Source of the DNA: Acidobacteriota bacterium
GTDB taxonomy: Bacteria > Acidobacteriota > Terriglobia > Versatilivoradales > Versatilivoraceae
Direction: 5' to 3'
Assembly: GCA_022826755.1 (NCBI GenBank)
Contig: JAJDUG010000040.1
Location: 1 to 54,376, forward strand
Length of the DNA: 54,376 nucleotides
In this document: positions 1 through 54,376 of the stretch, piece after piece
How the letters are laid out: every line of letters begins with the position of its first letter
Numbering within the stretch: the stretch's first letter is position 1
Position numbers and translations under genes: made by a program
Notes under the pieces: model-generated
What the model saw: the letters and a program-made list of their open reading frames with translations, nothing else
Told to the model about the DNA's origin: nothing
The model's database searches: none

Positions 1-1
1 C

Positions 2-2347
2 GTCCAGGCCCGCAATTACTTCGATCCGGAGAAGTCCGCCTACACCCGGGCGCAGAGCGGCGCCTCGATCGGCGGACCGCTGGGACGGGAGGGGACGTTT
101 TTCTACGGCGCCTACGAACGGCTGGACCGCCACGAATCGGTGATCGTTCCCCTGCTGCGGGACGACTCGTTTCTCTACGAGCTGACGCCCTCGCAGCAGG
201 CCCTGATGGCGGGCCTGGGCAGCACGGGGCTGATCCCGGCGCCGCTGTTGGGAGAGTTCGAGGCGGCCCTCACGCCAGGCAACTATCCCCACGTCGTCTC
301 GCTGTTCGAGCAAAACAGCGGGGTCTTTCCGTTCGGAGAGGAACGCCAGCAGTTCCTGGGGCGAATCGACCACACGGTGGGGGATGGGCACACGCTGTTC
401 ACCCGGGTCAACTGGACGGGCGCGGAAAGCGAGAATACGCAGTTCGGATCGCTGGTCTCCTACAGCCGCGGCCGGAATTCCAGCACCAACGACTTGGGGC
501 TGGCATTGGGCAATACGCTGCTGATCAACCCGGAGCTGGCCAGCGAAACCCTGCTGGGATTCAATTATCACGACTTCGGCGTGTATCCGACCGATCCCTA
601 CGGTCCGTCGATCGACATCAACGGCTTCGGCCTCTTCGGACGGGACCTGATCCTGCCGGCCCGTGTGGTGGAGCGTTCCGGCCAGGTGCGGCAGAATTTC
701 ACCCGTACTTCCGGCCCCCATACCTACAAGTTCGGCGTGGACGTCGGCGCCTCGCGTTTCAGCGTCAGGTCGGAAACCTTTTTCGGAGGGAGCTTTCAGT
801 TCGGCGAAGCCATACCTCTATCCTTCATGATCGATAACGGCGCCGGCGCCGGGACGGCGCAGTTGCTGCAGGGAGCTCTGACGCTGTTGGGACGGCCCCA
901 GCTTGCGGCAGCGGTGAACGAACCCATCTCGTCCCTGCAGGCCTACGCCCTGGGTCTGCCTCTGGTTTACCAGCAGGGCTTCGGCGAGCCCTTCTGGATC
1001 GGATGGAAGAACTACTACAACTTCTTTGCCGAAGCCTCCTGGCGCCTGAAGCCCAATTTGCAGTTGACACTGGGCGGCCGGCACGAACTCGAGGTCAAGA
1101 CGAAGTTCCCGACCGACAAGAACAACTTTGCGCCCAGGCTGGGATTCGACTGGAGCCCCGATCCGCGGACGGTCATACGCGGGGGTTTCGGCATCTACTA
1201 CGCCAGGATCGATGGCCATATCACCTACATCAGGGACTTGCTGGGACCGCAGGGACGGATCTTCCAGGTCTTCATCCCCCTGATCGGGTTGGAGGGAATC
1301 AACAGCGCGCTGACCGGCGATCTGCTCACCTCGGCCGAGATCTACCACACCGCTCTGCAGCGGGGCATCCTGGGGAACCGGTCAATAACCTCACAGGACT
1401 TGGCCCTCCACGGCATCAATCCGGGTCCGGGTCTTCCGTTGCGGGTGCAGTTCGATGTGGCCGACGACACGGTCAATCCCTATTCCCAGCAGGGCAGTCT
1501 CGAGATCCAGCGCGAGGTGGCCGAAGGCTACACCATCTCGCTGGGATACAACTTCAACCGCGGTGTCCACATCATTCGTCCACTGGAAAGGAATGTCTAT
1601 CGGGCGGGAACCAACGAGCTGGGCCGCCCGATCGTGGGCTTTCACAATCCGCTGGTGCTGCAGGACAACATCTACGGCAGTTGGGCCGATTCTTCCTACC
1701 ATGCCTTCATAGCCCAGTTCCGGAAACGCTTCTTCGATGGGTTCACTCTCTCGGCCCACTACACCTGGAGCAAGACCATGGACGAGAACACCGACTACAA
1801 CTCTGCGTTCCAGCCGCACTTGCAGTGGGACGCCAAGTCGGAGTGGGCCCTGTCCTCCTTCCACCGGAAACACAACTTCGTCGCTTACACCGTGGTGGAT
1901 CTCCCCTGGAGATCGGGCACCGGCAGAGGATTCGGTCATGCTCTGATTCGTGACTTTACGGTCTCGGCCATCATGAGCGCCCGCTCGGGCGCGCCCTTCA
2001 ATCTCAACTCGGGTTTCGACACCGTGGGCGACCGCCATATCGACACCCACCGTCCCTGGGGTTTGGGCCGCAACGTCGGCATGGGGCCCGACTTCTTCTC
2101 TTTCGATCTCCGACTGAACCGTGAGATACCGCTCACCGAGACCTGGACCCTGGGGCTGATCGCCGAGGCTTTCAATCTGTTCAACCGCACCAACTTCAAG
2201 CACATCAACAGCACGGTCGGGGATGTGAGCATCGATGAGCTACCCTCCCGGCTGGTGGGCCGCCGGGGCCCGGTCACCGAGCCCTTCTCCTTCACGGCGG
2301 CATTCGATCCGAGGCAGTTCCAGTTGTCGCTGCGCTTGAATTTCTGA
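2..2347 (+). CDS. Oar-like TonB-dependent outer-membrane receptor, 5'-truncated
   Basis: This is the C-terminal part of a large outer-membrane beta-barrel receptor. The reading frame is open from base 2, so the true start lies outside the window and the GTG at 140 is internal. The first residues include GGPLGREGTFFYGAYERL, the typical GGP(x)KD-TFFF-YE stretch of Oar-type receptors, in which a CarboxypepD_reg domain precedes the plug and barrel. The rest alternates hydrophobic and polar residues with many aromatics, and ends in a barrel-closing strand with terminal Phe (SLRLNF). AEAFNLFNRTNF is a family hallmark near the C-terminus. Such receptors are very numerous in Acidobacteria and may import oligosaccharides or peptides; the substrate cannot be read here. 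No TonB box is visible because the N-terminus is missing. Confidence 0.9.
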   Translation, partial: VQARNYFDPEKSAYTRAQSGASIGGPLGREGTFFYGAYERLDRHESVIVPLLRDDSFLYELTPSQQALMAGLGSTGLIPAPLLGEFEAALTPGNYPHVVSLFEQNSGVFPFGEERQQFLGRIDHTVGDGHTLFTRVNWTGAESENTQFGSLVSYSRGRNSSTNDLGLALGNTLLINPELASETLLGFNYHDFGVYPTDPYGPSIDINGFGLFGRDLILPARVVERSGQVRQNFTRTSGPHTYKFGVDVGASRFSVRSETFFGGSFQFGEAIPLSFMIDNGAGAGTAQLLQGALTLLGRPQLAAAVNEPISSLQAYALGLPLVYQQGFGEPFWIGWKNYYNFFAEASWRLKPNLQLTLGGRHELEVKTKFPTDKNNFAPRLGFDWSPDPRTVIRGGFGIYYARIDGHITYIRDLLGPQGRIFQVFIPLIGLEGINSALTGDLLTSAEIYHTALQRGILGNRSITSQDLALHGINPGPGLPLRVQFDVADDTVNPYSQQGSLEIQREVAEGYTISLGYNFNRGVHIIRPLERNVYRAGTNELGRPIVGFHNPLVLQDNIYGSWADSSYHAFIAQFRKRFFDGFTLSAHYTWSKTMDENTDYNSAFQPHLQWDAKSEWALSSFHRKHNFVAYTVVDLPWRSGTGRGFGHALIRDFTVSAIMSARSGAPFNLNSGFDTVGDRHIDTHRPWGLGRNVGMGPDFFSFDLRLNREIPLTETWTLGLIAEAFNLFNRTNFKHINSTVGDVSIDELPSRLVGRRGPVTEPFSFTAAFDPRQFQLSLRLNF

Positions 2348-2359
2348 ACGTTTTCAGGC

Positions 2360-2388
2360 TTTCGATCCTGGTTGGAGCGGGTTATAAT
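2360..2388 (+). promoter_or_regulatory. Possible sigma-70 promoter for the bactofilin gene
   Basis: A perfect TATAAT lies at 2383-2388, about 88 bases before the bactofilin start, in the gap after the receptor gene. The -35 region 17 bases upstream (TTTCGA) is a poor match, so activation by another factor or a chance match remains possible. Confidence 0.35.
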
Positions 2389-2475
2389 GTGATGTTTGCA
2401 GCCAGCGAACGGCAAATCAGGTCATAAGGCCGGGACGCTCAGGCAACTTTCCTTTCGGTCTGATTGGGACAATAA

Positions 2476-3090
2476 ATGGACACTTCCAAGGATTCCAAGG
2501 CAAAGCAGGCCGGGTCGCTGAAGGGTTGGGCGGGCCGCATTCTCCCCGGAAGAGAGAAGCCGGCCTTCGCCGATGCTCCGGACAGCACACCCCCGCGGCA
2601 GCCTCAAGCGCAAGCGCCCCCCCAGCCGACGCCGGCTCCCCCCCAGATCAGGAAAGAGAACTACCTGGGGGACACTTTCGTCATCCGGGGCGAATTGTCG
2701 GGAAGCCAGGACGTCACCATCGACTCGCGGGTGGAAGGGAAGATCGACCTTCGAAACCAGGTGCTTCGAGTTGGCTCCCAGGCCCGGATTCAGGCCGATA
2801 TTCAAGCCGCCAACGTCATCGTCGCCGGATCCGTGGTTGGAGACGTGGTTGCCCAGGACAGGGTAGAGATCACCCCGGCGGGTTCGGTGGTGGGCAGCAT
2901 CCGTTCCAGCCGGATCTCGATTGCCGACGGCGCCCGACTCAAGGGCAGTGTCGAGATGGTGAAGCCCGCGCCCAAGGTCCAAGCCTCCAAGCCGGCTGCA
3001 CCCAAAACTCCGCCCGTCAAGACCAAACCGGCCGCGGTGCCGAGCGCCAAATCTCCTGAAGCGCCGCCGATTACCAAAGCTTCTCGCTGA
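2476..3090 (+). CDS. Bactofilin (polymer-forming cytoskeletal protein)
   Basis: A 204-residue protein with the bactofilin architecture. It has a basic and Pro/Gln-rich N-terminal tail (about 1-55), a central right-handed beta-helix of short repeats (about 57-160: GDTFVIRGELSGS, VEGKIDLRNQVLRVGSQA, GDVVAQDRVEITPAGSVVG), and a Lys/Pro/Ala-rich C-terminal tail. Bactofilins polymerise without nucleotide into membrane-associated filaments that organise cell-wall enzymes, stalks or chromosome segregation. No membrane segment is present, so membrane contact would be through the N-terminal tail. The gene stands alone between the receptor and a convergent MFS gene, so its partner is unknown. The ATG at 2476 is the only sensible start, although its Shine-Dalgarno sequence is weak. 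Confidence 0.93.
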   Translation: MDTSKDSKAKQAGSLKGWAGRILPGREKPAFADAPDSTPPRQPQAQAPPQPTPAPPQIRKENYLGDTFVIRGELSGSQDVTIDSRVEGKIDLRNQVLRVGSQARIQADIQAANVIVAGSVVGDVVAQDRVEITPAGSVVGSIRSSRISIADGARLKGSVEMVKPAPKVQASKPAAPKTPPVKTKPAAVPSAKSPEAPPITKASR

Positions 3091-3219
3091 GACGGAACAC
3101 GGGTTCCCGACCTTCAGACCCGCTGAGCCTGAAACCGGCCCCCGGTGAAAGAGGACGCTCGCCCGGCCCCGGGTGGCTTCCGAATTGTCCCCCCCGCGGC
3201 GCTTCCCCGTGGATAACAG

Positions 3220-4515
3220 TTACGCCTGTCCCTCGTTCTTCGACCGGTCCTTTGCTTCCCAGCCCAGGCTGATGGCTATCAGCACGCATCCCGTCAGGGG
3301 GATGAGCCAGGCTGCACGCTCCAGGCCGCCCATTCGCTGCGCCACCCAACCCATCAATGGGGGGGCGGGGATGGCTCCGATGGTTCCGATCGCATCCACC
3401 AGAGGTACGGCCGTTCCGGCCCGATCCGGAAACTTGGTGGAGGCCAGGGAATAGACGGTGGGGGCCTGGGCCGAAAGGAACACCCCCTGCAACACCATCA
3501 TGGCAATGGCCATTCGAGGATCGGGAACCCAAAGCAGCAGGCTGTAGGCCAGCATGCCCCCCGCATAGCACAATCCCAGCAGCACCCGGTCCGAGTAACG
3601 TCCCGTCACGAACAGACCCAGGATGATGCGACCCACCAGGTAGCCGCCAGCGTTGGCGCCCATGATCTCACCAGCCAGGGCAGTGCTTCGGCCGAAGCGC
3701 ATTTCACAGAGGTTGGGCGTCCAGGTCACAATGTTGCCGGCGGTAAGGTTGTCCAGAACCACCAGAAAGCCGATGAGAAGCAAGGCTCCCTGTCCCAGCA
3801 GCGAGCCGCGGTAGCGGCGGAGAATCCCGCTGACCCAGCCCGCGGCTGCCTCCCATGGCGTTGCGTTACCGGTTGGATCCGCGGCAGGCCGGGGCCCCGG
3901 AGGCGATTCCGCCAACCGGACTCGAAGACCGGTATTCCCCAGGCTCCTCCAGAACAGGAAGGCGACCGCCACTCCCGACACCCACAGGTAGAGGCCGACC
4001 CCGAACAGAATGGGCCGCCACACCTCCAGGAAGGACACCAGGTGCCCCAGGCCATAGGGGGCGCCCGTCCCGGCCAACGCGAAAACCGCCATGGTCCACA
4101 TGAACAGCCGCTGGCTCTGCGGAGCGAAGTGACCGGCGATGGTGGCGCTGGTGACCGAGAGCGCCCAGAGGGTCCCCATCCCCATCACCGCGGCGCCCAG
4201 CCGCAACATGAGAAAGTCGGGCGCCGTGGCCACCAGGATCGACCCCAGGCCGGAGAGCCCCAGGGCCAGCAGCGCCGAGCGGCGCGCGGCAATGCGCTCG
4301 GTGACGAAACCGGAGGCAAACAGAGCCACCATGGCTCCCACGAAGAAGAAGGACTGGATCTGACCCCTTTGTTGCAGGTCCAACCGGAAAGCCTCGGCAA
4401 AGCTTGTGAAGAGGACCGGCAGCAGGTTGATGGTCACCCCTTGCTGGAAGGCCATCACGAAGATGAAGATCAGCAGGGTCCGCCGTCTCGCGTTTGCCAT
4501 GAGGTGGCTTGTCAT
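3220..4515 (-). CDS. MFS transporter
   Basis: A 431-residue integral membrane protein with about 12 hydrophobic segments in two six-helix halves separated by a central hydrophilic loop around residues 195-230. The first segment (RTLLIFIFVMAFQQGVTINL) follows a basic N-terminus. The segment order and the VTERIAARR-type basic loop after the second helix fit the major facilitator superfamily. The substrate cannot be told. Two in-frame ATG codons (4515 and 4500) are possible; the first has GGAA about ten bases upstream and is preferred. The gene converges on bactofilin (129-base gap), and its 5' end abuts the NHL gene stub, so its promoter would lie in or across that remnant. Confidence 0.85.
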   Translation of the reverse strand: MTSHLMANARRRTLLIFIFVMAFQQGVTINLLPVLFTSFAEAFRLDLQQRGQIQSFFFVGAMVALFASGFVTERIAARRSALLALGLSGLGSILVATAPDFLMLRLGAAVMGMGTLWALSVTSATIAGHFAPQSQRLFMWTMAVFALAGTGAPYGLGHLVSFLEVWRPILFGVGLYLWVSGVAVAFLFWRSLGNTGLRVRLAESPPGPRPAADPTGNATPWEAAAGWVSGILRRYRGSLLGQGALLLIGFLVVLDNLTAGNIVTWTPNLCEMRFGRSTALAGEIMGANAGGYLVGRIILGLFVTGRYSDRVLLGLCYAGGMLAYSLLLWVPDPRMAIAMMVLQGVFLSAQAPTVYSLASTKFPDRAGTAVPLVDAIGTIGAIPAPPLMGWVAQRMGGLERAAWLIPLTGCVLIAISLGWEAKDRSKNEGQA

Positions 4516-4535
4516 GGGTGCATTTCCGGAATGGA

Positions 4536-4700
4536 GTGCTGAAGCTGGATCTGGAAGGACCTGTGGTGGGCGCGTTCGGTCAGCCGGGGAAAGAAGCGGG
4601 GCAGTTCTTCGTGCCTCACCATCTCGCCCTGGGCAAGGACGGCGAACTCTATGTTGCCGGAGTGGTCAGTTGGCGGGTTCAGAAGTTTCTATTGAAGTGA
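4536..4700 (+). pseudogene. C-terminal stub of an NHL-repeat beta-propeller protein
   Basis: About 54 codons read as the end of an NHL-repeat protein: GQPGKEAGQFFVPHHLALGK, then DGELYVAGVVSWRVQKFLLK and a stop. This matches the last propeller blade of six-bladed NHL proteins (such as peptidyl-alpha-hydroxyglycine lyase-like proteins), which usually end in YVAEV.GWRVQKF. The other blades (expected 250 or more residues) are missing. The frame begins at the start of the divergent MFS gene, and its end overlaps the 3' end of the radical SAM gene by 35 bases. It therefore looks like debris left by a deletion or insertion. Recognition is from motif memory, not a search. Confidence 0.6.
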
Positions 4701-6402
4701 CCCCGGATGGAGAAGGGGTGGATTCTCGACGCGGCTCCTTCCCGTCCCCCAGGGACCCCGAAGCCTTCCAGACCGGTGCCTGCCTGACCATTCCCTTGAG
4801 GTCGCTCTCCTGCAAGACCGCTGATGTGCCGGCCACCGGAGTTTGTGCGGGCGCCGCCGTATCCGACCTTTTTCGACGAGCCCTGCGCTGGCTCTTGAGA
4901 CCCTGAAACACCAGGCTCCCAATCGTGCTGTAATTCCGGGCCAGGAGCTTGATCCAGGCCCAGCGGGTCATCTGTGGGAAATAGATGCCTCGGAAGAGGA
5001 TGCGCGCCACAAAGTGCATGACCTGATACCCGAAAGTCTTCCCGTTGCGCAGCAGCCAGTCTTGAGACTTGCGGAAAGCTCGTGGCCTGTAGCAGTGTGC
5101 CCAGGCGCGGCGAACCTCTTCTTCCGCCTGGTCTGCCGTCAGACCCTTGGGGAGATAGGCGGCCTTGAAGGCCTGGAAGTCGAGCCAATGTTCCGGCCGG
5201 GTCAGCCGCCCCTCACTCTTCAAGCGATCGTACAGCGGTGTGGCCGGGTAAGGCGTGAGTATCCCGAAGACCGGCAGTCCCGGAGGCCAGGCGTCGACCT
5301 GGCGGTAGGTGTTTCCCGAGACGCCCGGGCGATCCCCCTCCATGCCGAAGATGAAAGAAGTGATGGCGTAGAGCTCGTACTTGGCCAGCAGGTTCAGGAT
5401 TTCCGCATACTCGGCGGGCTTGTTGAACGACTTGTTGGCGACTTTGAGGCTGTCGGGATCGATGGACTCCAGGCCCATGAAGATCCAGCGACCGCCGCTT
5501 TCGGCGATGAGACGCACCAGCTCTTCGTCTCGCAGAAGGTTCATGCTGATCTGAGCGATCCAGGGGACGCAGGCATCCTGGGCGATCATGTCGCGCAGCA
5601 GGGACTTGGTCCGCTTGCGGTTGATGGCGAAGTTGTCATCGATGAAGAAGACACTGACCAGCGCGTTCCTTTCCTTGCCCAGGGCCTTCAGGCAGAGCAG
5701 CTCGTCGATGACGTTCTGGTTGTCGCGGAAGCGAATCTGGTCTCCGAAGAAGCCGGTCACGGTGCAGAACTCACAGCCGTAGGGGCAGCCCCGCCCGGAT
5801 TCCACCGGCACCACGTAGAGCTCGTCATAGTTCAGGCCCAGCCGCTTGAGCATCCGCTTGGCCGTGGACGGCACGAATCGCATGAGATCGAAAAGCGAGA
5901 GGTCGATCCGGTCCCACCTCACCTGCGGGTAGTTCCTGAGACTGGGCTTGACATCCTTCCCGTCGATGACCGCGGGCTGGTAGAACTGCCGTAGCGTCCC
6001 GGCGGCCGCATCCCGCACCACCCGAGGCCAGGTGTCGTCCGCTTCCCCCAACACCACCGCATCGGCGTATTGAGGATGGCCGGTGAGGCCCAGGGGCTCG
6101 TTGGGGACTTCGGTCACGTGGGGCCCTCCCATCACGATGGGTACGGCTGTTTCCCTTCGAATGGCTGCCGCCATGCGATAGGCCTTCTGGGCCATACGGG
6201 TCATGAAGCCCATGCCCACCAGACCTACATCGTTTTGAACGATGAAGTCCACCAGCTCCCGCTCACTCAGGTAACGCACATTGCCATCGATAATGCTGAC
6301 CCGATGGTCCTTCGGCGTCAGTCTCTGCAGGACAAAGGGCCAAAGTTGCGGAACAAAGTTGTTTGTCACCTGGTTGTCAGGCACGTACAGGAGAATATGC
6401 AT
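4666..6402 (-). CDS. B12-binding-domain radical SAM protein
   Basis: A 578-residue protein. The N-terminal cobalamin-binding-like Rossmann domain covers about residues 1-150 (MHILLYVPDN, VGMGFMTRMAQ, MGGPHVTEVP at 91-100, LGEADDTWP at 118-126). The radical SAM core follows, with Cys206, Cys210 and Cys213 in RGCPYGCEFC to bind the 4Fe-4S cluster and SAM. Later core motifs include FFIDDNFAINR and FMGLESID. A DUF4070-like C-terminal region follows, as in hopanoid and lipid-modifying members of this class. The last 70 residues are low in order-promoting residues, and their end is antisense to the NHL stub, so the tail may be newly acquired. Methylation or another radical modification of a lipid or cofactor is plausible, but the substrate is unknown. 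The gene stands alone. Confidence 0.85.
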   Translation of the reverse strand: MHILLYVPDNQVTNNFVPQLWPFVLQRLTPKDHRVSIIDGNVRYLSERELVDFIVQNDVGLVGMGFMTRMAQKAYRMAAAIRRETAVPIVMGGPHVTEVPNEPLGLTGHPQYADAVVLGEADDTWPRVVRDAAAGTLRQFYQPAVIDGKDVKPSLRNYPQVRWDRIDLSLFDLMRFVPSTAKRMLKRLGLNYDELYVVPVESGRGCPYGCEFCTVTGFFGDQIRFRDNQNVIDELLCLKALGKERNALVSVFFIDDNFAINRKRTKSLLRDMIAQDACVPWIAQISMNLLRDEELVRLIAESGGRWIFMGLESIDPDSLKVANKSFNKPAEYAEILNLLAKYELYAITSFIFGMEGDRPGVSGNTYRQVDAWPPGLPVFGILTPYPATPLYDRLKSEGRLTRPEHWLDFQAFKAAYLPKGLTADQAEEEVRRAWAHCYRPRAFRKSQDWLLRNGKTFGYQVMHFVARILFRGIYFPQMTRWAWIKLLARNYSTIGSLVFQGLKSQRRARRKRSDTAAPAQTPVAGTSAVLQESDLKGMVRQAPVWKASGSLGDGKEPRRESTPSPSGVTSIETSEPAN

Positions 6403-6950
6403 CGCGGTCCCTTCTTGATCGGTTCCGTCTCGGCTGGTTTCCGTGACTCCCGGCAGGTTGCTTATATCAAATCCTTCACGGAAATGGTTGATAAAGCCGC
6501 AGGCGGGCGGCCGACGCAGAATCGCGGCAGGCGCTGTCAGCGGGCCGGTTGCCCCCGGATCGCCTCCCCCGTGGTGTAACCTCTCGATTGGTGCGGGTCA
6601 TATTACCCCATCCGGTCGCAGATGCGAAACAACTCCTCGACAGTGGTGCAACTTTCCGGGGAATCCCCGTGTCGAGCTGCATTTATCGCCGGATCGCCCG
6701 GGATTTCCGTGCCGCCGGCCCGGCTTCGGTGACTGCTGCCGGGACGGGAGCGATATGGTAGGATCGGAATTCCCACCCTCCGTGGACTGGGATTGAGCCC
6801 CGGCAACGGTCCGCAAATAAGGGTTGAAGTCGCGGAGCCGGTCGCGTATGGTTTCCCTCTATCTTGTCTGCGATAGGGATCCGCCGGCGCCCGCTCTTGA
6901 GAAGCGGTCCCGTCTTGGTGTCTGATCCAGTAAACGGGAGGAATCAGGTC
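6403..6950. other. Intergenic region upstream of the aco operon
   Basis: A 548-base divergent gap between the radical SAM gene and acoA with no convincing gene. It must hold the promoters of both. An imperfect inverted repeat, TCCCTctATC / GATAGGGA, lies around 6854-6879. A short hairpin CCGCT-7-AGCGG lies at 6891-6907, just before the acoA ribosome binding site. I found no good sigma-70 pair and no correctly spaced sigma-54 GG-N10-GC signature, although known aco operons often use sigma-54 with AcoR. Confidence 0.5.
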
Positions 6951-7919
6951 ATGAACCTCAGTCAGGACCAGCTTCGGTCCATGTACCGGACCATGGTGTC
7001 CATCCGAAACTTCGAGGAAACCGTCAAGCAGGCCTTTGCCAAGGGCCACATTCCAGGCTTCGTGCACCTCTACGTGGGGGAGGAGGCCATTGCCACCGGT
7101 GTCTGCAGCGCCTTGCGGCCCAGCGATACCATCACCAGCACCCACCGGGGGCACGGGCACTGCATCGCCAAGGGCTGCGACATGAACTCGATGATGGCCG
7201 AGATCTATGGAAAAGCCACCGGGCTGTGCAAGGGCAAGGGCGGGTCCATGCACATCGCCGACGTGGGCAAGGGCATGTTGGGCGCCAACGGGATCGTGGG
7301 CGGGGGGCCGCCCCTGGCCTGCGGAGCCGGTCTGACCTCGGTGGTCACGGGCAGCGGGGACGTCTGCGCCTGCTTCTTCGGGGACGGCGCCTGCGAACAG
7401 GGAACCTTCCACGAAAGCGCCAACCTGGCGGCCATCTGGAATCTTCCGGTCATCTTCGTGGCCGAGAACAACGGCTATGCCCAGAGCACGCCTGCCAGTT
7501 ACCACTGCGCCATCGAGAACATTGCCGAGCGGGCGGCCAGTTACGGCATCCCGGGGGCCGTGGTGGACGGCAGCGACGTCTTCGCCGTGCATGAAGCCGC
7601 CGTGGAAGCCGTGAAGCGGGCCCGGGCCGGACAGGGACCCAGCCTGCTGGAGTGCAAGACCTATCGCCACCACGGCCACTTCGAGGGGGACCAGCAGACC
7701 TACAAGGATGATCTCTACAAGAGCGTGTCCCAGGGCAAGGACTCCATTCGGGATTTCCGGGCCCTGGTCACCCAGCACGGCTGGTTCACCTCGGAGGAGC
7801 TGGATGCCATCGACCGGGAGGCCAGGCAGGCCGTAGAAGAAGCGCTGGCCTACGCCGAATCCAGTCCTCTGCCCGAGGTGGAAGAGGTCACCAGCGACGT
7901 CTATGTCAGTTACCCCTAG
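6951..7919 (+). CDS. acoA: Acetoin dehydrogenase E1 alpha subunit (TPP-dependent)
   Basis: A 322-residue thiamine-diphosphate-dependent E1 alpha subunit. The TPP/Mg2+ motif runs from GDGACEQG (144-151) to ENNGYAQST (172-180). HRGHGHCIAKG and KGKGGSMHIAD are typical of the acetoin/pyruvate dehydrogenase E1 alpha family. With the beta subunit it cleaves acetoin (or another 2-oxo compound) and passes the acetyl unit to the E2 lipoyl arm. The frame is open from 6864, but the ATG at 6951 is chosen because GGGAGGAA (6936-6943) sits 7 bases before it and the protein then begins like its family. It is first in an acoA-acoB-acoC-acoX operon; the gene order and AcoX point to acetoin rather than pyruvate as substrate. 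Confidence 0.88.
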   Translation: MNLSQDQLRSMYRTMVSIRNFEETVKQAFAKGHIPGFVHLYVGEEAIATGVCSALRPSDTITSTHRGHGHCIAKGCDMNSMMAEIYGKATGLCKGKGGSMHIADVGKGMLGANGIVGGGPPLACGAGLTSVVTGSGDVCACFFGDGACEQGTFHESANLAAIWNLPVIFVAENNGYAQSTPASYHCAIENIAERAASYGIPGAVVDGSDVFAVHEAAVEAVKRARAGQGPSLLECKTYRHHGHFEGDQQTYKDDLYKSVSQGKDSIRDFRALVTQHGWFTSEELDAIDREARQAVEEALAYAESSPLPEVEEVTSDVYVSYP

Positions 7920-7967
7920 TCAAGAGCAAGGAAACGAGACTCACCGTCTGACCAAGGAGGTCTTGAA

Positions 7968-9005
7968 ATGGCTGTAGCCACTGCTGCCAGAACCATCACT
8001 ATCGCCGAGGCTCTCAACGAGTCCATTCGGCTGGAGATGCGCGCCGATCCCAAGATCGTCATCATGGGCGAAGACATCGCCGGAGGCGCCCAGGTGGAGC
8101 ACCTGGAAGATGACGAAGCCTGGGGCGGCGTCATGGGTGTGACCAAGGGATTGGTGCACGAGTTCGGCCGCGAGCGGGTGCTCGACACCCCCATTTCCGA
8201 GGCTGCTTTCATCGGAGCCGCGGTTGGAGCCGCGGCCACCGGGCTGCGTCCCATCGCTGAACTGATGTTCTGCGGCTTCCTGGGGAGTTGCCTCGATTCC
8301 CTGCTCAATCAGGGCTCCAAGCTCCGCTACATGTTCGGCGGCAAGGCCACCGTTCCGGTCACCATTCGCACCATGATCGGGGGCGGCTTCCGGGCCGCGG
8401 CCCAGCACGCCCAGACCCTCTACCCCATGTTCGCCAACATTCCCGGCCTGAAGGTGGTGGCCCCCTCCAACGCCGCCGACGCCAAGGGCCTGCTGACCGC
8501 CTCCATCCGGGACGACGACCCGGTCATCTTCTGCGAGCACATCACCATGTACACCATGAAGGGCGAGGTGCCCGGGGGAGAGCACATCGTGCCCATCGGC
8601 AAGGCTGCCGTCGCCCGGCCGGGCAGCGACGTGACGCTGCTGGGGGTGAGCCTCACCGCCGTTCATGCGCTGAACGCCGCCGAGACCCTGGCCAAGGAGG
8701 GCATCGACGCCGAGGTGATCGACCTGCGCACCGTGTCCCCGCTGGACGAGGAGACCATTCTGGCATCGGTTCAGAAAACCGGGCGCCTGGTGATCGTGGA
8801 CGAGGCCAATCCTCTCTGCGGGCTGGCCTCGCACATCGCCGGCATGGTGGCCAGCCGGGGGTTCAACTGGCTGCGGGCGCCGGTGGGCATGGTAACCGCC
8901 CCTCACTCCCCGGTGCCCTTCAGCCCGGTGCTGGAGGACGCCTACCTGCCCAACCCGCAAAAGGTGGTGGCCGCCGTGAAAGAGGTATGCGCCCAGGCGT
9001 CTTGA
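7968..9005 (+). CDS. acoB: Acetoin dehydrogenase E1 beta subunit
   Basis: A 345-residue transketolase-like beta subunit with the Pyr domain and C-terminal transketolase domain. Motifs include ITIAEALNESIRLEMRADP and VIMGEDIAGG at the N-terminus, RVLDTPISEAAFIGAAVGAA, and VIDLRTVSPLDEETI in the C-terminal domain. The length is normal for the family (about 325-345). It partners the alpha subunit in an alpha2beta2 E1 that carries TPP at the interface. A strong AAGGAGG (7954-7960) lies 7 bases before the ATG, and the gap from acoA is only 48 bases, consistent with co-transcription. Confidence 0.9.
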   Translation: MAVATAARTITIAEALNESIRLEMRADPKIVIMGEDIAGGAQVEHLEDDEAWGGVMGVTKGLVHEFGRERVLDTPISEAAFIGAAVGAAATGLRPIAELMFCGFLGSCLDSLLNQGSKLRYMFGGKATVPVTIRTMIGGGFRAAAQHAQTLYPMFANIPGLKVVAPSNAADAKGLLTASIRDDDPVIFCEHITMYTMKGEVPGGEHIVPIGKAAVARPGSDVTLLGVSLTAVHALNAAETLAKEGIDAEVIDLRTVSPLDEETILASVQKTGRLVIVDEANPLCGLASHIAGMVASRGFNWLRAPVGMVTAPHSPVPFSPVLEDAYLPNPQKVVAAVKEVCAQAS

Positions 9006-9045
9006 GAAAGCGGCCCTAGATCGACGAGGAACGAGGGAAGGTTCG

Positions 9046-10107
9046 ATGCCTATTGACGTCATCATGCCCAAGATGGGCATGGGAATGAGCGAGGGCAAGC
9101 TGTCCCGCTGGCAGGTTCAGGACGGAGACTCGGTGGAGGCCGGCCAGGTCGTCCTGGAGGTGGAGACGGACAAGGCCACGGCGGAGATGACGGCCGACGT
9201 GGATGGGGTCATCAGCGTGGTGGTGGCCGAGGGAGAGGTGGTGGACGTGGGGACGGTCCTGGGTCGGATCGAGCCCGCCGAAGGGGCCGTGGTCAGGCCC
9301 CAGGCACAGGGCTCGGCCGAGGGTCCCAGCGCCGAGATCCTGCAGGCCAACGGCATCGCCCTCAACGTGCAGAAGACCGGAGAAGGGCCCGCGGTGGTCT
9401 TCATCCATGGCCTGAGCAGCTCCATGGAGCTGTGGACCGGGCTGGACCAGGCCGGTTTGGAGGGCCGCACCCTGATCAGCTACGACCTCCGCGGTCACGG
9501 CCGTTCCGAGCAGACCCCGGGCGCCCACACCCTCCGCAAGCACACCGCCGACCTCGTCTCTCTGCTGGAGACCCTGGAGGTTGAGCAGGCCAGCCTGGTG
9601 GGCCACTCGCTGGGGGCCATGATTGCCGTCGAGCTGGCAGCCAGCCGGCCCGAGAGCGTGCGTTCGCTCTCGCTGCTGTCCACCACGGCCGCCTTCCCCC
9701 AGGAAACCCGAAACACCCTCTTCGAGCTGGCATCGGCAGCCACCTTCGGCGGCATGGAAGGCATTGCCGACCCACTCATCGAGCTGACCTTCAGACCCGC
9801 CTTTCGAGACGCCAATCCCAAGGTGGTGGAGGCCATCCGCCGCAGCATCCTTGCCAGCGACGCCGCCAGCATCGTGGCCGCCACCCGCATGGTGGCCAAA
9901 GCCGACCTGCATCCTCGCCTGGGCAGTCTCAAATGCCCCGCTCAGGTCCTGGTGGGTTCGGAAGACAGCCTCACCCCGCCGGACCTTTCCCGCCGGTTGG
10001 CCGACGCCATCGAGGGAGCTCAACTGCACGAACTGCCCGATTGCGGGCACGCCGCCCCGGTGGAGCAACCCGCACTGGTCACCCGGCTGCTGGCCGAATT
10101 CGTCTGA
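9046..10107 (+). CDS. acoC: Acetoin dehydrogenase E2: lipoyl domain fused to an alpha/beta hydrolase
   Basis: A 353-residue two-domain protein. Residues 1-78 are a lipoyl carrier domain with the attachment lysine in ETDKA (Lys43). Residues about 100-353 are an alpha/beta hydrolase fold with nucleophile Ser188 in GHSLGAM, Asp307 in GSEDSL and His335 in CGHAAP as the likely triad. It lacks the classical subunit-binding and catalytic acyltransferase domains of pyruvate dehydrogenase E2. The same lipoyl-plus-hydrolase layout is known for AcoC of acetoin dehydrogenase systems, where it moves acetyl groups from E1 to CoA. It lies 40 bases after acoB. No dihydrolipoamide dehydrogenase (E3) gene is in the window, so E3 must be supplied from elsewhere. 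Confidence 0.85.
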   Translation: MPIDVIMPKMGMGMSEGKLSRWQVQDGDSVEAGQVVLEVETDKATAEMTADVDGVISVVVAEGEVVDVGTVLGRIEPAEGAVVRPQAQGSAEGPSAEILQANGIALNVQKTGEGPAVVFIHGLSSSMELWTGLDQAGLEGRTLISYDLRGHGRSEQTPGAHTLRKHTADLVSLLETLEVEQASLVGHSLGAMIAVELAASRPESVRSLSLLSTTAAFPQETRNTLFELASAATFGGMEGIADPLIELTFRPAFRDANPKVVEAIRRSILASDAASIVAATRMVAKADLHPRLGSLKCPAQVLVGSEDSLTPPDLSRRLADAIEGAQLHELPDCGHAAPVEQPALVTRLLAEFV

Positions 10108-10146
10108 ACGGGCAGCCGGCATTCCCCTGGATAACATCAATTCGAC

Positions 10147-11127
10147 ATGAGCAAAGTCGGGATCGTGGCCAATCCGGCGTCGGGTAGAGACATCCGCCGC
10201 CTGGTGGCCCAGGCCTGGGTGGTCTCCAACCAGGAAAAATCGGCCTTGACCGCTCGCCTGCTGCGCGGCCTGGAGGCAGCCGGGGTGGAGCAGGTGCTCT
10301 ACATGCCCGAGCCCGCCGGAATCTGCCCCAAGGCCTGCCAGAAAATGGGGTCGACCCGGCTGCGGGTGTCTCCGCTGGAGATGCCGGTCAGCGGCGAACC
10401 CCGGGATTCCACCCGGGCGGCGGCAGCCATGGTGGAGGCCGGGGTCGGGTGTATCGTGACTCTGGGAGGCGACGGGACCAATCGAGCGGTCTTCAAGGGC
10501 AGCGGGAGCGAGGTCCCTCTGCTGCCCATCTCCACCGGAACCAACAACGTCTTCTCGGAATTTCAGGAAGGCACCACCGCCGGACTTGCCGCCGGACTGC
10601 TGGCGACGGGCCGGACCGACCGGGAAACCGCCTGCACCCGGTCCAAGGTGCTCTGGCTTCACGACCGCTCAGGCGCGGTGGATCTGGCCCTGGTGGACTT
10701 GGCGGTCACTACCCGGACCTTCATCGGGGCCCGGGCCATCTGGGAGGTGGATCACCTGAAGGAGCTCTTCCTGACCCGCGCCCAGCCCTGGAGCATCGGG
10801 CTGTCGGCCATCGGGGGTTTCGTGGAAACAGTGACCGCGGAAAGCCCCCGGGGCCTCCACCTGGTCTTCGGTCCCGGCGGCCAGCAGGTGAACGCGCCGC
10901 TGGGGCCGGGCCTGTTCCGGGAGATCTCCGTCAGCGCGGTGCACCGCCTGGCGCTGGGAGAGAAAAAGCCGCTGGAGATGAGAGAGCCGGTGACCCTGGC
11001 TTTCGATGGGGAACGGGACCGGCTGGCCGGCATCGGGGAAGAGCTGGAGATCCGGTTGAGCGCCGGCGGGCCCTGGGTGGTGGACACGGCCCGGGCGGCC
11101 AGCGACGGCTTGTTGCGAGAGGATTGA
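10147..11127 (+). CDS. acoX: AcoX-like ATP-NAD kinase family protein
   Basis: A 326-residue protein with the NAD/diacylglycerol-kinase fold signature: VGIVANPASGRDIRR at the N-terminus, then VTLGGDGTNRAVFKG (GGDGT nucleotide motif) and PISTGTNNVFSEFQEGTTAG. Proteins of this type, named AcoX, accompany acetoin dehydrogenase genes in several bacteria. Their role is not firmly established, and NAD kinase activity is only suggested by homology. The gene follows acoC by 39 bases in the same direction and ends the operon, meeting a convergent dehydrogenase gene 12 bases later. The Shine-Dalgarno sequence before the ATG is poor. Confidence 0.8.
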   Translation: MSKVGIVANPASGRDIRRLVAQAWVVSNQEKSALTARLLRGLEAAGVEQVLYMPEPAGICPKACQKMGSTRLRVSPLEMPVSGEPRDSTRAAAAMVEAGVGCIVTLGGDGTNRAVFKGSGSEVPLLPISTGTNNVFSEFQEGTTAGLAAGLLATGRTDRETACTRSKVLWLHDRSGAVDLALVDLAVTTRTFIGARAIWEVDHLKELFLTRAQPWSIGLSAIGGFVETVTAESPRGLHLVFGPGGQQVNAPLGPGLFREISVSAVHRLALGEKKPLEMREPVTLAFDGERDRLAGIGEELEIRLSAGGPWVVDTARAASDGLLRED

Positions 11128-11139
11128 GGCGAGTCCTGC

Positions 11140-12126
11140 TCACAGGTCCACGCGGTAGAGGGGCTCCAGGCCGGCCGCCACCCGGTCGGCGTTGTCGGCG
11201 GCGACCCGGGCCCGCTTGCGGGAGGTGCCGTCGGTCACTCCGGCGATATGGGGCGTGGTCACAACCGTGGGCAGCTTGAAGATGGGGTCCTCGGGATCGG
11301 GCGGTTCCTTTCCGAACACATCCAGCCCCGCGCCCGCAATGCGTCCCTCCACCAGGGCCCGGCTCAGGGCCCGCTCATCCACCAGGGCTCCTCGGGCCAC
11401 GTTGACCAGAAAGGCCGACGGCTTCATCAGGCCCAGCCGCCGCTCATCGATGATGTGGCGGGTCTGCGGGTTCAGGGGCAGGTGGACCGAGAGGATGTCG
11501 GACTCGGCCACGATGCGGTCGATGTCTTCCGCCTTGCCGGCCAACTCCAGGCCGAACTGCCGCGCTTCCTCGCGGGTGATTTCGCGAACATCGGCCGCCA
11601 GAATCTTGAGGCCGAAGGGGCCTGCACGCCTGGCCAGCTCGCTGCCGCTGGCGCCGAAACCGATGATGCCCAGCTTCAGTCCCACCAGCTCCAGGCCGAC
11701 CGGCTCGTAAAAGTCGCCCTGCCGCATGTGGGTCTGGGTCACGGGATACTTGCGGGTCAGCATCAGGATGAACATCATGGCGCATTCGGCCAGGGCCACT
11801 CCGCTGAAGGGACCGGGGGTATTGGCCACCGGGATGCCTTTGGACCGCCAGTAATCCAGGTCGAAGGCGTCCACGCCCGTTCCCAGAACCTGCCACAAGC
11901 GGCAGGTTCCGGCAGCCAGGTCGGCCATCTCCCGGGTGCCGGCCGAACCGCTCTGGTCGATCACCACCTCCACCCCCTCGAACTGCCGGGCCAGGTCCTC
12001 GGACGGATCGTAGACTCTCAACTGATGGCGATCGCCGATGGCAGCCATCACATCCTCGCCCCAGGGGTGGAACAACGACTCCCGGAGCGGGTGGGGAAGA
12101 AGCAGGATGTTCAGTCGCTGGCTCAT
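11140..12126 (-). CDS. D-2-hydroxyacid dehydrogenase (phosphoglycerate dehydrogenase-like)
   Basis: A 328-residue NAD-dependent D-isomer-specific 2-hydroxyacid dehydrogenase. The Rossmann loop is GFGASG (156-161). The catalytic Arg245 (NVARGALVDE), Glu274 (GKEPPDPEDP) and His293 (TPHIAGVT) are all present. The C-terminal ACT domains of longer serA products are absent, so this is the short form. It may act on glyoxylate, hydroxypyruvate or another 2-keto acid. GAGGAG lies about 8 bases before the ATG. The gene is convergent with the aco operon and apparently monocistronic. Confidence 0.87.
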   Translation of the reverse strand: MSQRLNILLLPHPLRESLFHPWGEDVMAAIGDRHQLRVYDPSEDLARQFEGVEVVIDQSGSAGTREMADLAAGTCRLWQVLGTGVDAFDLDYWRSKGIPVANTPGPFSGVALAECAMMFILMLTRKYPVTQTHMRQGDFYEPVGLELVGLKLGIIGFGASGSELARRAGPFGLKILAADVREITREEARQFGLELAGKAEDIDRIVAESDILSVHLPLNPQTRHIIDERRLGLMKPSAFLVNVARGALVDERALSRALVEGRIAGAGLDVFGKEPPDPEDPIFKLPTVVTTPHIAGVTDGTSRKRARVAADNADRVAAGLEPLYRVDL

Positions 12127-12281
12127 GGCGGGCTCTCCTCAATGGGGTCGGAGGGGTGACGTTGTTCCCCGCCGTCGCTGGATTCCGGGAGCGGTCCCGG
12201 ACGGTGACGACGGGTCCGAAAAAGCCTATCAGAAGCGGATTCCCGATTCCAAGGGAGCACCGCTCCGGCCGGAAGATAACT

Positions 12282-12311
12282 TTGAAGAATCCCGGAGGGA
12301 TGGGCTAGAAT
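12282..12311 (+). promoter_or_regulatory. Possible sigma-70 promoter for the duplicated secreted-protein genes
   Basis: TTGAAG (12282-12287) and TAGAAT (12306-12311) are separated by 18 bases, giving two good hexamers in the 322-base gap before the first of the tandem secreted-protein genes. Transcription would begin near 12318 and leave a leader of about 130 bases. I see no gene in that gap. Confidence 0.4.
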
Positions 12312-12448
12312 AGCTGCAGGCAAGGACCCCGTTCGAATTCTCCCGATGGCTGATACGGATACTGCTGTCGCCCGATTCGGATTGCAGGGAGTCCGGATTT
12401 TGTGTCAGGGCGCATCCCTGGATGTGCCGAACCATTGAGGTCAGTCTC

Positions 12449-13297
12449 ATGAAAAAATATATCCTTCCGGCCCTGTTGCTCCTCTTGGGCAGCGCCGGGC
12501 TCCGGGCCGCCGATTTCTGGGAAAAAAAGGATTACAAGCAGTGGAAGCCCAAGGATGTCCACAAGATGTTGACCAAATCTCCCTGGGCCCAGAATGTCTC
12601 CCTCGACCCCATGCGGATGAGACGGGGGGGGTTCGAGAACATTGAAGGAGGGCCGACGGAGGATCCGTCGGCACGGCGCAGCGATCCGGACCAGTCTTCG
12701 GGCCGTGGAGGCGGCGATGTCGGGTTTGGCAGCGGTGGCGCCGGCGGTGGCAGTCCTCCCAGCGGCAGCGTGGGTTCCGGCGGCGGATTGGGCCCCCCAT
12801 CCGGTAGCCCGCTTGGTGGCGGCGGCCCCGGTCTGGGCGGCCGGCGACCGGCGGCGAGGCGGGGGCCGCCTCCCATCAATGTGACCGTGCGCTGGGCCAG
12901 CGCCCTGCCGGTGAAGCAGGCCATCATTCGGGCCCGCTACCGGGGTGACTTCGAGGAATCGGAACAGGACAAGCAGCTTCTCAACATGAAGGACGAGCAG
13001 TACGTGGTCCTGTTGAGCGGTCTGCCCAGCCGGATGGCGCGCGGCCTGCAACGCAGCACCGAACGCATCAAGCAGATGACGGTCCTGCATCGGAAGAAAA
13101 AGGATCCCATCGCCGCCGCTTCGGTGGAGGTCTTGCCCCGGGATCAGTTTGTCGAGATCTTTATGTTCTTCCCCCGAGACGACGGCATCACTCTCGAGGA
13201 CAAGGACGTGGAACTGCGTACCCAGCTCGGCCCCTTCAAGATCAAGCGCAAGTTCAGGCTCAAGAAAATGGTCTTCAACGACAAGCTGGAGCTTTGA
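12449..13297 (+). CDS. Secreted protein of unknown function, first tandem copy
   Basis: A 282-residue protein with a Sec signal peptide (MKKYILPALLLLLGSAGLRA, cleaved before ADFW). The mature N-terminus DFWEKKDYKQWKPKDVHKML and KSPWAQNV resembles a group of uncharacterised acidobacterial secreted proteins with FW...W...SPWA motifs. A Gly/Ser/Pro-rich spacer (about 65-140) follows. The C-terminal domain (about 142-282) begins PPINVTVRWASALPVKQA and includes EQYVVLLSGLP and a Lys-rich end. The ATG at 12449 is used because GAGG (12437-12440) precedes it and the signal peptide then starts MKK. The next gene is a clear duplicate. I do not know the function; an envelope or periplasmic location is inferred from the signal peptide. 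Confidence 0.75.
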   Translation: MKKYILPALLLLLGSAGLRAADFWEKKDYKQWKPKDVHKMLTKSPWAQNVSLDPMRMRRGGFENIEGGPTEDPSARRSDPDQSSGRGGGDVGFGSGGAGGGSPPSGSVGSGGGLGPPSGSPLGGGGPGLGGRRPAARRGPPPINVTVRWASALPVKQAIIRARYRGDFEESEQDKQLLNMKDEQYVVLLSGLPSRMARGLQRSTERIKQMTVLHRKKKDPIAAASVEVLPRDQFVEIFMFFPRDDGITLEDKDVELRTQLGPFKIKRKFRLKKMVFNDKLEL

Positions 13298-13343
13298 GAG
13301 CCACGCTATCCGTCCGACGTGCTGACCACCCGAGGTCAGTCTC

Positions 13344-14153
13344 ATGAAAAAATCCCTCCTTCTGGCCCTATTGCTCTTATTGAGTAACTCCGGGCTGCGG
13401 GCCGCCGATTTCTGGAAAGAAAGGGATTACAAGCAGTGGAAGCCCAAGGAAGCTCACAAGATGTTGAACAAATCTCCCTGGGCCCAGAACGTCTCCCTCG
13501 ACCCCATGCGGATGAGGCGGGCGGGATTCGGGGACATCGAAGGCGATCTAGCCCAGGACCCCGCGGAAGGGCGAAGTCCGGCCCAGCCTCGGGGCAGTGT
13601 CGAAGCCCTGGCTGGCGATCCTAACCCCGTCCCCGTAGGGGCCGCCCCAGCCGGAGGTGGTCCGGGGTTTAACAGTTCCGGCTTGGCGGGCCGGCCCCCA
13701 CCGGCTGGTGGAGGTCTGGGGCCGCCTCCCATCAATGTAACCGTCCGCTGGGCCAGCGCCCTTCCGGTGAAACAGGCCGTGGTTCGGTCCCGCTACCGGG
13801 GGAACTTCGAGGAGTCGGAAAAGGACAAGCAGCTTCTCAACTCGAAGGACGAGCAGTACGTGATCCTGTTGAGCGGTCTGCCCGGCAGGATGGCCCCCGG
13901 CCTGCAAAGGAGCACCGATCGCATCACGCAGATGACGGTCCTGCATCGAAAGAAAAAGGATCCCATCCCGGCCGCTTCGGTTGAGGTTTTGCCCCGCGAC
14001 CAGTTTCTCGAGGTCTTCCTGTTCTTCCCTCGGACCGCGGCCATCGACCTCGGGGACAGGAACGTGGAACTGCGTACCCAGGTCGGCCCCTTCAAGATCA
14101 AGCGCAAGTTCAAGCTCAAGAACATGGTCTTCCAGGACAAGCTGGAGCTTTGA
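13344..14153 (+). CDS. Secreted protein of unknown function, second tandem copy
   Basis: A 269-residue paralogue of the preceding gene, 46 bases downstream. The signal peptide (MKKSLLLALLLLLSNSGLRA), the mature start ADFWKERDYKQWKPKEAHKM and the C-terminal domain from PPINVTVRWASALPVKQAVV to the final FQDKLEL are nearly the same as in copy one. The central Gly/Pro-rich linker (about 65-130) is unrelated in sequence and shorter. The 22 bases spanning the ribosome binding site and first codons (13332-13353) are identical to 12437-12458. This looks like an old tandem duplication with conserved ends and a free linker. The stop codon overlaps the TTG start of the aldolase gene. Confidence 0.75.
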   Translation: MKKSLLLALLLLLSNSGLRAADFWKERDYKQWKPKEAHKMLNKSPWAQNVSLDPMRMRRAGFGDIEGDLAQDPAEGRSPAQPRGSVEALAGDPNPVPVGAAPAGGGPGFNSSGLAGRPPPAGGGLGPPPINVTVRWASALPVKQAVVRSRYRGNFEESEKDKQLLNSKDEQYVILLSGLPGRMAPGLQRSTDRITQMTVLHRKKKDPIPAASVEVLPRDQFLEVFLFFPRTAAIDLGDRNVELRTQVGPFKIKRKFKLKNMVFQDKLEL

Positions 14154-14932
14154 GACCCTCCACCCCCGCCATCAACCCCCTGAAAGCCCGCCTGGCCGCA
14201 GACAAGCCGGGCATCGGCATGATGGTGTCCATGCCCAGCGTGGCTACCGCCCAGATCCTGGCCGCGGCCGGCTTCGACTGGCTCTTCTTCGACATGGAGC
14301 ACGGACCCATCGACATCGCCTCGGTTCATGCCATGGTGGCGGTTACCCGGGGGACCCGCGCCACCCCCATCGTTCGAGTGCCCTGGAACCTGCATTGGCT
14401 GGTCAAGCCGGTGCTGGACGCCGGCGCCATGGGGATGGTCTTCCCCATGATCCACAACCGGGCCGAGGCCGAAGCCGCCGCCCGATCCGTTCGCTACCCT
14501 CCCCGGGGCAACCGCGGCTACGGCCCGTTTTTCGCGCCTGCCCGGTTTGGAATAACCCGGGAAGCCTACGTGGACCCGGCCGACGACCAGATCTTGTGCA
14601 TGCTGCTGATCGAGCACCGCGAGGCGATCGACAACATCCGGGAGATCGTGAACGTTCCGGGCGTGGACGCCTGCCAGATTGCCCCCAACGACCTGGCCAT
14701 GAGCTACGGGTATCGGGATGGTCCCGACCACCAGGAAGTCCAGGACGCCATCGGTCTTGCCGAGGAGGTCATTCTGGCCGGCCCCACCTGCCTCGGTGGG
14801 TTGGCCCTCGACAACGCCACCGCCAACCGCATGATCGGCCGGGGGTACCGCATCATTCTCACCGGCTCCGACACCCAGTTGCTGGAACGCGGTTCCGCCG
14901 GCATTCTGGGCGGCATCGACCGGGGCGACTGA
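14150..14932 (+). CDS. HpcH/HpaI-family aldolase
   Basis: A 260-residue class II aldolase of the HpcH/HpaI (2-dehydro-3-deoxyglucarate / 4-hydroxy-2-oxoacid) family. Family motifs are NPLKARLAADKPGIG, AAAGFDWLFFDMEHGPID (conserved His51), IVRVPWN, and VFPMIHNRAEAEAAARSVRY with PPRGNRGYGP. Such enzymes reversibly cleave 3-deoxy-2-oxo sugar acids to pyruvate or phosphopyruvate and an aldehyde using a divalent metal. The start is set at TTG 14150, which overlaps the TGA of the upstream gene. The next ATG would remove the conserved first helix, so coupled translation from TTG is the best reading. The PfkB kinase 29 bases downstream is a sensible metabolic partner. Confidence 0.85.
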   Translation: MRPSTPAINPLKARLAADKPGIGMMVSMPSVATAQILAAAGFDWLFFDMEHGPIDIASVHAMVAVTRGTRATPIVRVPWNLHWLVKPVLDAGAMGMVFPMIHNRAEAEAAARSVRYPPRGNRGYGPFFAPARFGITREAYVDPADDQILCMLLIEHREAIDNIREIVNVPGVDACQIAPNDLAMSYGYRDGPDHQEVQDAIGLAEEVILAGPTCLGGLALDNATANRMIGRGYRIILTGSDTQLLERGSAGILGGIDRGD

Positions 14933-14961
14933 GGCAGCCGGCTCTTCGATTGCATCCAGCC

Positions 14962-15909
14962 ATGTCTACCGAAAATCCGCCATCCACGGTTGTGGCCGTG
15001 GCCGGATCTGCAGGGCTGGACGTGACCCTGCGTGATCCGCCCCGCCACTGGATCGGCGAGGTGGGGCGAGACGTCTATACTCACCGGACCCTGCTGCCGC
15101 TGCGCTCGCCCGCCGAAATGGGCCTGGGCGGCAACGGGGGCTCGGCTTCCTACGTGCTGGGGAAACTGGGCCGGAGGGTTCACCTGAACGCGCCCATCGG
15201 CGAGGACCCGGCCGGACAGCTTGTACGGGGCTGGCTGGCCCGTGCCGGCGTAGAGTGCGTGGCTCCCGCCGGCCGATCCACCATGCAGGCCATTACCGCG
15301 GTGGACTCGGCCGGAAGGCGGCTGGGGACCCTCCAGCACGTTGGCCCGGCCCTGGACTGGAGCCTGTCGGCTCAAGATCCGGCGGCAACCTGGTTGCTGG
15401 CCAGCCTGCCTGGGCAGATTCCGGTGGAGGTGTTGCCCCAGGTCCTGAATTTACTGAGGGCTTTCGGTGGGCCGGATCGGGTGAGGGTGCTCGATACCGG
15501 TCTCGGCTGGACCGGAAAGGCCGAGCCCGAGCAGGTGAGGGAGTTGTGGACCCAGGCCGAGGTGGTAGTGGGTACCCTGGAAGAGTTGACTGTCTGGACC
15601 TCCGGGCGCAACGGCCGGGAGGTAGCCGAGCGGGTGCTGGCCGCCGGCCCCCGCGCCGTGGTCCTCAAGATGGGCCCGGACGGGGTGGCCTACCAGTCCG
15701 TGAAGGAACCCTTTGCCCACCAGCCACCGGTCCGGGTGGCATCCGGCAACGTCAGCATCGGGGCCGGCGACGCCTTCAACGGAGCCCTGATCGCGGCCCT
15801 CATCGAGGATTGTCCCCTGCCCGACGCAGTGGCCCGCGCCCAGCAGGTGGCTGCCAGCGTGGTGCAACGGGGCCGCGGCGTATTGGGTTGGGGCGAGAAC
15901 CTGGCCTGA
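14962..15909 (+). CDS. PfkB-family carbohydrate kinase
   Basis: A 315-residue ribokinase-like sugar kinase. The glycine-rich substrate-side motif GLGGNGGSASYVLGKLGRRV lies near residues 54-73. The PfkB signature IGAGDAFNGALIAAL contains GAGD at 267-270, with Asp270 the catalytic base. The frame is open far upstream through the antisense or alternate frame of earlier genes, but ATG 14962 matches the family start. Gene order with the aldolase suggests a 2-keto-3-deoxy sugar-acid kinase role, which is inference. It converges on the next gene with only 2 bases between stop codons. Confidence 0.82.
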   Translation: MSTENPPSTVVAVAGSAGLDVTLRDPPRHWIGEVGRDVYTHRTLLPLRSPAEMGLGGNGGSASYVLGKLGRRVHLNAPIGEDPAGQLVRGWLARAGVECVAPAGRSTMQAITAVDSAGRRLGTLQHVGPALDWSLSAQDPAATWLLASLPGQIPVEVLPQVLNLLRAFGGPDRVRVLDTGLGWTGKAEPEQVRELWTQAEVVVGTLEELTVWTSGRNGREVAERVLAAGPRAVVLKMGPDGVAYQSVKEPFAHQPPVRVASGNVSIGAGDAFNGALIAALIEDCPLPDAVARAQQVAASVVQRGRGVLGWGENLA

Positions 15910-15911
15910 TG

Positions 15912-17720
15912 CTACCCGGGCGTCTCCAGGGTGAGCTCCCATTCTCCCAGCTTGCGCAGGCGGGTGGCCGTGGGCAGAATCGGCGGCTCGCCGGCGGCCG
16001 ACCAGGCCGCTACCTCCTCCTTGTGCCCCAGCCGCGGGACCTTGCGGACCCGGCCGATGCCATCCCAGAAGAAGAAATTCTCCACTCCGGCCCCATAGAG
16101 CCGGTGGGCCTTGCGGTGATACTCCTCGACCGTCAGGCCTCGGGGCATCAGGTTGAGCGCCAGCCGGCACCGGGTCCCTCGAACCAGGGAGACGTAGGTT
16201 TCGACGTCCTCGGGATTTTCCCAGGCGGGCTGGTAGCTGTTGAGCCGAATGGTGGAGGAATAGGGGATGATGGTGTCCACCAGGCCTTCGGAGATCCAGG
16301 TCTTCAGGTCCATGCCGTGCAGCAGGTTTTCCTCGGGACGAAAGACCACCGCTGAGATGGCCAGCCGCTTGGCGCGCTTGGTGTGTTGGGTGACCTCATC
16401 CATTGCCTGGCGCAGTTCCCGCATGAATCGGGTCAGGGCCTGGCTGCGGAAGGTGAGCCAGCGGCGGTCCAGCTCGTCCAGCCGGCGGGGATCCTGGCCG
16501 TAGCGGGCCTGGAACCCCCGGACCAGCGGCTCCTCGTAGGCCACCAGGGGTGGACGGCGATTGTAGAGGACCCCCACCCCGGCGATGGGGTATTGGGCCA
16601 TCTCCCTGAAAAGAGAGATCACGTAGCTGCGGGTCTTGGGGAAGGCGTAGGAAATCCGGGGCATGGGCCTGCCCTGCCGATCCAGGCAGGCCAGTTCCGG
16701 ATGCTTCTCGTAGAAGCTGCCGGCAATGTGGTCGTGGGGCGCCGGGTAGACGAACCCGGCGGTGCGGTAGGAGGCGTGCAGCTCGATTCCCATGTCTCGG
16801 GCCAGCTCGGCGGCCACGCGCAAGGGGTCCACCCCTTTCTGGCGATAGTTCCTCCAGGTCACCGCAAGCTCCCTATCGACGGACCTGGGGAAGACCGGGT
16901 CGGGCTGGTTGAAGGCCCGCCCGTAATCCTCGGCAATGCTGGAGAGGTAGAGGGCCCGGTCCCCGCCGCCCGCCTCCCAGTAGACCCGTGACACGTCGGT
17001 ATGCCGCAGGGGCTCCAGGTACTTGAGCACCTCCTCGGCCGATCCGGACACATTGGAAAAGTGGGCGTCGCTGTGCGCGAACAGGCGCCTGGTCGCCTTT
17101 TGAGCGCGGTCCCGCTGTAGACTCTCTACCTGGGGCGCCGACAGCGGCACCAGCTTGATGTAAGCCAGCCAGCCATGCCGGGTGCGGGGAATCCGGGTCT
17201 GGCGGATGAGCAGGTCGCGCCCGCTCAGATCGGCGCTCTTCCAGTAGATGTCGTCGATCCAGTTCTCGCGATGGTCGGTTTCTCCTCGCCGCCCGGTCAC
17301 AATGGTGAAGGCGGGGTCCCCCGACAACTTGACCTCAACCTGTTTGGGCTGTTCGAAAGGCTTTCGGTAGATGCCGACGTAGATCCGGTGCCAGCCGCCG
17401 CGGTTCAGGGCGTAGGTCAGATCGGGAGCGGCGCTCTCCTCCATCGCCACCAGCATGGTTCCGCCGAAGTCGTCGGTTTCGTATTCCAACGTCTTCCAGG
17501 TCCCACGCTTCAAACGGGTCGACAGGGCGGAAGCGGGCCGGCAGCGGTCCAGGTCGGTCAGGTAGACGGCTCCGTCCCGAGTGGCCGGCGCCTGCCCTGC
17601 GCCGCTCGAAGCTTGGGTCCGCAATGGCAGGCTGAGACCCGCCAGCGCCGCCGCTTCCAGGAACTGCCGGCGATTGGGCCGCCAACCCTGCCCTCGGAAG
17701 CTCCCATGGTTATCGATCAT
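15912..17720 (-). CDS. Tat-exported protein, putative glycoside-hydrolase-like
   Basis: A 602-residue protein with a twin-arginine leader (NRRQFLEAAALAGLSLPL, residues about 16-33). An N-terminal beta-rich region (about 50-190) is followed by a region that reads like a TIM-barrel, GHL10-type catalytic domain (about 210-560; HSDAHFSNVSGS, GIELHASYRTAGFVYP, TIIPYSS). I cannot assign a family with certainty. The Tat signal places it in the periplasm, often with a cofactor or as a prefolded enzyme. AAGGAGG precedes the ATG. It lies 18 bases after the creatininase-like gene and is last in a minus-strand run. Confidence 0.65.
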   Translation of the reverse strand: MIDNHGSFRGQGWRPNRRQFLEAAALAGLSLPLRTQASSGAGQAPATRDGAVYLTDLDRCRPASALSTRLKRGTWKTLEYETDDFGGTMLVAMEESAAPDLTYALNRGGWHRIYVGIYRKPFEQPKQVEVKLSGDPAFTIVTGRRGETDHRENWIDDIYWKSADLSGRDLLIRQTRIPRTRHGWLAYIKLVPLSAPQVESLQRDRAQKATRRLFAHSDAHFSNVSGSAEEVLKYLEPLRHTDVSRVYWEAGGGDRALYLSSIAEDYGRAFNQPDPVFPRSVDRELAVTWRNYRQKGVDPLRVAAELARDMGIELHASYRTAGFVYPAPHDHIAGSFYEKHPELACLDRQGRPMPRISYAFPKTRSYVISLFREMAQYPIAGVGVLYNRRPPLVAYEEPLVRGFQARYGQDPRRLDELDRRWLTFRSQALTRFMRELRQAMDEVTQHTKRAKRLAISAVVFRPEENLLHGMDLKTWISEGLVDTIIPYSSTIRLNSYQPAWENPEDVETYVSLVRGTRCRLALNLMPRGLTVEEYHRKAHRLYGAGVENFFFWDGIGRVRKVPRLGHKEEVAAWSAAGEPPILPTATRLRKLGEWELTLETPG

Positions 17721-17738
17721 GGCTGTCCTCCTTGACGG

Positions 17739-18536
17739 CTAATGGTGATCCACCCGCTGGCCGTCGGGGCGGTTCTTGAACTCGCGGACCAGGCGCAGGA
17801 AAGCCTCCACCACCGCCTCGAAGATCACCCGGCCCTTTTCGGCGGTGGCCAGCTTGGCGTCTCCCGCCACCCCGGTCTTGCTGAAGCGGGTCCAGATATC
17901 CATGAAGGTCACCGGGGAGCTGGCCATGAGGTCCAGAAAGATGAAATCGGAGGGAGGGAGGCCGATTTCGTTGACGGCTTTGTCCATCTGCACCCTGTGC
18001 GGGTCCAGATGGAGGTAGACAGAGGTCTCCAGTTCGCCGGCGTGGGCGATGCCCCCCCGCTTCGATTCCCGAACCTGCTGGATTTTCTCGGCGGCCAGAG
18101 ACGGCCAGATAAAGGCCCCGCAGAGGCTGTCCGTCTCCAGGATGGTCCGGCGGGCCACCAGCTCCAGGATGGGCATGTTGGATCCGTGGCCGTCGGCGAT
18201 CAGGATGCGCTTGAATCCGTGGTGGGCCACGCTCTTGGTGACGTCCAGAACAAAGTTCAGCAAGTGCTCCATGCGGATGTCGATGGTTCCCGGGAAGTCC
18301 ATGTGGTGGGTTTCAAACCCGTAGGGGATCGGCGGGAGCAGCAGGATCTCTCCATCGGCCCGGCGGGCCGCCTCCTCGCAGATGGACTGGATCAGAAAGT
18401 TGTCGGTATCCAGGGGCAGGTGGTGTCCGTGGTCCTCGACCGAGCCGATCGGCTGGACCACCACCGGCTGGCTGTGCACCAGGGCCTTCAACTCCTGCCA
18501 GGTGTACTGCTGATACCGGTAGCTCTTGCGTTCCAT
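17739..18536 (-). CDS. Creatininase-family amidohydrolase
   Basis: A 265-residue member of the creatininase family. The metal-binding signature GSVEDHGHHLPLDTD (31-45) supplies Glu34, His36 and Asp45. ADGHGSN (114-120) and HAGELETS (165-172, Glu168) complete the site. These enzymes hydrolyse cyclic or linear amides (creatinine, formamides, mycofactocin precursors); the actual substrate here is unknown. GAGGAGG is 2-8 bases before the ATG. It starts 22 bases after the SelA-like gene and is followed closely by the Tat protein, so the three are probably co-transcribed. Confidence 0.87.
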   Translation of the reverse strand: MERKSYRYQQYTWQELKALVHSQPVVVQPIGSVEDHGHHLPLDTDNFLIQSICEEAARRADGEILLLPPIPYGFETHHMDFPGTIDIRMEHLLNFVLDVTKSVAHHGFKRILIADGHGSNMPILELVARRTILETDSLCGAFIWPSLAAEKIQQVRESKRGGIAHAGELETSVYLHLDPHRVQMDKAVNEIGLPPSDFIFLDLMASSPVTFMDIWTRFSKTGVAGDAKLATAEKGRVIFEAVVEAFLRLVREFKNRPDGQRVDHH

Positions 18537-18558
18537 GGCCTCCTCGTTTCAGTGCCTC

Positions 18559-19755
18559 TCAGCCCGCCAAAATCGAACGGAAGCGATCCATGACCAGCTC
18601 CAGTTGGTCTACACCCAGGCTCACGGGGTTGAGAATCAGGCGGCCCAGGGGCATCTCCTGCTGGCCGACCGCCACCGCCGGGTCGCCCTCCAGCAGGCCG
18701 AGCACCAGGTCAACCAGCGTCAGCCCAGCCGGGTTCTCTTCGAGCTGGACGGCCAACTGCGGGTAACCGGCCTCCCCGCCGTCCACCATGGAGACCTTCA
18801 GGTGGGGGAGCTTCTGCAAGCCGTCCTGCAGGGTCTGAATCTTGCCCACCTGCTCCCGGCGCCAGGCCGCGGGGTCCTGTTTGAGGTAGGCTCTCACGGC
18901 CGCCACCAGGCCGGCGATTTCCTCCTTGCCCACCTTGAGCGGTCGCCCGATACCCTGCAGGGGCGGGCCCGGCAGCCGGCCCGATTCCAGAAAGCGGCCG
19001 CGGAGCAGCCAGGTTTCGGGCCAGACATCCATGTCCTGGTGCTGCAAGGCCACCGAGTCTATCAGGTCCCGGCGGCCCACCAGAATCCCCGAGGCCTGGG
19101 GGCCGCCCAGGGCCTTGCCGCCCGAGAAGGCCACCAGGTCTGCTCCGGCGGCAACGAAGCGCTTCAGGTTTTCTCTGGGAGGCAGCGAGGCGGCCGCATC
19201 CACGATGACCGGCAGTCGATGGCGGTGAGCCACCGCCACCGTGTCCTGCAAGGAGACCTCCCCCTGGGCCTGCATGTCCACCCACAGGACCGCCGCTGTC
19301 CCGGGATGGATGGCCGCTTCGATCTGCCAGGGCGCCGTTGGCCGCGCCTCCGGGTTCCCCAGTTGTCCCACCTCCACCAGGATGGCGCCGGCGGCCCGAA
19401 GCGCGTGGTCATAGGCGTTGCGCTGGCAGCGCTGCACCACGATTTCGTTGGGCATGCCGCTGCTGTCGGGAAGTTGCTCCATCCTGCGGATGTCCAGGCC
19501 GGCCAGGCAGGCCGCGGCTGCAAGCTGCAAGCCGGCGGCGGCCCCGCAGGTGACATACCCCGCCTCGGCCCCGGTCACCTCAGCCAGGTAGCTCCCCGCC
19601 CGCTCCTGCAGTTCCTCGATGGATACGCTCCAGCGCGAGGCCTCCCGCATGGCCTCCACGGCTACCGGCATCATGGGCGGTCCGCCCAGGCGGGTCAGCG
19701 TCCCGGCGGCATTGACCACCCGCCGCACGCCCAGGCTTCGGTAGATGTCTTTCAA
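18559..19755 (-). CDS. SelA-like PLP-dependent enzyme (aminotransferase/ammonia-lyase type)
   Basis: A 398-residue fold-type I PLP enzyme of the SelA / D-glucosaminate-6-phosphate ammonia-lyase group. It begins VRRVVNAAGTLTRLGGPPM as family members do. The Schiff-base lysine lies in FSGGKALGGPQASGILVGR. It is shorter than true SelA (about 460) and no selenocysteine genes are nearby, so a DgaE-like lyase or a related deaminase is more likely than tRNA-Sec synthesis. The only in-frame start is a TTG at 19755, with no obvious Shine-Dalgarno sequence, 34 bases after the penicillin acylase gene; translation may be coupled. Confidence 0.8.
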   Translation of the reverse strand: MKDIYRSLGVRRVVNAAGTLTRLGGPPMMPVAVEAMREASRWSVSIEELQERAGSYLAEVTGAEAGYVTCGAAAGLQLAAAACLAGLDIRRMEQLPDSSGMPNEIVVQRCQRNAYDHALRAAGAILVEVGQLGNPEARPTAPWQIEAAIHPGTAAVLWVDMQAQGEVSLQDTVAVAHRHRLPVIVDAAASLPPRENLKRFVAAGADLVAFSGGKALGGPQASGILVGRRDLIDSVALQHQDMDVWPETWLLRGRFLESGRLPGPPLQGIGRPLKVGKEEIAGLVAAVRAYLKQDPAAWRREQVGKIQTLQDGLQKLPHLKVSMVDGGEAGYPQLAVQLEENPAGLTLVDLVLGLLEGDPAVAVGQQEMPLGRLILNPVSLGVDQLELVMDRFRSILAG

Positions 19756-19789
19756 GGTAATTTGCTTTGTTTGGCGGCAACGGCCGCAA

Positions 19790-22171
19790 CTACCCGCCGG
19801 TCGGGTTTAGAGTCGCTCTGGTCTTGATGTCCGGAGACCTGGATTCCAGTGCCAGGAAGTGGTAGCGGGCATCCAGCCAGGCGGGCAATTGATCGCCGTA
19901 GTGCGGGCTGCCGGGATGGCCCGATTGCCCCTGGGCGTCCACCGTCCACAACCCGGATTCCGGACTGCTCAGATCGGCGACCATTCGGAAGTTGGCTCCC
20001 ATGGTGGCGCCCCAGTTGGGGTCATACCCGGTATTACACACGGTGATCCCGTTGCCCTTCACCGGTTGGCCTCCCCGATCCAGCAGCACTCCCAGGTCGC
20101 CCCGGCCTGAGAGCACATGCCTGAGATGGATTCGATGGGCCCGTCCCCAGGTCCAGCTCGAGACTTCGGGACCCATTCGCCGGGACAGCTCGGCCAGGCT
20201 GGCGCGCCAGGCCCGGACCACCGCGTTCCGGCGTGGCTGGTGCCGGAACCAGCCCACCCGGTCTTCCCTGAGCATCTGTGAGGCCAGTCCGCCGATGGCC
20301 CCGGAAACCAGCTCCGCCTGGTCATCGGGAAAGCGCTCGCCGGCTACCGTTCGGCTCCAGTGGGTGAAGAAAGTCTCGAAAATGGAGGCGCCGGCGCTGT
20401 CGGTCTCCATGCGGCCGTCCCAGCCGCGGAGCTCTTCCAGGGCTTCTTCATTCCCCGGGCCCTGCTCGTCCAGGATCTGCAGCAGGTGCGGCAGGCACTC
20501 CCGGGCTCGCAGGGAGAGAACGTCGTGCTGGATCCCCACCAGATCCTCGCGTGACAGGTCCTTCCCCTCCTCGATTCTCTGGCGAACCCGGCGGGCCCGG
20601 TGGCCGCTGCTCCAGGTCCCGGATAGGGGGTAAGGGTAGTCGTCGGGAGCCGGCCGGTTGTTGGCGGTGGCGATCCAGCCTCTTTCCGGGTTCTTCAGCG
20701 CCGGCATCCCTTCGAAGGGAACGAGCCCGTCCCACTGGTGGGCGGGGTCCCATCCCGGCCGGTAGCCTCTTTCCCAGATTCGGCGGATTGGAATGGCGCC
20801 GGTGGACTGCTGGCCGATGTTCCCTTCCACGTCGGCAAACACCAGGTTCCAGGTCGGCATGATCCAACCCCTCAAGGCTTGGCGGAACTGGTCGGTGCTG
20901 CCGGCCCGGTTCATGCGCTGCAGTGCCGGCAGCCATCCCGAGCCTTCGGCGCCCAGCCAGCGGAGCGACACCGGACCCGTATCCCTCGCCAACGGGGGAA
21001 GCACCGAGTCCACGATGGGACCGTTCCTGGAATGGCGCACCGTCAGTGTCAGCGAAGGGGATCCCTTCACCTGGATCTCCTCTGTGCGCTCGCGGGCCGG
21101 CTCCCAGTTTCCGTCATGGAGGAAACAGCCGGGGTGGCCGGGATCGGTCTTCTCCTGGTAGAGGTCCCGCTGGGAGCAGATGTTGTTGGTAACGCCCCAG
21201 GCCACCTGCCGGTTGCGGCCGATCATCACGGCCGGAACGCCCGCGTATCCGGTGCCGGCCACACTGAGGGAGGGGCTGCGCAGGTGCACTCCATACCAGC
21301 AGGAGACGGCGGCAAAGGCAATGTGGGGATCGCTGGCCAGCAGCGGTTTGCCGCTTCGGGTTCGCGATCCTGCGATCGCCCAGTTGTTGCTGCCTTCTCC
21401 CTCGAAAGGATCGCCGCCGGAGGGGCCGGCCGGCGGATCGGCTGCCGGCTTGCCGGGCCGCGGTGTGTAGTCGCCGGCGTGCAGGATGCTCTCCTCGTCG
21501 GATTCTCCCTGCAGGAAGGCCCGGTAAAGAGCAGAGCCGGACAAGCGGCGTTTGGCCAGTTCCGGAATGACGATGACCGGAAAGCGGCCCGTCAGGTACC
21601 ACTGGAACTCGACCTGTATGGCCAGGCTTGCAGCGGGCGACCAGGGCTCGGGCTCGTAGTCGAGCAGGTCGAACTCGATGGGCAGGGAGGCGGCGGTTCG
21701 CTCCATCCAGGCGTTGATCCCATCCGAAAAGGCCCGGAGCCTTCGGGCCACCTCATCCGGGAGGCGTCTCTCCTCCGCGGTCGCGATGTCCGGCAATCCC
21801 ACCGTTCTGATCAGCCGGTCCGACTCGATTCCCTCCGGACCCAGAATCTCGGCCAGCCTCCCCTGGCCCTTGCGCCGCAGGTAGTCCAGTTGAAACAGCC
21901 GGTCCTGGGCCATGGCGAAGCCGTAGCCAAAGAACAGGTCCAGGTCGTCCTCGGCCGAGATGTGAGGGATTCCCCAGGAGTCGCGCTCGATCCGAACCGG
22001 CCGCTTCACCGCCAGCTCATGACAGGCTTCCATTTCGGGCACTCTGGAACGGATCTCGTCCCGCCACCAGTCATCGAACTGCTGCCTCGACATGCCGGAG
22101 GCCGTGCAAAGAGATTGGATCGACTCGCCCGCCCCCAGTCTCCTGAGGCGGTCGTTCATGGATTGATTCAT
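19790..22171 (-). CDS. Penicillin acylase family protein (Ntn hydrolase)
   Basis: A 793-residue Ntn hydrolase precursor. The alpha-chain part contains VRIERDSWGIPHISAEDDLD and GYGFAMAQDRLFQLD, both typical of the family. The autocatalytic cleavage site is GEGSNNWAIAGSRT, where the Ser of GSNNW becomes the beta-chain N-terminal nucleophile. The beta chain has LLASDPH and WGVTNN. These enzymes cleave amides such as acyl-homoserine lactones, penicillins or acyl-amino acids; which applies here is unknown. The N-terminus (RRLGAGESIQSLCTASGMS) resembles a small helix-turn-helix-like extension, and no signal peptide is evident, which is atypical for secreted acylases. AGGAAGGA precedes the ATG. Confidence 0.85.
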   Translation of the reverse strand: MNQSMNDRLRRLGAGESIQSLCTASGMSRQQFDDWWRDEIRSRVPEMEACHELAVKRPVRIERDSWGIPHISAEDDLDLFFGYGFAMAQDRLFQLDYLRRKGQGRLAEILGPEGIESDRLIRTVGLPDIATAEERRLPDEVARRLRAFSDGINAWMERTAASLPIEFDLLDYEPEPWSPAASLAIQVEFQWYLTGRFPVIVIPELAKRRLSGSALYRAFLQGESDEESILHAGDYTPRPGKPAADPPAGPSGGDPFEGEGSNNWAIAGSRTRSGKPLLASDPHIAFAAVSCWYGVHLRSPSLSVAGTGYAGVPAVMIGRNRQVAWGVTNNICSQRDLYQEKTDPGHPGCFLHDGNWEPARERTEEIQVKGSPSLTLTVRHSRNGPIVDSVLPPLARDTGPVSLRWLGAEGSGWLPALQRMNRAGSTDQFRQALRGWIMPTWNLVFADVEGNIGQQSTGAIPIRRIWERGYRPGWDPAHQWDGLVPFEGMPALKNPERGWIATANNRPAPDDYPYPLSGTWSSGHRARRVRQRIEEGKDLSREDLVGIQHDVLSLRARECLPHLLQILDEQGPGNEEALEELRGWDGRMETDSAGASIFETFFTHWSRTVAGERFPDDQAELVSGAIGGLASQMLREDRVGWFRHQPRRNAVVRAWRASLAELSRRMGPEVSSWTWGRAHRIHLRHVLSGRGDLGVLLDRGGQPVKGNGITVCNTGYDPNWGATMGANFRMVADLSSPESGLWTVDAQGQSGHPGSPHYGDQLPAWLDARYHFLALESRSPDIKTRATLNPTGG

Positions 22172-22207
22172 CGTGTTCCTTCCTGGATTTCTTTTTTCCC
22201 TAAGCCT

Positions 22208-22264
22208 TTTGCAAAATTCGACGTCCCCTATTCACGACGTCCCTTGCCTGCGGAATTTTGCAAA
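22208..22264. repeat. 12-bp perfect inverted repeat with internal direct repeats
   Basis: TTTGCAAAATTC (22208-22219) and its exact complement GAATTTTGCAAA (22253-22264) flank 33 bases that contain GACGTCCC twice (22220-22227 and 22236-22243). It lies in the 129-base gap between phyH and the penicillin acylase gene. The stem is AT-rich and no T-run follows, so it is a poor terminator. An operator or a short palindromic mobile element fits better. Confidence 0.6.
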
Positions 22265-22300
22265 TGGCTCCCTTGCTTATTGGTCAGCGGCGTAGCCTTG

Positions 22301-23047
22301 CTACAGGTTGACGTATTCATTCCGCTCACCCGGACGCCCCCGGGCCAGGTAGAGTCGCAGGCCGGACCAATCGAACCCGGTGGGAGACACGAAGGTGCGA
22401 TCGATGCGGACGTAGGTCGGAATGTACTTGATGGTGATGCCGCACCGGCGCCTCCGGGAACGGTTGGGGTTTGACCCGTGCCACAGGAAGACGTCGTGGG
22501 CGGAGAACTCCCCGGCTTTGAGCTCCACGTCCACCGCCCGCGCCTGGTCCACCTGCGGAAAGGCGAGGGGTAGTGTGGTCCGGCGGTCCCTATCGACCCG
22601 GTGGTTCAGAAGCACCTTGTTGCGGTGTGACCCCGGAATGACCTGCATGCATCCGTTCCGCCGGTCCGAATCATCCACGGCCAGCCAAACGGTGAAGGTC
22701 TCCATGGGGTCGATGGGGAAGAAGGCGGCATCCTGGTGCCACTCCACCTCCAGCCCGTCTCCGGGGCGTTTGCTGATGATGTAGGAGGTAAAGAGGGCGA
22801 CGTCCGGACCCAGAATCTGTTCCGCAATGTCCACCAGGGGCTCACCGAGGAAGAGATCCAGAAAGTAGGCGTTGCGGTAATGCACCGACGGCATGTTCTC
22901 GGGCCGGGTTCCATCCGGCAGCCCGGAGATGAGCCGGTCGATCTCCTCCCGCAGGCGGGTCAACTCCCTGTCGGACAGAATCTTACCGCCCCTGGCGAAA
23001 CCCTGCCGCCGGTACTGTTGCAGCGCTTGCTGGCTTAGCCTGGCCAT
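22301..23047 (-). CDS. Phytanoyl-CoA dioxygenase (PhyH) family protein
   Basis: A 248-residue Fe(II)/2-oxoglutarate-dependent dioxygenase. The HxD motif is WHQDAAFF (His104, Asp106), the distal His190 is in FLWHGSNPN, and Arg196 in NPNRSRRR is placed to bind 2-oxoglutarate. VIPGSHR is a common PhyH sequence. The length is typical. Substrates of bacterial PhyH proteins range from ectoine to antibiotics and are unpredictable here. The gene starts a minus-strand run (phyH, penicillin acylase, SelA-like, creatininase, Tat protein). No convincing Shine-Dalgarno sequence precedes the ATG. Confidence 0.87.
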   Translation of the reverse strand: MARLSQQALQQYRRQGFARGGKILSDRELTRLREEIDRLISGLPDGTRPENMPSVHYRNAYFLDLFLGEPLVDIAEQILGPDVALFTSYIISKRPGDGLEVEWHQDAAFFPIDPMETFTVWLAVDDSDRRNGCMQVIPGSHRNKVLLNHRVDRDRRTTLPLAFPQVDQARAVDVELKAGEFSAHDVFLWHGSNPNRSRRRRCGITIKYIPTYVRIDRTFVSPTGFDWSGLRLYLARGRPGERNEYVNL

Positions 23048-23333
23048 GGTGGATTCACCGGCGCCTCGTCCTTGCGGAGGCCGGCGTGGCGCAAAGTTGC
23101 GGGTCAGTTTCCGGGTCCGGACCGGTCAGGGCGAAAATGATATTGCCCGTTTCCGGGGAAGTCAAACCCTCTCCCCGGCAGGTTTGGGCCTCGTCCGACA
23201 GGGACCGGGCGGCCGCCGTTTCCGCCGGCTTGGCTCCCGATCAGGGTCGTGATAGAGTTGGCCGAGGGACGACAGCCGGCCTCGAGGAGACGTTTCAATC
23301 GACTGTCCGGCGCCGGCCTGCCGGGGTTGCGCC

Positions 23334-24119
23334 ATGACCGCCGAGTCCGAGTTCTCCATCGTCCACTTCTCCGACGCCCATCTGTTCGGCGATCCCGGCC
23401 ATGTGATCTACGGGGTGCAACCCGCCCGCGCCCTGAAGGCAGCCATCGCCTCCATCAACGCCATCCGGCCGCGTCCCGACCTGTGCATCTACACCGGCGA
23501 TGCGGTCTCCGAGCAAACCGAGGCCGCCTACCGGCTTTTCAAGGCGCAAATGGAAACGGTCGGCCCTCCGGTCCATTACGCCATCGGCAACCACGACGAT
23601 CGCGGGAGCCTGCGGCGGCACCTGCTGAACCAGGGGCAGCCGGGGGGCGATCCCTACTACTACTGCCTGCATCGATCGGGCTGGCGGCTGGTGGTGCTGG
23701 ACACCTCCCGCCCCGGGGAGCTCTGGGGAAGCATGGAGGAAGAGCAACTGCAATGGTTGGACCGGTTGCTTCGGGAACGCCAACCCACCCTGGTCTTCAT
23801 GCACCACCATCCCCTGTCCATCGGCCTTTCCTGGATGGACGCGCTGATGTTGAAGAATGCCGATCCGCTGCTCAAGATCCTCGAGGGGTCCCAGTGCGTG
23901 GAGGCGGTCTTCTTCGGCCACATCCATTTCGAGTGCCACCTTCACTACGCGGGCATCCACTTCATGTCGGTGCCGGCCATCTCTTTCCAGTTCGGTGAGG
24001 GCCCCTGGTCCGAAAAGTCGGTGTCGTTGCCGGGCGGATACCGGTTGATCTCCCTTGGAGAGCAGCGACTGCGAACGGTGGTGCACCGCCTCACCGCCGA
24101 TGAGCTGCGGCGTGCCTGA
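23334..24119 (+). CDS. Calcineurin-like metallophosphoesterase
   Basis: A 261-residue dinuclear-metal phosphoesterase. The motif order is complete: DAH (Asp14, His16), GD (Asp56), GNHD (85-88), MHHHPLS and GHIHFE. The layout resembles CpdA-type cyclic nucleotide or phosphodiesterases. No signal peptide is seen, so it is cytoplasmic. It is the first of three plus-strand genes with gaps of 24 and 85 bases. The ATG at 23334 has a weak ribosome binding site, but the catalytic domain starts correctly from it. Confidence 0.87.
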   Translation: MTAESEFSIVHFSDAHLFGDPGHVIYGVQPARALKAAIASINAIRPRPDLCIYTGDAVSEQTEAAYRLFKAQMETVGPPVHYAIGNHDDRGSLRRHLLNQGQPGGDPYYYCLHRSGWRLVVLDTSRPGELWGSMEEEQLQWLDRLLRERQPTLVFMHHHPLSIGLSWMDALMLKNADPLLKILEGSQCVEAVFFGHIHFECHLHYAGIHFMSVPAISFQFGEGPWSEKSVSLPGGYRLISLGEQRLRTVVHRLTADELRRA

Positions 24120-24143
24120 AGTTCAATCAAGGAGAACAGTCTA

Positions 24144-25169
24144 ATGAGAATTCCTCTTGGATGCTGTTACTGGCGGCCCATTGCCTTGCTGGTAGCTCTG
24201 TCGGCGATCTGGTTCTTTTGGCAACGGTCTTCGCAGGTCCCGGACATGTCGGCAAAGGGCAGCCGGAGCCTGACCAAGGCCGACATCGACCGGTGGATGG
24301 AGGAGCTGTCCAACTGGGGGCGATGGGGCGACTCGGATGAGCTGGGCGCCCTGAACTTCATTACTCCGGCCAAGCGCAAGCAGGCTGCCGCTCTGGTCCG
24401 GGAGGGCGTTTCGGTCTCCATGGCCCGGGACATCGAGAAGGAAGAGGCGGTGGACAATCCCTTTCCCGTCGAGCATGCCATGCTGTTGACCGGCAAGAGT
24501 CCCGGGATGTTCTCCAATGACGCCTATCGCATTCAGTACCACGGCTGGGCCCATACCCACATGGATTCCCTGTGCCACATGTTCTACGGGGGAAAGATGT
24601 TCAACGGGTTTTCCCGCATGGAAGTCACCGACGAGGGTGCGAGCAAGCTGGGAATCGAGACGGTGAAGGACGGCATCTTCACCCGCGGGATTCTGATGGA
24701 CATCCCGGCCCTCAAAGGGGTCGACTACCTGGAACCGGGAGACGCCATCTATCCGGAGGACCTGGACGCCTGGGAAAAGAAGGCCGGGGTGAAAGTGGGG
24801 CGGGGAGACGTGCTGCTGGTGCGGACGGGACGCTGGGCCAGGCGCGACGCCAAGGGTGTCTGGGACGTTTCCGAAACGGCGGCCGGAATGTATGCTTCCT
24901 GTGCCCGCTGGATTCACCAGCGGGAGATCGCCATGGTGGGCAGCGACGCCGCCAGCGAGGTGGCCCCTTCGCGCATCGAAGGCGTGGTCTCACCCATTCA
25001 CCAGCTCTCCATCATCGCCATGGGGGTCCCCATCTTCGACAACTGCGACCTGGAGGCCCTCAGCGCCACCGCCCGACGCCTCAACCGCTGGGAGTTCCTG
25101 ATCACGGCGGCCCCGCTGCCGGTCGGCGGCGGCACCGGATCGCCGCTCAACCCCATCGCGACCTTTTAG
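24144..25169 (+). CDS. Cyclase-family metal-dependent hydrolase
   Basis: A 341-residue protein of the cyclase (kynurenine formamidase-like) family. The metal site is HGWAHTHMDSLCH (133-145), matching HxGTHxDxxxH. DVLLVRTGRW and the end region PLPVGGGTGSPLNPIATF are also family features. Residues 11-26 form an N-terminal membrane anchor or signal (RPIALLVALSAIWFFW), so the catalytic part is probably outside the cytoplasm. AAGGAGAA is placed 7 bases before the ATG. Its reaction is likely amide or lactone hydrolysis. It lies between a phosphoesterase and an amidohydrolase, so the three may act on one substrate. Confidence 0.83.
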   Translation: MRIPLGCCYWRPIALLVALSAIWFFWQRSSQVPDMSAKGSRSLTKADIDRWMEELSNWGRWGDSDELGALNFITPAKRKQAAALVREGVSVSMARDIEKEEAVDNPFPVEHAMLLTGKSPGMFSNDAYRIQYHGWAHTHMDSLCHMFYGGKMFNGFSRMEVTDEGASKLGIETVKDGIFTRGILMDIPALKGVDYLEPGDAIYPEDLDAWEKKAGVKVGRGDVLLVRTGRWARRDAKGVWDVSETAAGMYASCARWIHQREIAMVGSDAASEVAPSRIEGVVSPIHQLSIIAMGVPIFDNCDLEALSATARRLNRWEFLITAAPLPVGGGTGSPLNPIATF

Positions 25170-25254
25170 AACTGCCGTCCGGGCCGACTTGGACGGCGGT
25201 TCGTTGCCACCGCGCCAGGACTCGGACATTCGAAGAACCCGGGAGACCAATCCA

Positions 25255-26406
25255 ATGAGAGTGCCTTTCAGAGCCGTGGTGGTCCTCGGCGTCTGCACCC
25301 TGTGGGTTTCGCCGGCGACGGCCGCCGAGGTCGATTTCCACGACGCCCATTTCCACATCGCCAACTACGTTCAGCGGGGCATCGGCCTGGCGGACTTCCT
25401 GCAGATCATGGGAGACAAGGTGGGCCGCGTGTCGCTGTTCGGCATTCCGCTGCAACAGAAGTGGGACTACTTCGAGTCCGGAGACCGGGCGCCCGACTAC
25501 TACCTTCTCTCGGATTCCGCCCTCTACTACTACTCCTTTGTGGATGCCATGGTTGCCGAGGCCTACCGAGGCCTTTCGCCCCGGGACCGGCGCCGCTTCG
25601 ATCCCATGATCACCGGCTTCAACCCGACCGACATGTATGCGACCGACCATATTCGGCGGGTGCTGACCCTCTATCCCGGCGTTTTCAGCGGCATCGGCGA
25701 GTTCTCCGTCCACAAGGAATTCGTGTCCTCCAAGGTGCTGGGCCACACCGCCAGTCTGCGCAACCCCGCCCTGCACAGGATCCTGAAATTTGCCGGGGAG
25801 GTGGGGCTGGTGGTGAATCTCCACTGCGACATCAATACCGTGAGGCCGGTCAAGGGCGACAGGCCGGCCCATTTCGACGCCCTGAAAGAGATCTTCAGGG
25901 CTCATCCCAGCACCACCATCATCTGGGCCCACTCCGGACTGGGCCGCTTCGTGGGGCCCACGCCCAACCACCTGGAGTTGCTGGAGGAACTCTTTGGCGA
26001 CCCGGCCTTCTCCCACCTCTATTGCGACCTCTCCTGGGACGAGGTCGCCAAGTGGGTGGTCGAGAGCCCCGGGTCGGTCCGGGGCTGGGCCACTCTGCTG
26101 AACTCCCACCCTGGGCGCTTCCTCTTCGGCACCGACTCGGTGGCGCCCGCCAGCCGTGACGCCTACCTGAAAACCTATCGCGACTATCGGCCGCTCTGGG
26201 ACCGGTTGGACCAGACGGCCAGCCGCAAGATCCGCTACCGCAACTACGAGCGCATCTTCGATGCCGCCAACCGCAAGGTGCGGGACTGGGAGCGGCGGCA
26301 GAAGGACGGCAGTGCCGGCTCCGCCTCCCCGAAGCAACCTCCGATTGCAGGACTGAAACGACAGACACGAAAAGGCGCACTTCCTGTGGGCGCATCTGTT
26401 CGATGA
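25255..26406 (+). CDS. Amidohydrolase-family TIM-barrel protein, secreted
   Basis: A 383-residue protein with a signal peptide (VPFRAVVVLGVCTLWVSPATAA) and an amidohydrolase-2-like metal site: HDAHFH near residue 31, VNLHCDIN, WAHSGLGR and the late Asp in FGTDSVAP. ATG 25255 is preferred over upstream codons because GGGAGA precedes it and the signal peptide then starts correctly. The last 18 residues (from LKRQTRKGAL to the stop) are encoded inside a dispersed repeat copy (26351-26436), so the natural C-terminus has probably been replaced. Substrate unknown. Confidence 0.8.
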   Translation: MRVPFRAVVVLGVCTLWVSPATAAEVDFHDAHFHIANYVQRGIGLADFLQIMGDKVGRVSLFGIPLQQKWDYFESGDRAPDYYLLSDSALYYYSFVDAMVAEAYRGLSPRDRRRFDPMITGFNPTDMYATDHIRRVLTLYPGVFSGIGEFSVHKEFVSSKVLGHTASLRNPALHRILKFAGEVGLVVNLHCDINTVRPVKGDRPAHFDALKEIFRAHPSTTIIWAHSGLGRFVGPTPNHLELLEELFGDPAFSHLYCDLSWDEVAKWVVESPGSVRGWATLLNSHPGRFLFGTDSVAPASRDAYLKTYRDYRPLWDRLDQTASRKIRYRNYERIFDAANRKVRDWERRQKDGSAGSASPKQPPIAGLKRQTRKGALPVGASVR

Positions 26407-26436
26407 GCAGTTGAAGAATGTTCTTGACCCGCTCAA
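26351..26436 (+). repeat. Dispersed repeat copy, ends conserved and middle diverged
   Basis: It starts GACTGAAACGACAG, 10 of 12 identical to the outer end GCCTGAAACAAC of the other copies. It ends AATGTTCTTGACCCGCTCAA (26417-26436), 19 of 20 identical to 46047-46066. The middle has diverged. It overlaps the 3' end of the amidohydrolase gene. Confidence 0.6.
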
Positions 26437-26521
26437 AGCGTGAGATATCCGGGTTGTGGGGGTTGCGCAGGACGGGAGACAGAAGCTGCGTCGGGCGTAT
26501 TCAGTGAGGAATAGACGGAGT

Positions 26522-27631
26522 TCACGTCGCGGCGTGAGCCGAATCGGGTTCGTCCTCCCGCGTTACGGTTTCCCCGGCGGCGGGTTCCAGGGCGGTGGCG
26601 GCCGATTGCTCCGAACCCAGCAGAATGGCCAGCCAGCGAGTTTCCTCGCGGCTCTCCAATCCGATCTTGGCCGTGATGGTGAGCGGCACCGACAGCAGCA
26701 TTCCGACCGGCCCCAGGACCCATCCCCAAAAGACCAGCGAAAGAAACACCACCAAGGTCGACAATCCCAGGCCGTGACCCATGAAGCGCGGCTCGATCAA
26801 ACTGCCGAAGATGAAGTTGATGCACAAGTAACCCACGGCCACCAGCAGGGCGGGGAAGGGGCCCAGTTGGACCAGCGCCAGCAGCATCGCCGGAACGGCG
26901 GCCACAATGGAGCCGATGGTCGGCACGTAGTTGAACAGAAAGGCCAGCAATCCCCACAGCAGCGGGAAGTCCAAACCCAGCAGGAACACCCACAAGGCGG
27001 CCGCCACCCCGGTGGCCAGGCTCACCACCGTCTTGATGACCAGGTAGCTCTTCACCGCGTGGGTGAACTGCTCGAAGGCGGGGAAGGACGCCTTGGGGTC
27101 TTTCATGGCGGCCCGAAGCTTGGCAGGGAATCCCGAAGCCTCCAACAGGATGAAGACCACTGTCAGGGTGATGAGGAAGGTGTTTGTCAGCACACCCCCA
27201 AAACCGGCCAGCAAAGTGGCCACTAGCTGCATGGCCTCCCCGGGATTGACCACTTCCTTCAGCAGGTTCCAGTCCAGATGGATGCCCATGCCCTTCAGCC
27301 AGGTGAACAGGGCGTCCATCTGCTGATTCAAGCTCACCGTGTAGGAATCCGTCTGCTGGTAAAAGCCGTTGAGAGAGGTGCTCAGCACCGCTCCCATGCC
27401 GACGCCGATTCCCAGGAACACCAGGACCACCGCCAGCACGGCCAGGGATGAAGGGACGCCCTTTCTTTTCAGCCAGAAGGCGGAAGGACCGCCGATAACC
27501 GCTATGAAGACAGCCAGCAGGAAGGGGATCAGGATGGCCGAGGCTTCCCGTATTCCGGCGATGATGATCACAATGGCAGCGATCACCATGGCGCCGCGCG
27601 CCATCGCCTGCTGTCGATTTCCGTCGCTCAT
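26522..27631 (-). CDS. AI-2E family transporter (UPF0118 permease)
   Basis: A 369-residue membrane protein with about 7-8 hydrophobic segments and a large hydrophilic loop after the first three (about 95-150, GVGMGAVLSTSLNGFYQQTD). NYVPTIGSIVAAVPAMLLAL and EPRFMGHGLGLSTLVVFLSL are signatures of the AI-2E/PerM family. Members have been linked to autoinducer-2 export or sodium/proton exchange, but most have no proven substrate. It is divergent from the UMF1 gene with a 237-base gap in which I see no strong promoter. A Glu/Asp-rich tail follows the last helix. Confidence 0.87.
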   Translation of the reverse strand: MSDGNRQQAMARGAMVIAAIVIIIAGIREASAILIPFLLAVFIAVIGGPSAFWLKRKGVPSSLAVLAVVLVFLGIGVGMGAVLSTSLNGFYQQTDSYTVSLNQQMDALFTWLKGMGIHLDWNLLKEVVNPGEAMQLVATLLAGFGGVLTNTFLITLTVVFILLEASGFPAKLRAAMKDPKASFPAFEQFTHAVKSYLVIKTVVSLATGVAAALWVFLLGLDFPLLWGLLAFLFNYVPTIGSIVAAVPAMLLALVQLGPFPALLVAVGYLCINFIFGSLIEPRFMGHGLGLSTLVVFLSLVFWGWVLGPVGMLLSVPLTITAKIGLESREETRWLAILLGSEQSAATALEPAAGETVTREDEPDSAHAAT

Positions 27632-27868
27632 GGGTTGCTCGTGAGGATGAAAAATGGGGGCCGCCCGCCGGTCCGGTCGGTTCTTCCGCAGTTGAGGGAC
27701 CGATCCGCCTCGCCGGGCTCAGCGCAGGCGCCACTCGGGGCCGACTCTGCGGCATGATAGACTCCGGCTGTATTCTAGCAGGCTTGAAACACGGACGCGA
27801 CGCCAACCGGCAGGCATCGGGCTCTCCACGGTGACCGCCGTTTCCCTCCGCGGCCGGGACACCTGATC

Positions 27869-29206
27869 ATGTTCGAATCCGGCGACCGCAGAAACAACTT
27901 CGGCTGGTGCATGTACGACTGGGCCAACTCGGCCTACACCACCACCGTGGCCGTGGGGTTGCTGCCCGCCTATTTTGCCCAGGCGGTGGTGGGACCCGAG
28001 GGAGTCCAACTGGGAGACACCCTCTACAGGGCCACCACCCTGTGGGGGTTCACCGCCGGTCTGGCTGCCTTCCTGGCCTTTCTGCTGTCTCCCACCCTGG
28101 GCGCCGTCGCCGATATGACGGCTTCCAAGAAGCGTTTCCTGCTGGCCTGCGCCTATACGGGCTCCCTGATTACCGTACAGCTCTACTTTTGCCAGTCGGG
28201 CGACGTCTTCAGAACGCTCCTGTTTTTCCTGATCGCCCAGGTTGCCTACGTCGGCGGCAACGTGTTCTATGACGCCTTTCTGCCTCAGATCGCCCCTGGC
28301 CGAAAGGCCATGGACCGGCTTTCGGGCAAGGGATACGCCTACGGCTACGTGGGTGGCGGCCTCCAGTTCGCGCTGGCCCTGGGATTGGTGGCCGGCCATC
28401 GCCGGCTCGGCCTGGCTCAAGGCCTGGCGGCACGCCTGGGCATGGTGATGGCCGGTCTCTGGTGGGCGGGATTCACCCTGGTGGCCGCGCGGCATCTCTC
28501 CGAGGCACCCGTTCGGGGAGTCCCCGCCCTCAAGCAGGCCGCCGGCCCGCAATGGCTCGGCACGCTTGCCGCCGGCTTCTCCCGCACCCTGCAGACCGCC
28601 CGCCAGGTTCGCCGCTATCGCCACCTGGCGACCTTCCTGCTGGCCTACATGTTCTACAACGACGGGATTCAGACCGCCATCAACATGGCCACCATCTACG
28701 GCAAGGACGAGCTGGGACTGAGCACCACCGCCCTCATGGCCACTCTGCTGACCATCCAGATCGTGGCCACCGCCGGAGCGCTCTTCTTCAGTCGGGTGGC
28801 CGCATGGCTGGGAACCCGGCAGGCGGTCATGCTGACCCTGGTGATCTGGTCGGGGGTGGCCGTGGCGGCCTATTTCATTCAAAGCGCCCGGGAGTTCTTC
28901 GCCCTGGGTGTGGTGGTGGGCTTGGTCCTGGGCGGTTCCCAGGCTCTGAGCCGGTCCCTCTACGGCTCCATGATCCCGCCCCGGGCGAGCGCAGAGTTCT
29001 ACGGTTTCTATACCCTCTTCAGCAAGTTTTCCTCCATCTGGGGCCCCTGGGTCTTCGCTGCCATCACCCTGATGGCCGGCAGCGCCAGGACGGCCATCCT
29101 GTCGCTGGTGGCCTTTTTCCTGGTGGGACTGGTGCTGCTGGCCCTGGTCGACGAGGAGAAAGCCCGCCAGGCCGGTCGGGAGGGGGAGGCGGCAGGCTCC
29201 GAATGA
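27869..29206 (+). CDS. UMF1-family MFS permease (Atg22-like)
   Basis: A 445-residue permease with about 12 transmembrane segments. The N-terminus NFGWCMYDWANSAYTTTVAV is the diagnostic start of UMF1/Atg22-like major facilitators, and VGGNVFYDAFLPQIA is conserved in them. Relatives are thought to export amino acids or similar small molecules; the specificity here is unknown. The ATG at 27869 gives the correct N-terminus. It is followed 135 bases later by the toxin-antitoxin pair, which has its own promoter. Confidence 0.87.
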   Translation: MFESGDRRNNFGWCMYDWANSAYTTTVAVGLLPAYFAQAVVGPEGVQLGDTLYRATTLWGFTAGLAAFLAFLLSPTLGAVADMTASKKRFLLACAYTGSLITVQLYFCQSGDVFRTLLFFLIAQVAYVGGNVFYDAFLPQIAPGRKAMDRLSGKGYAYGYVGGGLQFALALGLVAGHRRLGLAQGLAARLGMVMAGLWWAGFTLVAARHLSEAPVRGVPALKQAAGPQWLGTLAAGFSRTLQTARQVRRYRHLATFLLAYMFYNDGIQTAINMATIYGKDELGLSTTALMATLLTIQIVATAGALFFSRVAAWLGTRQAVMLTLVIWSGVAVAAYFIQSAREFFALGVVVGLVLGGSQALSRSLYGSMIPPRASAEFYGFYTLFSKFSSIWGPWVFAAITLMAGSARTAILSLVAFFLVGLVLLALVDEEKARQAGREGEAAGSE

Positions 29207-29303
29207 AGAGAGGGCACTGGCAACATCGAGACCTGTGCGCCGCAGCCTCCGGCAACTCGGTGTCCCGAGTCACGGCCAGGTTACAGGTGTAGCGCACGCT
29301 GAC

Positions 29304-29332
29304 TTGACGCATTAGGAGTGCGACGTTATGAT
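29304..29332 (+). promoter_or_regulatory. Near-consensus sigma-70 promoter of the toxin-antitoxin pair
   Basis: TTGACG (29304-29309), a 17-base spacer and TATGAT (29327-29332) form a near-perfect promoter. Transcription should begin near 29339, only about 3 bases before the first antitoxin ATG at 29342, so the message would be almost leaderless. ATGATGGT occurs twice (29328-29335 and 29342-29349), 14 bases apart, and could be a binding site for the ribbon-helix-helix antitoxin (inference). Confidence 0.65.
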
Positions 29333-29341
29333 GGTGCCGTC

Positions 29342-29590
29342 ATGATGGTTCGCACCCAGATACTTCTGAATTCGGAGTTGCACAATCGCGTTCGCGCACG
29401 CGCCGCCGGACTTGGCGTTTCATTGGCCGAATACATACGCCGGCTGGTTGACCGGGACCTGGCCGAGTCACCGCGGCAGGTTGACCGTGCCGTCGTCTTC
29501 GATCTCGGCAGGTCAATAGGGACCGACATCGCCTCTGAAAAAGATCGCATGATCGGCGAAGCCACCCAAGCTGCCAAGCGCCGGGCGTGA
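29342..29590 (+). CDS. Ribbon-helix-helix antitoxin, VapB-like
   Basis: An 82-residue protein that begins MMVRTQILLNSELHNRVRAR and continues AAGLGVSLAEYIRRLVDRDL, a beta strand followed by two helices as in CopG/Arc-type repressors. The acidic and basic tail would wrap the toxin. It is directly followed by a PIN-domain gene, which makes a type II toxin-antitoxin pair the clear reading. A GTG at 29318 extends the frame, but it would lie upstream of the predicted transcription start and before the RHH strand. A five-codon frame (ATG 29328 to TGA 29343-29345, with AGGAG at 29314-29318) overlaps the ATG and could couple translation if transcription begins farther upstream. Confidence 0.8.
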   Translation: MMVRTQILLNSELHNRVRARAAGLGVSLAEYIRRLVDRDLAESPRQVDRAVVFDLGRSIGTDIASEKDRMIGEATQAAKRRA

Positions 29591-29598
29591 GGTGCGCC

Positions 29599-30012
29599 AT
29601 GAGTGTCTTCGTTGACAGTTCGGCCTGGTACGCCGCCGGCGATCGCGGCGACCGCTGGAACGGTCGTGCGAAACAACTTCTGGCCATCGATGAACCGCTG
29701 GTAACCAGCGACCACGTCTTGGTTGAGACCTGGCGTCTCCTTCACCATTTCATCTCCGCCAGCGCCGCAGAGTCCTTTTGGGCCGGTCTGCGAAACGGAG
29801 TGGCAACCATCGAGCAGACGACCTGGGCCGACCTGGAAGGCGCCTGGGCAATCGGTGAACACTTTCCCGACCAGGACTTCTCCCTTGTCGATCGCACCTC
29901 CTTTGCACTCATGGAGCGGCTCGGAATCTCGCGGGTCATTTCCTTCGACAACCATTTCGCGGTCTTCCGCTACGGCCGCGGCCGCAAGAGGGCCTTCGAA
30001 GTATTGAGGTGA
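29599..30012 (+). CDS. PIN-domain ribonuclease toxin, VapC-like
   Basis: A 137-residue PIN-domain protein. Acidic active-site residues are visible: Asp5 in VFVDSSAW, Glu in HVLVETWRLL, Asp in DFSLVDRTSF and Asp in ISFDNHF. Such toxins cleave tRNA or rRNA with Mg2+ and are neutralised by the cognate antitoxin. GAGG is spaced 6 bases before ATG 29599. The upstream GTG at 29587 overlaps the antitoxin stop and would add four residues. The gap to the antitoxin is 8 bases. The MlrC gene follows after only 30 bases. Confidence 0.85.
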   Translation: MSVFVDSSAWYAAGDRGDRWNGRAKQLLAIDEPLVTSDHVLVETWRLLHHFISASAAESFWAGLRNGVATIEQTTWADLEGAWAIGEHFPDQDFSLVDRTSFALMERLGISRVISFDNHFAVFRYGRGRKRAFEVLR

Positions 30013-30042
30013 GGAGCGAGCCACTGCGAAAAGGAGTTTCAG

Positions 30043-31527
30043 ATGCGCATTGCCATCGGCGGTATCGAGCACGAGAGCAGCAACTACTCCCCGGTGGAGA
30101 CGCCGCTGGAGGAGTTCTACGGGCACTCCCGCTCCGGTGGGCCCGAGGAACTGCGGCAACGCTCGGGTGAGGTCAACACCATCATCGACGGGTTCATCAA
30201 GGAGCTGCGGCGGCAGAAGGTGGAGATGGTCCCGCTCGTCTGGCGCCATGCTCCTTCCGGAAAACAGCCGACCCGGGAGACGCACGAGGCGCTGAAAGAG
30301 AGCCTGCTGGCGCTTTTGAGGCAGGCTCTCCCGGTGGACGGCGTGCTTATGAGCGTGCACGGGGCCTATTCCGCCGAGGGCGTCGACGATGCCGACGGGG
30401 ATATTCTGAAGAGTGTCCGAGACCTGGTGGGACCTCGTTGTCCGATCATTGGGGTCCACGATCTCCATTGCAACATCGGCAAGACCATGGTGGACAACGC
30501 CACCGCCCTGATCGTGGAGGACACCTATCCCCACGTGGACATGGCCGAGCGGGGAGTGGAAGCGGCCGACATGATGGTGCGGACGGTGCGGGGAGAGATC
30601 CGCCCCACTCTGGCCTGGCGCTCCATCCCCCTTTTCTGGGCGGCGGCCAAGATGATTACCGCCGAAGAACCCATGCGCCTGGTCATCGACCGCCTGCATG
30701 AACTGGAGAGACAGCCGGGGGTCCTGACGGCCAGCGTGGGAGTCGGCTACCAGTGGGCCGACGTCGACTGCGCCGGGACTTCCACCCTGGTCGTCACCGA
30801 CAACGATCCGGCGGGAGCGCAACGGAAAGCCGACGATCTGGCCCGCTGGATCTGGGATCGAAAGGAGACCTGGCAGCGGGCGCCGCTCTCGCCCACCCGG
30901 GCCCTGGCTCAGGGCGAGGCTCTGGGCAAGTATCCCATTATCCTGGCCGACCAGGCCGACAACCCTGGCGGGGGCGCGCCCAGCGACAGCACCGAGATTC
31001 TGCGCCTCTTCCTGGAGCGGTCGTTGCAGGACGCGGTCGTGCTCCATATCGTCGACCCTGAAACCGTCCGGAAGGCTCTTCGGGCCGGCGTCGGAAACCG
31101 GGTTGATGTCGAGGTCGGCGGGAAGTCTCACCCGCTGGTAGGGCCGCCGGTGCCCATGCAGGCTGAGGTGGTGGCGGTGAGCGACGGCCGTTTCGTCTAT
31201 GACGGTCCCATGTTCGCCGGACTGGAGGGTGACCATGGTGATTCGGTGCTGCTCAGGCAGGACGGGGTGTACGTGGCGGTCATCACGCTGGCCCACCAAC
31301 CCATGGACCTGGCCTTCAGCCGGGAGCTGGGACTGGATTGCGCCCGCATGCGCTACATTTGCGTGAAGTCCACCGGCCACTTTCGCAGCGGGTTCAAAGC
31401 CATCGCCGGCTCGATCTTCAACGTGGATGCCAGCAGCGTCTTTACCCAGGATTTCTCCAAGCTGCCCTTCAAGCGCCTGGGTCGAAAGATCTACCCCATG
31501 CAGTCCGATGCGACGCTCGAGGTGTAG
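30043..31527 (+). CDS. M81-family metallopeptidase, MlrC (microcystinase C)-like
   Basis: A 494-residue protein of the MlrC family. It begins MRIAIGGIEHESSNYSPV, with the conserved HE. VHDLHCNIGKTM supplies the Asp-x-His zinc pair and EDTYPHVDMAERG the third zinc histidine, as described for MlrC of microcystin degraders. ADQADNPGGGAPSDSTE is a further family block in the C-terminal domain. MlrC relatives are widespread in bacteria that do not meet microcystin and probably cleave other small peptides or amides. AAGGAG precedes the ATG. Its 30-base distance from the VapC-like toxin gene and lack of an obvious own promoter suggest shared transcription. Confidence 0.87.
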   Translation: MRIAIGGIEHESSNYSPVETPLEEFYGHSRSGGPEELRQRSGEVNTIIDGFIKELRRQKVEMVPLVWRHAPSGKQPTRETHEALKESLLALLRQALPVDGVLMSVHGAYSAEGVDDADGDILKSVRDLVGPRCPIIGVHDLHCNIGKTMVDNATALIVEDTYPHVDMAERGVEAADMMVRTVRGEIRPTLAWRSIPLFWAAAKMITAEEPMRLVIDRLHELERQPGVLTASVGVGYQWADVDCAGTSTLVVTDNDPAGAQRKADDLARWIWDRKETWQRAPLSPTRALAQGEALGKYPIILADQADNPGGGAPSDSTEILRLFLERSLQDAVVLHIVDPETVRKALRAGVGNRVDVEVGGKSHPLVGPPVPMQAEVVAVSDGRFVYDGPMFAGLEGDHGDSVLLRQDGVYVAVITLAHQPMDLAFSRELGLDCARMRYICVKSTGHFRSGFKAIAGSIFNVDASSVFTQDFSKLPFKRLGRKIYPMQSDATLEV

Positions 31528-31596
31528 TGAGGCTGGGGTGAATCCGATCATCCCGCAGAAGCTTCACTCCATGGCAGTTGACCTGTCGAGGCGTCA

Positions 31597-31607
31597 CCCC
31601 CCCCCCC
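31597..31607. repeat. Run of 11 cytosines and nearby GC palindrome
   Basis: Eleven consecutive C lie in the 145-base gap between the convergent mlrC-like and mechanosensitive-channel genes. A perfect palindrome, CCCCTCGAGGGG, follows at 31646-31657. No T-run follows either strand, so a classical terminator is not supported. Both features are non-coding. Confidence 0.6.
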
Positions 31608-31672
31608 GCATCAGCCGTCGCCATTCGGCTCGGCTCCTGCGACTCCCCCTCGAGGGGCGGGGTGATTCCTGG

Positions 31673-33184
31673 TCACTTCGACGGTCTTTCCGCTTTCATC
31701 GATTGCTGCCAGCTCTCCAGGCAGCTTGCGGCGAATTGCCGGCCCCCCAGGCCGAACGCGATGGCCAGGGCCACCGCCACCGCGCCCAGGATCAGGCCGA
31801 AGGCCAGGTTGACGATTTCGTCGGCCAGCCCCATGTGCCGCAGGGCCATGGCGCTCGACAGCACGATGATGGCGACACGGCCCCCCAGCGCCAGCAGGCG
31901 GGACTGGGTTGCCCCGGCCGCCAGCACCGTCCGGTGCACGAAATTGGCCAGGAAAAGACCGATGGCGAAGATGACCAGTCCGACCACGATGCGGGCGGCG
32001 AAGAGCAGAAACTGCGAAGTCAGTTCGGACAACACCTCGAAGCCGATGAGACCGGCCGCCTCGGTGACGGCGAACAGCATGATGGCCACCAGGATCAGGG
32101 TCCCGACGATGGACGAAGGGGTGCGGGATCCCTTGTCGGTTTCCTTGCCGAGACCCAGCTTGGCCAGGATGCCGTTGAAGCCGGCGTCGGCGAGCAGGTT
32201 GGCCACCAGTCCCGACACCACCCGGCCTACCAGGTAGGCGATGGCCAGCACCAGCACGGCGCCGAAAACGGCCGGAATGGCTTCCAGGATCATGGTGAGC
32301 ATGTTGCTGGCCGGCACCGTGATGGCTTCCATCCGGAGGGCGTTGAGGGCTGCAATCACCACCGGCAGGAAGATAAGGATATAGGCGATCAGTCCCACCA
32401 CTCCTGAGAGGCGCTGGGCCCCCAGCACTGTGGAGAGCCCGCCTTTCTCGCTGAGAGTGTCCAGGCCGACGGCTGCCAGCAGGCTGCTCACCACCCGTTG
32501 CACGATGCGGGCCACGAACCATCCCACGCCCAGGATGACCGCGGCCGTGAAGAGGTTGGGAATGAACCCCGCTATCTTTCCAACCATGGCCTGAACCGGT
32601 TCCAGCAGTCCTTCCACGGCCAGGGCGTTGAGAACCCCCGGCAGAAACAGCAGAAAGATCAGCCAATAGACGGCATCGGCCAGGCTCCTGGCCAGAGGGG
32701 GGCGTTGCATCTCCTGCTCACCGACCCCGCCTCTCAGCCGCTCGTCGAGCCTGGCGGCGGTCAGGACCTTGGCAATGACCAGTCTCAGGACCGAGGCCAG
32801 GATCCAGGCGATGATCAGGAGGAAACCCGCGCCCAGGATGCGGGGGGCGAACTCGAAGATGCTGTTGAGGAGCCGGTTGAGCGGCTCGGTCAGAATGGTC
32901 AGGCCAAGGGTCTGGAAGACCGCCACCAGCACGAACAGCATGATGAGATAGTAGGCGCCCCTGCCGACCCATTTGTCGACGTGCACGTCCTTGGCTCCTT
33001 CCTCTCCGCCAAACCAGGCCGCCGTCCGGTCGTTGATCGCAGTGCGGCGCATCAAGGTTCGCAGCAGGGCTCCAACGATCAGGGCAATCAGCCATCCCAC
33101 GATCAGGATGCCCAACGCCCCTGCAATCCGGGGGATATAGGGGCCGGCCACCTGGGTGATCTGATCCATCATTACGTTAAGCAT
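31673..33184 (-). CDS. Mechanosensitive ion channel family protein (CmpX-like TM-helix repeats)
   Basis: A 503-residue membrane protein with repeated units of a hydrophobic helix followed by a glycine-rich amphipathic stretch, for example GALGILIVGWLIALIVGALL, GAGFLLIIAWILASVLRLVI, GVGWFVARIVQRV and LAIAYLVGRVVSGLV. This is the conserved TM-helix repeat of CmpX-type small-conductance channel relatives. The canonical MscS beta domain is not obvious. It probably gates ions under membrane tension or binds at the inner membrane. AAGGAGGAG precedes the ATG. The gene is flanked by convergent mlrC and the octahaem gene upstream on the same strand (117-base gap). Confidence 0.8.
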   Translation of the reverse strand: MLNVMMDQITQVAGPYIPRIAGALGILIVGWLIALIVGALLRTLMRRTAINDRTAAWFGGEEGAKDVHVDKWVGRGAYYLIMLFVLVAVFQTLGLTILTEPLNRLLNSIFEFAPRILGAGFLLIIAWILASVLRLVIAKVLTAARLDERLRGGVGEQEMQRPPLARSLADAVYWLIFLLFLPGVLNALAVEGLLEPVQAMVGKIAGFIPNLFTAAVILGVGWFVARIVQRVVSSLLAAVGLDTLSEKGGLSTVLGAQRLSGVVGLIAYILIFLPVVIAALNALRMEAITVPASNMLTMILEAIPAVFGAVLVLAIAYLVGRVVSGLVANLLADAGFNGILAKLGLGKETDKGSRTPSSIVGTLILVAIMLFAVTEAAGLIGFEVLSELTSQFLLFAARIVVGLVIFAIGLFLANFVHRTVLAAGATQSRLLALGGRVAIIVLSSAMALRHMGLADEIVNLAFGLILGAVAVALAIAFGLGGRQFAASCLESWQQSMKAERPSK

Positions 33185-33301
33185 GGCTCCTCCTTGGGTA
33201 GGGGTTTCGTGAAAAGCCGGAGCAGATCCAGCACAGTCAGTGCCTGCAGGTCCCCAAAACAGGGTCCATCAAGGCGCTCAGGAATAACTTCCTGTCGTCA
33301 T

Positions 33302-35719
33302 TCATCTAGTGACCCGTTGGGGAATGCGGGCCAGGTTCCGTAGCTGCCTTTCCAATCTTTGGTAGCCGGCGTTCTCCGGATAATGGGCCAAGAGCTTACG
33401 GCTGTGCGCCAGCGCCTTTCCAAACTCCCGCCGGTCGCGATGAATGGTAGCCAGCGCGAACAGGAGCTCCCGGTCATGAGGTCGGGATTTCAGTGCTTGT
33501 TCCAGCACGCGGATCGCCCGGGCCGACTTTCCCAGGGAGTTGAGCGCTACCCCGTAGACGTAGGCATGGCGGCTGTCGTCCGGATCCAGCTCCGCGGCTC
33601 GGGCCAGGTGGTCCAGGGCCGTCCGGCGCTCGCCGGTCCGGACCAGCAGCAAGCCTAGGGCATGTTGCGCCGAAGCCGATCGGGGGGCTGTTTTCAGCGC
33701 CTCCAGCAGCAGCTTCCTTCCCGCGCCCTCCCGGTCCATCTCCCGGTAGAGGTCTGCCAGGTTCAGATAGGCCGGGATGAAGGCCGGCTCCAGGGAAATC
33801 GCCCGCCTGTAGGACGCTTCAGCCCCTTCGAAATCCCGCTGATCCCGGTAGAGGTCCCCGAGGTTGAGACGGCCGCCGGGATGGTCGGCATGGAGCTGCT
33901 GAACCTCTTCGTACTCACGGACGGCCGCGGTTCTGAGCTGGCGTTGCCGGCGTGAAAGCCCGGCCGGGGCAGGCCCGGCCAGGGAGCGGCCGGCCAGGGT
34001 CCTCACCAGTCGCACCGGGTCCTCCGGGGCCGCCTGCAAGGGAAGCTCCCGCTGGTGGGGCGGCACCGATCCCAGGGCTTCGACCGCCGCTGCCCGCACC
34101 AGCGGGCTGGGATCCGTCGCCAATTCTGCGAGCGCCTCGGCGGTGCTCCCTCCGGGATAGCTTCCCAGCAGCGAGACGGCGGTGGCCCGAACGATGGCAG
34201 GATGGCGGGGTGCCCGGGCCAAGCGGATGAGGTCCGGCGCCAGGCCGGGCATTCCCTTGCGGGCGGCGGCAAGGGTCTCGCCGAAGTGCTTGTCTCTGGG
34301 GCCGGCCCCGTACCATCGCTGAAAGTGTCCTACCGCCCATTGGGTGGACCGCTCCCCATGGCAATGGTTGCAGGCGTTGGGCGTTTCCAGGCGGGCTGTC
34401 AAATCGGGGCGTGGGGCGCGAAAGCTGTGGTCGCGGCGTGGATCCACCACCATGTAGGTCCGGGCGGGCATGTGGCACTCCACGCAACGGGCGCCGCGGG
34501 AGCCGGGCGGATGGTGGTGGTGGGAGCGTGAGGTATAGGTCCCGGCGGCGTGGCAGCGAGTGCAGAGCCCATCCCCCTCTTGGCGGAGACGGGCGCTGTG
34601 GGGGTCGTGGCAATCGGTGCAGACCACGCCCTTCTGCGCCATGCGGCTCTGCAGGAAGGACCCGTAGACATAGACCTCCTCCTGAATCTGGCCGTCGGGG
34701 TAGTAGAGGTCTTCTTCCAGCAAGCTCAGGTTGTGAGTGTTCAGCAGCGGGGCTCCATGGACGTAGTCCTCGCTGATGAGACCCCGCCTGGAGTGGCAAC
34801 GGGCGCACATCTCCGCCTGTGTGCGGGCGGCCAGAGGGGGAGTGCGCCGGGGTCTGCCGGTGCTCTCATCGCGGGTCCACACGGCAGGCTCGGCCTCCTT
34901 CAGCCGAATGGTCAGTCCAAGGTCGGGGGAATCCGGCAGTGCCACTCCGCGAGCCCGGGCCTCGGCCCATTCCACGTGGGCGGCACCCGGTCCGTGGCAG
35001 GCCTCGCAGGAGACATCCACCTCGGTCCAGCGGGTCTGGTAGGTTTCGGTTGACGGATCGAAGTTCTTGCGCAGACCGGTGGAGTGGCACTCGGCGCAGG
35101 CGGTATTCCAGTTCTGGGAGACCCGGGTCCAGAAGAGGAGGTCGCCGGGAGCAATGCGCTCGTTGCCGTAGAGGTGGAACCAACGCTGGCCGCCTTCTTC
35201 GCGGGGACGGGAGTCCCAGCAGAGGGGCAGGCACTGTAGACGCCCTCCCGGGAACGCCACCAGGTACTGCTGCAGGGGGTCCGCTCCAAAGGTGTACTTG
35301 ACCTCGAACTCTTCGACGGCTCCCGAGGCTCCTTCGGTCGAGACCAGGAACGTGCCGTCCCGGCGGTAGAACCTGGAAGTCACTCCCAAATGGGTCAGGG
35401 TGGCGTCCTCGAAGTCCCCCAGCACGGTCTGGGCGGTGGCCGGATCCATGGCCAGATCGTGGTGGGAACCGGTGTAGGCGACGTACTCGTCAGGGTGGCA
35501 GGGTTGGCAGGCTTTCCTGCCGGTGTAGCCGGCCGGGGCAAGTTCTCGGGAAGGCCCCCGGCAGCCGGCGACCGCCAGCAAGGCCAGAGCGACGACGGCC
35601 AGGTTGGCCGGCCTGAAACAACTGAGCGACGATCCGCGAGGGGCCAAAAGAGTAATCCGCGAAGGGCCACTAAGGCGTTGAGGTAATCCGCGACGGGCAC
35701 GACCTGGCACCGAGGTCAC
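33302..35719 (-). CDS. Octahaem c-type cytochrome lipoprotein with HEAT and TPR regions
   Basis: An 805-residue protein with a lipobox (LLAVAGC, Cys53) and eight CXXCH haem sites: CQPCH (71-75), CAECH, CEACH, CARCH, CTDCH, CTRCH, CVECH and CNHCH, all in the first 60 percent. Then come HEAT-like repeats (RHPAIVRATAVSLLGSYPGG and PLVRAAAVEALGSV), followed by at least four TPR units (EGAEASYRRAISLEPAFIPA, RTALDHLARAAELDPDDS, SARAIRVLEQALKSRPHD). It is probably anchored outside the cytoplasm and carries electrons or works in multiprotein oxidation. The first 36 residues overlap a dispersed repeat (35611-35700), and there is no clear start near the hydrophobic segment, so the N-terminal annotation is uncertain. 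Confidence 0.8.
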   Translation of the reverse strand: MTSVPGRARRGLPQRLSGPSRITLLAPRGSSLSCFRPANLAVVALALLAVAGCRGPSRELAPAGYTGRKACQPCHPDEYVAYTGSHHDLAMDPATAQTVLGDFEDATLTHLGVTSRFYRRDGTFLVSTEGASGAVEEFEVKYTFGADPLQQYLVAFPGGRLQCLPLCWDSRPREEGGQRWFHLYGNERIAPGDLLFWTRVSQNWNTACAECHSTGLRKNFDPSTETYQTRWTEVDVSCEACHGPGAAHVEWAEARARGVALPDSPDLGLTIRLKEAEPAVWTRDESTGRPRRTPPLAARTQAEMCARCHSRRGLISEDYVHGAPLLNTHNLSLLEEDLYYPDGQIQEEVYVYGSFLQSRMAQKGVVCTDCHDPHSARLRQEGDGLCTRCHAAGTYTSRSHHHHPPGSRGARCVECHMPARTYMVVDPRRDHSFRAPRPDLTARLETPNACNHCHGERSTQWAVGHFQRWYGAGPRDKHFGETLAAARKGMPGLAPDLIRLARAPRHPAIVRATAVSLLGSYPGGSTAEALAELATDPSPLVRAAAVEALGSVPPHQRELPLQAAPEDPVRLVRTLAGRSLAGPAPAGLSRRQRQLRTAAVREYEEVQQLHADHPGGRLNLGDLYRDQRDFEGAEASYRRAISLEPAFIPAYLNLADLYREMDREGAGRKLLLEALKTAPRSASAQHALGLLLVRTGERRTALDHLARAAELDPDDSRHAYVYGVALNSLGKSARAIRVLEQALKSRPHDRELLFALATIHRDRREFGKALAHSRKLLAHYPENAGYQRLERQLRNLARIPQRVTR
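35611..35700 (+). repeat. Dispersed repeat copy (left inverted end of the VOC cassette)
   Basis: It begins with the exact 12-mer GCCTGAAACAAC (35611-35622). It contains degenerate units ATCCGCGAGGGGCCA, TAATCCGCGAAGGGCCACTA and TAATCCGCGACGGGCAC. CGAAGGGCCACTAAG (35660-35674) matches 14 of 15 bases at 46026-46040. The copy lies in the 5' end of the octahaem gene, in opposite orientation to the copy at 36151-36203. Confidence 0.65.
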
Positions 35720-35753
35720 GAGCAGACATTCAAGGCTGAGCTGCTCAAGATCG

Positions 35754-36149
35754 TCACGGTTGACGCTTCTCCTCTACGATCTGGATCAAGTTGCCGCAGG
35801 AATCGTCGAATACCGCGGCAATGACAGTCCCGAGGTCCGTTGGCGGCTGTACGAATCGAACACCTCTTCCCAGGAGTCGCTCGTGTTCGGCTTCGACATC
35901 GTCGACCGCGAAGGAGGTCCAGGGGATACCGTCCTCAACGAGCGCTCTCTTGAACGGACGCACCGCGGGATGGGCATCGGGCTCGAGCACCAACTGCGTC
36001 CCCTCTGGAGCTTCCTCGGATACAACCGTGATCCAGGCATGCTCTCCCAGGGGGATGTTGTGCTTCAGCTGGAAGCCAAGTGTTTCCGTGTAGAAGCGAA
36101 GTGCCTTCTGTTGGTCGTCTACCAGCACGCTGGCCAGGTGAATTCTCAT
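35754..36149 (-). CDS. VOC-family (glyoxalase/bleomycin-resistance) protein
   Basis: A 131-residue protein with two beta-alpha-beta-beta-beta modules: MRIHLASVLVDDQQKALRFY at the start, then SFAVDDVEAEHERLLGRG and DSCGNLIQIVEEKRQP near the end. It folds as a vicinal-oxygen-chelate monomer and probably binds a metal; enzyme, binding-protein and resistance roles are all possible. It is the only gene between two inverted copies of a dispersed repeat, and its Shine-Dalgarno GAAGGA belongs to the repeat at 36151-36203. It may be a mobile passenger gene. Confidence 0.83.
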   Translation of the reverse strand: MRIHLASVLVDDQQKALRFYTETLGFQLKHNIPLGEHAWITVVSEEAPEGTQLVLEPDAHPAVRPFKRALVEDGIPWTSFAVDDVEAEHERLLGRGVRFVQPPTDLGTVIAAVFDDSCGNLIQIVEEKRQP

Positions 36150-36150
36150 C

Positions 36151-36203
36151 TCGTCGTCCTTCGTGTGTCTTCGTGGATAACCCTTTTTCCCGTTGTTTCA
36201 GGC
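36151..36203 (-). repeat. Dispersed repeat copy (right inverted end of the VOC cassette)
   Basis: On the minus strand the copy starts with GCCTGAAACAAC (plus strand GTTGTTTCAGGC at 36192-36203) and runs to GACGACGAG, ending one base before the VOC start codon. It aligns over its whole length with 45975-46028, with about 85 percent of bases identical by eye. It begins 17 bases after the stop of the DUF1501 gene. Confidence 0.7.
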
Positions 36204-36220
36204 AGGCGGTCCGGGCCGGC

Positions 36221-37561
36221 TCAGATCAAGCCCTCGATGGGCAGGCCGCTCTCTCCGCCGATGGAGTTGGCAATCTTGACGGGCCGTTGGATGGGGGTCA
36301 TGTATTCCTTGGTCCAGTCGATTCCCAGCGCCTTGTAGACGGTGGCGAACAGGTCCCCGATGGTCACCATGCGGTCCGCCACCCGCGCCCCTCGTTCGTC
36401 GCTGGCGCCGATCACCTGCCCACCCCGAATCCCCCCGCCGCCCAGCACCAACGACCAGCAGTGGGGCCAGTGGTCCCGGCCTCCCCGGGGATTGACATGG
36501 GGAGTTCTGCCGAATTCTCCCATGGCCACAACCAGTGTCGATTCCAGCAGTCCCCGTTGGTCCAGGTCCTTCATCAGGGCAGACAGAGCCTGATCGAAGG
36601 GAGGGGCCAGCAGGTCGCGATTGTATCTGTCGTTATCCACGTGGCAGAGATCCCACTCGGTCATGTCATATCCGGCGGCCGTGGCAAACCGGCAGCCCCC
36701 TTCGATCAGCCGGCGAGCCAGCAGCACGCTCTGGCCGAAACGGTGCCGGCCGTATGCGTCTCGGGTCTTTTCCGATTCCTGCGACAGGTCGAAGGCCTGC
36801 CGGACCTGCGGAGAAGCGAGGATCGTCAGGGCCTGCTGCCTGAAGTCGTCCAGGGCCGCGAACTCGGCCTGCTGCTCCTGGTTGCGATAGAGGCGGTCCA
36901 CCACCTCCAGGAAGGAGCGGCGATGGGACACCCGGTCCATGCCGATCTCCTTGGGAAGCACCAGGTCGGGAACCTGAAAGTCTTCCCGGGCGGGATCGGG
37001 GACCACCATGGGCTGGTAGCGGGCGCCGATGAAGCCGGCGTTGAAGTAGTTCAGATAGGGTCGGTCGATGGGAGGTGCGATCACGTAAGGGGGCATGTTG
37101 CGGCGGGGGCTGAGCTCCCTGGCGATGATGGACCCCAGGCTGGGAGACTCCAGGGCCGAGTTGGGACGGTGTCCGGTGATCGCGTAGTAGGTCGCCTGCT
37201 GGTGATCGATCTCCTCGGTGTACATCGAGCGGACAACGGCCAGCTTGTCCATGTGCCGGGCCACCCGGGGCAGCAGCTCGGAGACCCGGATGCCCGGGAC
37301 ATTGGTCGAAATGGGCGCAAAGGCGCTGTTGGGCTTGGGATCGAAGGTGTCGACCTGGCTGGGACCACCCTCCAGCCACAGCAGGATGCAGGCCTGGGCC
37401 TTGGCGGCCGGCTTCACCGGGGAGCCCGAGGCCGCCATCAGGTGCTTGAGCTGCAGATAGCGGCTCAGGCTGAGTCCGAACAGACCCAGCGAGCCCGCGC
37501 GCAGGAAGCCCCTGCGAGCGAGGCGGGTCTCGTTCAGACAGGGATCAGGAATCGATTTCAC
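36221..37561 (-). CDS. DUF1501 Tat-exported protein
   Basis: A 446-residue protein with a twin-arginine leader (LARRGFLRAGSLGLFGLSL). It contains family blocks ILLWLEGGPSQVDTFDPKP, SELLPRVARHMDKLAVVRSM, VVAMGEFGRTPHVNPRGGRD and GGQVIGASDERGARV. DUF1501 proteins have a sulfatase/alkaline-phosphatase-like fold, and their genes usually pair with DUF1549/1553 genes, as here. Function is unknown. The start is set at GTG 37561 because GGAAGG precedes it and the Tat motif then lies near residue 16. A longer frame upstream runs through the small glycine-zipper gene and lacks family similarity. It overlaps that gene by 17 bases. Confidence 0.85.
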   Translation of the reverse strand: MKSIPDPCLNETRLARRGFLRAGSLGLFGLSLSRYLQLKHLMAASGSPVKPAAKAQACILLWLEGGPSQVDTFDPKPNSAFAPISTNVPGIRVSELLPRVARHMDKLAVVRSMYTEEIDHQQATYYAITGHRPNSALESPSLGSIIARELSPRRNMPPYVIAPPIDRPYLNYFNAGFIGARYQPMVVPDPAREDFQVPDLVLPKEIGMDRVSHRRSFLEVVDRLYRNQEQQAEFAALDDFRQQALTILASPQVRQAFDLSQESEKTRDAYGRHRFGQSVLLARRLIEGGCRFATAAGYDMTEWDLCHVDNDRYNRDLLAPPFDQALSALMKDLDQRGLLESTLVVAMGEFGRTPHVNPRGGRDHWPHCWSLVLGGGGIRGGQVIGASDERGARVADRMVTIGDLFATVYKALGIDWTKEYMTPIQRPVKIANSIGGESGLPIEGLI

Positions 37562-37754
37562 TATCGCCTTCCGCGGGCGGGCTATCGGTATCCCGCTTCT
37601 TCTTTGGCCACGTCCCGATAGCAGCGCCGATGGCCAGACCCAGCGCCACGCCTGTCCCAATCGCATCCAAAGCCGCACCGATAGCCGCACCGAAAACGAT
37701 GCCGAGCCCTGCATAATGAGCGACCGGGTCATTCGCTTTGCGCTTGCAAGCCAT
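37545..37754 (-). CDS. Small glycine-zipper membrane protein
   Basis: A 69-residue protein with a central hydrophobic Gly/Ala-rich stretch, GLGIVFGAAIGAALDAIGTG followed by VALGLAIGAAIG, flanked by a basic N-terminus (MACKRKAN) and a charged tail. Repeated GxxxG spacing suggests two closely packed helices in a membrane. It lies between DUF1549/1553 (95-base gap) and DUF1501 (17-base overlap), so it may be a co-translated partner. Function is unknown. It is likely real because its composition is far from random and it has an ATG with a GGGAC-type upstream sequence. Confidence 0.6.
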   Translation of the reverse strand: MACKRKANDPVAHYAGLGIVFGAAIGAALDAIGTGVALGLAIGAAIGTWPKKKRDTDSPPAEGDSEIDS

Positions 37755-37849
37755 AGGGTCCCGTTTTGAACGACGAATCTTCTTTGTCAGGAGCTGGAGG
37801 TGATCCTCCGGGCTGTGACACGAATCCCTTGCCGGCGGCCGAGAATCTC

Positions 37850-40405
37850 CTAGTGATTATAAGCGAACTCGCGGGAGGCGATCACCCCCCAGAGAAGATC
37901 CTCCAGCGCCTGCTTTCGGGAAGGCCGGGTCTCGACCATCCGCACCAGTCGACTGGTCTCTTCCGGCGTGGGAAACCGTGACAGGGCGGCCAGGTAGAAT
38001 TCCTCCACGATTTCCCGGTCGGTAGCCGAAGACTGCAACAGGCGCTCGATTCGGCCGCCCTTTCCTGACAGCTTGTCGGTATAGGCCGGGCCGGCCAGCA
38101 TGTGGAGGGCCTGGGCCAGGCTGGCTCCGCCCTTGCGTTCCGGCACCGCCGTCCGGCTGGGCCGCCCGTAGATATCCAGAAACCGGGACGGGTGGAGATC
38201 CGGATGGACGATGTTCATGGCTCGAGTGCCGGCGGGCTGGCGGCCGCCGTATTCCCTTTCGTCCTTGCCTTCGAATACCTCGGGGATGCCGGTGATCTGG
38301 CAGATCATGTCCAGCAGGATTTCAGCGTCCAGATTCCTGGGCAGAGCCCGGGAGTAGTTGAGGCGGTCTCCCCGGTTGGTGCGGTTGGGCCGGCCCGAGC
38401 GCTGGTAGGTGTTGGACTGCACGATCAGCCGGATCAGGCCCTTGAGGTCGTAGCCGCTGGAGCGGAAAAAACGGGCCAGCTTCCTCAACAGCTCAGGATG
38501 GCTGGGCGGGTTGGTGAGGCGAAAATCGTCCACCGGATCGACGAACCCCCGTCCGAAGAAGGTGCTCCAGAACCGGTTCACGACGGCCTCTTCGAAGAGA
38601 AGCTCCTCCGATGAAGTGAACCAGTCGGCCAGCCGCGGCCGGGGGTCTGTCCTTTCCTCGACCGGCAACGGCCGGCCGTCCGGGTAGATGGCTTCCACCT
38701 CCCGCTTGCTGCGGGGATGGAGCAGCCGGCCGTCGGCCCCGAACTCCTCGTGCCCGATGGGATCGTCCACGGCCGCCATGGTGGTCCAGAAATAGGTCAG
38801 GTTCTTGAAGAATCCCGTCAGGCCCCAGAACTGATCCTGGGTCCAGGAGTCGAAGGGGTGGTCGTGACACTGGGCGCAATCCAGCCGCCGGCCCAGGAAC
38901 ACCCGGGCCTGCTCGGTCATGACATCCTGAGGGAGACGAATCTCGTCGGCTCCCCAGAGATGGCGAGTGGGGCCGTTGTACCCCTGGCCGGCCATGCGCT
39001 CCCGGGCCACCTGGTCGAAGGGCTTGTTGCGGGCAATGGAGTTCCGGATCCACTCCCAGTACATCTTGACTTTGTCCCGGCCGCCCTGCTCATGGGAGAC
39101 CCGGAACAGATCGGCCAGGCGAAAGGTCCAGTAGTCGACGTACTCCGGAGAGTTGAGGAGGGTGGTGATCAAGCGGTCCCGCTTGCCCGAATCGCGGCTA
39201 TCCAGAAACTGCCGCACTCGTCGGGGCGGAGGCAAAGTTCCCGTCAGGTCCAGACAGACCCGCCTCAGGAATTCCTGGTCGCTGGAGCGTTCCGAGGGGA
39301 GGATGCTCAGGCGTCGCAGCTTTCGCCGGACCTCTTCGTCGATGAAGTTCCGGGGGGTCTCCCGGGGAAACTGCTCGAGGATTCTGTTCACCACCCCCAG
39401 GGAGACGCGGGCCGCCTGGCGCGGCGCCTGCACCAGGACGGTGGCCTCGCCGGGTTCCCGTGCCCGGACCAAGCCGTCTTCGTCCACCTCGACCACCTCT
39501 GCGGCAGTGGATTGGTAACGCACCCGGCGAGTGAAATCTTCTCGGCTGCCGTCGGAGAGCCAGGCGGTGACGACGAGTTGCTGGCCCAGTTTTGGCTCCA
39601 GCACGATCTGCCGGGGCATGACCTCCAGGCGGACGATCTCCGGGCCGTCGTTTCCGTAGGGCGCACCCTGGCGGATCCATTGAAGCAGGGCGCGATAGTC
39701 CGACCCGGCCGGATCCAGCCGCCGGCCGCCTCCGTGGGGAACTTGCAGGGTCGGCTTCAACAGGAGCAGGCTCTCCTCGGGCTTCTCCGGACGAATCCTG
39801 GGATTTTCGGGACCGGCCGACTCCCGGCTGTAAATCTGAAAGGTTCCACCCCGCACGATCCAGCGGTGGTCCTCCCGCGGATTGCCGGCCTGGCTGGACA
39901 ACTTGAAGCCGCCGCGGCCCTTGACGCTGCCGTGGCAATGGCTGTCGTTGCAGCCTCGGCGGGTGAAGATGCCCTCCAGGTCCAGGGCGAAGCCGGGTGG
40001 GCGGGTCCCGGCGGCGGCCAGGACGGTGATGGTGCCGTCGACCGATCGGCCGCCGAATGCGGCGGTCAACCGAACCTCGCCCTCGCCCAGGGCGACGACC
40101 TGCCCCCGGCCGTCCACCCGGGCCGCCCGGGGGTCCGACAGAGAGAAACGGGCCTGCCTGGAGAGATCCCGCTCCAACCCGTCGCTGTAAGTGCCGGTGA
40201 GCAGGAACTGCTGGGAGGCATCTCGGCCGCGCAGGGTGGCAGCCCGGGGCCGAAGGCTCAGGGACAGAAGTTTGGGGGCGGAGCCGTCCGCATCCTTTCC
40301 CGCATGGCCTGGCGGTCCGGCCGCCAGCACCAGTCCGAGCAAGGCCAGCCGGAGGCCGGGCCGGGCTCCAAGGGGGTGTCGATTGTCGCGGCGGGGAGCA
40401 TTCAT
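37850..40405 (-). CDS. DUF1549/DUF1553 protein with Ig-like and cytochrome domains
   Basis: An 851-residue secreted protein with a signal peptide (LRLALLGLVLAAGPPGHA). Bacterial Ig-like (Big2) repeats cover about residues 45-130 and again about 270-340 (VVTAWLSDGSREDFTRRVRY, GLVRAREPGEATVLVQA). Between them is a PSC1-type region with a CNDSHCH motif. DUF1549 begins near NFIDEEVRRKLRRLSI (about 355), includes LDCAQCHDHPFD (a CXXCH haem site), and is followed by DUF1553 (AVVNRFWSTFFGRGFVDPVDD to the C-terminus). Such proteins are abundant in Planctomycetes and Acidobacteria, and their role is unproven; extracellular polymer breakdown has been suggested. The start is ATG 40405; a GTG nine codons upstream is also possible. 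Confidence 0.85.
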   Translation of the reverse strand: MNAPRRDNRHPLGARPGLRLALLGLVLAAGPPGHAGKDADGSAPKLLSLSLRPRAATLRGRDASQQFLLTGTYSDGLERDLSRQARFSLSDPRAARVDGRGQVVALGEGEVRLTAAFGGRSVDGTITVLAAAGTRPPGFALDLEGIFTRRGCNDSHCHGSVKGRGGFKLSSQAGNPREDHRWIVRGGTFQIYSRESAGPENPRIRPEKPEESLLLLKPTLQVPHGGGRRLDPAGSDYRALLQWIRQGAPYGNDGPEIVRLEVMPRQIVLEPKLGQQLVVTAWLSDGSREDFTRRVRYQSTAAEVVEVDEDGLVRAREPGEATVLVQAPRQAARVSLGVVNRILEQFPRETPRNFIDEEVRRKLRRLSILPSERSSDQEFLRRVCLDLTGTLPPPRRVRQFLDSRDSGKRDRLITTLLNSPEYVDYWTFRLADLFRVSHEQGGRDKVKMYWEWIRNSIARNKPFDQVARERMAGQGYNGPTRHLWGADEIRLPQDVMTEQARVFLGRRLDCAQCHDHPFDSWTQDQFWGLTGFFKNLTYFWTTMAAVDDPIGHEEFGADGRLLHPRSKREVEAIYPDGRPLPVEERTDPRPRLADWFTSSEELLFEEAVVNRFWSTFFGRGFVDPVDDFRLTNPPSHPELLRKLARFFRSSGYDLKGLIRLIVQSNTYQRSGRPNRTNRGDRLNYSRALPRNLDAEILLDMICQITGIPEVFEGKDEREYGGRQPAGTRAMNIVHPDLHPSRFLDIYGRPSRTAVPERKGGASLAQALHMLAGPAYTDKLSGKGGRIERLLQSSATDREIVEEFYLAALSRFPTPEETSRLVRMVETRPSRKQALEDLLWGVIASREFAYNH

Positions 40406-40483
40406 CGGACTCTGTCTAACAACCGGAGGCACATTCCAGGTTTGGACGGTCGAAACGCCCGGCGCCTCCGCATGGTCTCCCGT

Positions 40484-42328
40484 TCAGGGGGAATTGGCGG
40501 AAGCCTGGCGGCGATTTCCCCCCAGGACCATCAGGTGAACCTTCCCCACCGGCAGCAGCGGACCCACCTTCCCCGAAACCACGGGGCGGGCCCGGATGCG
40601 AAGGATACTGGGCATCCGCGTGGCCGGAGCATCTTCAGCGGCCACGACCATGATGGAGGTGGCTCCCTGTTGCGGCATATACCGTTCTCTGGGGCCCTGA
40701 TCCAGGTGAGGCGGGGTCTCCGGCCGATAGTCGGTGCCGGGAAGGACTTCCACGCCCGGGGGCAGTCCTTCGACCCGAAGGAGGATCTGTCCGGCAAACC
40801 CTTCCTCCTGCCCGGTGGTGACGGTCAGCTTGCCGGCTTCTCCCGGGACCAGGTTGAGCCGGTCCTGCTGGACCTTGAGCTCTCCGGCGTGAGGAATCTG
40901 GGGCCGCACCAGCAGGCGGTAGCGGAAGTCGGAAGCCCCGTTCCGCTGGGTGGTGTCGCGGACCCGCAGGGAATAGGCCCCTCCCCGCAGGAAGGTATGG
41001 ATCGTCTTGGGCTCGATGGTCTTGCTGTAGGAGAGGGCCTGTCGGACCACTCGCCGGTAGACGTTGCTCAGCACCACCCGGCCGGCTTCATCCAGAACGG
41101 CCCACCGTGGGTTGAAGTCGGGCAGGGTCGCCTCGGGGGTCTCCAGCTCGAAGCTGAGCTTCCGGCCGGGTTGGACCCGGAAGGAAACCAGCCTGTCCAG
41201 GTCGCCGGGCTGGTCGATGGAGCCCTCCACCAGGAAAGGGAGAGTCGCTTCCGGAAGCGGCCCGCCGCCGTCGTTGGGTTCCCGCTCGCCGATGATCGAG
41301 TAGGCGGTTGGACCGGAATCGCTCCCCGCCTCCTGCGGCGCCCCGCCGTTGCCCTCCATCGTCGCGCCCGCTCCGTTGCCGGGTTCCACCGTCCTGGCCA
41401 GGATCCGCCGGATGTGATCGGGCCGGAGGGGTCGGGAGAAGCTTCTTTCCCGCCAGGGTTCGGGTTCGGCGCCGTTGGCGGTGGCCGGTGGCCGTTGCGG
41501 GATCGCCGGGCCGCCGGGGGTGACCCGGAGCTGGTAGCTGAACTCGGCGCCGCCCAGGTTGTAGAAGGATCCCACCTCCAGCAGGTAGAGGCCGGACTGG
41601 CGGAGCCGGGCTTCGATAAGCGGGTTGGGTCGGGGATTGGCCTTGGACTTGTCGTCATAGTCCAGCCGATGGCGGCGGCCCTCGTCGAACCAGCTCCCCC
41701 GGGGCCGGTAGAGCGTCAGCACCGAGTCGAAGCCGCCCCTGTAGCCGGCTCGTCCCCCCATGGATGTTCCGGAGGGGTTGGAGATCAACTCGAGGCGGAG
41801 CTGTTGGCCCTCGGCGGCTTGTAGGGCGTAGAGGTCCCTCTCTCCGGGCCGGCTGATGACGCCGTTAATGGCGCAGGGAAAGGGGATCGTTTGGGGCTCG
41901 GAGGCTTCACCCGAGGGCGGGTTGCTCTCGGCCACCGGTGGGAGGTCGTGAACCAGAAACGCCAGCGGTCCCGAAATGCCCTGCGGGGAGACCACCCGCA
42001 ACCGGTAGCGGCCCGTCCCGGCCGAGGGGTCGATCCGCAGCCCCAGAGTCAGCTTCTGAGTCTTGGGGGACTTGTCCGATGGGTCGCCGTCGCTGGCGGA
42101 CTCCAACTCCTCGACGCGCTCAACGGTGGCGGTTACGCCCGCCCGATCGAACCGGACGGCATAGGCCCCCTGGAGGGACCGGCCCCGCAGGGCGGCCTCC
42201 AGTCGGGTCCCTTTCCTGCCGCCCAGAGGTGCAATCGAGAGGGCTTGGGGTTCCGATGCCTCGGACGTCGCAGGGATCAGCATGGCCATTACGACCAGGA
42301 TCCGAATTCGCTGGCTGGTGAGGATCAT
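40484..42328 (-). CDS. Secreted protein with PPC-type beta-sandwich domains
   Basis: A 614-residue protein with a signal peptide (RIRILVVMAMLIPATSEA). At least two pre-peptidase-C-terminal-like domains can be seen (AINGVISRPGERDLYALQAA with LRLELISNP, and FLVEGSIDQPGDLDRLVSFR with KLSFELETPEATLPD). An Ig-like C-terminal part follows (LRVEGLPPGVEVLPG). This type of PPC protein regularly sits upstream of DUF1549/1553 and DUF1501 genes, which is the order here. It probably binds a polymer or partner at the cell surface. ATG 42328 has GGAA 5 bases upstream; an upstream in-frame start at 42352 would displace the signal peptide. Confidence 0.78.
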   Translation of the reverse strand: MILTSQRIRILVVMAMLIPATSEASEPQALSIAPLGGRKGTRLEAALRGRSLQGAYAVRFDRAGVTATVERVEELESASDGDPSDKSPKTQKLTLGLRIDPSAGTGRYRLRVVSPQGISGPLAFLVHDLPPVAESNPPSGEASEPQTIPFPCAINGVISRPGERDLYALQAAEGQQLRLELISNPSGTSMGGRAGYRGGFDSVLTLYRPRGSWFDEGRRHRLDYDDKSKANPRPNPLIEARLRQSGLYLLEVGSFYNLGGAEFSYQLRVTPGGPAIPQRPPATANGAEPEPWRERSFSRPLRPDHIRRILARTVEPGNGAGATMEGNGGAPQEAGSDSGPTAYSIIGEREPNDGGGPLPEATLPFLVEGSIDQPGDLDRLVSFRVQPGRKLSFELETPEATLPDFNPRWAVLDEAGRVVLSNVYRRVVRQALSYSKTIEPKTIHTFLRGGAYSLRVRDTTQRNGASDFRYRLLVRPQIPHAGELKVQQDRLNLVPGEAGKLTVTTGQEEGFAGQILLRVEGLPPGVEVLPGTDYRPETPPHLDQGPRERYMPQQGATSIMVVAAEDAPATRMPSILRIRARPVVSGKVGPLLPVGKVHLMVLGGNRRQASANSP

Positions 42329-42496
42329 GTTTCCGGGATGGAGGCGTCTCAATTCCCGGATTCATTATGCCTCAAGCCGATTCGGCGATCAAAAAGACGG
42401 GGGTGGAGGGTTGAGTGGATTGGGAGCGGGGACTGTGCGGATCAGGCGGATTGGGATGCGTCGGTCCTTACAGTCCATTCCTGCCGATCCCGAGAC

Positions 42497-42528
42497 CCCG
42501 GCTGCCACGCGACTGCTGTGGCACCGGG
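42497..42528. repeat. Strong inverted repeat between the Kelch and PPC genes
   Basis: CCCGGcTGCCAC (42497-42508) pairs with GTGGCACCGGG (42518-42528) with one bulged C and a 9-base loop. An alternative outer pairing is GATCCC (42486-42491) with GGGATC (42526-42531). It lies 56 bases after the Kelch-gene stop on the minus strand. No U-tract follows, so it may be a factor-dependent terminator or a control stem for the next gene. Confidence 0.5.
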
Positions 42529-42583
42529 ATCCGTGGGACTCGAGGGATGGGTCGTGAGGGAATGCCCATAACATTCCAGCCGG

Positions 42584-44260
42584 TCACTTCAGACCCGACA
42601 GTTCGACCGTTTCGAAGTGAAGACGCTTGCCGGCACGCATGCTGGCCCCGCCCACCAGCAGCAGGCGGCCGTTGAAGGGCAGCATGCGGTGAAAGAAGCG
42701 GTCGTCCACGAGCTTGGCCGAGATGCGCCAGGCGTCGTTGCCCTCGTCCAGGACCTGGATGTTGCCGTTGAAGGTGCTCACCAGGAGGCGCCCATCCACG
42801 GTGAAGGCCGAGGATCCGAAGCCTTCCATTCCCTTGCCGCGGTCGGCGTCGGCCTTGGGGTCGATCAGGCTCGGCGCCTGGGACCACTGGCCGCTGGCCG
42901 GGTCGTAGACATCGACCCTGGTGGTCGGCCCACCCTTCTGCCGCATACCGCCGATGACGTACAGCTTGCCGTTCCGGTGTCCCAGGGAAACCGCTCGCCG
43001 CAGGAAAGGCGGCTCGGAAAGTGATTCCCAGACGATATTCTCCCGGGAAAGATCGGTCACCCAGGCCGTCTGGTGCCACTTCGGTTTTTCGCCACCCAGG
43101 CGCCAGCCACCGGCAACGTAGAGCTTGTCCCCGATCACCACGGCGTCATGAGACGACCTGGGCTCCGGCAAGGAGGGCAGCGGCTCCCACTTTCCGGTTT
43201 CCGGATGGAAGCGGACGAAATCGGCCACCGAACGCAAGTCGTGGTCGTCGTCCTCTTCGTTGTGCGCCGTGAATCCACCCACCCAATAGAGCTTGCCGCC
43301 ATGGGCCACCATGGCCAGTCCTTGAAGTCGCGGACCCGTGGCGATGACTTCCCAGGCCGAGTCCTTGCTGAGATTCAGGCGGCTGAGCTCGTCAGACTGA
43401 CTCGTGTTGGAGTAGTGGTGGGGCCGCCCGAAATGTCCCCCGTAAACATACAGCCGGTCGCCGATCACCGCGGCTCCGAAACTGGTGATTCCCCGGGGCA
43501 GGTCGGGATATCGAATGTCCTGCGTCGAGCGCAAGGATTCGGTGCCGGACAGCGTGTCGGCGCCGGCCTCGGCCACGGCAAACGTAAGCGTACTGTAATG
43601 CTGCGCTTCGTCGTATTTCCGACCGTCGAACTCGCCGCTTTCCTTCACGATCTGCCGGGCTCGAATCTGATAGGCTCCGCGCAACGGTGCTTTCAGACTG
43701 GCAACCCCCCTGGAATCGGTCTCGAGTTCCAACGGTTCGCCCTTGGGGGGAGATACGACGACCTGAGAGCCCTCCAGCGGCTGCCCATTCCAGAAAACGC
43801 CAATCATCATGGCACCGTCGATCAACTGCGGCACGACATCGAGATCGAGCTTGCGGGATCGGCTCAGGTCACTCTGTGCATCCGATTTCAGAGACTTTGC
43901 GTAGTAATTGAGCAGCAGGGACCGGTCACCATGGGAAAAGACGCCGAATAGACAAGTCGCCTCGATGACGCCCCGGTTCGAGGGCAGGTCGCCCCTGAAC
44001 CATCCCTTGCCGTCCGATTCGACTCTGTGGAGGTCGAGCGAGGCGTAATCCTCCTCAGCGCCGCGGTGCCAGACATTCAATCGAGTCACCATGTCCAGGT
44101 GCTTGGCTGCGTCCGGCTGAGCGGACTCTCCAAAATAGACCCGGACCTCCGGGTCGTTGCCGTCCCCGTTCTCATGCGCGACCCAGACGAAGTGGGCCCG
44201 GGCGGAACCGGTCGCCAGGACAAGTGCCAACATCAACCCCAACATGCGCAGCGTTGCCAT
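42584..44260 (-). CDS. DUF4198-like domain fused to Kelch beta-propeller, secreted
   Basis: A 558-residue protein with a signal peptide (MATLRMLGLMLALVLATGSA then RAHFVW). The N-terminal part (about 20-250) starts with AHFVWVA and has the layout of DUF4198 proteins, many of which lie beside metal-uptake systems. The C-terminal part (about 280-555) is a Kelch propeller with repeats such as GDRLYVYGGHF, GGKLYWVGGFT, GDKLYVAGGWR and NGKLYVIGGMR. ATG 44260 is chosen because GGAGG (44268-44272) lies 7 bases upstream; the frame continues upstream but without a leader. The promoter has a Fur-box-like spacer (see that entry), so iron or another metal may control it. Confidence 0.75.
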   Translation of the reverse strand: MATLRMLGLMLALVLATGSARAHFVWVAHENGDGNDPEVRVYFGESAQPDAAKHLDMVTRLNVWHRGAEEDYASLDLHRVESDGKGWFRGDLPSNRGVIEATCLFGVFSHGDRSLLLNYYAKSLKSDAQSDLSRSRKLDLDVVPQLIDGAMMIGVFWNGQPLEGSQVVVSPPKGEPLELETDSRGVASLKAPLRGAYQIRARQIVKESGEFDGRKYDEAQHYSTLTFAVAEAGADTLSGTESLRSTQDIRYPDLPRGITSFGAAVIGDRLYVYGGHFGRPHHYSNTSQSDELSRLNLSKDSAWEVIATGPRLQGLAMVAHGGKLYWVGGFTAHNEEDDDHDLRSVADFVRFHPETGKWEPLPSLPEPRSSHDAVVIGDKLYVAGGWRLGGEKPKWHQTAWVTDLSRENIVWESLSEPPFLRRAVSLGHRNGKLYVIGGMRQKGGPTTRVDVYDPASGQWSQAPSLIDPKADADRGKGMEGFGSSAFTVDGRLLVSTFNGNIQVLDEGNDAWRISAKLVDDRFFHRMLPFNGRLLLVGGASMRAGKRLHFETVELSGLK

Positions 44261-44315
44261 TCTGATACCTCCGCTAATTGATAAAACCATGAAGCCGCTC
44301 CCCGCAGGGAGCAGC

Positions 44316-44344
44316 ATTATAGTGAACATGAATATCATTTTCAA
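44316..44344 (-). promoter_or_regulatory. Sigma-70 promoter with Fur-box-like operator
   Basis: Reading the minus strand, TTGAAA (44339-44344), a 17-base spacer and TATAAT (44316-44321) make a near-perfect promoter for the DUF4198-Kelch gene. GAAAATGATATTCATGTTC (44324-44342) overlaps the -35 and spacer and matches the classical Fur box GATAATGATAATCATTATC at 15 of 19 positions. Binding would block RNA polymerase. A GCTCCC-CGCA-GGGAGC hairpin (44297-44312) lies at the start of the leader. Confidence 0.7.
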
Positions 44345-44526
44345 CGAATAACACTGCAGTCTTCCAAAGGAAGGGCCTGGCCATGGGGAATCAGGGAGTT
44401 TCCGTTGCGAGAGTTCTTGGCGGATGGGGATAGCCCGCTCGCGACTGGCCTCCAAGCGACAGAAAATGGTATGGTCTCTACGCTTCATTTCCGCGTCTAC
44501 AGAAGCGGGTTGCTGGGAGGTCCGCG

Positions 44527-45006
44527 ATGGACGGCTGGGCAACGACCTGGTGGTTCTGGGTCCTGTTGGGGCTTGCGCTCCTGTTTCTGGAACTGGTTAC
44601 GCCCACCGGCTTCTACCTCCTGTTCTTCGGTGTGGCCGCCGTCCTGGTGGGTCTGCTGGCAGCCGTGGGTCTGGACGGGCCGGCCTGGCTGCAATGGCTG
44701 CTCTTTTCCCTGCTCTCGATCGGCAGCCTGCTGTTGCTGAGGGGGCGCTTGCAGGAGAGGATGCGGCGCGCCGCTCCCACTCAGCCGGATAACGACCTGG
44801 TGGGCCGGACGGCCCAGGCCCTGGAAAACATTGCCGTGGACGGCTATGGACAGGTCGAGTTGCGCGGGACTTCCTGGAGAGCCAGGAACGTGGGCTCGGA
44901 GCCTATTGCCCCGGCGGAGAGCTGCCAGGTCGACCGGGTCGAGGGCGTGGCGTTATGGGTTCGCAAACCCTACTCTTTTGAACGGGTGAATGGAGGGAAA
45001 CACTAA
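44527..45006 (+). CDS. NfeD-family membrane protein
   Basis: A 159-residue short NfeD protein. The first part has two or three membrane helices (WWFWVLLGLALLFLELVTPT, FYLLFFGVAAVLVGLLAAVG and a third up to residue 78). The C-terminal part is an OB-fold beta-barrel (LVGRTAQALENIAVDGYGQV, RARNVGSEPIAPAESCQV). NfeD proteins accompany stomatin-like proteins and organise membrane microdomains. GGGAGG precedes the ATG. Its stop overlaps the ATG of the SPFH gene, so the two are translated as a unit. Confidence 0.9.
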   Translation: MDGWATTWWFWVLLGLALLFLELVTPTGFYLLFFGVAAVLVGLLAAVGLDGPAWLQWLLFSLLSIGSLLLLRGRLQERMRRAAPTQPDNDLVGRTAQALENIAVDGYGQVELRGTSWRARNVGSEPIAPAESCQVDRVEGVALWVRKPYSFERVNGGKH

Positions 45007-45953
45007 TGACTGCCGAGCTGATCGTACTCTTCCTGCTGGCGCTGCTGGTACTGTTCATTCTGGCCAAGACCGCCGTGGTGGTTCCCCAGCAGAGCGCCTA
45101 TATCGTGGAACGGCTGGGTCGGTACAGCGGCACGCTGAACGCGGGGTTCCATATTCTCATCCCCTTCCTGGACGTCATCCGCTACAGGCATTCCCTGAAG
45201 GAGGTTGCCATAGACATTGCCGAGCAGATCTGCATCACCCGCGACAATGTCCAGGTATCGGTGGACGGAGTCCTCTACCTCAAGGTGCTCAACGCGGAGA
45301 GAGCTTCCTACGGCATCACCAACTTCGTCTTCGCCATCTCTCAACTGGCTCAGACCACCCTGCGCAGCGAAGTGGGCAAGATCGAGCTGGACCGCACCTT
45401 TGAAGAGCGGACCAACATCAATACCGCCGTGGTGAGCGAACTGGACAAGGCCTCCGACCCCTGGGGAGTGAAGGTCCTGCGTTACGAAATCAAGAACATC
45501 AAGCCCCCTCGGGATGTGCTGGATGCCATGGAGAAGCAGATGCGGGCCGAACGGGAAAAGCGGGCGGTCATTCTGAATTCCGAGGGTATTCGCGACGCGG
45601 CCATCAACGAAGCCGAGGGCAGGAAGCAGGAGGTCATCAAGAATTCGGAAGCCAAGCGCACCCAGCAGATCAACGAGGCCGAAGGAGAAGCCGCCGCCAT
45701 TCGCAGCGTGGCCGGCGCCACCGCAGAGGGGATCGTCAAGGTGGCGGAAGCCATTCAGAGCCCCGGTGGAGTTCATGCCCTCCAACTGCGGGTAGCCGAG
45801 CAGTACATCGCCGAATTCGGCAAGCTGGCCAAGGAAGGAAACAGCCTGATCATGCCGGCGTCGGTGACCGACGTCGGGTCCATGGTGGCCATGGCCATGA
45901 ACGTCATCAAGCAGGGCAACTCCACCGGCTCTCCACCCTCCAAGGGCCGGTAA
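45006..45953 (+). CDS. SPFH/stomatin-like membrane protein (paraslipin, QmcA type)
   Basis: A 315-residue protein with one N-terminal membrane anchor (LIVLFLLALLVLFILAKTAV). An SPFH domain follows (PQQSAYIVERLGRYSGTLNA, RHSLKEVAIDIAEQ, CITRDNVQVSVDGVLYLKVL). Next is a long coiled coil rich in Glu, Ala and Lys (RAEREKRAVILNSEGIRDAA), and a short tail. It probably oligomerises into membrane rings and supports envelope quality control together with the NfeD protein encoded immediately upstream. The ATG uses the last base of the NfeD stop codon. Confidence 0.92.
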   Translation: MTAELIVLFLLALLVLFILAKTAVVVPQQSAYIVERLGRYSGTLNAGFHILIPFLDVIRYRHSLKEVAIDIAEQICITRDNVQVSVDGVLYLKVLNAERASYGITNFVFAISQLAQTTLRSEVGKIELDRTFEERTNINTAVVSELDKASDPWGVKVLRYEIKNIKPPRDVLDAMEKQMRAEREKRAVILNSEGIRDAAINEAEGRKQEVIKNSEAKRTQQINEAEGEAAAIRSVAGATAEGIVKVAEAIQSPGGVHALQLRVAEQYIAEFGKLAKEGNSLIMPASVTDVGSMVAMAMNVIKQGNSTGSPPSKGR

Positions 45954-45974
45954 GCGGAATACCTGCCTCCGCAC

Positions 45975-46066
45975 GCCTGAAACAACAGAAAAAAAGAGCT
46001 ATCCACCAAGGCACACGAAGGACGACGAAGGGCCACCAAGAAAGACAATGTTCTTGACCCACTCAA
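45975..46066 (+). repeat. Most complete copy of the dispersed repeat
   Basis: It begins GCCTGAAACAAC (45975-45986), 21 bases after the SPFH stop. It continues with TATCCACCAAGGCACACGAA, CGAAGGGCCACCAAG (46026-46040) and AATGTTCTTGACCCACTCAA (46047-46066). Parts of this unit recur at 26351-26436, 35611-35700 and 36151-36203. It is non-coding here. Confidence 0.7.
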
Positions 46067-46126
46067 TGGGAACAGCCCTTGGGTTCGGGTGAGGGAAAAC
46101 GCAGCCAGTCAGCTTCCCTTGCCACC

Positions 46127-46172
46127 GCCTCTCGTCCTGTCAATCCTGTGCATCCTGTGTATCGATGTTCAA
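46127..46172 (-). repeat. Second repeat family, copy A (ACACAGGATGCACAGGAT)
   Basis: On the minus strand the unit reads TTGAACATCGATACACAGGA and continues TGCACAGGAT, a 3-base variable stretch and CAGGACG. It matches 53539-53584 with only a few differences. The 5-alpha-reductase-like reading frame enters it after SDYR and picks up a tail (LNIDTQDAQD) and a stop. Confidence 0.75.
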
Positions 46173-46664
46173 GCGGTAGTCGGAGGTCACGTTCAAGGCC
46201 GCTCCCATCAGGAACAGAACCGCGCCGGCCATGAAGCGGCCGTCCAGCAGCCACTCCCGTGGATAAGCGGCCGCGTATCCCAGGAACCAGCCGTTGAGCA
46301 GGCCGTTGATGACATTGAAGGCGAAGCCCGAGGCGCAGGTGATGACCGGCATGGGCCGGCTGTAGCGCGGAACGATCCAGGGCCACACCAGGGTCCGGTG
46401 GGCGTAGTGGATCACCCAGGCGGCGACCAGCAGGTCGGCTACCAGGTGCCGGTTGCCGCCCGAGAGGTAGAGTGCCGGCAGCACGCCCAACGCGGGCAGT
46501 TCCATGACCACCCAGCCCCAGCGCGCCGACATCCGCGGACCGCGGGGGGTTCCACCGGTGCGGCCGACGTGGTCGGTGCCCACCAGGCTGTAGATGAAGA
46601 CGGGTACCGCCAGTGCGGCCCACAGCACGACCATGGTGTCGAAGCCGGACAAGTCGAAACTCAT
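46140..46664 (-). pseudogene. Truncated steroid-5-alpha-reductase-like (DUF1295-type) membrane protein
   Basis: A 174-residue frame with intact GGGGAG and ATG. Membrane helices and family blocks typical of 3-oxo-5-alpha-steroid 4-dehydrogenase-like proteins are present (ARWGWVVMELPALGVLPALY, VIHYAHRTLVWPWI, FNVINGLLNGWFLGYAA, ALNVTSDYRL). Family members continue after the SDY region for about 90 residues, including the conserved GGLF...NYLGE...W part needed for NADPH binding. Here the frame ends instead in ten residues encoded by a dispersed repeat. No continuation is found downstream. I therefore call it a broken gene, although a short protein could still be made. Confidence 0.7.
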
Positions 46665-46689
46665 GCTTGCACTCCCCGGGAGGTGGGGC

Positions 46690-49095
46690 TTACTCCATCC
46701 GGCGGATCCACTCGCGGATCAGCTCGACGGCCTGCCGGTCGACCAATGAAGTCGCCAGTTGGGGCATCTTGCCGCGGCCGCGGGTGGCCATCCGGTGGAG
46801 CAGTACGGAGCGGTCCGGATCGCCGGGAGCCACCAGCCTGGCCTCGGGGATATCGAACTTGTGGTGCAGGGGTTCCAGGTCCACCATCTTCATGTCATCC
46901 AGGCTCTTGGAGAACTCCAGCGAGATCTGGGAGTTGCCTCCACCCGCCTGCACGTGGCACTGGGCGCAGTTGGAGTGCAGGTAGGAGCGGGCCCGGGTCT
47001 CAAGGGGTTCCCGCGGGTCGTAGGGATCGACCAGGCTGGGGAAGGCTGACGACCAGTGAAAGGGCAATTCGGCCGGGATCACCGCCTGGCCGGCGCCGGC
47101 GGCCGTGATTTCCTCCACCCGCGAGTCCAGCCGGTAGCGATTGACGCCGCTCTCCTGCAACCGCTTTCGCAGGGACCGCTTGTCCCCGTCCGACCAGGCC
47201 GGCTTCAACACCCCCAGGTAGTGCAGCGCCTCCAACTGGTTGGCGCGGACCCCTCCATAGTCGTGTTCCTTGTTCATCTGGAGCGTCGACAGACCCAGCA
47301 CGAAGTTGGCGGCCCGGCTGTGGCAGACCATGCACTCGCTCCGGCTGGGGAAGCGCCAGTCCAGCCAGCGCTTTCCGCCTTCTGCCGGATCGATTTCGAC
47401 AGACGCATCCAGTCCTTCGCTCCCGACCAGGTGGGCCTCGGTCTGTTCCCGGTTCCAGGCATAGGAGTAGCCGACCCATTCGCCTTGCCGGCGGGTCAGC
47501 AAGCGGGTCTCGACCCAATGCCGCTCGCCGCCGCTTTCAGAGTCGAATCCGAACGACTTGACCAGCACCGTCCGGTCCGGGAAGCCCCAGCCCAGGTTGG
47601 AAGTCATGTCTGCGTCGGCCTGGTTCTGCCCTTCGTGCCGCCCCTCGGCCGGCGGCAGATAGAGTGACCGTTCCTTGAAGGCGCCGTCCGACCACAGGGG
47701 GGCGTTCACCGAGTAGGGGATCATGCCGGGAGCCAAGCGGTGGCCGGCAACCGAGGCAAACAGGCCGGTCCGGCTCAGGCGCCGGGGGAAGCGTTCGCTG
47801 CTGTCGGGCGCGTCGTTGACTTCCAGGGAGTAGAGTCCTCCCCTGCCCTTGTCTCGGTAGTCGAGCACCAGCAGGTTGCCGTCGGCGTCCACCTCGAAGG
47901 CGACGATGGCCAGGGGGGTGTCGGCCAGCTCTCTGTGCCAGACCACTTCCCGCCCCTCCACCCGGGCGCCCCAGATCTTGCCGGTGGAATAGTCGCCGTA
48001 GATGTAGGCGCCCCGCAACTCCGGGAACCGGTCCCCGTAGTAGACCAGGCCGCCGGTCATGGAGCGGGCTTCGGAGTGCGGGTGTTCCAGCAGGGGCCTG
48101 GAGACCGGAGTCGGTCCCAGCTCGCGGTTGGCATAGAAGATGTGGCTGCCCTCGTAGACGCTCCAGCCGTAGTTGGCCCCCCGTTCCACCAGGTAGACCT
48201 GTTCCCAGAGGTCCTGTCCGTTGTTGCCCACCCAGAGATGCCCGGTACCGGGGTCCACCGCCATGCGCCAGGGATTGCGAAAGCCGTAGGCCCAGGTCTC
48301 GGGGCGGGCCCCCTCCGTGCCGATGAAGGGATTGTCCGGAGGCACCGAGTAGAGCCGCCCGGGATCGGGGCGGTCGACGTCGATCCGAAGCACCTTGGCC
48401 AGCAGATGGTCCAAACCCTGGCCCTTGAGATTGGTGTCCGAATCGCTGGTCCCGTCGCCGGAAGTGACGTACATGAGGCCCTCGGGACTGAAGGCGATGG
48501 CGGCGCCGTCATGTCCGTTGGACTCCCATTCGATGATCACCTCGGCCGAATCGGAGTGAAAACGGTGGGGTGGCGCGCGGTCCACCCGATAGCGGGTGAT
48601 GCGAACGCGCTTGTCGCCCTCCCCAACCCGGTCGTTGCTGCCGATGAAGAGGTGACCGTTCTGCTTGAAGGCGGGATGAAAGGCGATGCTGTAGGCCAGC
48701 GATTTCCCGAAGTGGTGCAGGACTTGGTAGGCGCCGTCAACCGGGTCTCCGGTGGTCCGGCACAGGCGCGGCTCCGCTTTCCCGGGATCCTGGTCGATGA
48801 ACCACAACCTGCGGCTTCCCGGCTCCTTCACCACCACCACCGGGTTGGTCAGCGAGAGCTTGGGGAAAACCCGCACCACCCGGTAGGGGAGAGGCGGGTC
48901 GGGGGAGCCGGCCACCCGCGAGGGCACGGTCGTCCATCGGCTCTTGAGTTGCTGCAGGGCGTTGGGCCCGTTCCGGTCGGTCCCGGCCGAACCCGGGCCA
49001 AAGGCGGCCAGCAGGACGAGCAGGCCCACCGGCAGGCAGAGCCGAACCAGTCCCCGTGGAAGAGCGGGCGGCATGGTGGTGAGGCGGAATCGCAT
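46690..49095 (-). CDS. PQQ-type sugar dehydrogenase fused to a dihaem cytochrome domain
   Basis: An 801-residue secreted protein with a signal peptide (LVRLCLPVGLLVLLAAFGPG). Residues about 70-420 are a six-bladed glucose/sorbosone-dehydrogenase propeller (LAYSIAFHPAFKQNGHLFIG, FSPEGLMYVTSGDGTSDSD, ETWAYGFRNPWRMAVDPGTG, RGANYGWSVYEG). The C-terminal half resembles SO2930-type dihaem c-type cytochromes (YSVNAPLWSDGA, WVETRLLTRRQGEWVGYSYA), with haem sites CMVCH and CAQCH. The fusion can pass electrons from sugar or alcohol oxidation straight to c haems in the periplasm. It follows the nitrilase-type gene by 16 bases. Confidence 0.82.
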   Translation of the reverse strand: MRFRLTTMPPALPRGLVRLCLPVGLLVLLAAFGPGSAGTDRNGPNALQQLKSRWTTVPSRVAGSPDPPLPYRVVRVFPKLSLTNPVVVVKEPGSRRLWFIDQDPGKAEPRLCRTTGDPVDGAYQVLHHFGKSLAYSIAFHPAFKQNGHLFIGSNDRVGEGDKRVRITRYRVDRAPPHRFHSDSAEVIIEWESNGHDGAAIAFSPEGLMYVTSGDGTSDSDTNLKGQGLDHLLAKVLRIDVDRPDPGRLYSVPPDNPFIGTEGARPETWAYGFRNPWRMAVDPGTGHLWVGNNGQDLWEQVYLVERGANYGWSVYEGSHIFYANRELGPTPVSRPLLEHPHSEARSMTGGLVYYGDRFPELRGAYIYGDYSTGKIWGARVEGREVVWHRELADTPLAIVAFEVDADGNLLVLDYRDKGRGGLYSLEVNDAPDSSERFPRRLSRTGLFASVAGHRLAPGMIPYSVNAPLWSDGAFKERSLYLPPAEGRHEGQNQADADMTSNLGWGFPDRTVLVKSFGFDSESGGERHWVETRLLTRRQGEWVGYSYAWNREQTEAHLVGSEGLDASVEIDPAEGGKRWLDWRFPSRSECMVCHSRAANFVLGLSTLQMNKEHDYGGVRANQLEALHYLGVLKPAWSDGDKRSLRKRLQESGVNRYRLDSRVEEITAAGAGQAVIPAELPFHWSSAFPSLVDPYDPREPLETRARSYLHSNCAQCHVQAGGGNSQISLEFSKSLDDMKMVDLEPLHHKFDIPEARLVAPGDPDRSVLLHRMATRGRGKMPQLATSLVDRQAVELIREWIRRME

Positions 49096-49111
49096 TCCTG
49101 GCCGGTCCGGG

Positions 49112-49972
49112 TCAAAGGCCGATCCGGTTGCTGGATCGAGGATCCCGGGTCAAAGTACCGCTGTGAAAGGTTCCCTGCATGCAGCGGTCCCGCCAGGCCT
49201 TGGAGGCATCGTACATCTCTTCTTCGGTGTCGATGCGGTTGATCAGGACCGCCGGGCGGTGGGGCCGGGCCCGGTCGACCACCAGTCCCTGGGCACTCAC
49301 CACGAAACTCGGCCAGGCGTAGCGCCGGGTGCCGTTGTTGGCGCTGACGGCGTAATAGTTGCTGGCCGCAGCCGCCTGGATGGTGGTCGAAACCCAGGTG
49401 TTGTAGTTGTGATAGCTCTGCAGGCTGCCGCCGGCGTTGTGAAAGGAGACCAGCATGAGCTGCACCCCGAGCCGCTTGTAGTGGCGAAACAGCTCGGGGT
49501 AGCGGAAGTCGTGGCAGATCAGCAGGCCACAGACCACGTTCTGCACCTGGAAGGTCACGAAGGCCTGTCCGGGGCTGTAGTGGTGAAGGTCGCCGTCGTC
49601 GTCGTGGTCTCCGGTGCAGAACATCTTGTCGTAGCGGTTCGCCAGGCGTCCCCGATCGCTCACCACGTAGAGCGAGTTGTGGGGCTTGTGGCTGCCCGAC
49701 AGAGGGTGGTTGGACCCGACCACCACCCACAGGCCCAGTTCTCCGGCCAGCCCCATGATTGCTTCCATGGCCGAAGAAACGGCGTCCCAATCCATTTCCC
49801 GGACGGATTTCAGTTCGCTCCCCAGGTAGCCGGTCAGGCAGGCCTCGGAAAAGTGAACCAGGTGGGCCCCCTTGGCCTTGGCCTGCTTCAACTGTCGGGT
49901 GATGGACCGGAGGTTCTCGGCAACCTGAGTCCGGATTTCAAACTGGCAGGTGGCCAGGGTCAGTTGAGCCAT
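49112..49972 (-). CDS. Carbon-nitrogen hydrolase (nitrilase superfamily)
   Basis: A 286-residue nitrilase-superfamily enzyme. The catalytic triad is visible: Glu43 in HFSEACLTGY, Lys116 in RYDKMFC and Cys153 in LLICHDFRYPE. SYHNYNTWVSTTIQAAAASN is the conserved helix after the active site. These enzymes hydrolyse amides or carbamoyl compounds; the substrate is not evident. No signal peptide, so it is cytoplasmic. AAGGAG precedes the ATG. It lies in a minus-strand catabolic run with GH172, RraA, VOC and SDR genes. Confidence 0.88.
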   Translation of the reverse strand: MAQLTLATCQFEIRTQVAENLRSITRQLKQAKAKGAHLVHFSEACLTGYLGSELKSVREMDWDAVSSAMEAIMGLAGELGLWVVVGSNHPLSGSHKPHNSLYVVSDRGRLANRYDKMFCTGDHDDDGDLHHYSPGQAFVTFQVQNVVCGLLICHDFRYPELFRHYKRLGVQLMLVSFHNAGGSLQSYHNYNTWVSTTIQAAAASNYYAVSANNGTRRYAWPSFVVSAQGLVVDRARPHRPAVLINRIDTEEEMYDASKAWRDRCMQGTFHSGTLTRDPRSSNRIGL

Positions 49973-50034
49973 GTCGTTCTCCTTGGGGGTCGGGTCCTCG
50001 CGGCGTTTCAGTTGGTTGCCGGCCTGGACGCCGA

Positions 50035-51105
50035 TCAGCGCGGCCAGCGCTGCGCCGGCCCGGGCAACTCCGGAAAGGGCGCGTGCGGTTCGGACTGGTA
50101 CCAGTAGGCCACCGAGGCGATGTCATCGGCCAGCGGCTGGTACTTCCCGTTCGGCCACCATCCCAATGCCTGGATGGTCACGCGCAAGTCCTGCTGAAAG
50201 CAGACGGGATCCCGGATGTGCCATCGGTAGAGGCTCCACTTGGGGGGACCGTCGTCTCCGGGATGCTTGAGCACGTTGCCGGCGTAGGCCGTGCTGTAGG
50301 TCTCGGGGAACCCGAAGCTTCCGCAAAAGTAGTCCTCGGTGCCGGTGCCGCAGATGGTGGGGAACTCCTTGTCCCCGTCGATGAAGAACTTGATTTCCCC
50401 TTCCCCGAACCAGCCGTCCGACAATTGCGTCCAGGCCAGGAAGGTCCCGGCGTATTTGCCCTGCCCGCGGATGTCGTCCACGATCGCGTACTCGGGATGG
50501 TCGCGATCGGTGACGGCCCGCCGCCACTGGGCGTGCAGATAACCGGCGCCCTCGGGGACTTCGGTCTCGGCATAGGTGATCTGATAGGTGAGAAGCCCCA
50601 GTTCCTCCTGGTCTTCGTTGGTGAAGCTGATCCTGGCCCGGCGGCCGAAGGGCATGGGCCAGTAACAGTTGAAGGCCGACTTGGGGTTGACGGTCACGGC
50701 CAGGGAGTTGACCCGGGCGAACCGGTTGTGGCCCACGGCGAAGAAGTCGGAGACGGGAGTCTCGATGGAGGGAGACTCCTCTCCGTCCCAGTAGAAGCGC
50801 AGGACGTGGGAACGGCCCTTGGCGGGATCGGCCACCAGCCAGATGTGCTGGATCAGGCCGGGTCCCTCGACATCCATGAGGGTCAGGGTCTCACCGGGCT
50901 TCACCTTGTAGAAGGGGCTGACCTTCCATCCCTGACCCAGGTCGCTGGCCGCATGGCTGAAGGGCAGCTTTTGGTGATCGGGCACGGCCATGCCGCCCCG
51001 CCCCTTCTCGCCGGTGGGATTCTCCGGGGATATGGAGCGGGTTCGCGCCCGGCCAAGCAACGGCAGTCCCCCCAGGCCCAGGCCAAGTTGTTCCAGTGCA
51101 TCCAT
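50035..51105 (-). CDS. DUF2961 / GH172-family protein
   Basis: A 356-residue protein of the DUF2961 group, now glycoside hydrolase family 172 (alpha-D-arabinofuranosidase and difructose-dianhydride enzymes). Family blocks include VEGPGLIQHIWLVAD, LRFYWDGEESPSIETPVSDF, MPFGRRARISFTNE and GDKEFPTICGTGTEDYFCGS, which contains acidic residues of the active site. No clear signal peptide is seen; the first 35 residues are variable. GGAGAAGGAA precedes the ATG. It probably releases an unusual ketose or arabinose unit in the cytoplasm. Confidence 0.83.
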   Translation of the reverse strand: MDALEQLGLGLGGLPLLGRARTRSISPENPTGEKGRGGMAVPDHQKLPFSHAASDLGQGWKVSPFYKVKPGETLTLMDVEGPGLIQHIWLVADPAKGRSHVLRFYWDGEESPSIETPVSDFFAVGHNRFARVNSLAVTVNPKSAFNCYWPMPFGRRARISFTNEDQEELGLLTYQITYAETEVPEGAGYLHAQWRRAVTDRDHPEYAIVDDIRGQGKYAGTFLAWTQLSDGWFGEGEIKFFIDGDKEFPTICGTGTEDYFCGSFGFPETYSTAYAGNVLKHPGDDGPPKWSLYRWHIRDPVCFQQDLRVTIQALGWWPNGKYQPLADDIASVAYWYQSEPHAPFPELPGPAQRWPR

Positions 51106-51207
51106 GGGATTCCTTCTCCCGGTTCCGGAGGGAGCCGAACAGCGGCGAGGGATTGCAGACCTGCACCGGAGCTGTCGGTTTCGCTGGCCGTCCCTCGACT
51201 CAAACCG

Positions 51208-51951
51208 TCACTGCTTCGAATCGCCGGGAGTCTTGCCGTAAGGGTTTTGCCTCACGACAGCCAGTACCTCCTCGGGCGTCCGCGCCTGGTTCAGCAGGTC
51301 CATGCGGGCGGCTTCCTCCTTCCGCAGCGCCCGAACGTTGTTCACGACGTCCTTCAGGCGGTCCGCCGGAAACTTGCAGGCGCCGTTTTCGTCCATGTGG
51401 ATGATCTCCCCCGGAGCAACGTCCATGCCCGCCACCGATACCGGCACGTTGATGGCGCGAAGGGCCATGTGTCCGTGCCCCGGCGTGGTTCCGCTGAGCA
51501 GGTACTGGAACTTCATGGGGCGGATCTCGTCGATGTCGCGGGAGGGGCCGTTGGAAATGGCCCCCACGCAGCCGAGCGCCTTGAGGGTGGTGGTGAAGAC
51601 GCCTCCCGCCAGTCCCACCTTGCCGGCAACTTCCGGCGGAAACTTCTGCTGGAAGGCCAGGATGGTGGGTTTTGGGGACTTGCCCAGGGCTTCCACCAGG
51701 TCGGCCAGGTTCAGGCAGTCGTAGCTGGGATCGGGCAAGCCGTGCACGCAGGTGACCGCGTAGCCGACGGTTGGGCCCAGCTCCGGGAACATGCAGCGTA
51801 TGGTTTGATCGGTGTACCAGTTCTCGGTCCAGGGATTGTAGAGTCCCAGGCAGAGAGGATGTCCGGGATAGGTGGCCACCACGTTGGTGATGGAGGGAGT
51901 ATCGAACTTGCGCAGCTCTTCAATCAGCTCTTCATCGGTTGGACGGGCCAC
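51208..51951 (-). CDS. RraA-family protein (4-hydroxy-4-methyl-2-oxoglutarate aldolase-like)
   Basis: A 247-residue RraA/demethylmenaquinone-methyltransferase-like protein. The diagnostic block is LAGGVFTTTLKALGCVGAIS followed by NGPSRDIDEI, with VAPGEIIHMDENGACKFPAD later. Many such proteins are class II aldolases for 4-hydroxy-2-oxo acids, and some lack catalysis, as in RNase-E inhibitors. The catabolic neighbours favour the aldolase. The start is GTG 51951, with AGGAGG 7 bases upstream. The extended C-terminal helix (EEAARMDLLNQARTPEEVLA) is longer than in minimal family members. Confidence 0.87.
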   Translation of the reverse strand: MARPTDEELIEELRKFDTPSITNVVATYPGHPLCLGLYNPWTENWYTDQTIRCMFPELGPTVGYAVTCVHGLPDPSYDCLNLADLVEALGKSPKPTILAFQQKFPPEVAGKVGLAGGVFTTTLKALGCVGAISNGPSRDIDEIRPMKFQYLLSGTTPGHGHMALRAINVPVSVAGMDVAPGEIIHMDENGACKFPADRLKDVVNNVRALRKEEAARMDLLNQARTPEEVLAVVRQNPYGKTPGDSKQ

Positions 51952-52087
51952 AGGTTTCCTCCTGGATGGATGTCGACTGCTGAAGTTATCTCGGTTTCAG
52001 TGCTCCCGCGCCGCTAGCGGGCTCGGAGGCTCCAATTAGACAAGGCTGGTCTCGGTTGGAGCGCGCCAGGGCGCCTGCGCCTCCCGC

Positions 52088-52465
52088 TCAGGCCGACGAG
52101 TGCAAGCCCACCCGGTTCCCCTCGCTGTCTTCGAAGGTGGCGTAGAAACCATACTCCCCGATGTCGGTCTTGGGAGTCAGCGTCCTGCCGCCGTTGGCCT
52201 CCACCCTGGCCAGCACCGCTTCGATGTCCGGGACGGGAAAGTAGATCATGGTTCCGTCGTGAGAAGGCGTTCGCCCTTCGGATTTGAGCAGCGCGCCGCT
52301 GCAGCCGGCGCCGCCCTCGGTCGTGGGGAACCAGGCCATCAGGGTGGACTCCACCCGGTTGAGGCCGAGTTGGAGCCCCAGCGCACATTCATAGAACTTC
52401 CTGGCCCGGTCCATGTCGTTGACTGAAATCTCGAACCAGTGCACCGGATTGATCGAATCTGCCAT
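52088..52465 (-). CDS. VOC-family protein (glyoxalase-like)
   Basis: A 125-residue vicinal-oxygen-chelate protein: VHWFEISVNDMDRARKFYEC at the start, SHDGTMIYFPVPDIEAVLAR in the middle, and YATFEDSEGNRVGLHSSA at the end, as in two-module VOC proteins. ATG 52465 is preferred over GTG 52483 because GGGAAGAG lies just upstream; the longer start would overlap the SDR gene by 4 bases. It lies 14 bases after the SDR gene and is probably co-transcribed. Its partner substrate is unknown. Confidence 0.83.
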   Translation of the reverse strand: MADSINPVHWFEISVNDMDRARKFYECALGLQLGLNRVESTLMAWFPTTEGGAGCSGALLKSEGRTPSHDGTMIYFPVPDIEAVLARVEANGGRTLTPKTDIGEYGFYATFEDSEGNRVGLHSSA

Positions 52466-52479
52466 GGTTTTCTCTTCCC

Positions 52480-53238
52480 TCACCCTCGCCCGATATAGGG
52501 CATCTTGGTGGCCATCACGGTCATGAACTGAACGTTGGCGTCCAGTGGCAGCTCAGCGATGTAGACCACGGCCCGGGCCACGTGGTCGGCATCCATGGTG
52601 GGCTCCACCACCACGGCCCCGTGAGCCTGGAGCGCGCCGTCCTTGGACTTGGCCGTCATGGGGGTGGCGGCGTTGCCGATGTCGATCTGGCTGCAGGCGA
52701 TATCGTACTTGCGCCCATCCAGCGAGGTGGACCGGGTCAGACCGGTAATGGCGTGCTTGGTTGCCGTGTAGGGAGCCGAGTTGGGTCGGGGAACCTGGGC
52801 CGAGACGGAGCCGTTGTTGATGATGCGACCGCCCCGGGGCGCCTGGCTCTTCATGATGGCAAAGGCCTGCTGGGTGCAGAGGAAGGAGCCGGTCAGGTTG
52901 GTGTCCACCACCGCCTGCCACTCTTCCGCACTCAGGTCCTCCAGGAGTTTCGGAAGGGCCCCGATTCCCGCGTTGTTGAAGAGCAGGTCGAGCCGGCCGA
53001 ACCTCTCACGGCACCGGTCGAAGAGGGCGCGGACGGAGGCAGGGGACCCCACGTCGGTGGGCGCCACCAGGGTTCTGTCGGCCGAGGGGTCGGCCTGGGC
53101 CGCCAATTCCTCCAGGGGCTCCCGACGGCGTCCGGCCAGGACCACCCGGTACCCCGCCTCCAACAGGCGCAACGAGGAGCTCTTGCCGATCCCGGTTCCG
53201 GCTCCGGTCACCATGGCCACCTTCACCTGATCGTTCAT
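52480..53238 (-). CDS. Short-chain dehydrogenase/reductase
   Basis: A 252-residue classical SDR. It has the cofactor motif TGAGTGIG (11-18), NNAG (88-91), and the catalytic Ser144, Tyr157 and Lys161 (YTATK). NAD(P)-dependent oxidation or reduction of an alcohol or ketone is expected. Arginines after beta-2 (AGRRREPL) suggest NADPH. GGGAGGAAG precedes the ATG. It is first in the minus-strand run SDR-VOC-RraA-GH172-nitrilase-dehydrogenase. Confidence 0.9.
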
Positions 53239-53764
53239 GGGCTTCCTCCCGGTCCAGAAGTTTTCTCAGGCCGCCTCTGCTGACATGCAGACTCCGAATC
53301 CTACCACGAACCGCCGCTCGGCGGAGCCTGTTGCGGTTCCGGCTGGTGTGAAGCGGCCTGGCATAGCCGGAAGCCCTTGCAAATTTCGGAGAATTCTGGT
53401 CCATTGGGGCCTTGCGCAAGCCGCCGGAGGTTTCCGGCAAATCCTGGCCGTGGCGGACGAATCATTCAAGAGCGAAACTACGAACCGTTGGCCTGTTGGG
53501 AACAAGGACCATGTCCCGATAAACTGGTTTTCTGCTTATTGAACATGGATACACAGGATGCACAGGATAATCAGGACGGGAGGCTGCGCACGGCCTGCAA
53601 CCGATCTGCGGACAGATTCTGCGATAGTTCAATCCCGGAGTCTCTTCGTCCGGGTGACCATCGAGCGGAGGGGCCAGCCGGCAGGTTTTCTCAAAGGGCG
53701 AAGCTCATTCTGTAGTGGGTTGGTCTTGTGGCTGTGAGCTATACTGGACCCAAGAGGAAGCCTC
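53239..53764. other. Intergenic region with repeat, upstream of the sigma factor
   Basis: A 526-base gap with no gene I can support. It holds a GC hairpin (CCGCCG-CT-CGGCGG at 53311-53324), repeat copy B at 53539-53584, and a TATACT hexamer (53740-53745) without a good -35, 19 bases before the start of the sigma-factor gene. Confidence 0.5.
53539..53584 (+). repeat. Second repeat family, copy B
   Basis: The unit TTGAACATGGATACACAGGA, continued by TGCACAGGATAATCAGGACG, matches the reverse complement of 46127-46172 except for a few positions. It lies in non-coding DNA between the SDR and sigma-factor genes. Confidence 0.75.
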
Positions 53765-54355
53765 ATGCCCGACGATTTTCACGTCCTGCCCACTCCCGAA
53801 CTGAAGCAAGCCGCTAAAGATTGCCCCATGCTTGAAGGCAATAGCGAAGCCTGGATTGCCTGCTGCTCCCGCCGCTTCTTTCCCCTCGCCAGGCGGGTCG
53901 CCGGCAACGACGATCTCGCCCACGATGTCCTTCAGACCAGTTGGATCAAGATTCTCCAATCCCTCAATCATGCCTCCTTTAGCGGACCGAAGGCCTGTCC
54001 TTGGGTTCATCAGATCGTCACCAACACGGCGAAGGAGTTCCATGGGAAACAAGTCCGTCACCGCGAGGACCCGCTCGAAGACCAGGCGGCCCCGACTCGG
54101 GGCCCTGACGCTCTTGTGCAGGAAGGGGAGATGCTTGTCCTGCTCCGGGAAATGATCGATCTCCTGCCGGGAACCTACCGTCAAGTTATCAAGCTGCGCC
54201 TGTATCAAGGGTTGTCGACCAAGCAAATCTCCCAAAACCTTCACGTCTCCCGCGGCAACGTCGCCGTCCGCATGAACCGGGCCATCAATCTGCTCAAGCG
54301 CCGCATCGACGCACGCACTCAATCCCTGCCGCCCAAAGCCTCCAGACAGTCCTGA
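53765..54355 (+). CDS. ECF-type sigma-70 family RNA polymerase sigma factor
   Basis: A 196-residue sigma factor. Region 2 covers about residues 30-95 (FFPLARRVAGNDDLAHDVLQ, then TSWIKILQSL and CPWVHQIVTNTAKEF). Region 4 covers about 130-182 (LPGTYRQVIKLRLYQGLSTK, then QISQNLHVSRGNVAVRMNRA, the DNA-contacting helix-turn-helix). There is no sigma-1.1 or region 3, so it is of the ECF size class. AGAGGAAG precedes the ATG. No anti-sigma gene is visible because the window ends 21 bases after the stop codon. Confidence 0.88.
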   Translation: MPDDFHVLPTPELKQAAKDCPMLEGNSEAWIACCSRRFFPLARRVAGNDDLAHDVLQTSWIKILQSLNHASFSGPKACPWVHQIVTNTAKEFHGKQVRHREDPLEDQAAPTRGPDALVQEGEMLVLLREMIDLLPGTYRQVIKLRLYQGLSTKQISQNLHVSRGNVAVRMNRAINLLKRRIDARTQSLPPKASRQS

Positions 54356-54376
54356 ACAGTCCCATCCGAAAAAAAA

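What the first reader, a model, noticed from the sequence alone, without database searches (positions are those of the whole stretch)
35611..36203. A VOC gene bounded by perfect 12-bp inverted repeats looks like a small mobile cassette
GCCTGAAACAAC at 35611-35622 and its exact complement at 36192-36203 form the outer ends of two facing copies of a dispersed repeat. The single gene between them is VOC (35754-36149). The same 12-mer occurs at 45975-45986, and a near match at 26351-26362. No transposase is inside, so a non-autonomous or recombination-based unit is implied. No clear target-site duplication is seen.
Basis: partly seen in the sequence, partly recalled or inferred. Interest (0 to 1): 0.65.

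Follow-up and report, generated by a model that had tools for sequence, protein, structure and literature searches.

The report
Glyoxalase-like gene inside resident palindromic repeat
A small enzyme gene, recently acquired from a related species, has landed inside an older palindromic repeat; the matching 12-base ends belong to that repeat and are not the ends of a gene cassette, but the repeat itself belongs to a widespread, poorly described class of selfish-looking elements.

Summary
GCCTGAAACAAC lies at 35611 (+), 36192 (-) and 45975 (+). The genome has 41 exact copies against 0 for the reversed control. It is the outer tip of a dispersed repeat (f1) whose two facing copies flank one VOC gene.

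The cassette reading fails. Congener G001 has the same two 12-mers at the same two borders, 17 bp after DUF1501 and at the start of the cytochrome gene, but no VOC. G003-G006 keep one or both arms, more or less decayed, also without VOC. The VOC segment (35722-36152) sits elsewhere, with different breakpoints, in each congener that has it. It is too similar between species (4-fold-site difference 0.06-0.08, against 0.15-0.29 for two core genes), so it arrived recently.

The host repeat is the interesting part. In Acidobacteriota, 33 of 44 GxxExxY (PD-(D/E)XK nuclease-like) genes lie between inverted arrays, mostly of 8-10 bp units; 32 of 36 four-helix-bundle (rRNA-intervening-sequence) genes lie between inverted arrays, mostly of 7 bp units; controls 0 of 18. 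Plasmids of other phyla agree (3 of 7 and 10 of 10). I found no description of this rule. VOC is a passenger in one such repeat.

The parts
35754..36149 (-). VOC / glyoxalase-family gene (131 aa), the passenger
   Evidence: PF00903 E=2e-19; 91-99% aa identical homologues at other places in five congeners
35722..36152 (-). Segment shared with VOC loci of congeners (the DNA that moved): from about 3 bp before ATG to 32 bp after the stop
   Evidence: BLAST of the locus against G003, G005, G006 and others; junctions show only 1-3 bp possible microhomology, read by eye
36151..36203 (-). f1 repeat arm next to DUF1501; outer tip GCCTGAAACAAC at 36192-36203; iteron part CCACGAAGACACACGAAGGACGACGAG runs up to the VOC start codon and offers a GAAGGA ribosome-binding-like site
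   Evidence: Aligns to f1 unit, score 38 vs shuffle max 15; same arm at same place in G001 and G006 without VOC
35611..35721 (+). Second, decayed f1 arm facing the first; outer 12-mer at 35611-35622 lies within the start of the cytochrome/TPR gene
   Evidence: Aligns to f1 unit, score 42.8 vs shuffle max 18; related sequence or tip at this place in G001, G003, G004, G005, G006 without VOC
36221..37732 (-). DUF1501 protein gene, upstream neighbour
   Evidence: PF07394 E=2.8e-99; orthologue in all seven species of the genus
33302..35719 (-). Multihaem-cytochrome / TPR lipoprotein gene, downstream neighbour (ORF extent; the likely TTG start, inferred, is about 35645)
   Evidence: PF14522, PF09699, TPR families; orthologues 84-87% identical in six congeners
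45975..46050 (+). Another f1 copy, same tip and iterons, ahead of a family-2 repeat
26351..26430 (+). Decayed f1 copy
   Evidence: 2 mismatches in tip, conserved AATGTTCTTGACCC.CTCAAAG downstream

Best explanation
The region is a resident, decaying palindromic repeat element (family f1) that occupied the DUF1501-cytochrome intergenic gap before the VOC gene came. A 431-bp piece carrying little more than the VOC reading frame was acquired recently from another species of the genus and joined inside it, leaving one partial f1 arm on each side. The arm supplies the 5' leader of VOC. The moved piece has no ends of its own, so it probably arrived by illegitimate or repeat-assisted recombination and was kept by selection on VOC. 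The f1 repeat belongs to a wider class of inverted-repeat elements with short tandem units in the arms, whose usual loop gene is a GxxExxY (PD-(D/E)XK nuclease-like) gene. Shown: repeat identity, site history, VOC relocation, recent spread, class association. Inferred: the joining mechanism, the expression role of the arm, and any activity of GxxExxY on the arms.
For: The same two 12-mers at the same borders without VOC in G001. Left arm shared with G006 and G001; right-side sequence shared with G003, G004, G005, G006 and G001. G004 is nearly empty at this site. VOC lies in an ArsR-VOC pair in G003 and next to the 3' part of an ArsR gene in G002 and G004, with different ends in every genome. 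VOC 4-fold-site difference G000 vs G003/G005a/G006 is 0.06-0.08, while DUF1501 gives 0.15-0.21 and YchF 0.18-0.29 for the same pairs. In the genus, f2 and f3 arms pair facing inwards 38:1 and 47:6. GxxExxY genes sit between facing f1, f2 or f3 arms. Association of GxxExxY and four-helix-bundle genes with inverted short-unit arrays.
Against: No species closer than about 93% nucleotide identity at DUF1501 is held, so no clean before/after pair exists for the VOC insertion itself. The inverted match of the two VOC flanks as a whole (score 20) does not exceed the best of 1000 shuffles (22), because the right arm has a 23-bp interruption. A donor with VOC already flanked by f1 arms could exist unsampled.
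Confidence: 0.7

Rival explanations
1. Repeat-arm exchange: VOC already lay between f1 arms in an unsampled donor and came in by homologous recombination between donor and resident arms, so the arms act as a docking site for cassettes.
For: f1 has about 140 copies in this genome. In G003 the ArsR-VOC pair lies inside a family-2 inverted-repeat element that is contiguous and empty in G001. Facing arms hold GxxExxY, VOC or nothing at various sites.
Against: None of the other six VOC copies in five congeners has f1 arms abutting VOC; breakpoints vary.
Confidence: 0.17
2. Non-autonomous transposon cassette with 12-bp terminal inverted repeats, moved in trans.
For: Perfect 12-bp inverted tips; VOC found at different loci in the genus.
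Against: The tips exist at the same borders without VOC in G001; no target duplication seen; VOC copies elsewhere lack the tips; moved segment ends inside the arms.
Confidence: 0.07
3. Assembly artefact: two contigs joined through f1 copies.
For: The genome is in 81 contigs and f1 copies are numerous.
Against: The junctions are mid-contig in a 54-kb contig; flanking gene order DUF1501-cytochrome is that of the congeners; arm copies are only about 50 bp and at most 96% alike.
Confidence: 0.03
4. VOC was inserted first and f1 copies hopped in around it later.
For: f1-type repeats turn over fast in intergenic gaps of the genus.
Against: Arms at the same borders in congeners without VOC would require independent insertions at the same bases.
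Confidence: 0.03

Closest known systems
23S rRNA intervening sequences (IVS) with S23p / four-helix-bundle ORF (e.g. Coxiella burnetii, PMC4990558)
   Same: Inverted terminal repeats forming a long stem, small ORF in the loop, tandem 7-bp repeats beside the ORF, long suspected to be selfish or mobile. Four-helix-bundle genes here (PF05635) sit in the same architecture with 7-bp units.
   Different: The elements here are intergenic, not in rRNA (genes on both sides in annotated plasmids). The f1 class carries GxxExxY instead, with 8-10 bp units. The window copy holds VOC.
MITEs / IS-derived miniature elements
   Same: Many short dispersed copies with inverted ends; internally deleted GxxExxY relics occur inside such elements.
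   Different: No target duplication, no parent transposase identified, arms are tandem short-unit arrays.
REP / BIME palindromes (e.g. PMC3733652)
   Same: Intergenic, dispersed, palindromic, high copy.
   Different: f1 units are about 50-165 bp with tandem 9-10 bp units; their native loop gene is a PD-(D/E)XK family protein, not a REP-associated tyrosine transposase (from general knowledge).
Heptameric direct repeats of Beggiatoaceae and cyanobacteria (TAACTGA, PMC4679880)
   Same: Intergenic tandem 7-mers in many copies, suspected to be mobile.
   Different: That paper does not mention four-helix-bundle genes (0 text hits); relation to the elements here is untested.

Membership tests
Transposon/MITE cassette with 12-bp TIRs | Terminal inverted repeats at the ends of the moved DNA | tested here: not met
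   Moved DNA is 35722-36152, inside the arms; tips present without VOC in G001
Transposon/MITE cassette with 12-bp TIRs | Target-site duplication and clean empty site | tested here: not met
   No duplication read at 36204 / 35610; G004 near-empty gap keeps part of the right arm
Transposon/MITE cassette with 12-bp TIRs | Related autonomous transposase with the same ends | not tested
   No search of transposase ends was made
f1 / GxxExxY-type inverted-repeat element | Arms of the f1 family facing inwards | tested here: met
   Scores 38 and 42.8 vs shuffle max 15 and 18
f1 / GxxExxY-type inverted-repeat element | GxxExxY gene in the loop | tested here: not met
   Loop holds VOC; GxxExxY lies in f1 arms at L064, L071, L072, L073
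23S rRNA intervening sequence | Located in 23S rRNA | tested here: not met
   Lies between two protein genes; no rRNA match in the window in the Rfam scan
23S rRNA intervening sequence | S23p/IVP ORF in the loop | tested here: not met
   VOC instead
23S rRNA intervening sequence | Excision of the transcript by RNase III | not testable with these tools
   Needs RNA work
Integron gene cassette | attC site and integrase, cassette with fixed ends | tested here: inconclusive
   Ends are not fixed; no attC or integrase search was made

The most novel reading that the evidence does not exclude
Intergenic inverted-repeat elements with tandem short-unit arms form two sister classes of mobile elements found across bacterial phyla: one coding a GxxExxY PD-(D/E)XK protein with 8-10 bp units, one coding an S23p four-helix-bundle protein with 7 bp units. 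The rRNA intervening sequences known since 1990 would be a special case of the second. The encoded protein would recognise its own unit length. Occasionally a host gene such as VOC ends up as cargo.
Probability: 0.4. Interest if true: 0.8.

Novelty: new variant of a known kind. Interest (0 to 1): 0.5.

Why it matters
The VOC unit alone is a modest case of a gene landing in a repeat. The repeat class matters more. It would give GxxExxY, a common family of unknown function, a setting and a testable DNA target. It would turn the old question of where rRNA intervening sequences come from into a testable one: are they rRNA-resident members of an element that mostly lives between genes? It also warns that perfect short inverted repeats around a gene do not prove a cassette.

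Tried and rejected
Cassette with 12-bp ends: rejected on G001, G006 and G005 site comparison. VOC amplified inside the genome: only one copy in G000. L121 as a second gene cassette: its 405-aa gene is conserved in six of seven congeners (81-100%), so it is a host gene that happens to lie between facing arms. Rfam: no RNA family in the window; Acido-Lenti-1 hits only in congener repeats. Literature strings of the repeat units gave no relevant paper; GxxExxY is mentioned in only two papers of the library; the one I opened names it only as a neighbour of a reverse transcriptase. Attempts that failed technically: whole genome as file, GxxExxY search centred on another phylum, two frame errors.

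Full report
What is there. The 12-mer GCCTGAAACAAC is exact at 35611-35622 (+), 36192-36203 (-) and 45975-45986 (+). In the whole genome (4.62 Mb, 81 contigs) it occurs 41 times against 0 for the reversed control. It is the tip of a dispersed repeat, here called f1: TGAAACAAC-A-rich stretch-GAGTTATCCACGAAGACACACGAAGGACGACGAAG and more, with 139 copies of the 23-bp inner motif at up to 3 mismatches against 0 in the control. Both flanks of the VOC gene align to an f1 unit far above shuffles.

Who it is. The genus is known from metagenome-assembled genomes labelled Acidobacteriota or Terriglobia.

History of the site. All seven species have DUF1501 followed by the cytochrome/TPR gene; in G005 the gap is seen only up to the first part of the cytochrome gene, because its contig ends there. 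The gap holds different repeat mosaics in each. G001 has GCCTGAAACAAC 17 bp after the DUF1501 stop and GTTGTTTCAGGC at the start of the cytochrome gene, exactly the window's pair, but about 3.4 kb of repeats between them and no VOC gene in the genome. G006 has both tips with one mismatch each and 0.65 kb of repeats between. G003, G004 and G005 keep related right-arm sequence. In G000, G003, G004 and G005 the right-hand sequence is also the coding start of the cytochrome gene: my reading is a TTG start formed at the end of the f1 arm, giving M-A-P-R-G-S-S-L-S-C-F-R in G000. G004 is nearly empty. The borders therefore predate VOC.

History of the gene. VOC is 98-99% identical in protein to copies in G003, G005 and G006, all in other places; it is absent from G001. 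In G003 it follows an ArsR-type regulator (HTH_20/HTH_5) and overlaps its stop codon. That pair lies inside a family-2 inverted-repeat element in the YchF-response-regulator gap, where the other congeners that could be read have an empty gap or other repeats; an uninterrupted copy of the family-2 element is seen elsewhere in G001. In G006 the last codons of ArsR are fused to another gene upstream of VOC. The shared segment has different ends in each genome. Divergence at 4-fold sites between G000 and G003/G005a/G006 is 0.06-0.08 for VOC, but 0.15-0.21 for DUF1501 and 0.18-0.29 for YchF (VOC has only 66 such sites). This is recent spread between species. In the window the shared piece runs from 36152 to 35722 and ends inside both arms, so the arms did not travel as its ends.

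How it most likely works. Shown: an old f1 palindrome, a young VOC piece joined inside it, arms decayed. Inferred: joining by illegitimate or repeat-assisted recombination; VOC is read from the DUF1501 side, with the arm's GAAGGA acting as ribosome-binding site just before ATG.

What the repeat is. In about 1 Mb of held sequence, arms of families f2 and f3 are paired facing inwards 38 to 1 and 47 to 6 (some loci overlap, so these counts include repeats of the same place). Between such arms one finds either about 30-280 bp of non-coding DNA or a GxxExxY gene (TIGR04256, PF13366 PD-(D/E)XK). To test whether this is general I compared the flanks of genes with a local alignment in inverted and in direct orientation against 100 shuffles. 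GxxExxY: 11 of 12 in the genus and 22 of 32 elsewhere in Acidobacteriota have inverted flanks above all shuffles; direct, 1 and 6. Four-helix-bundle genes (TIGR02436, PF05635): 10 of 10 and 22 of 26; direct, 0 and 1. Control genes DUF1501 and YchF: 0 of 18. The arms are short tandem units. Unit length was 7 in 27 of 32 four-helix-bundle cases, and 8, 9 or 10 in 25 GxxExxY cases with a clear period and never 7. On plasmids from other phyla the four-helix-bundle rule held in 10 of 10 (including between nrdB and nrdA in Nostoc and between cas10 and cmr3 in Picosynechococcus) and the GxxExxY rule in 3 of 7 (Bacteroides, Bernardetia, Sphingomonas between fabD and fabG). Deleted GxxExxY relics sit inside such elements in G001 and G133. 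Exact f1 motifs also occur as short hairpins in Syntrophobacteraceae, Pyrinomonadaceae and others.

Comparison with what is known. The nearest described thing is the 23S rRNA intervening sequence: in Coxiella it has 28-bp terminal inverted repeats, a four-helix-bundle ORF in the loop and tandem heptamers GACAGAT beside it, and a mobile origin has been suggested (PMC4990558). The elements here share that plan but lie between protein genes. I found no paper in the held library that links GxxExxY, or intergenic four-helix-bundle genes, to such arms; most subscription journals are not in it.

Limits. Samples are not phylogenetically independent. Shuffles keep base composition only. GxxExxY mobility and any activity on the arms are untested. 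The most that can be said of the window is that VOC is a recent passenger in a repeat of this class.

Noticed in passing
window 46127-46172 (+) and 53539-53584 (-): Two copies of a second dispersed repeat family (TTGAACATCGATGCACAGGATGCACAGGAT...), the f2 family, which elsewhere in the genus forms about 150-bp inverted-repeat elements, some with a GxxExxY gene.
   Followed up: partly
L191:1648-1693, L191:14766-14811, L086:1085-1130: Rfam Acido-Lenti-1 RNA (RF01687) hits lie inside dispersed repeats of these genomes, so that family may be a mobile repeat rather than a conventional RNA gene.
   Followed up: partly
L277-L280 (G133): GxxExxY relics between inverted arms lie just downstream of a transposase-like reading frame with near-identical flanks, in many copies; an insertion sequence may have carried the element as passenger.
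   Followed up: no
L189:300-416 (G006): The last ArsR codons are fused in frame to an unrelated upstream gene, keeping the stop/start overlap with VOC.
   Followed up: no
window 12421-14017: Two long direct repeats (300 and 261 nt, 82-89% identical, about 0.9 kb apart), perhaps a tandem gene duplication.
   Followed up: no
G001:C1 (about 16 places, e.g. 1621095-1621223): A further arm family (CACAAAAGGCACAAAAACACAAA) with a GxxExxY gene reduced to its last 43 codons, dispersed in many near-identical copies.
   Followed up: partly
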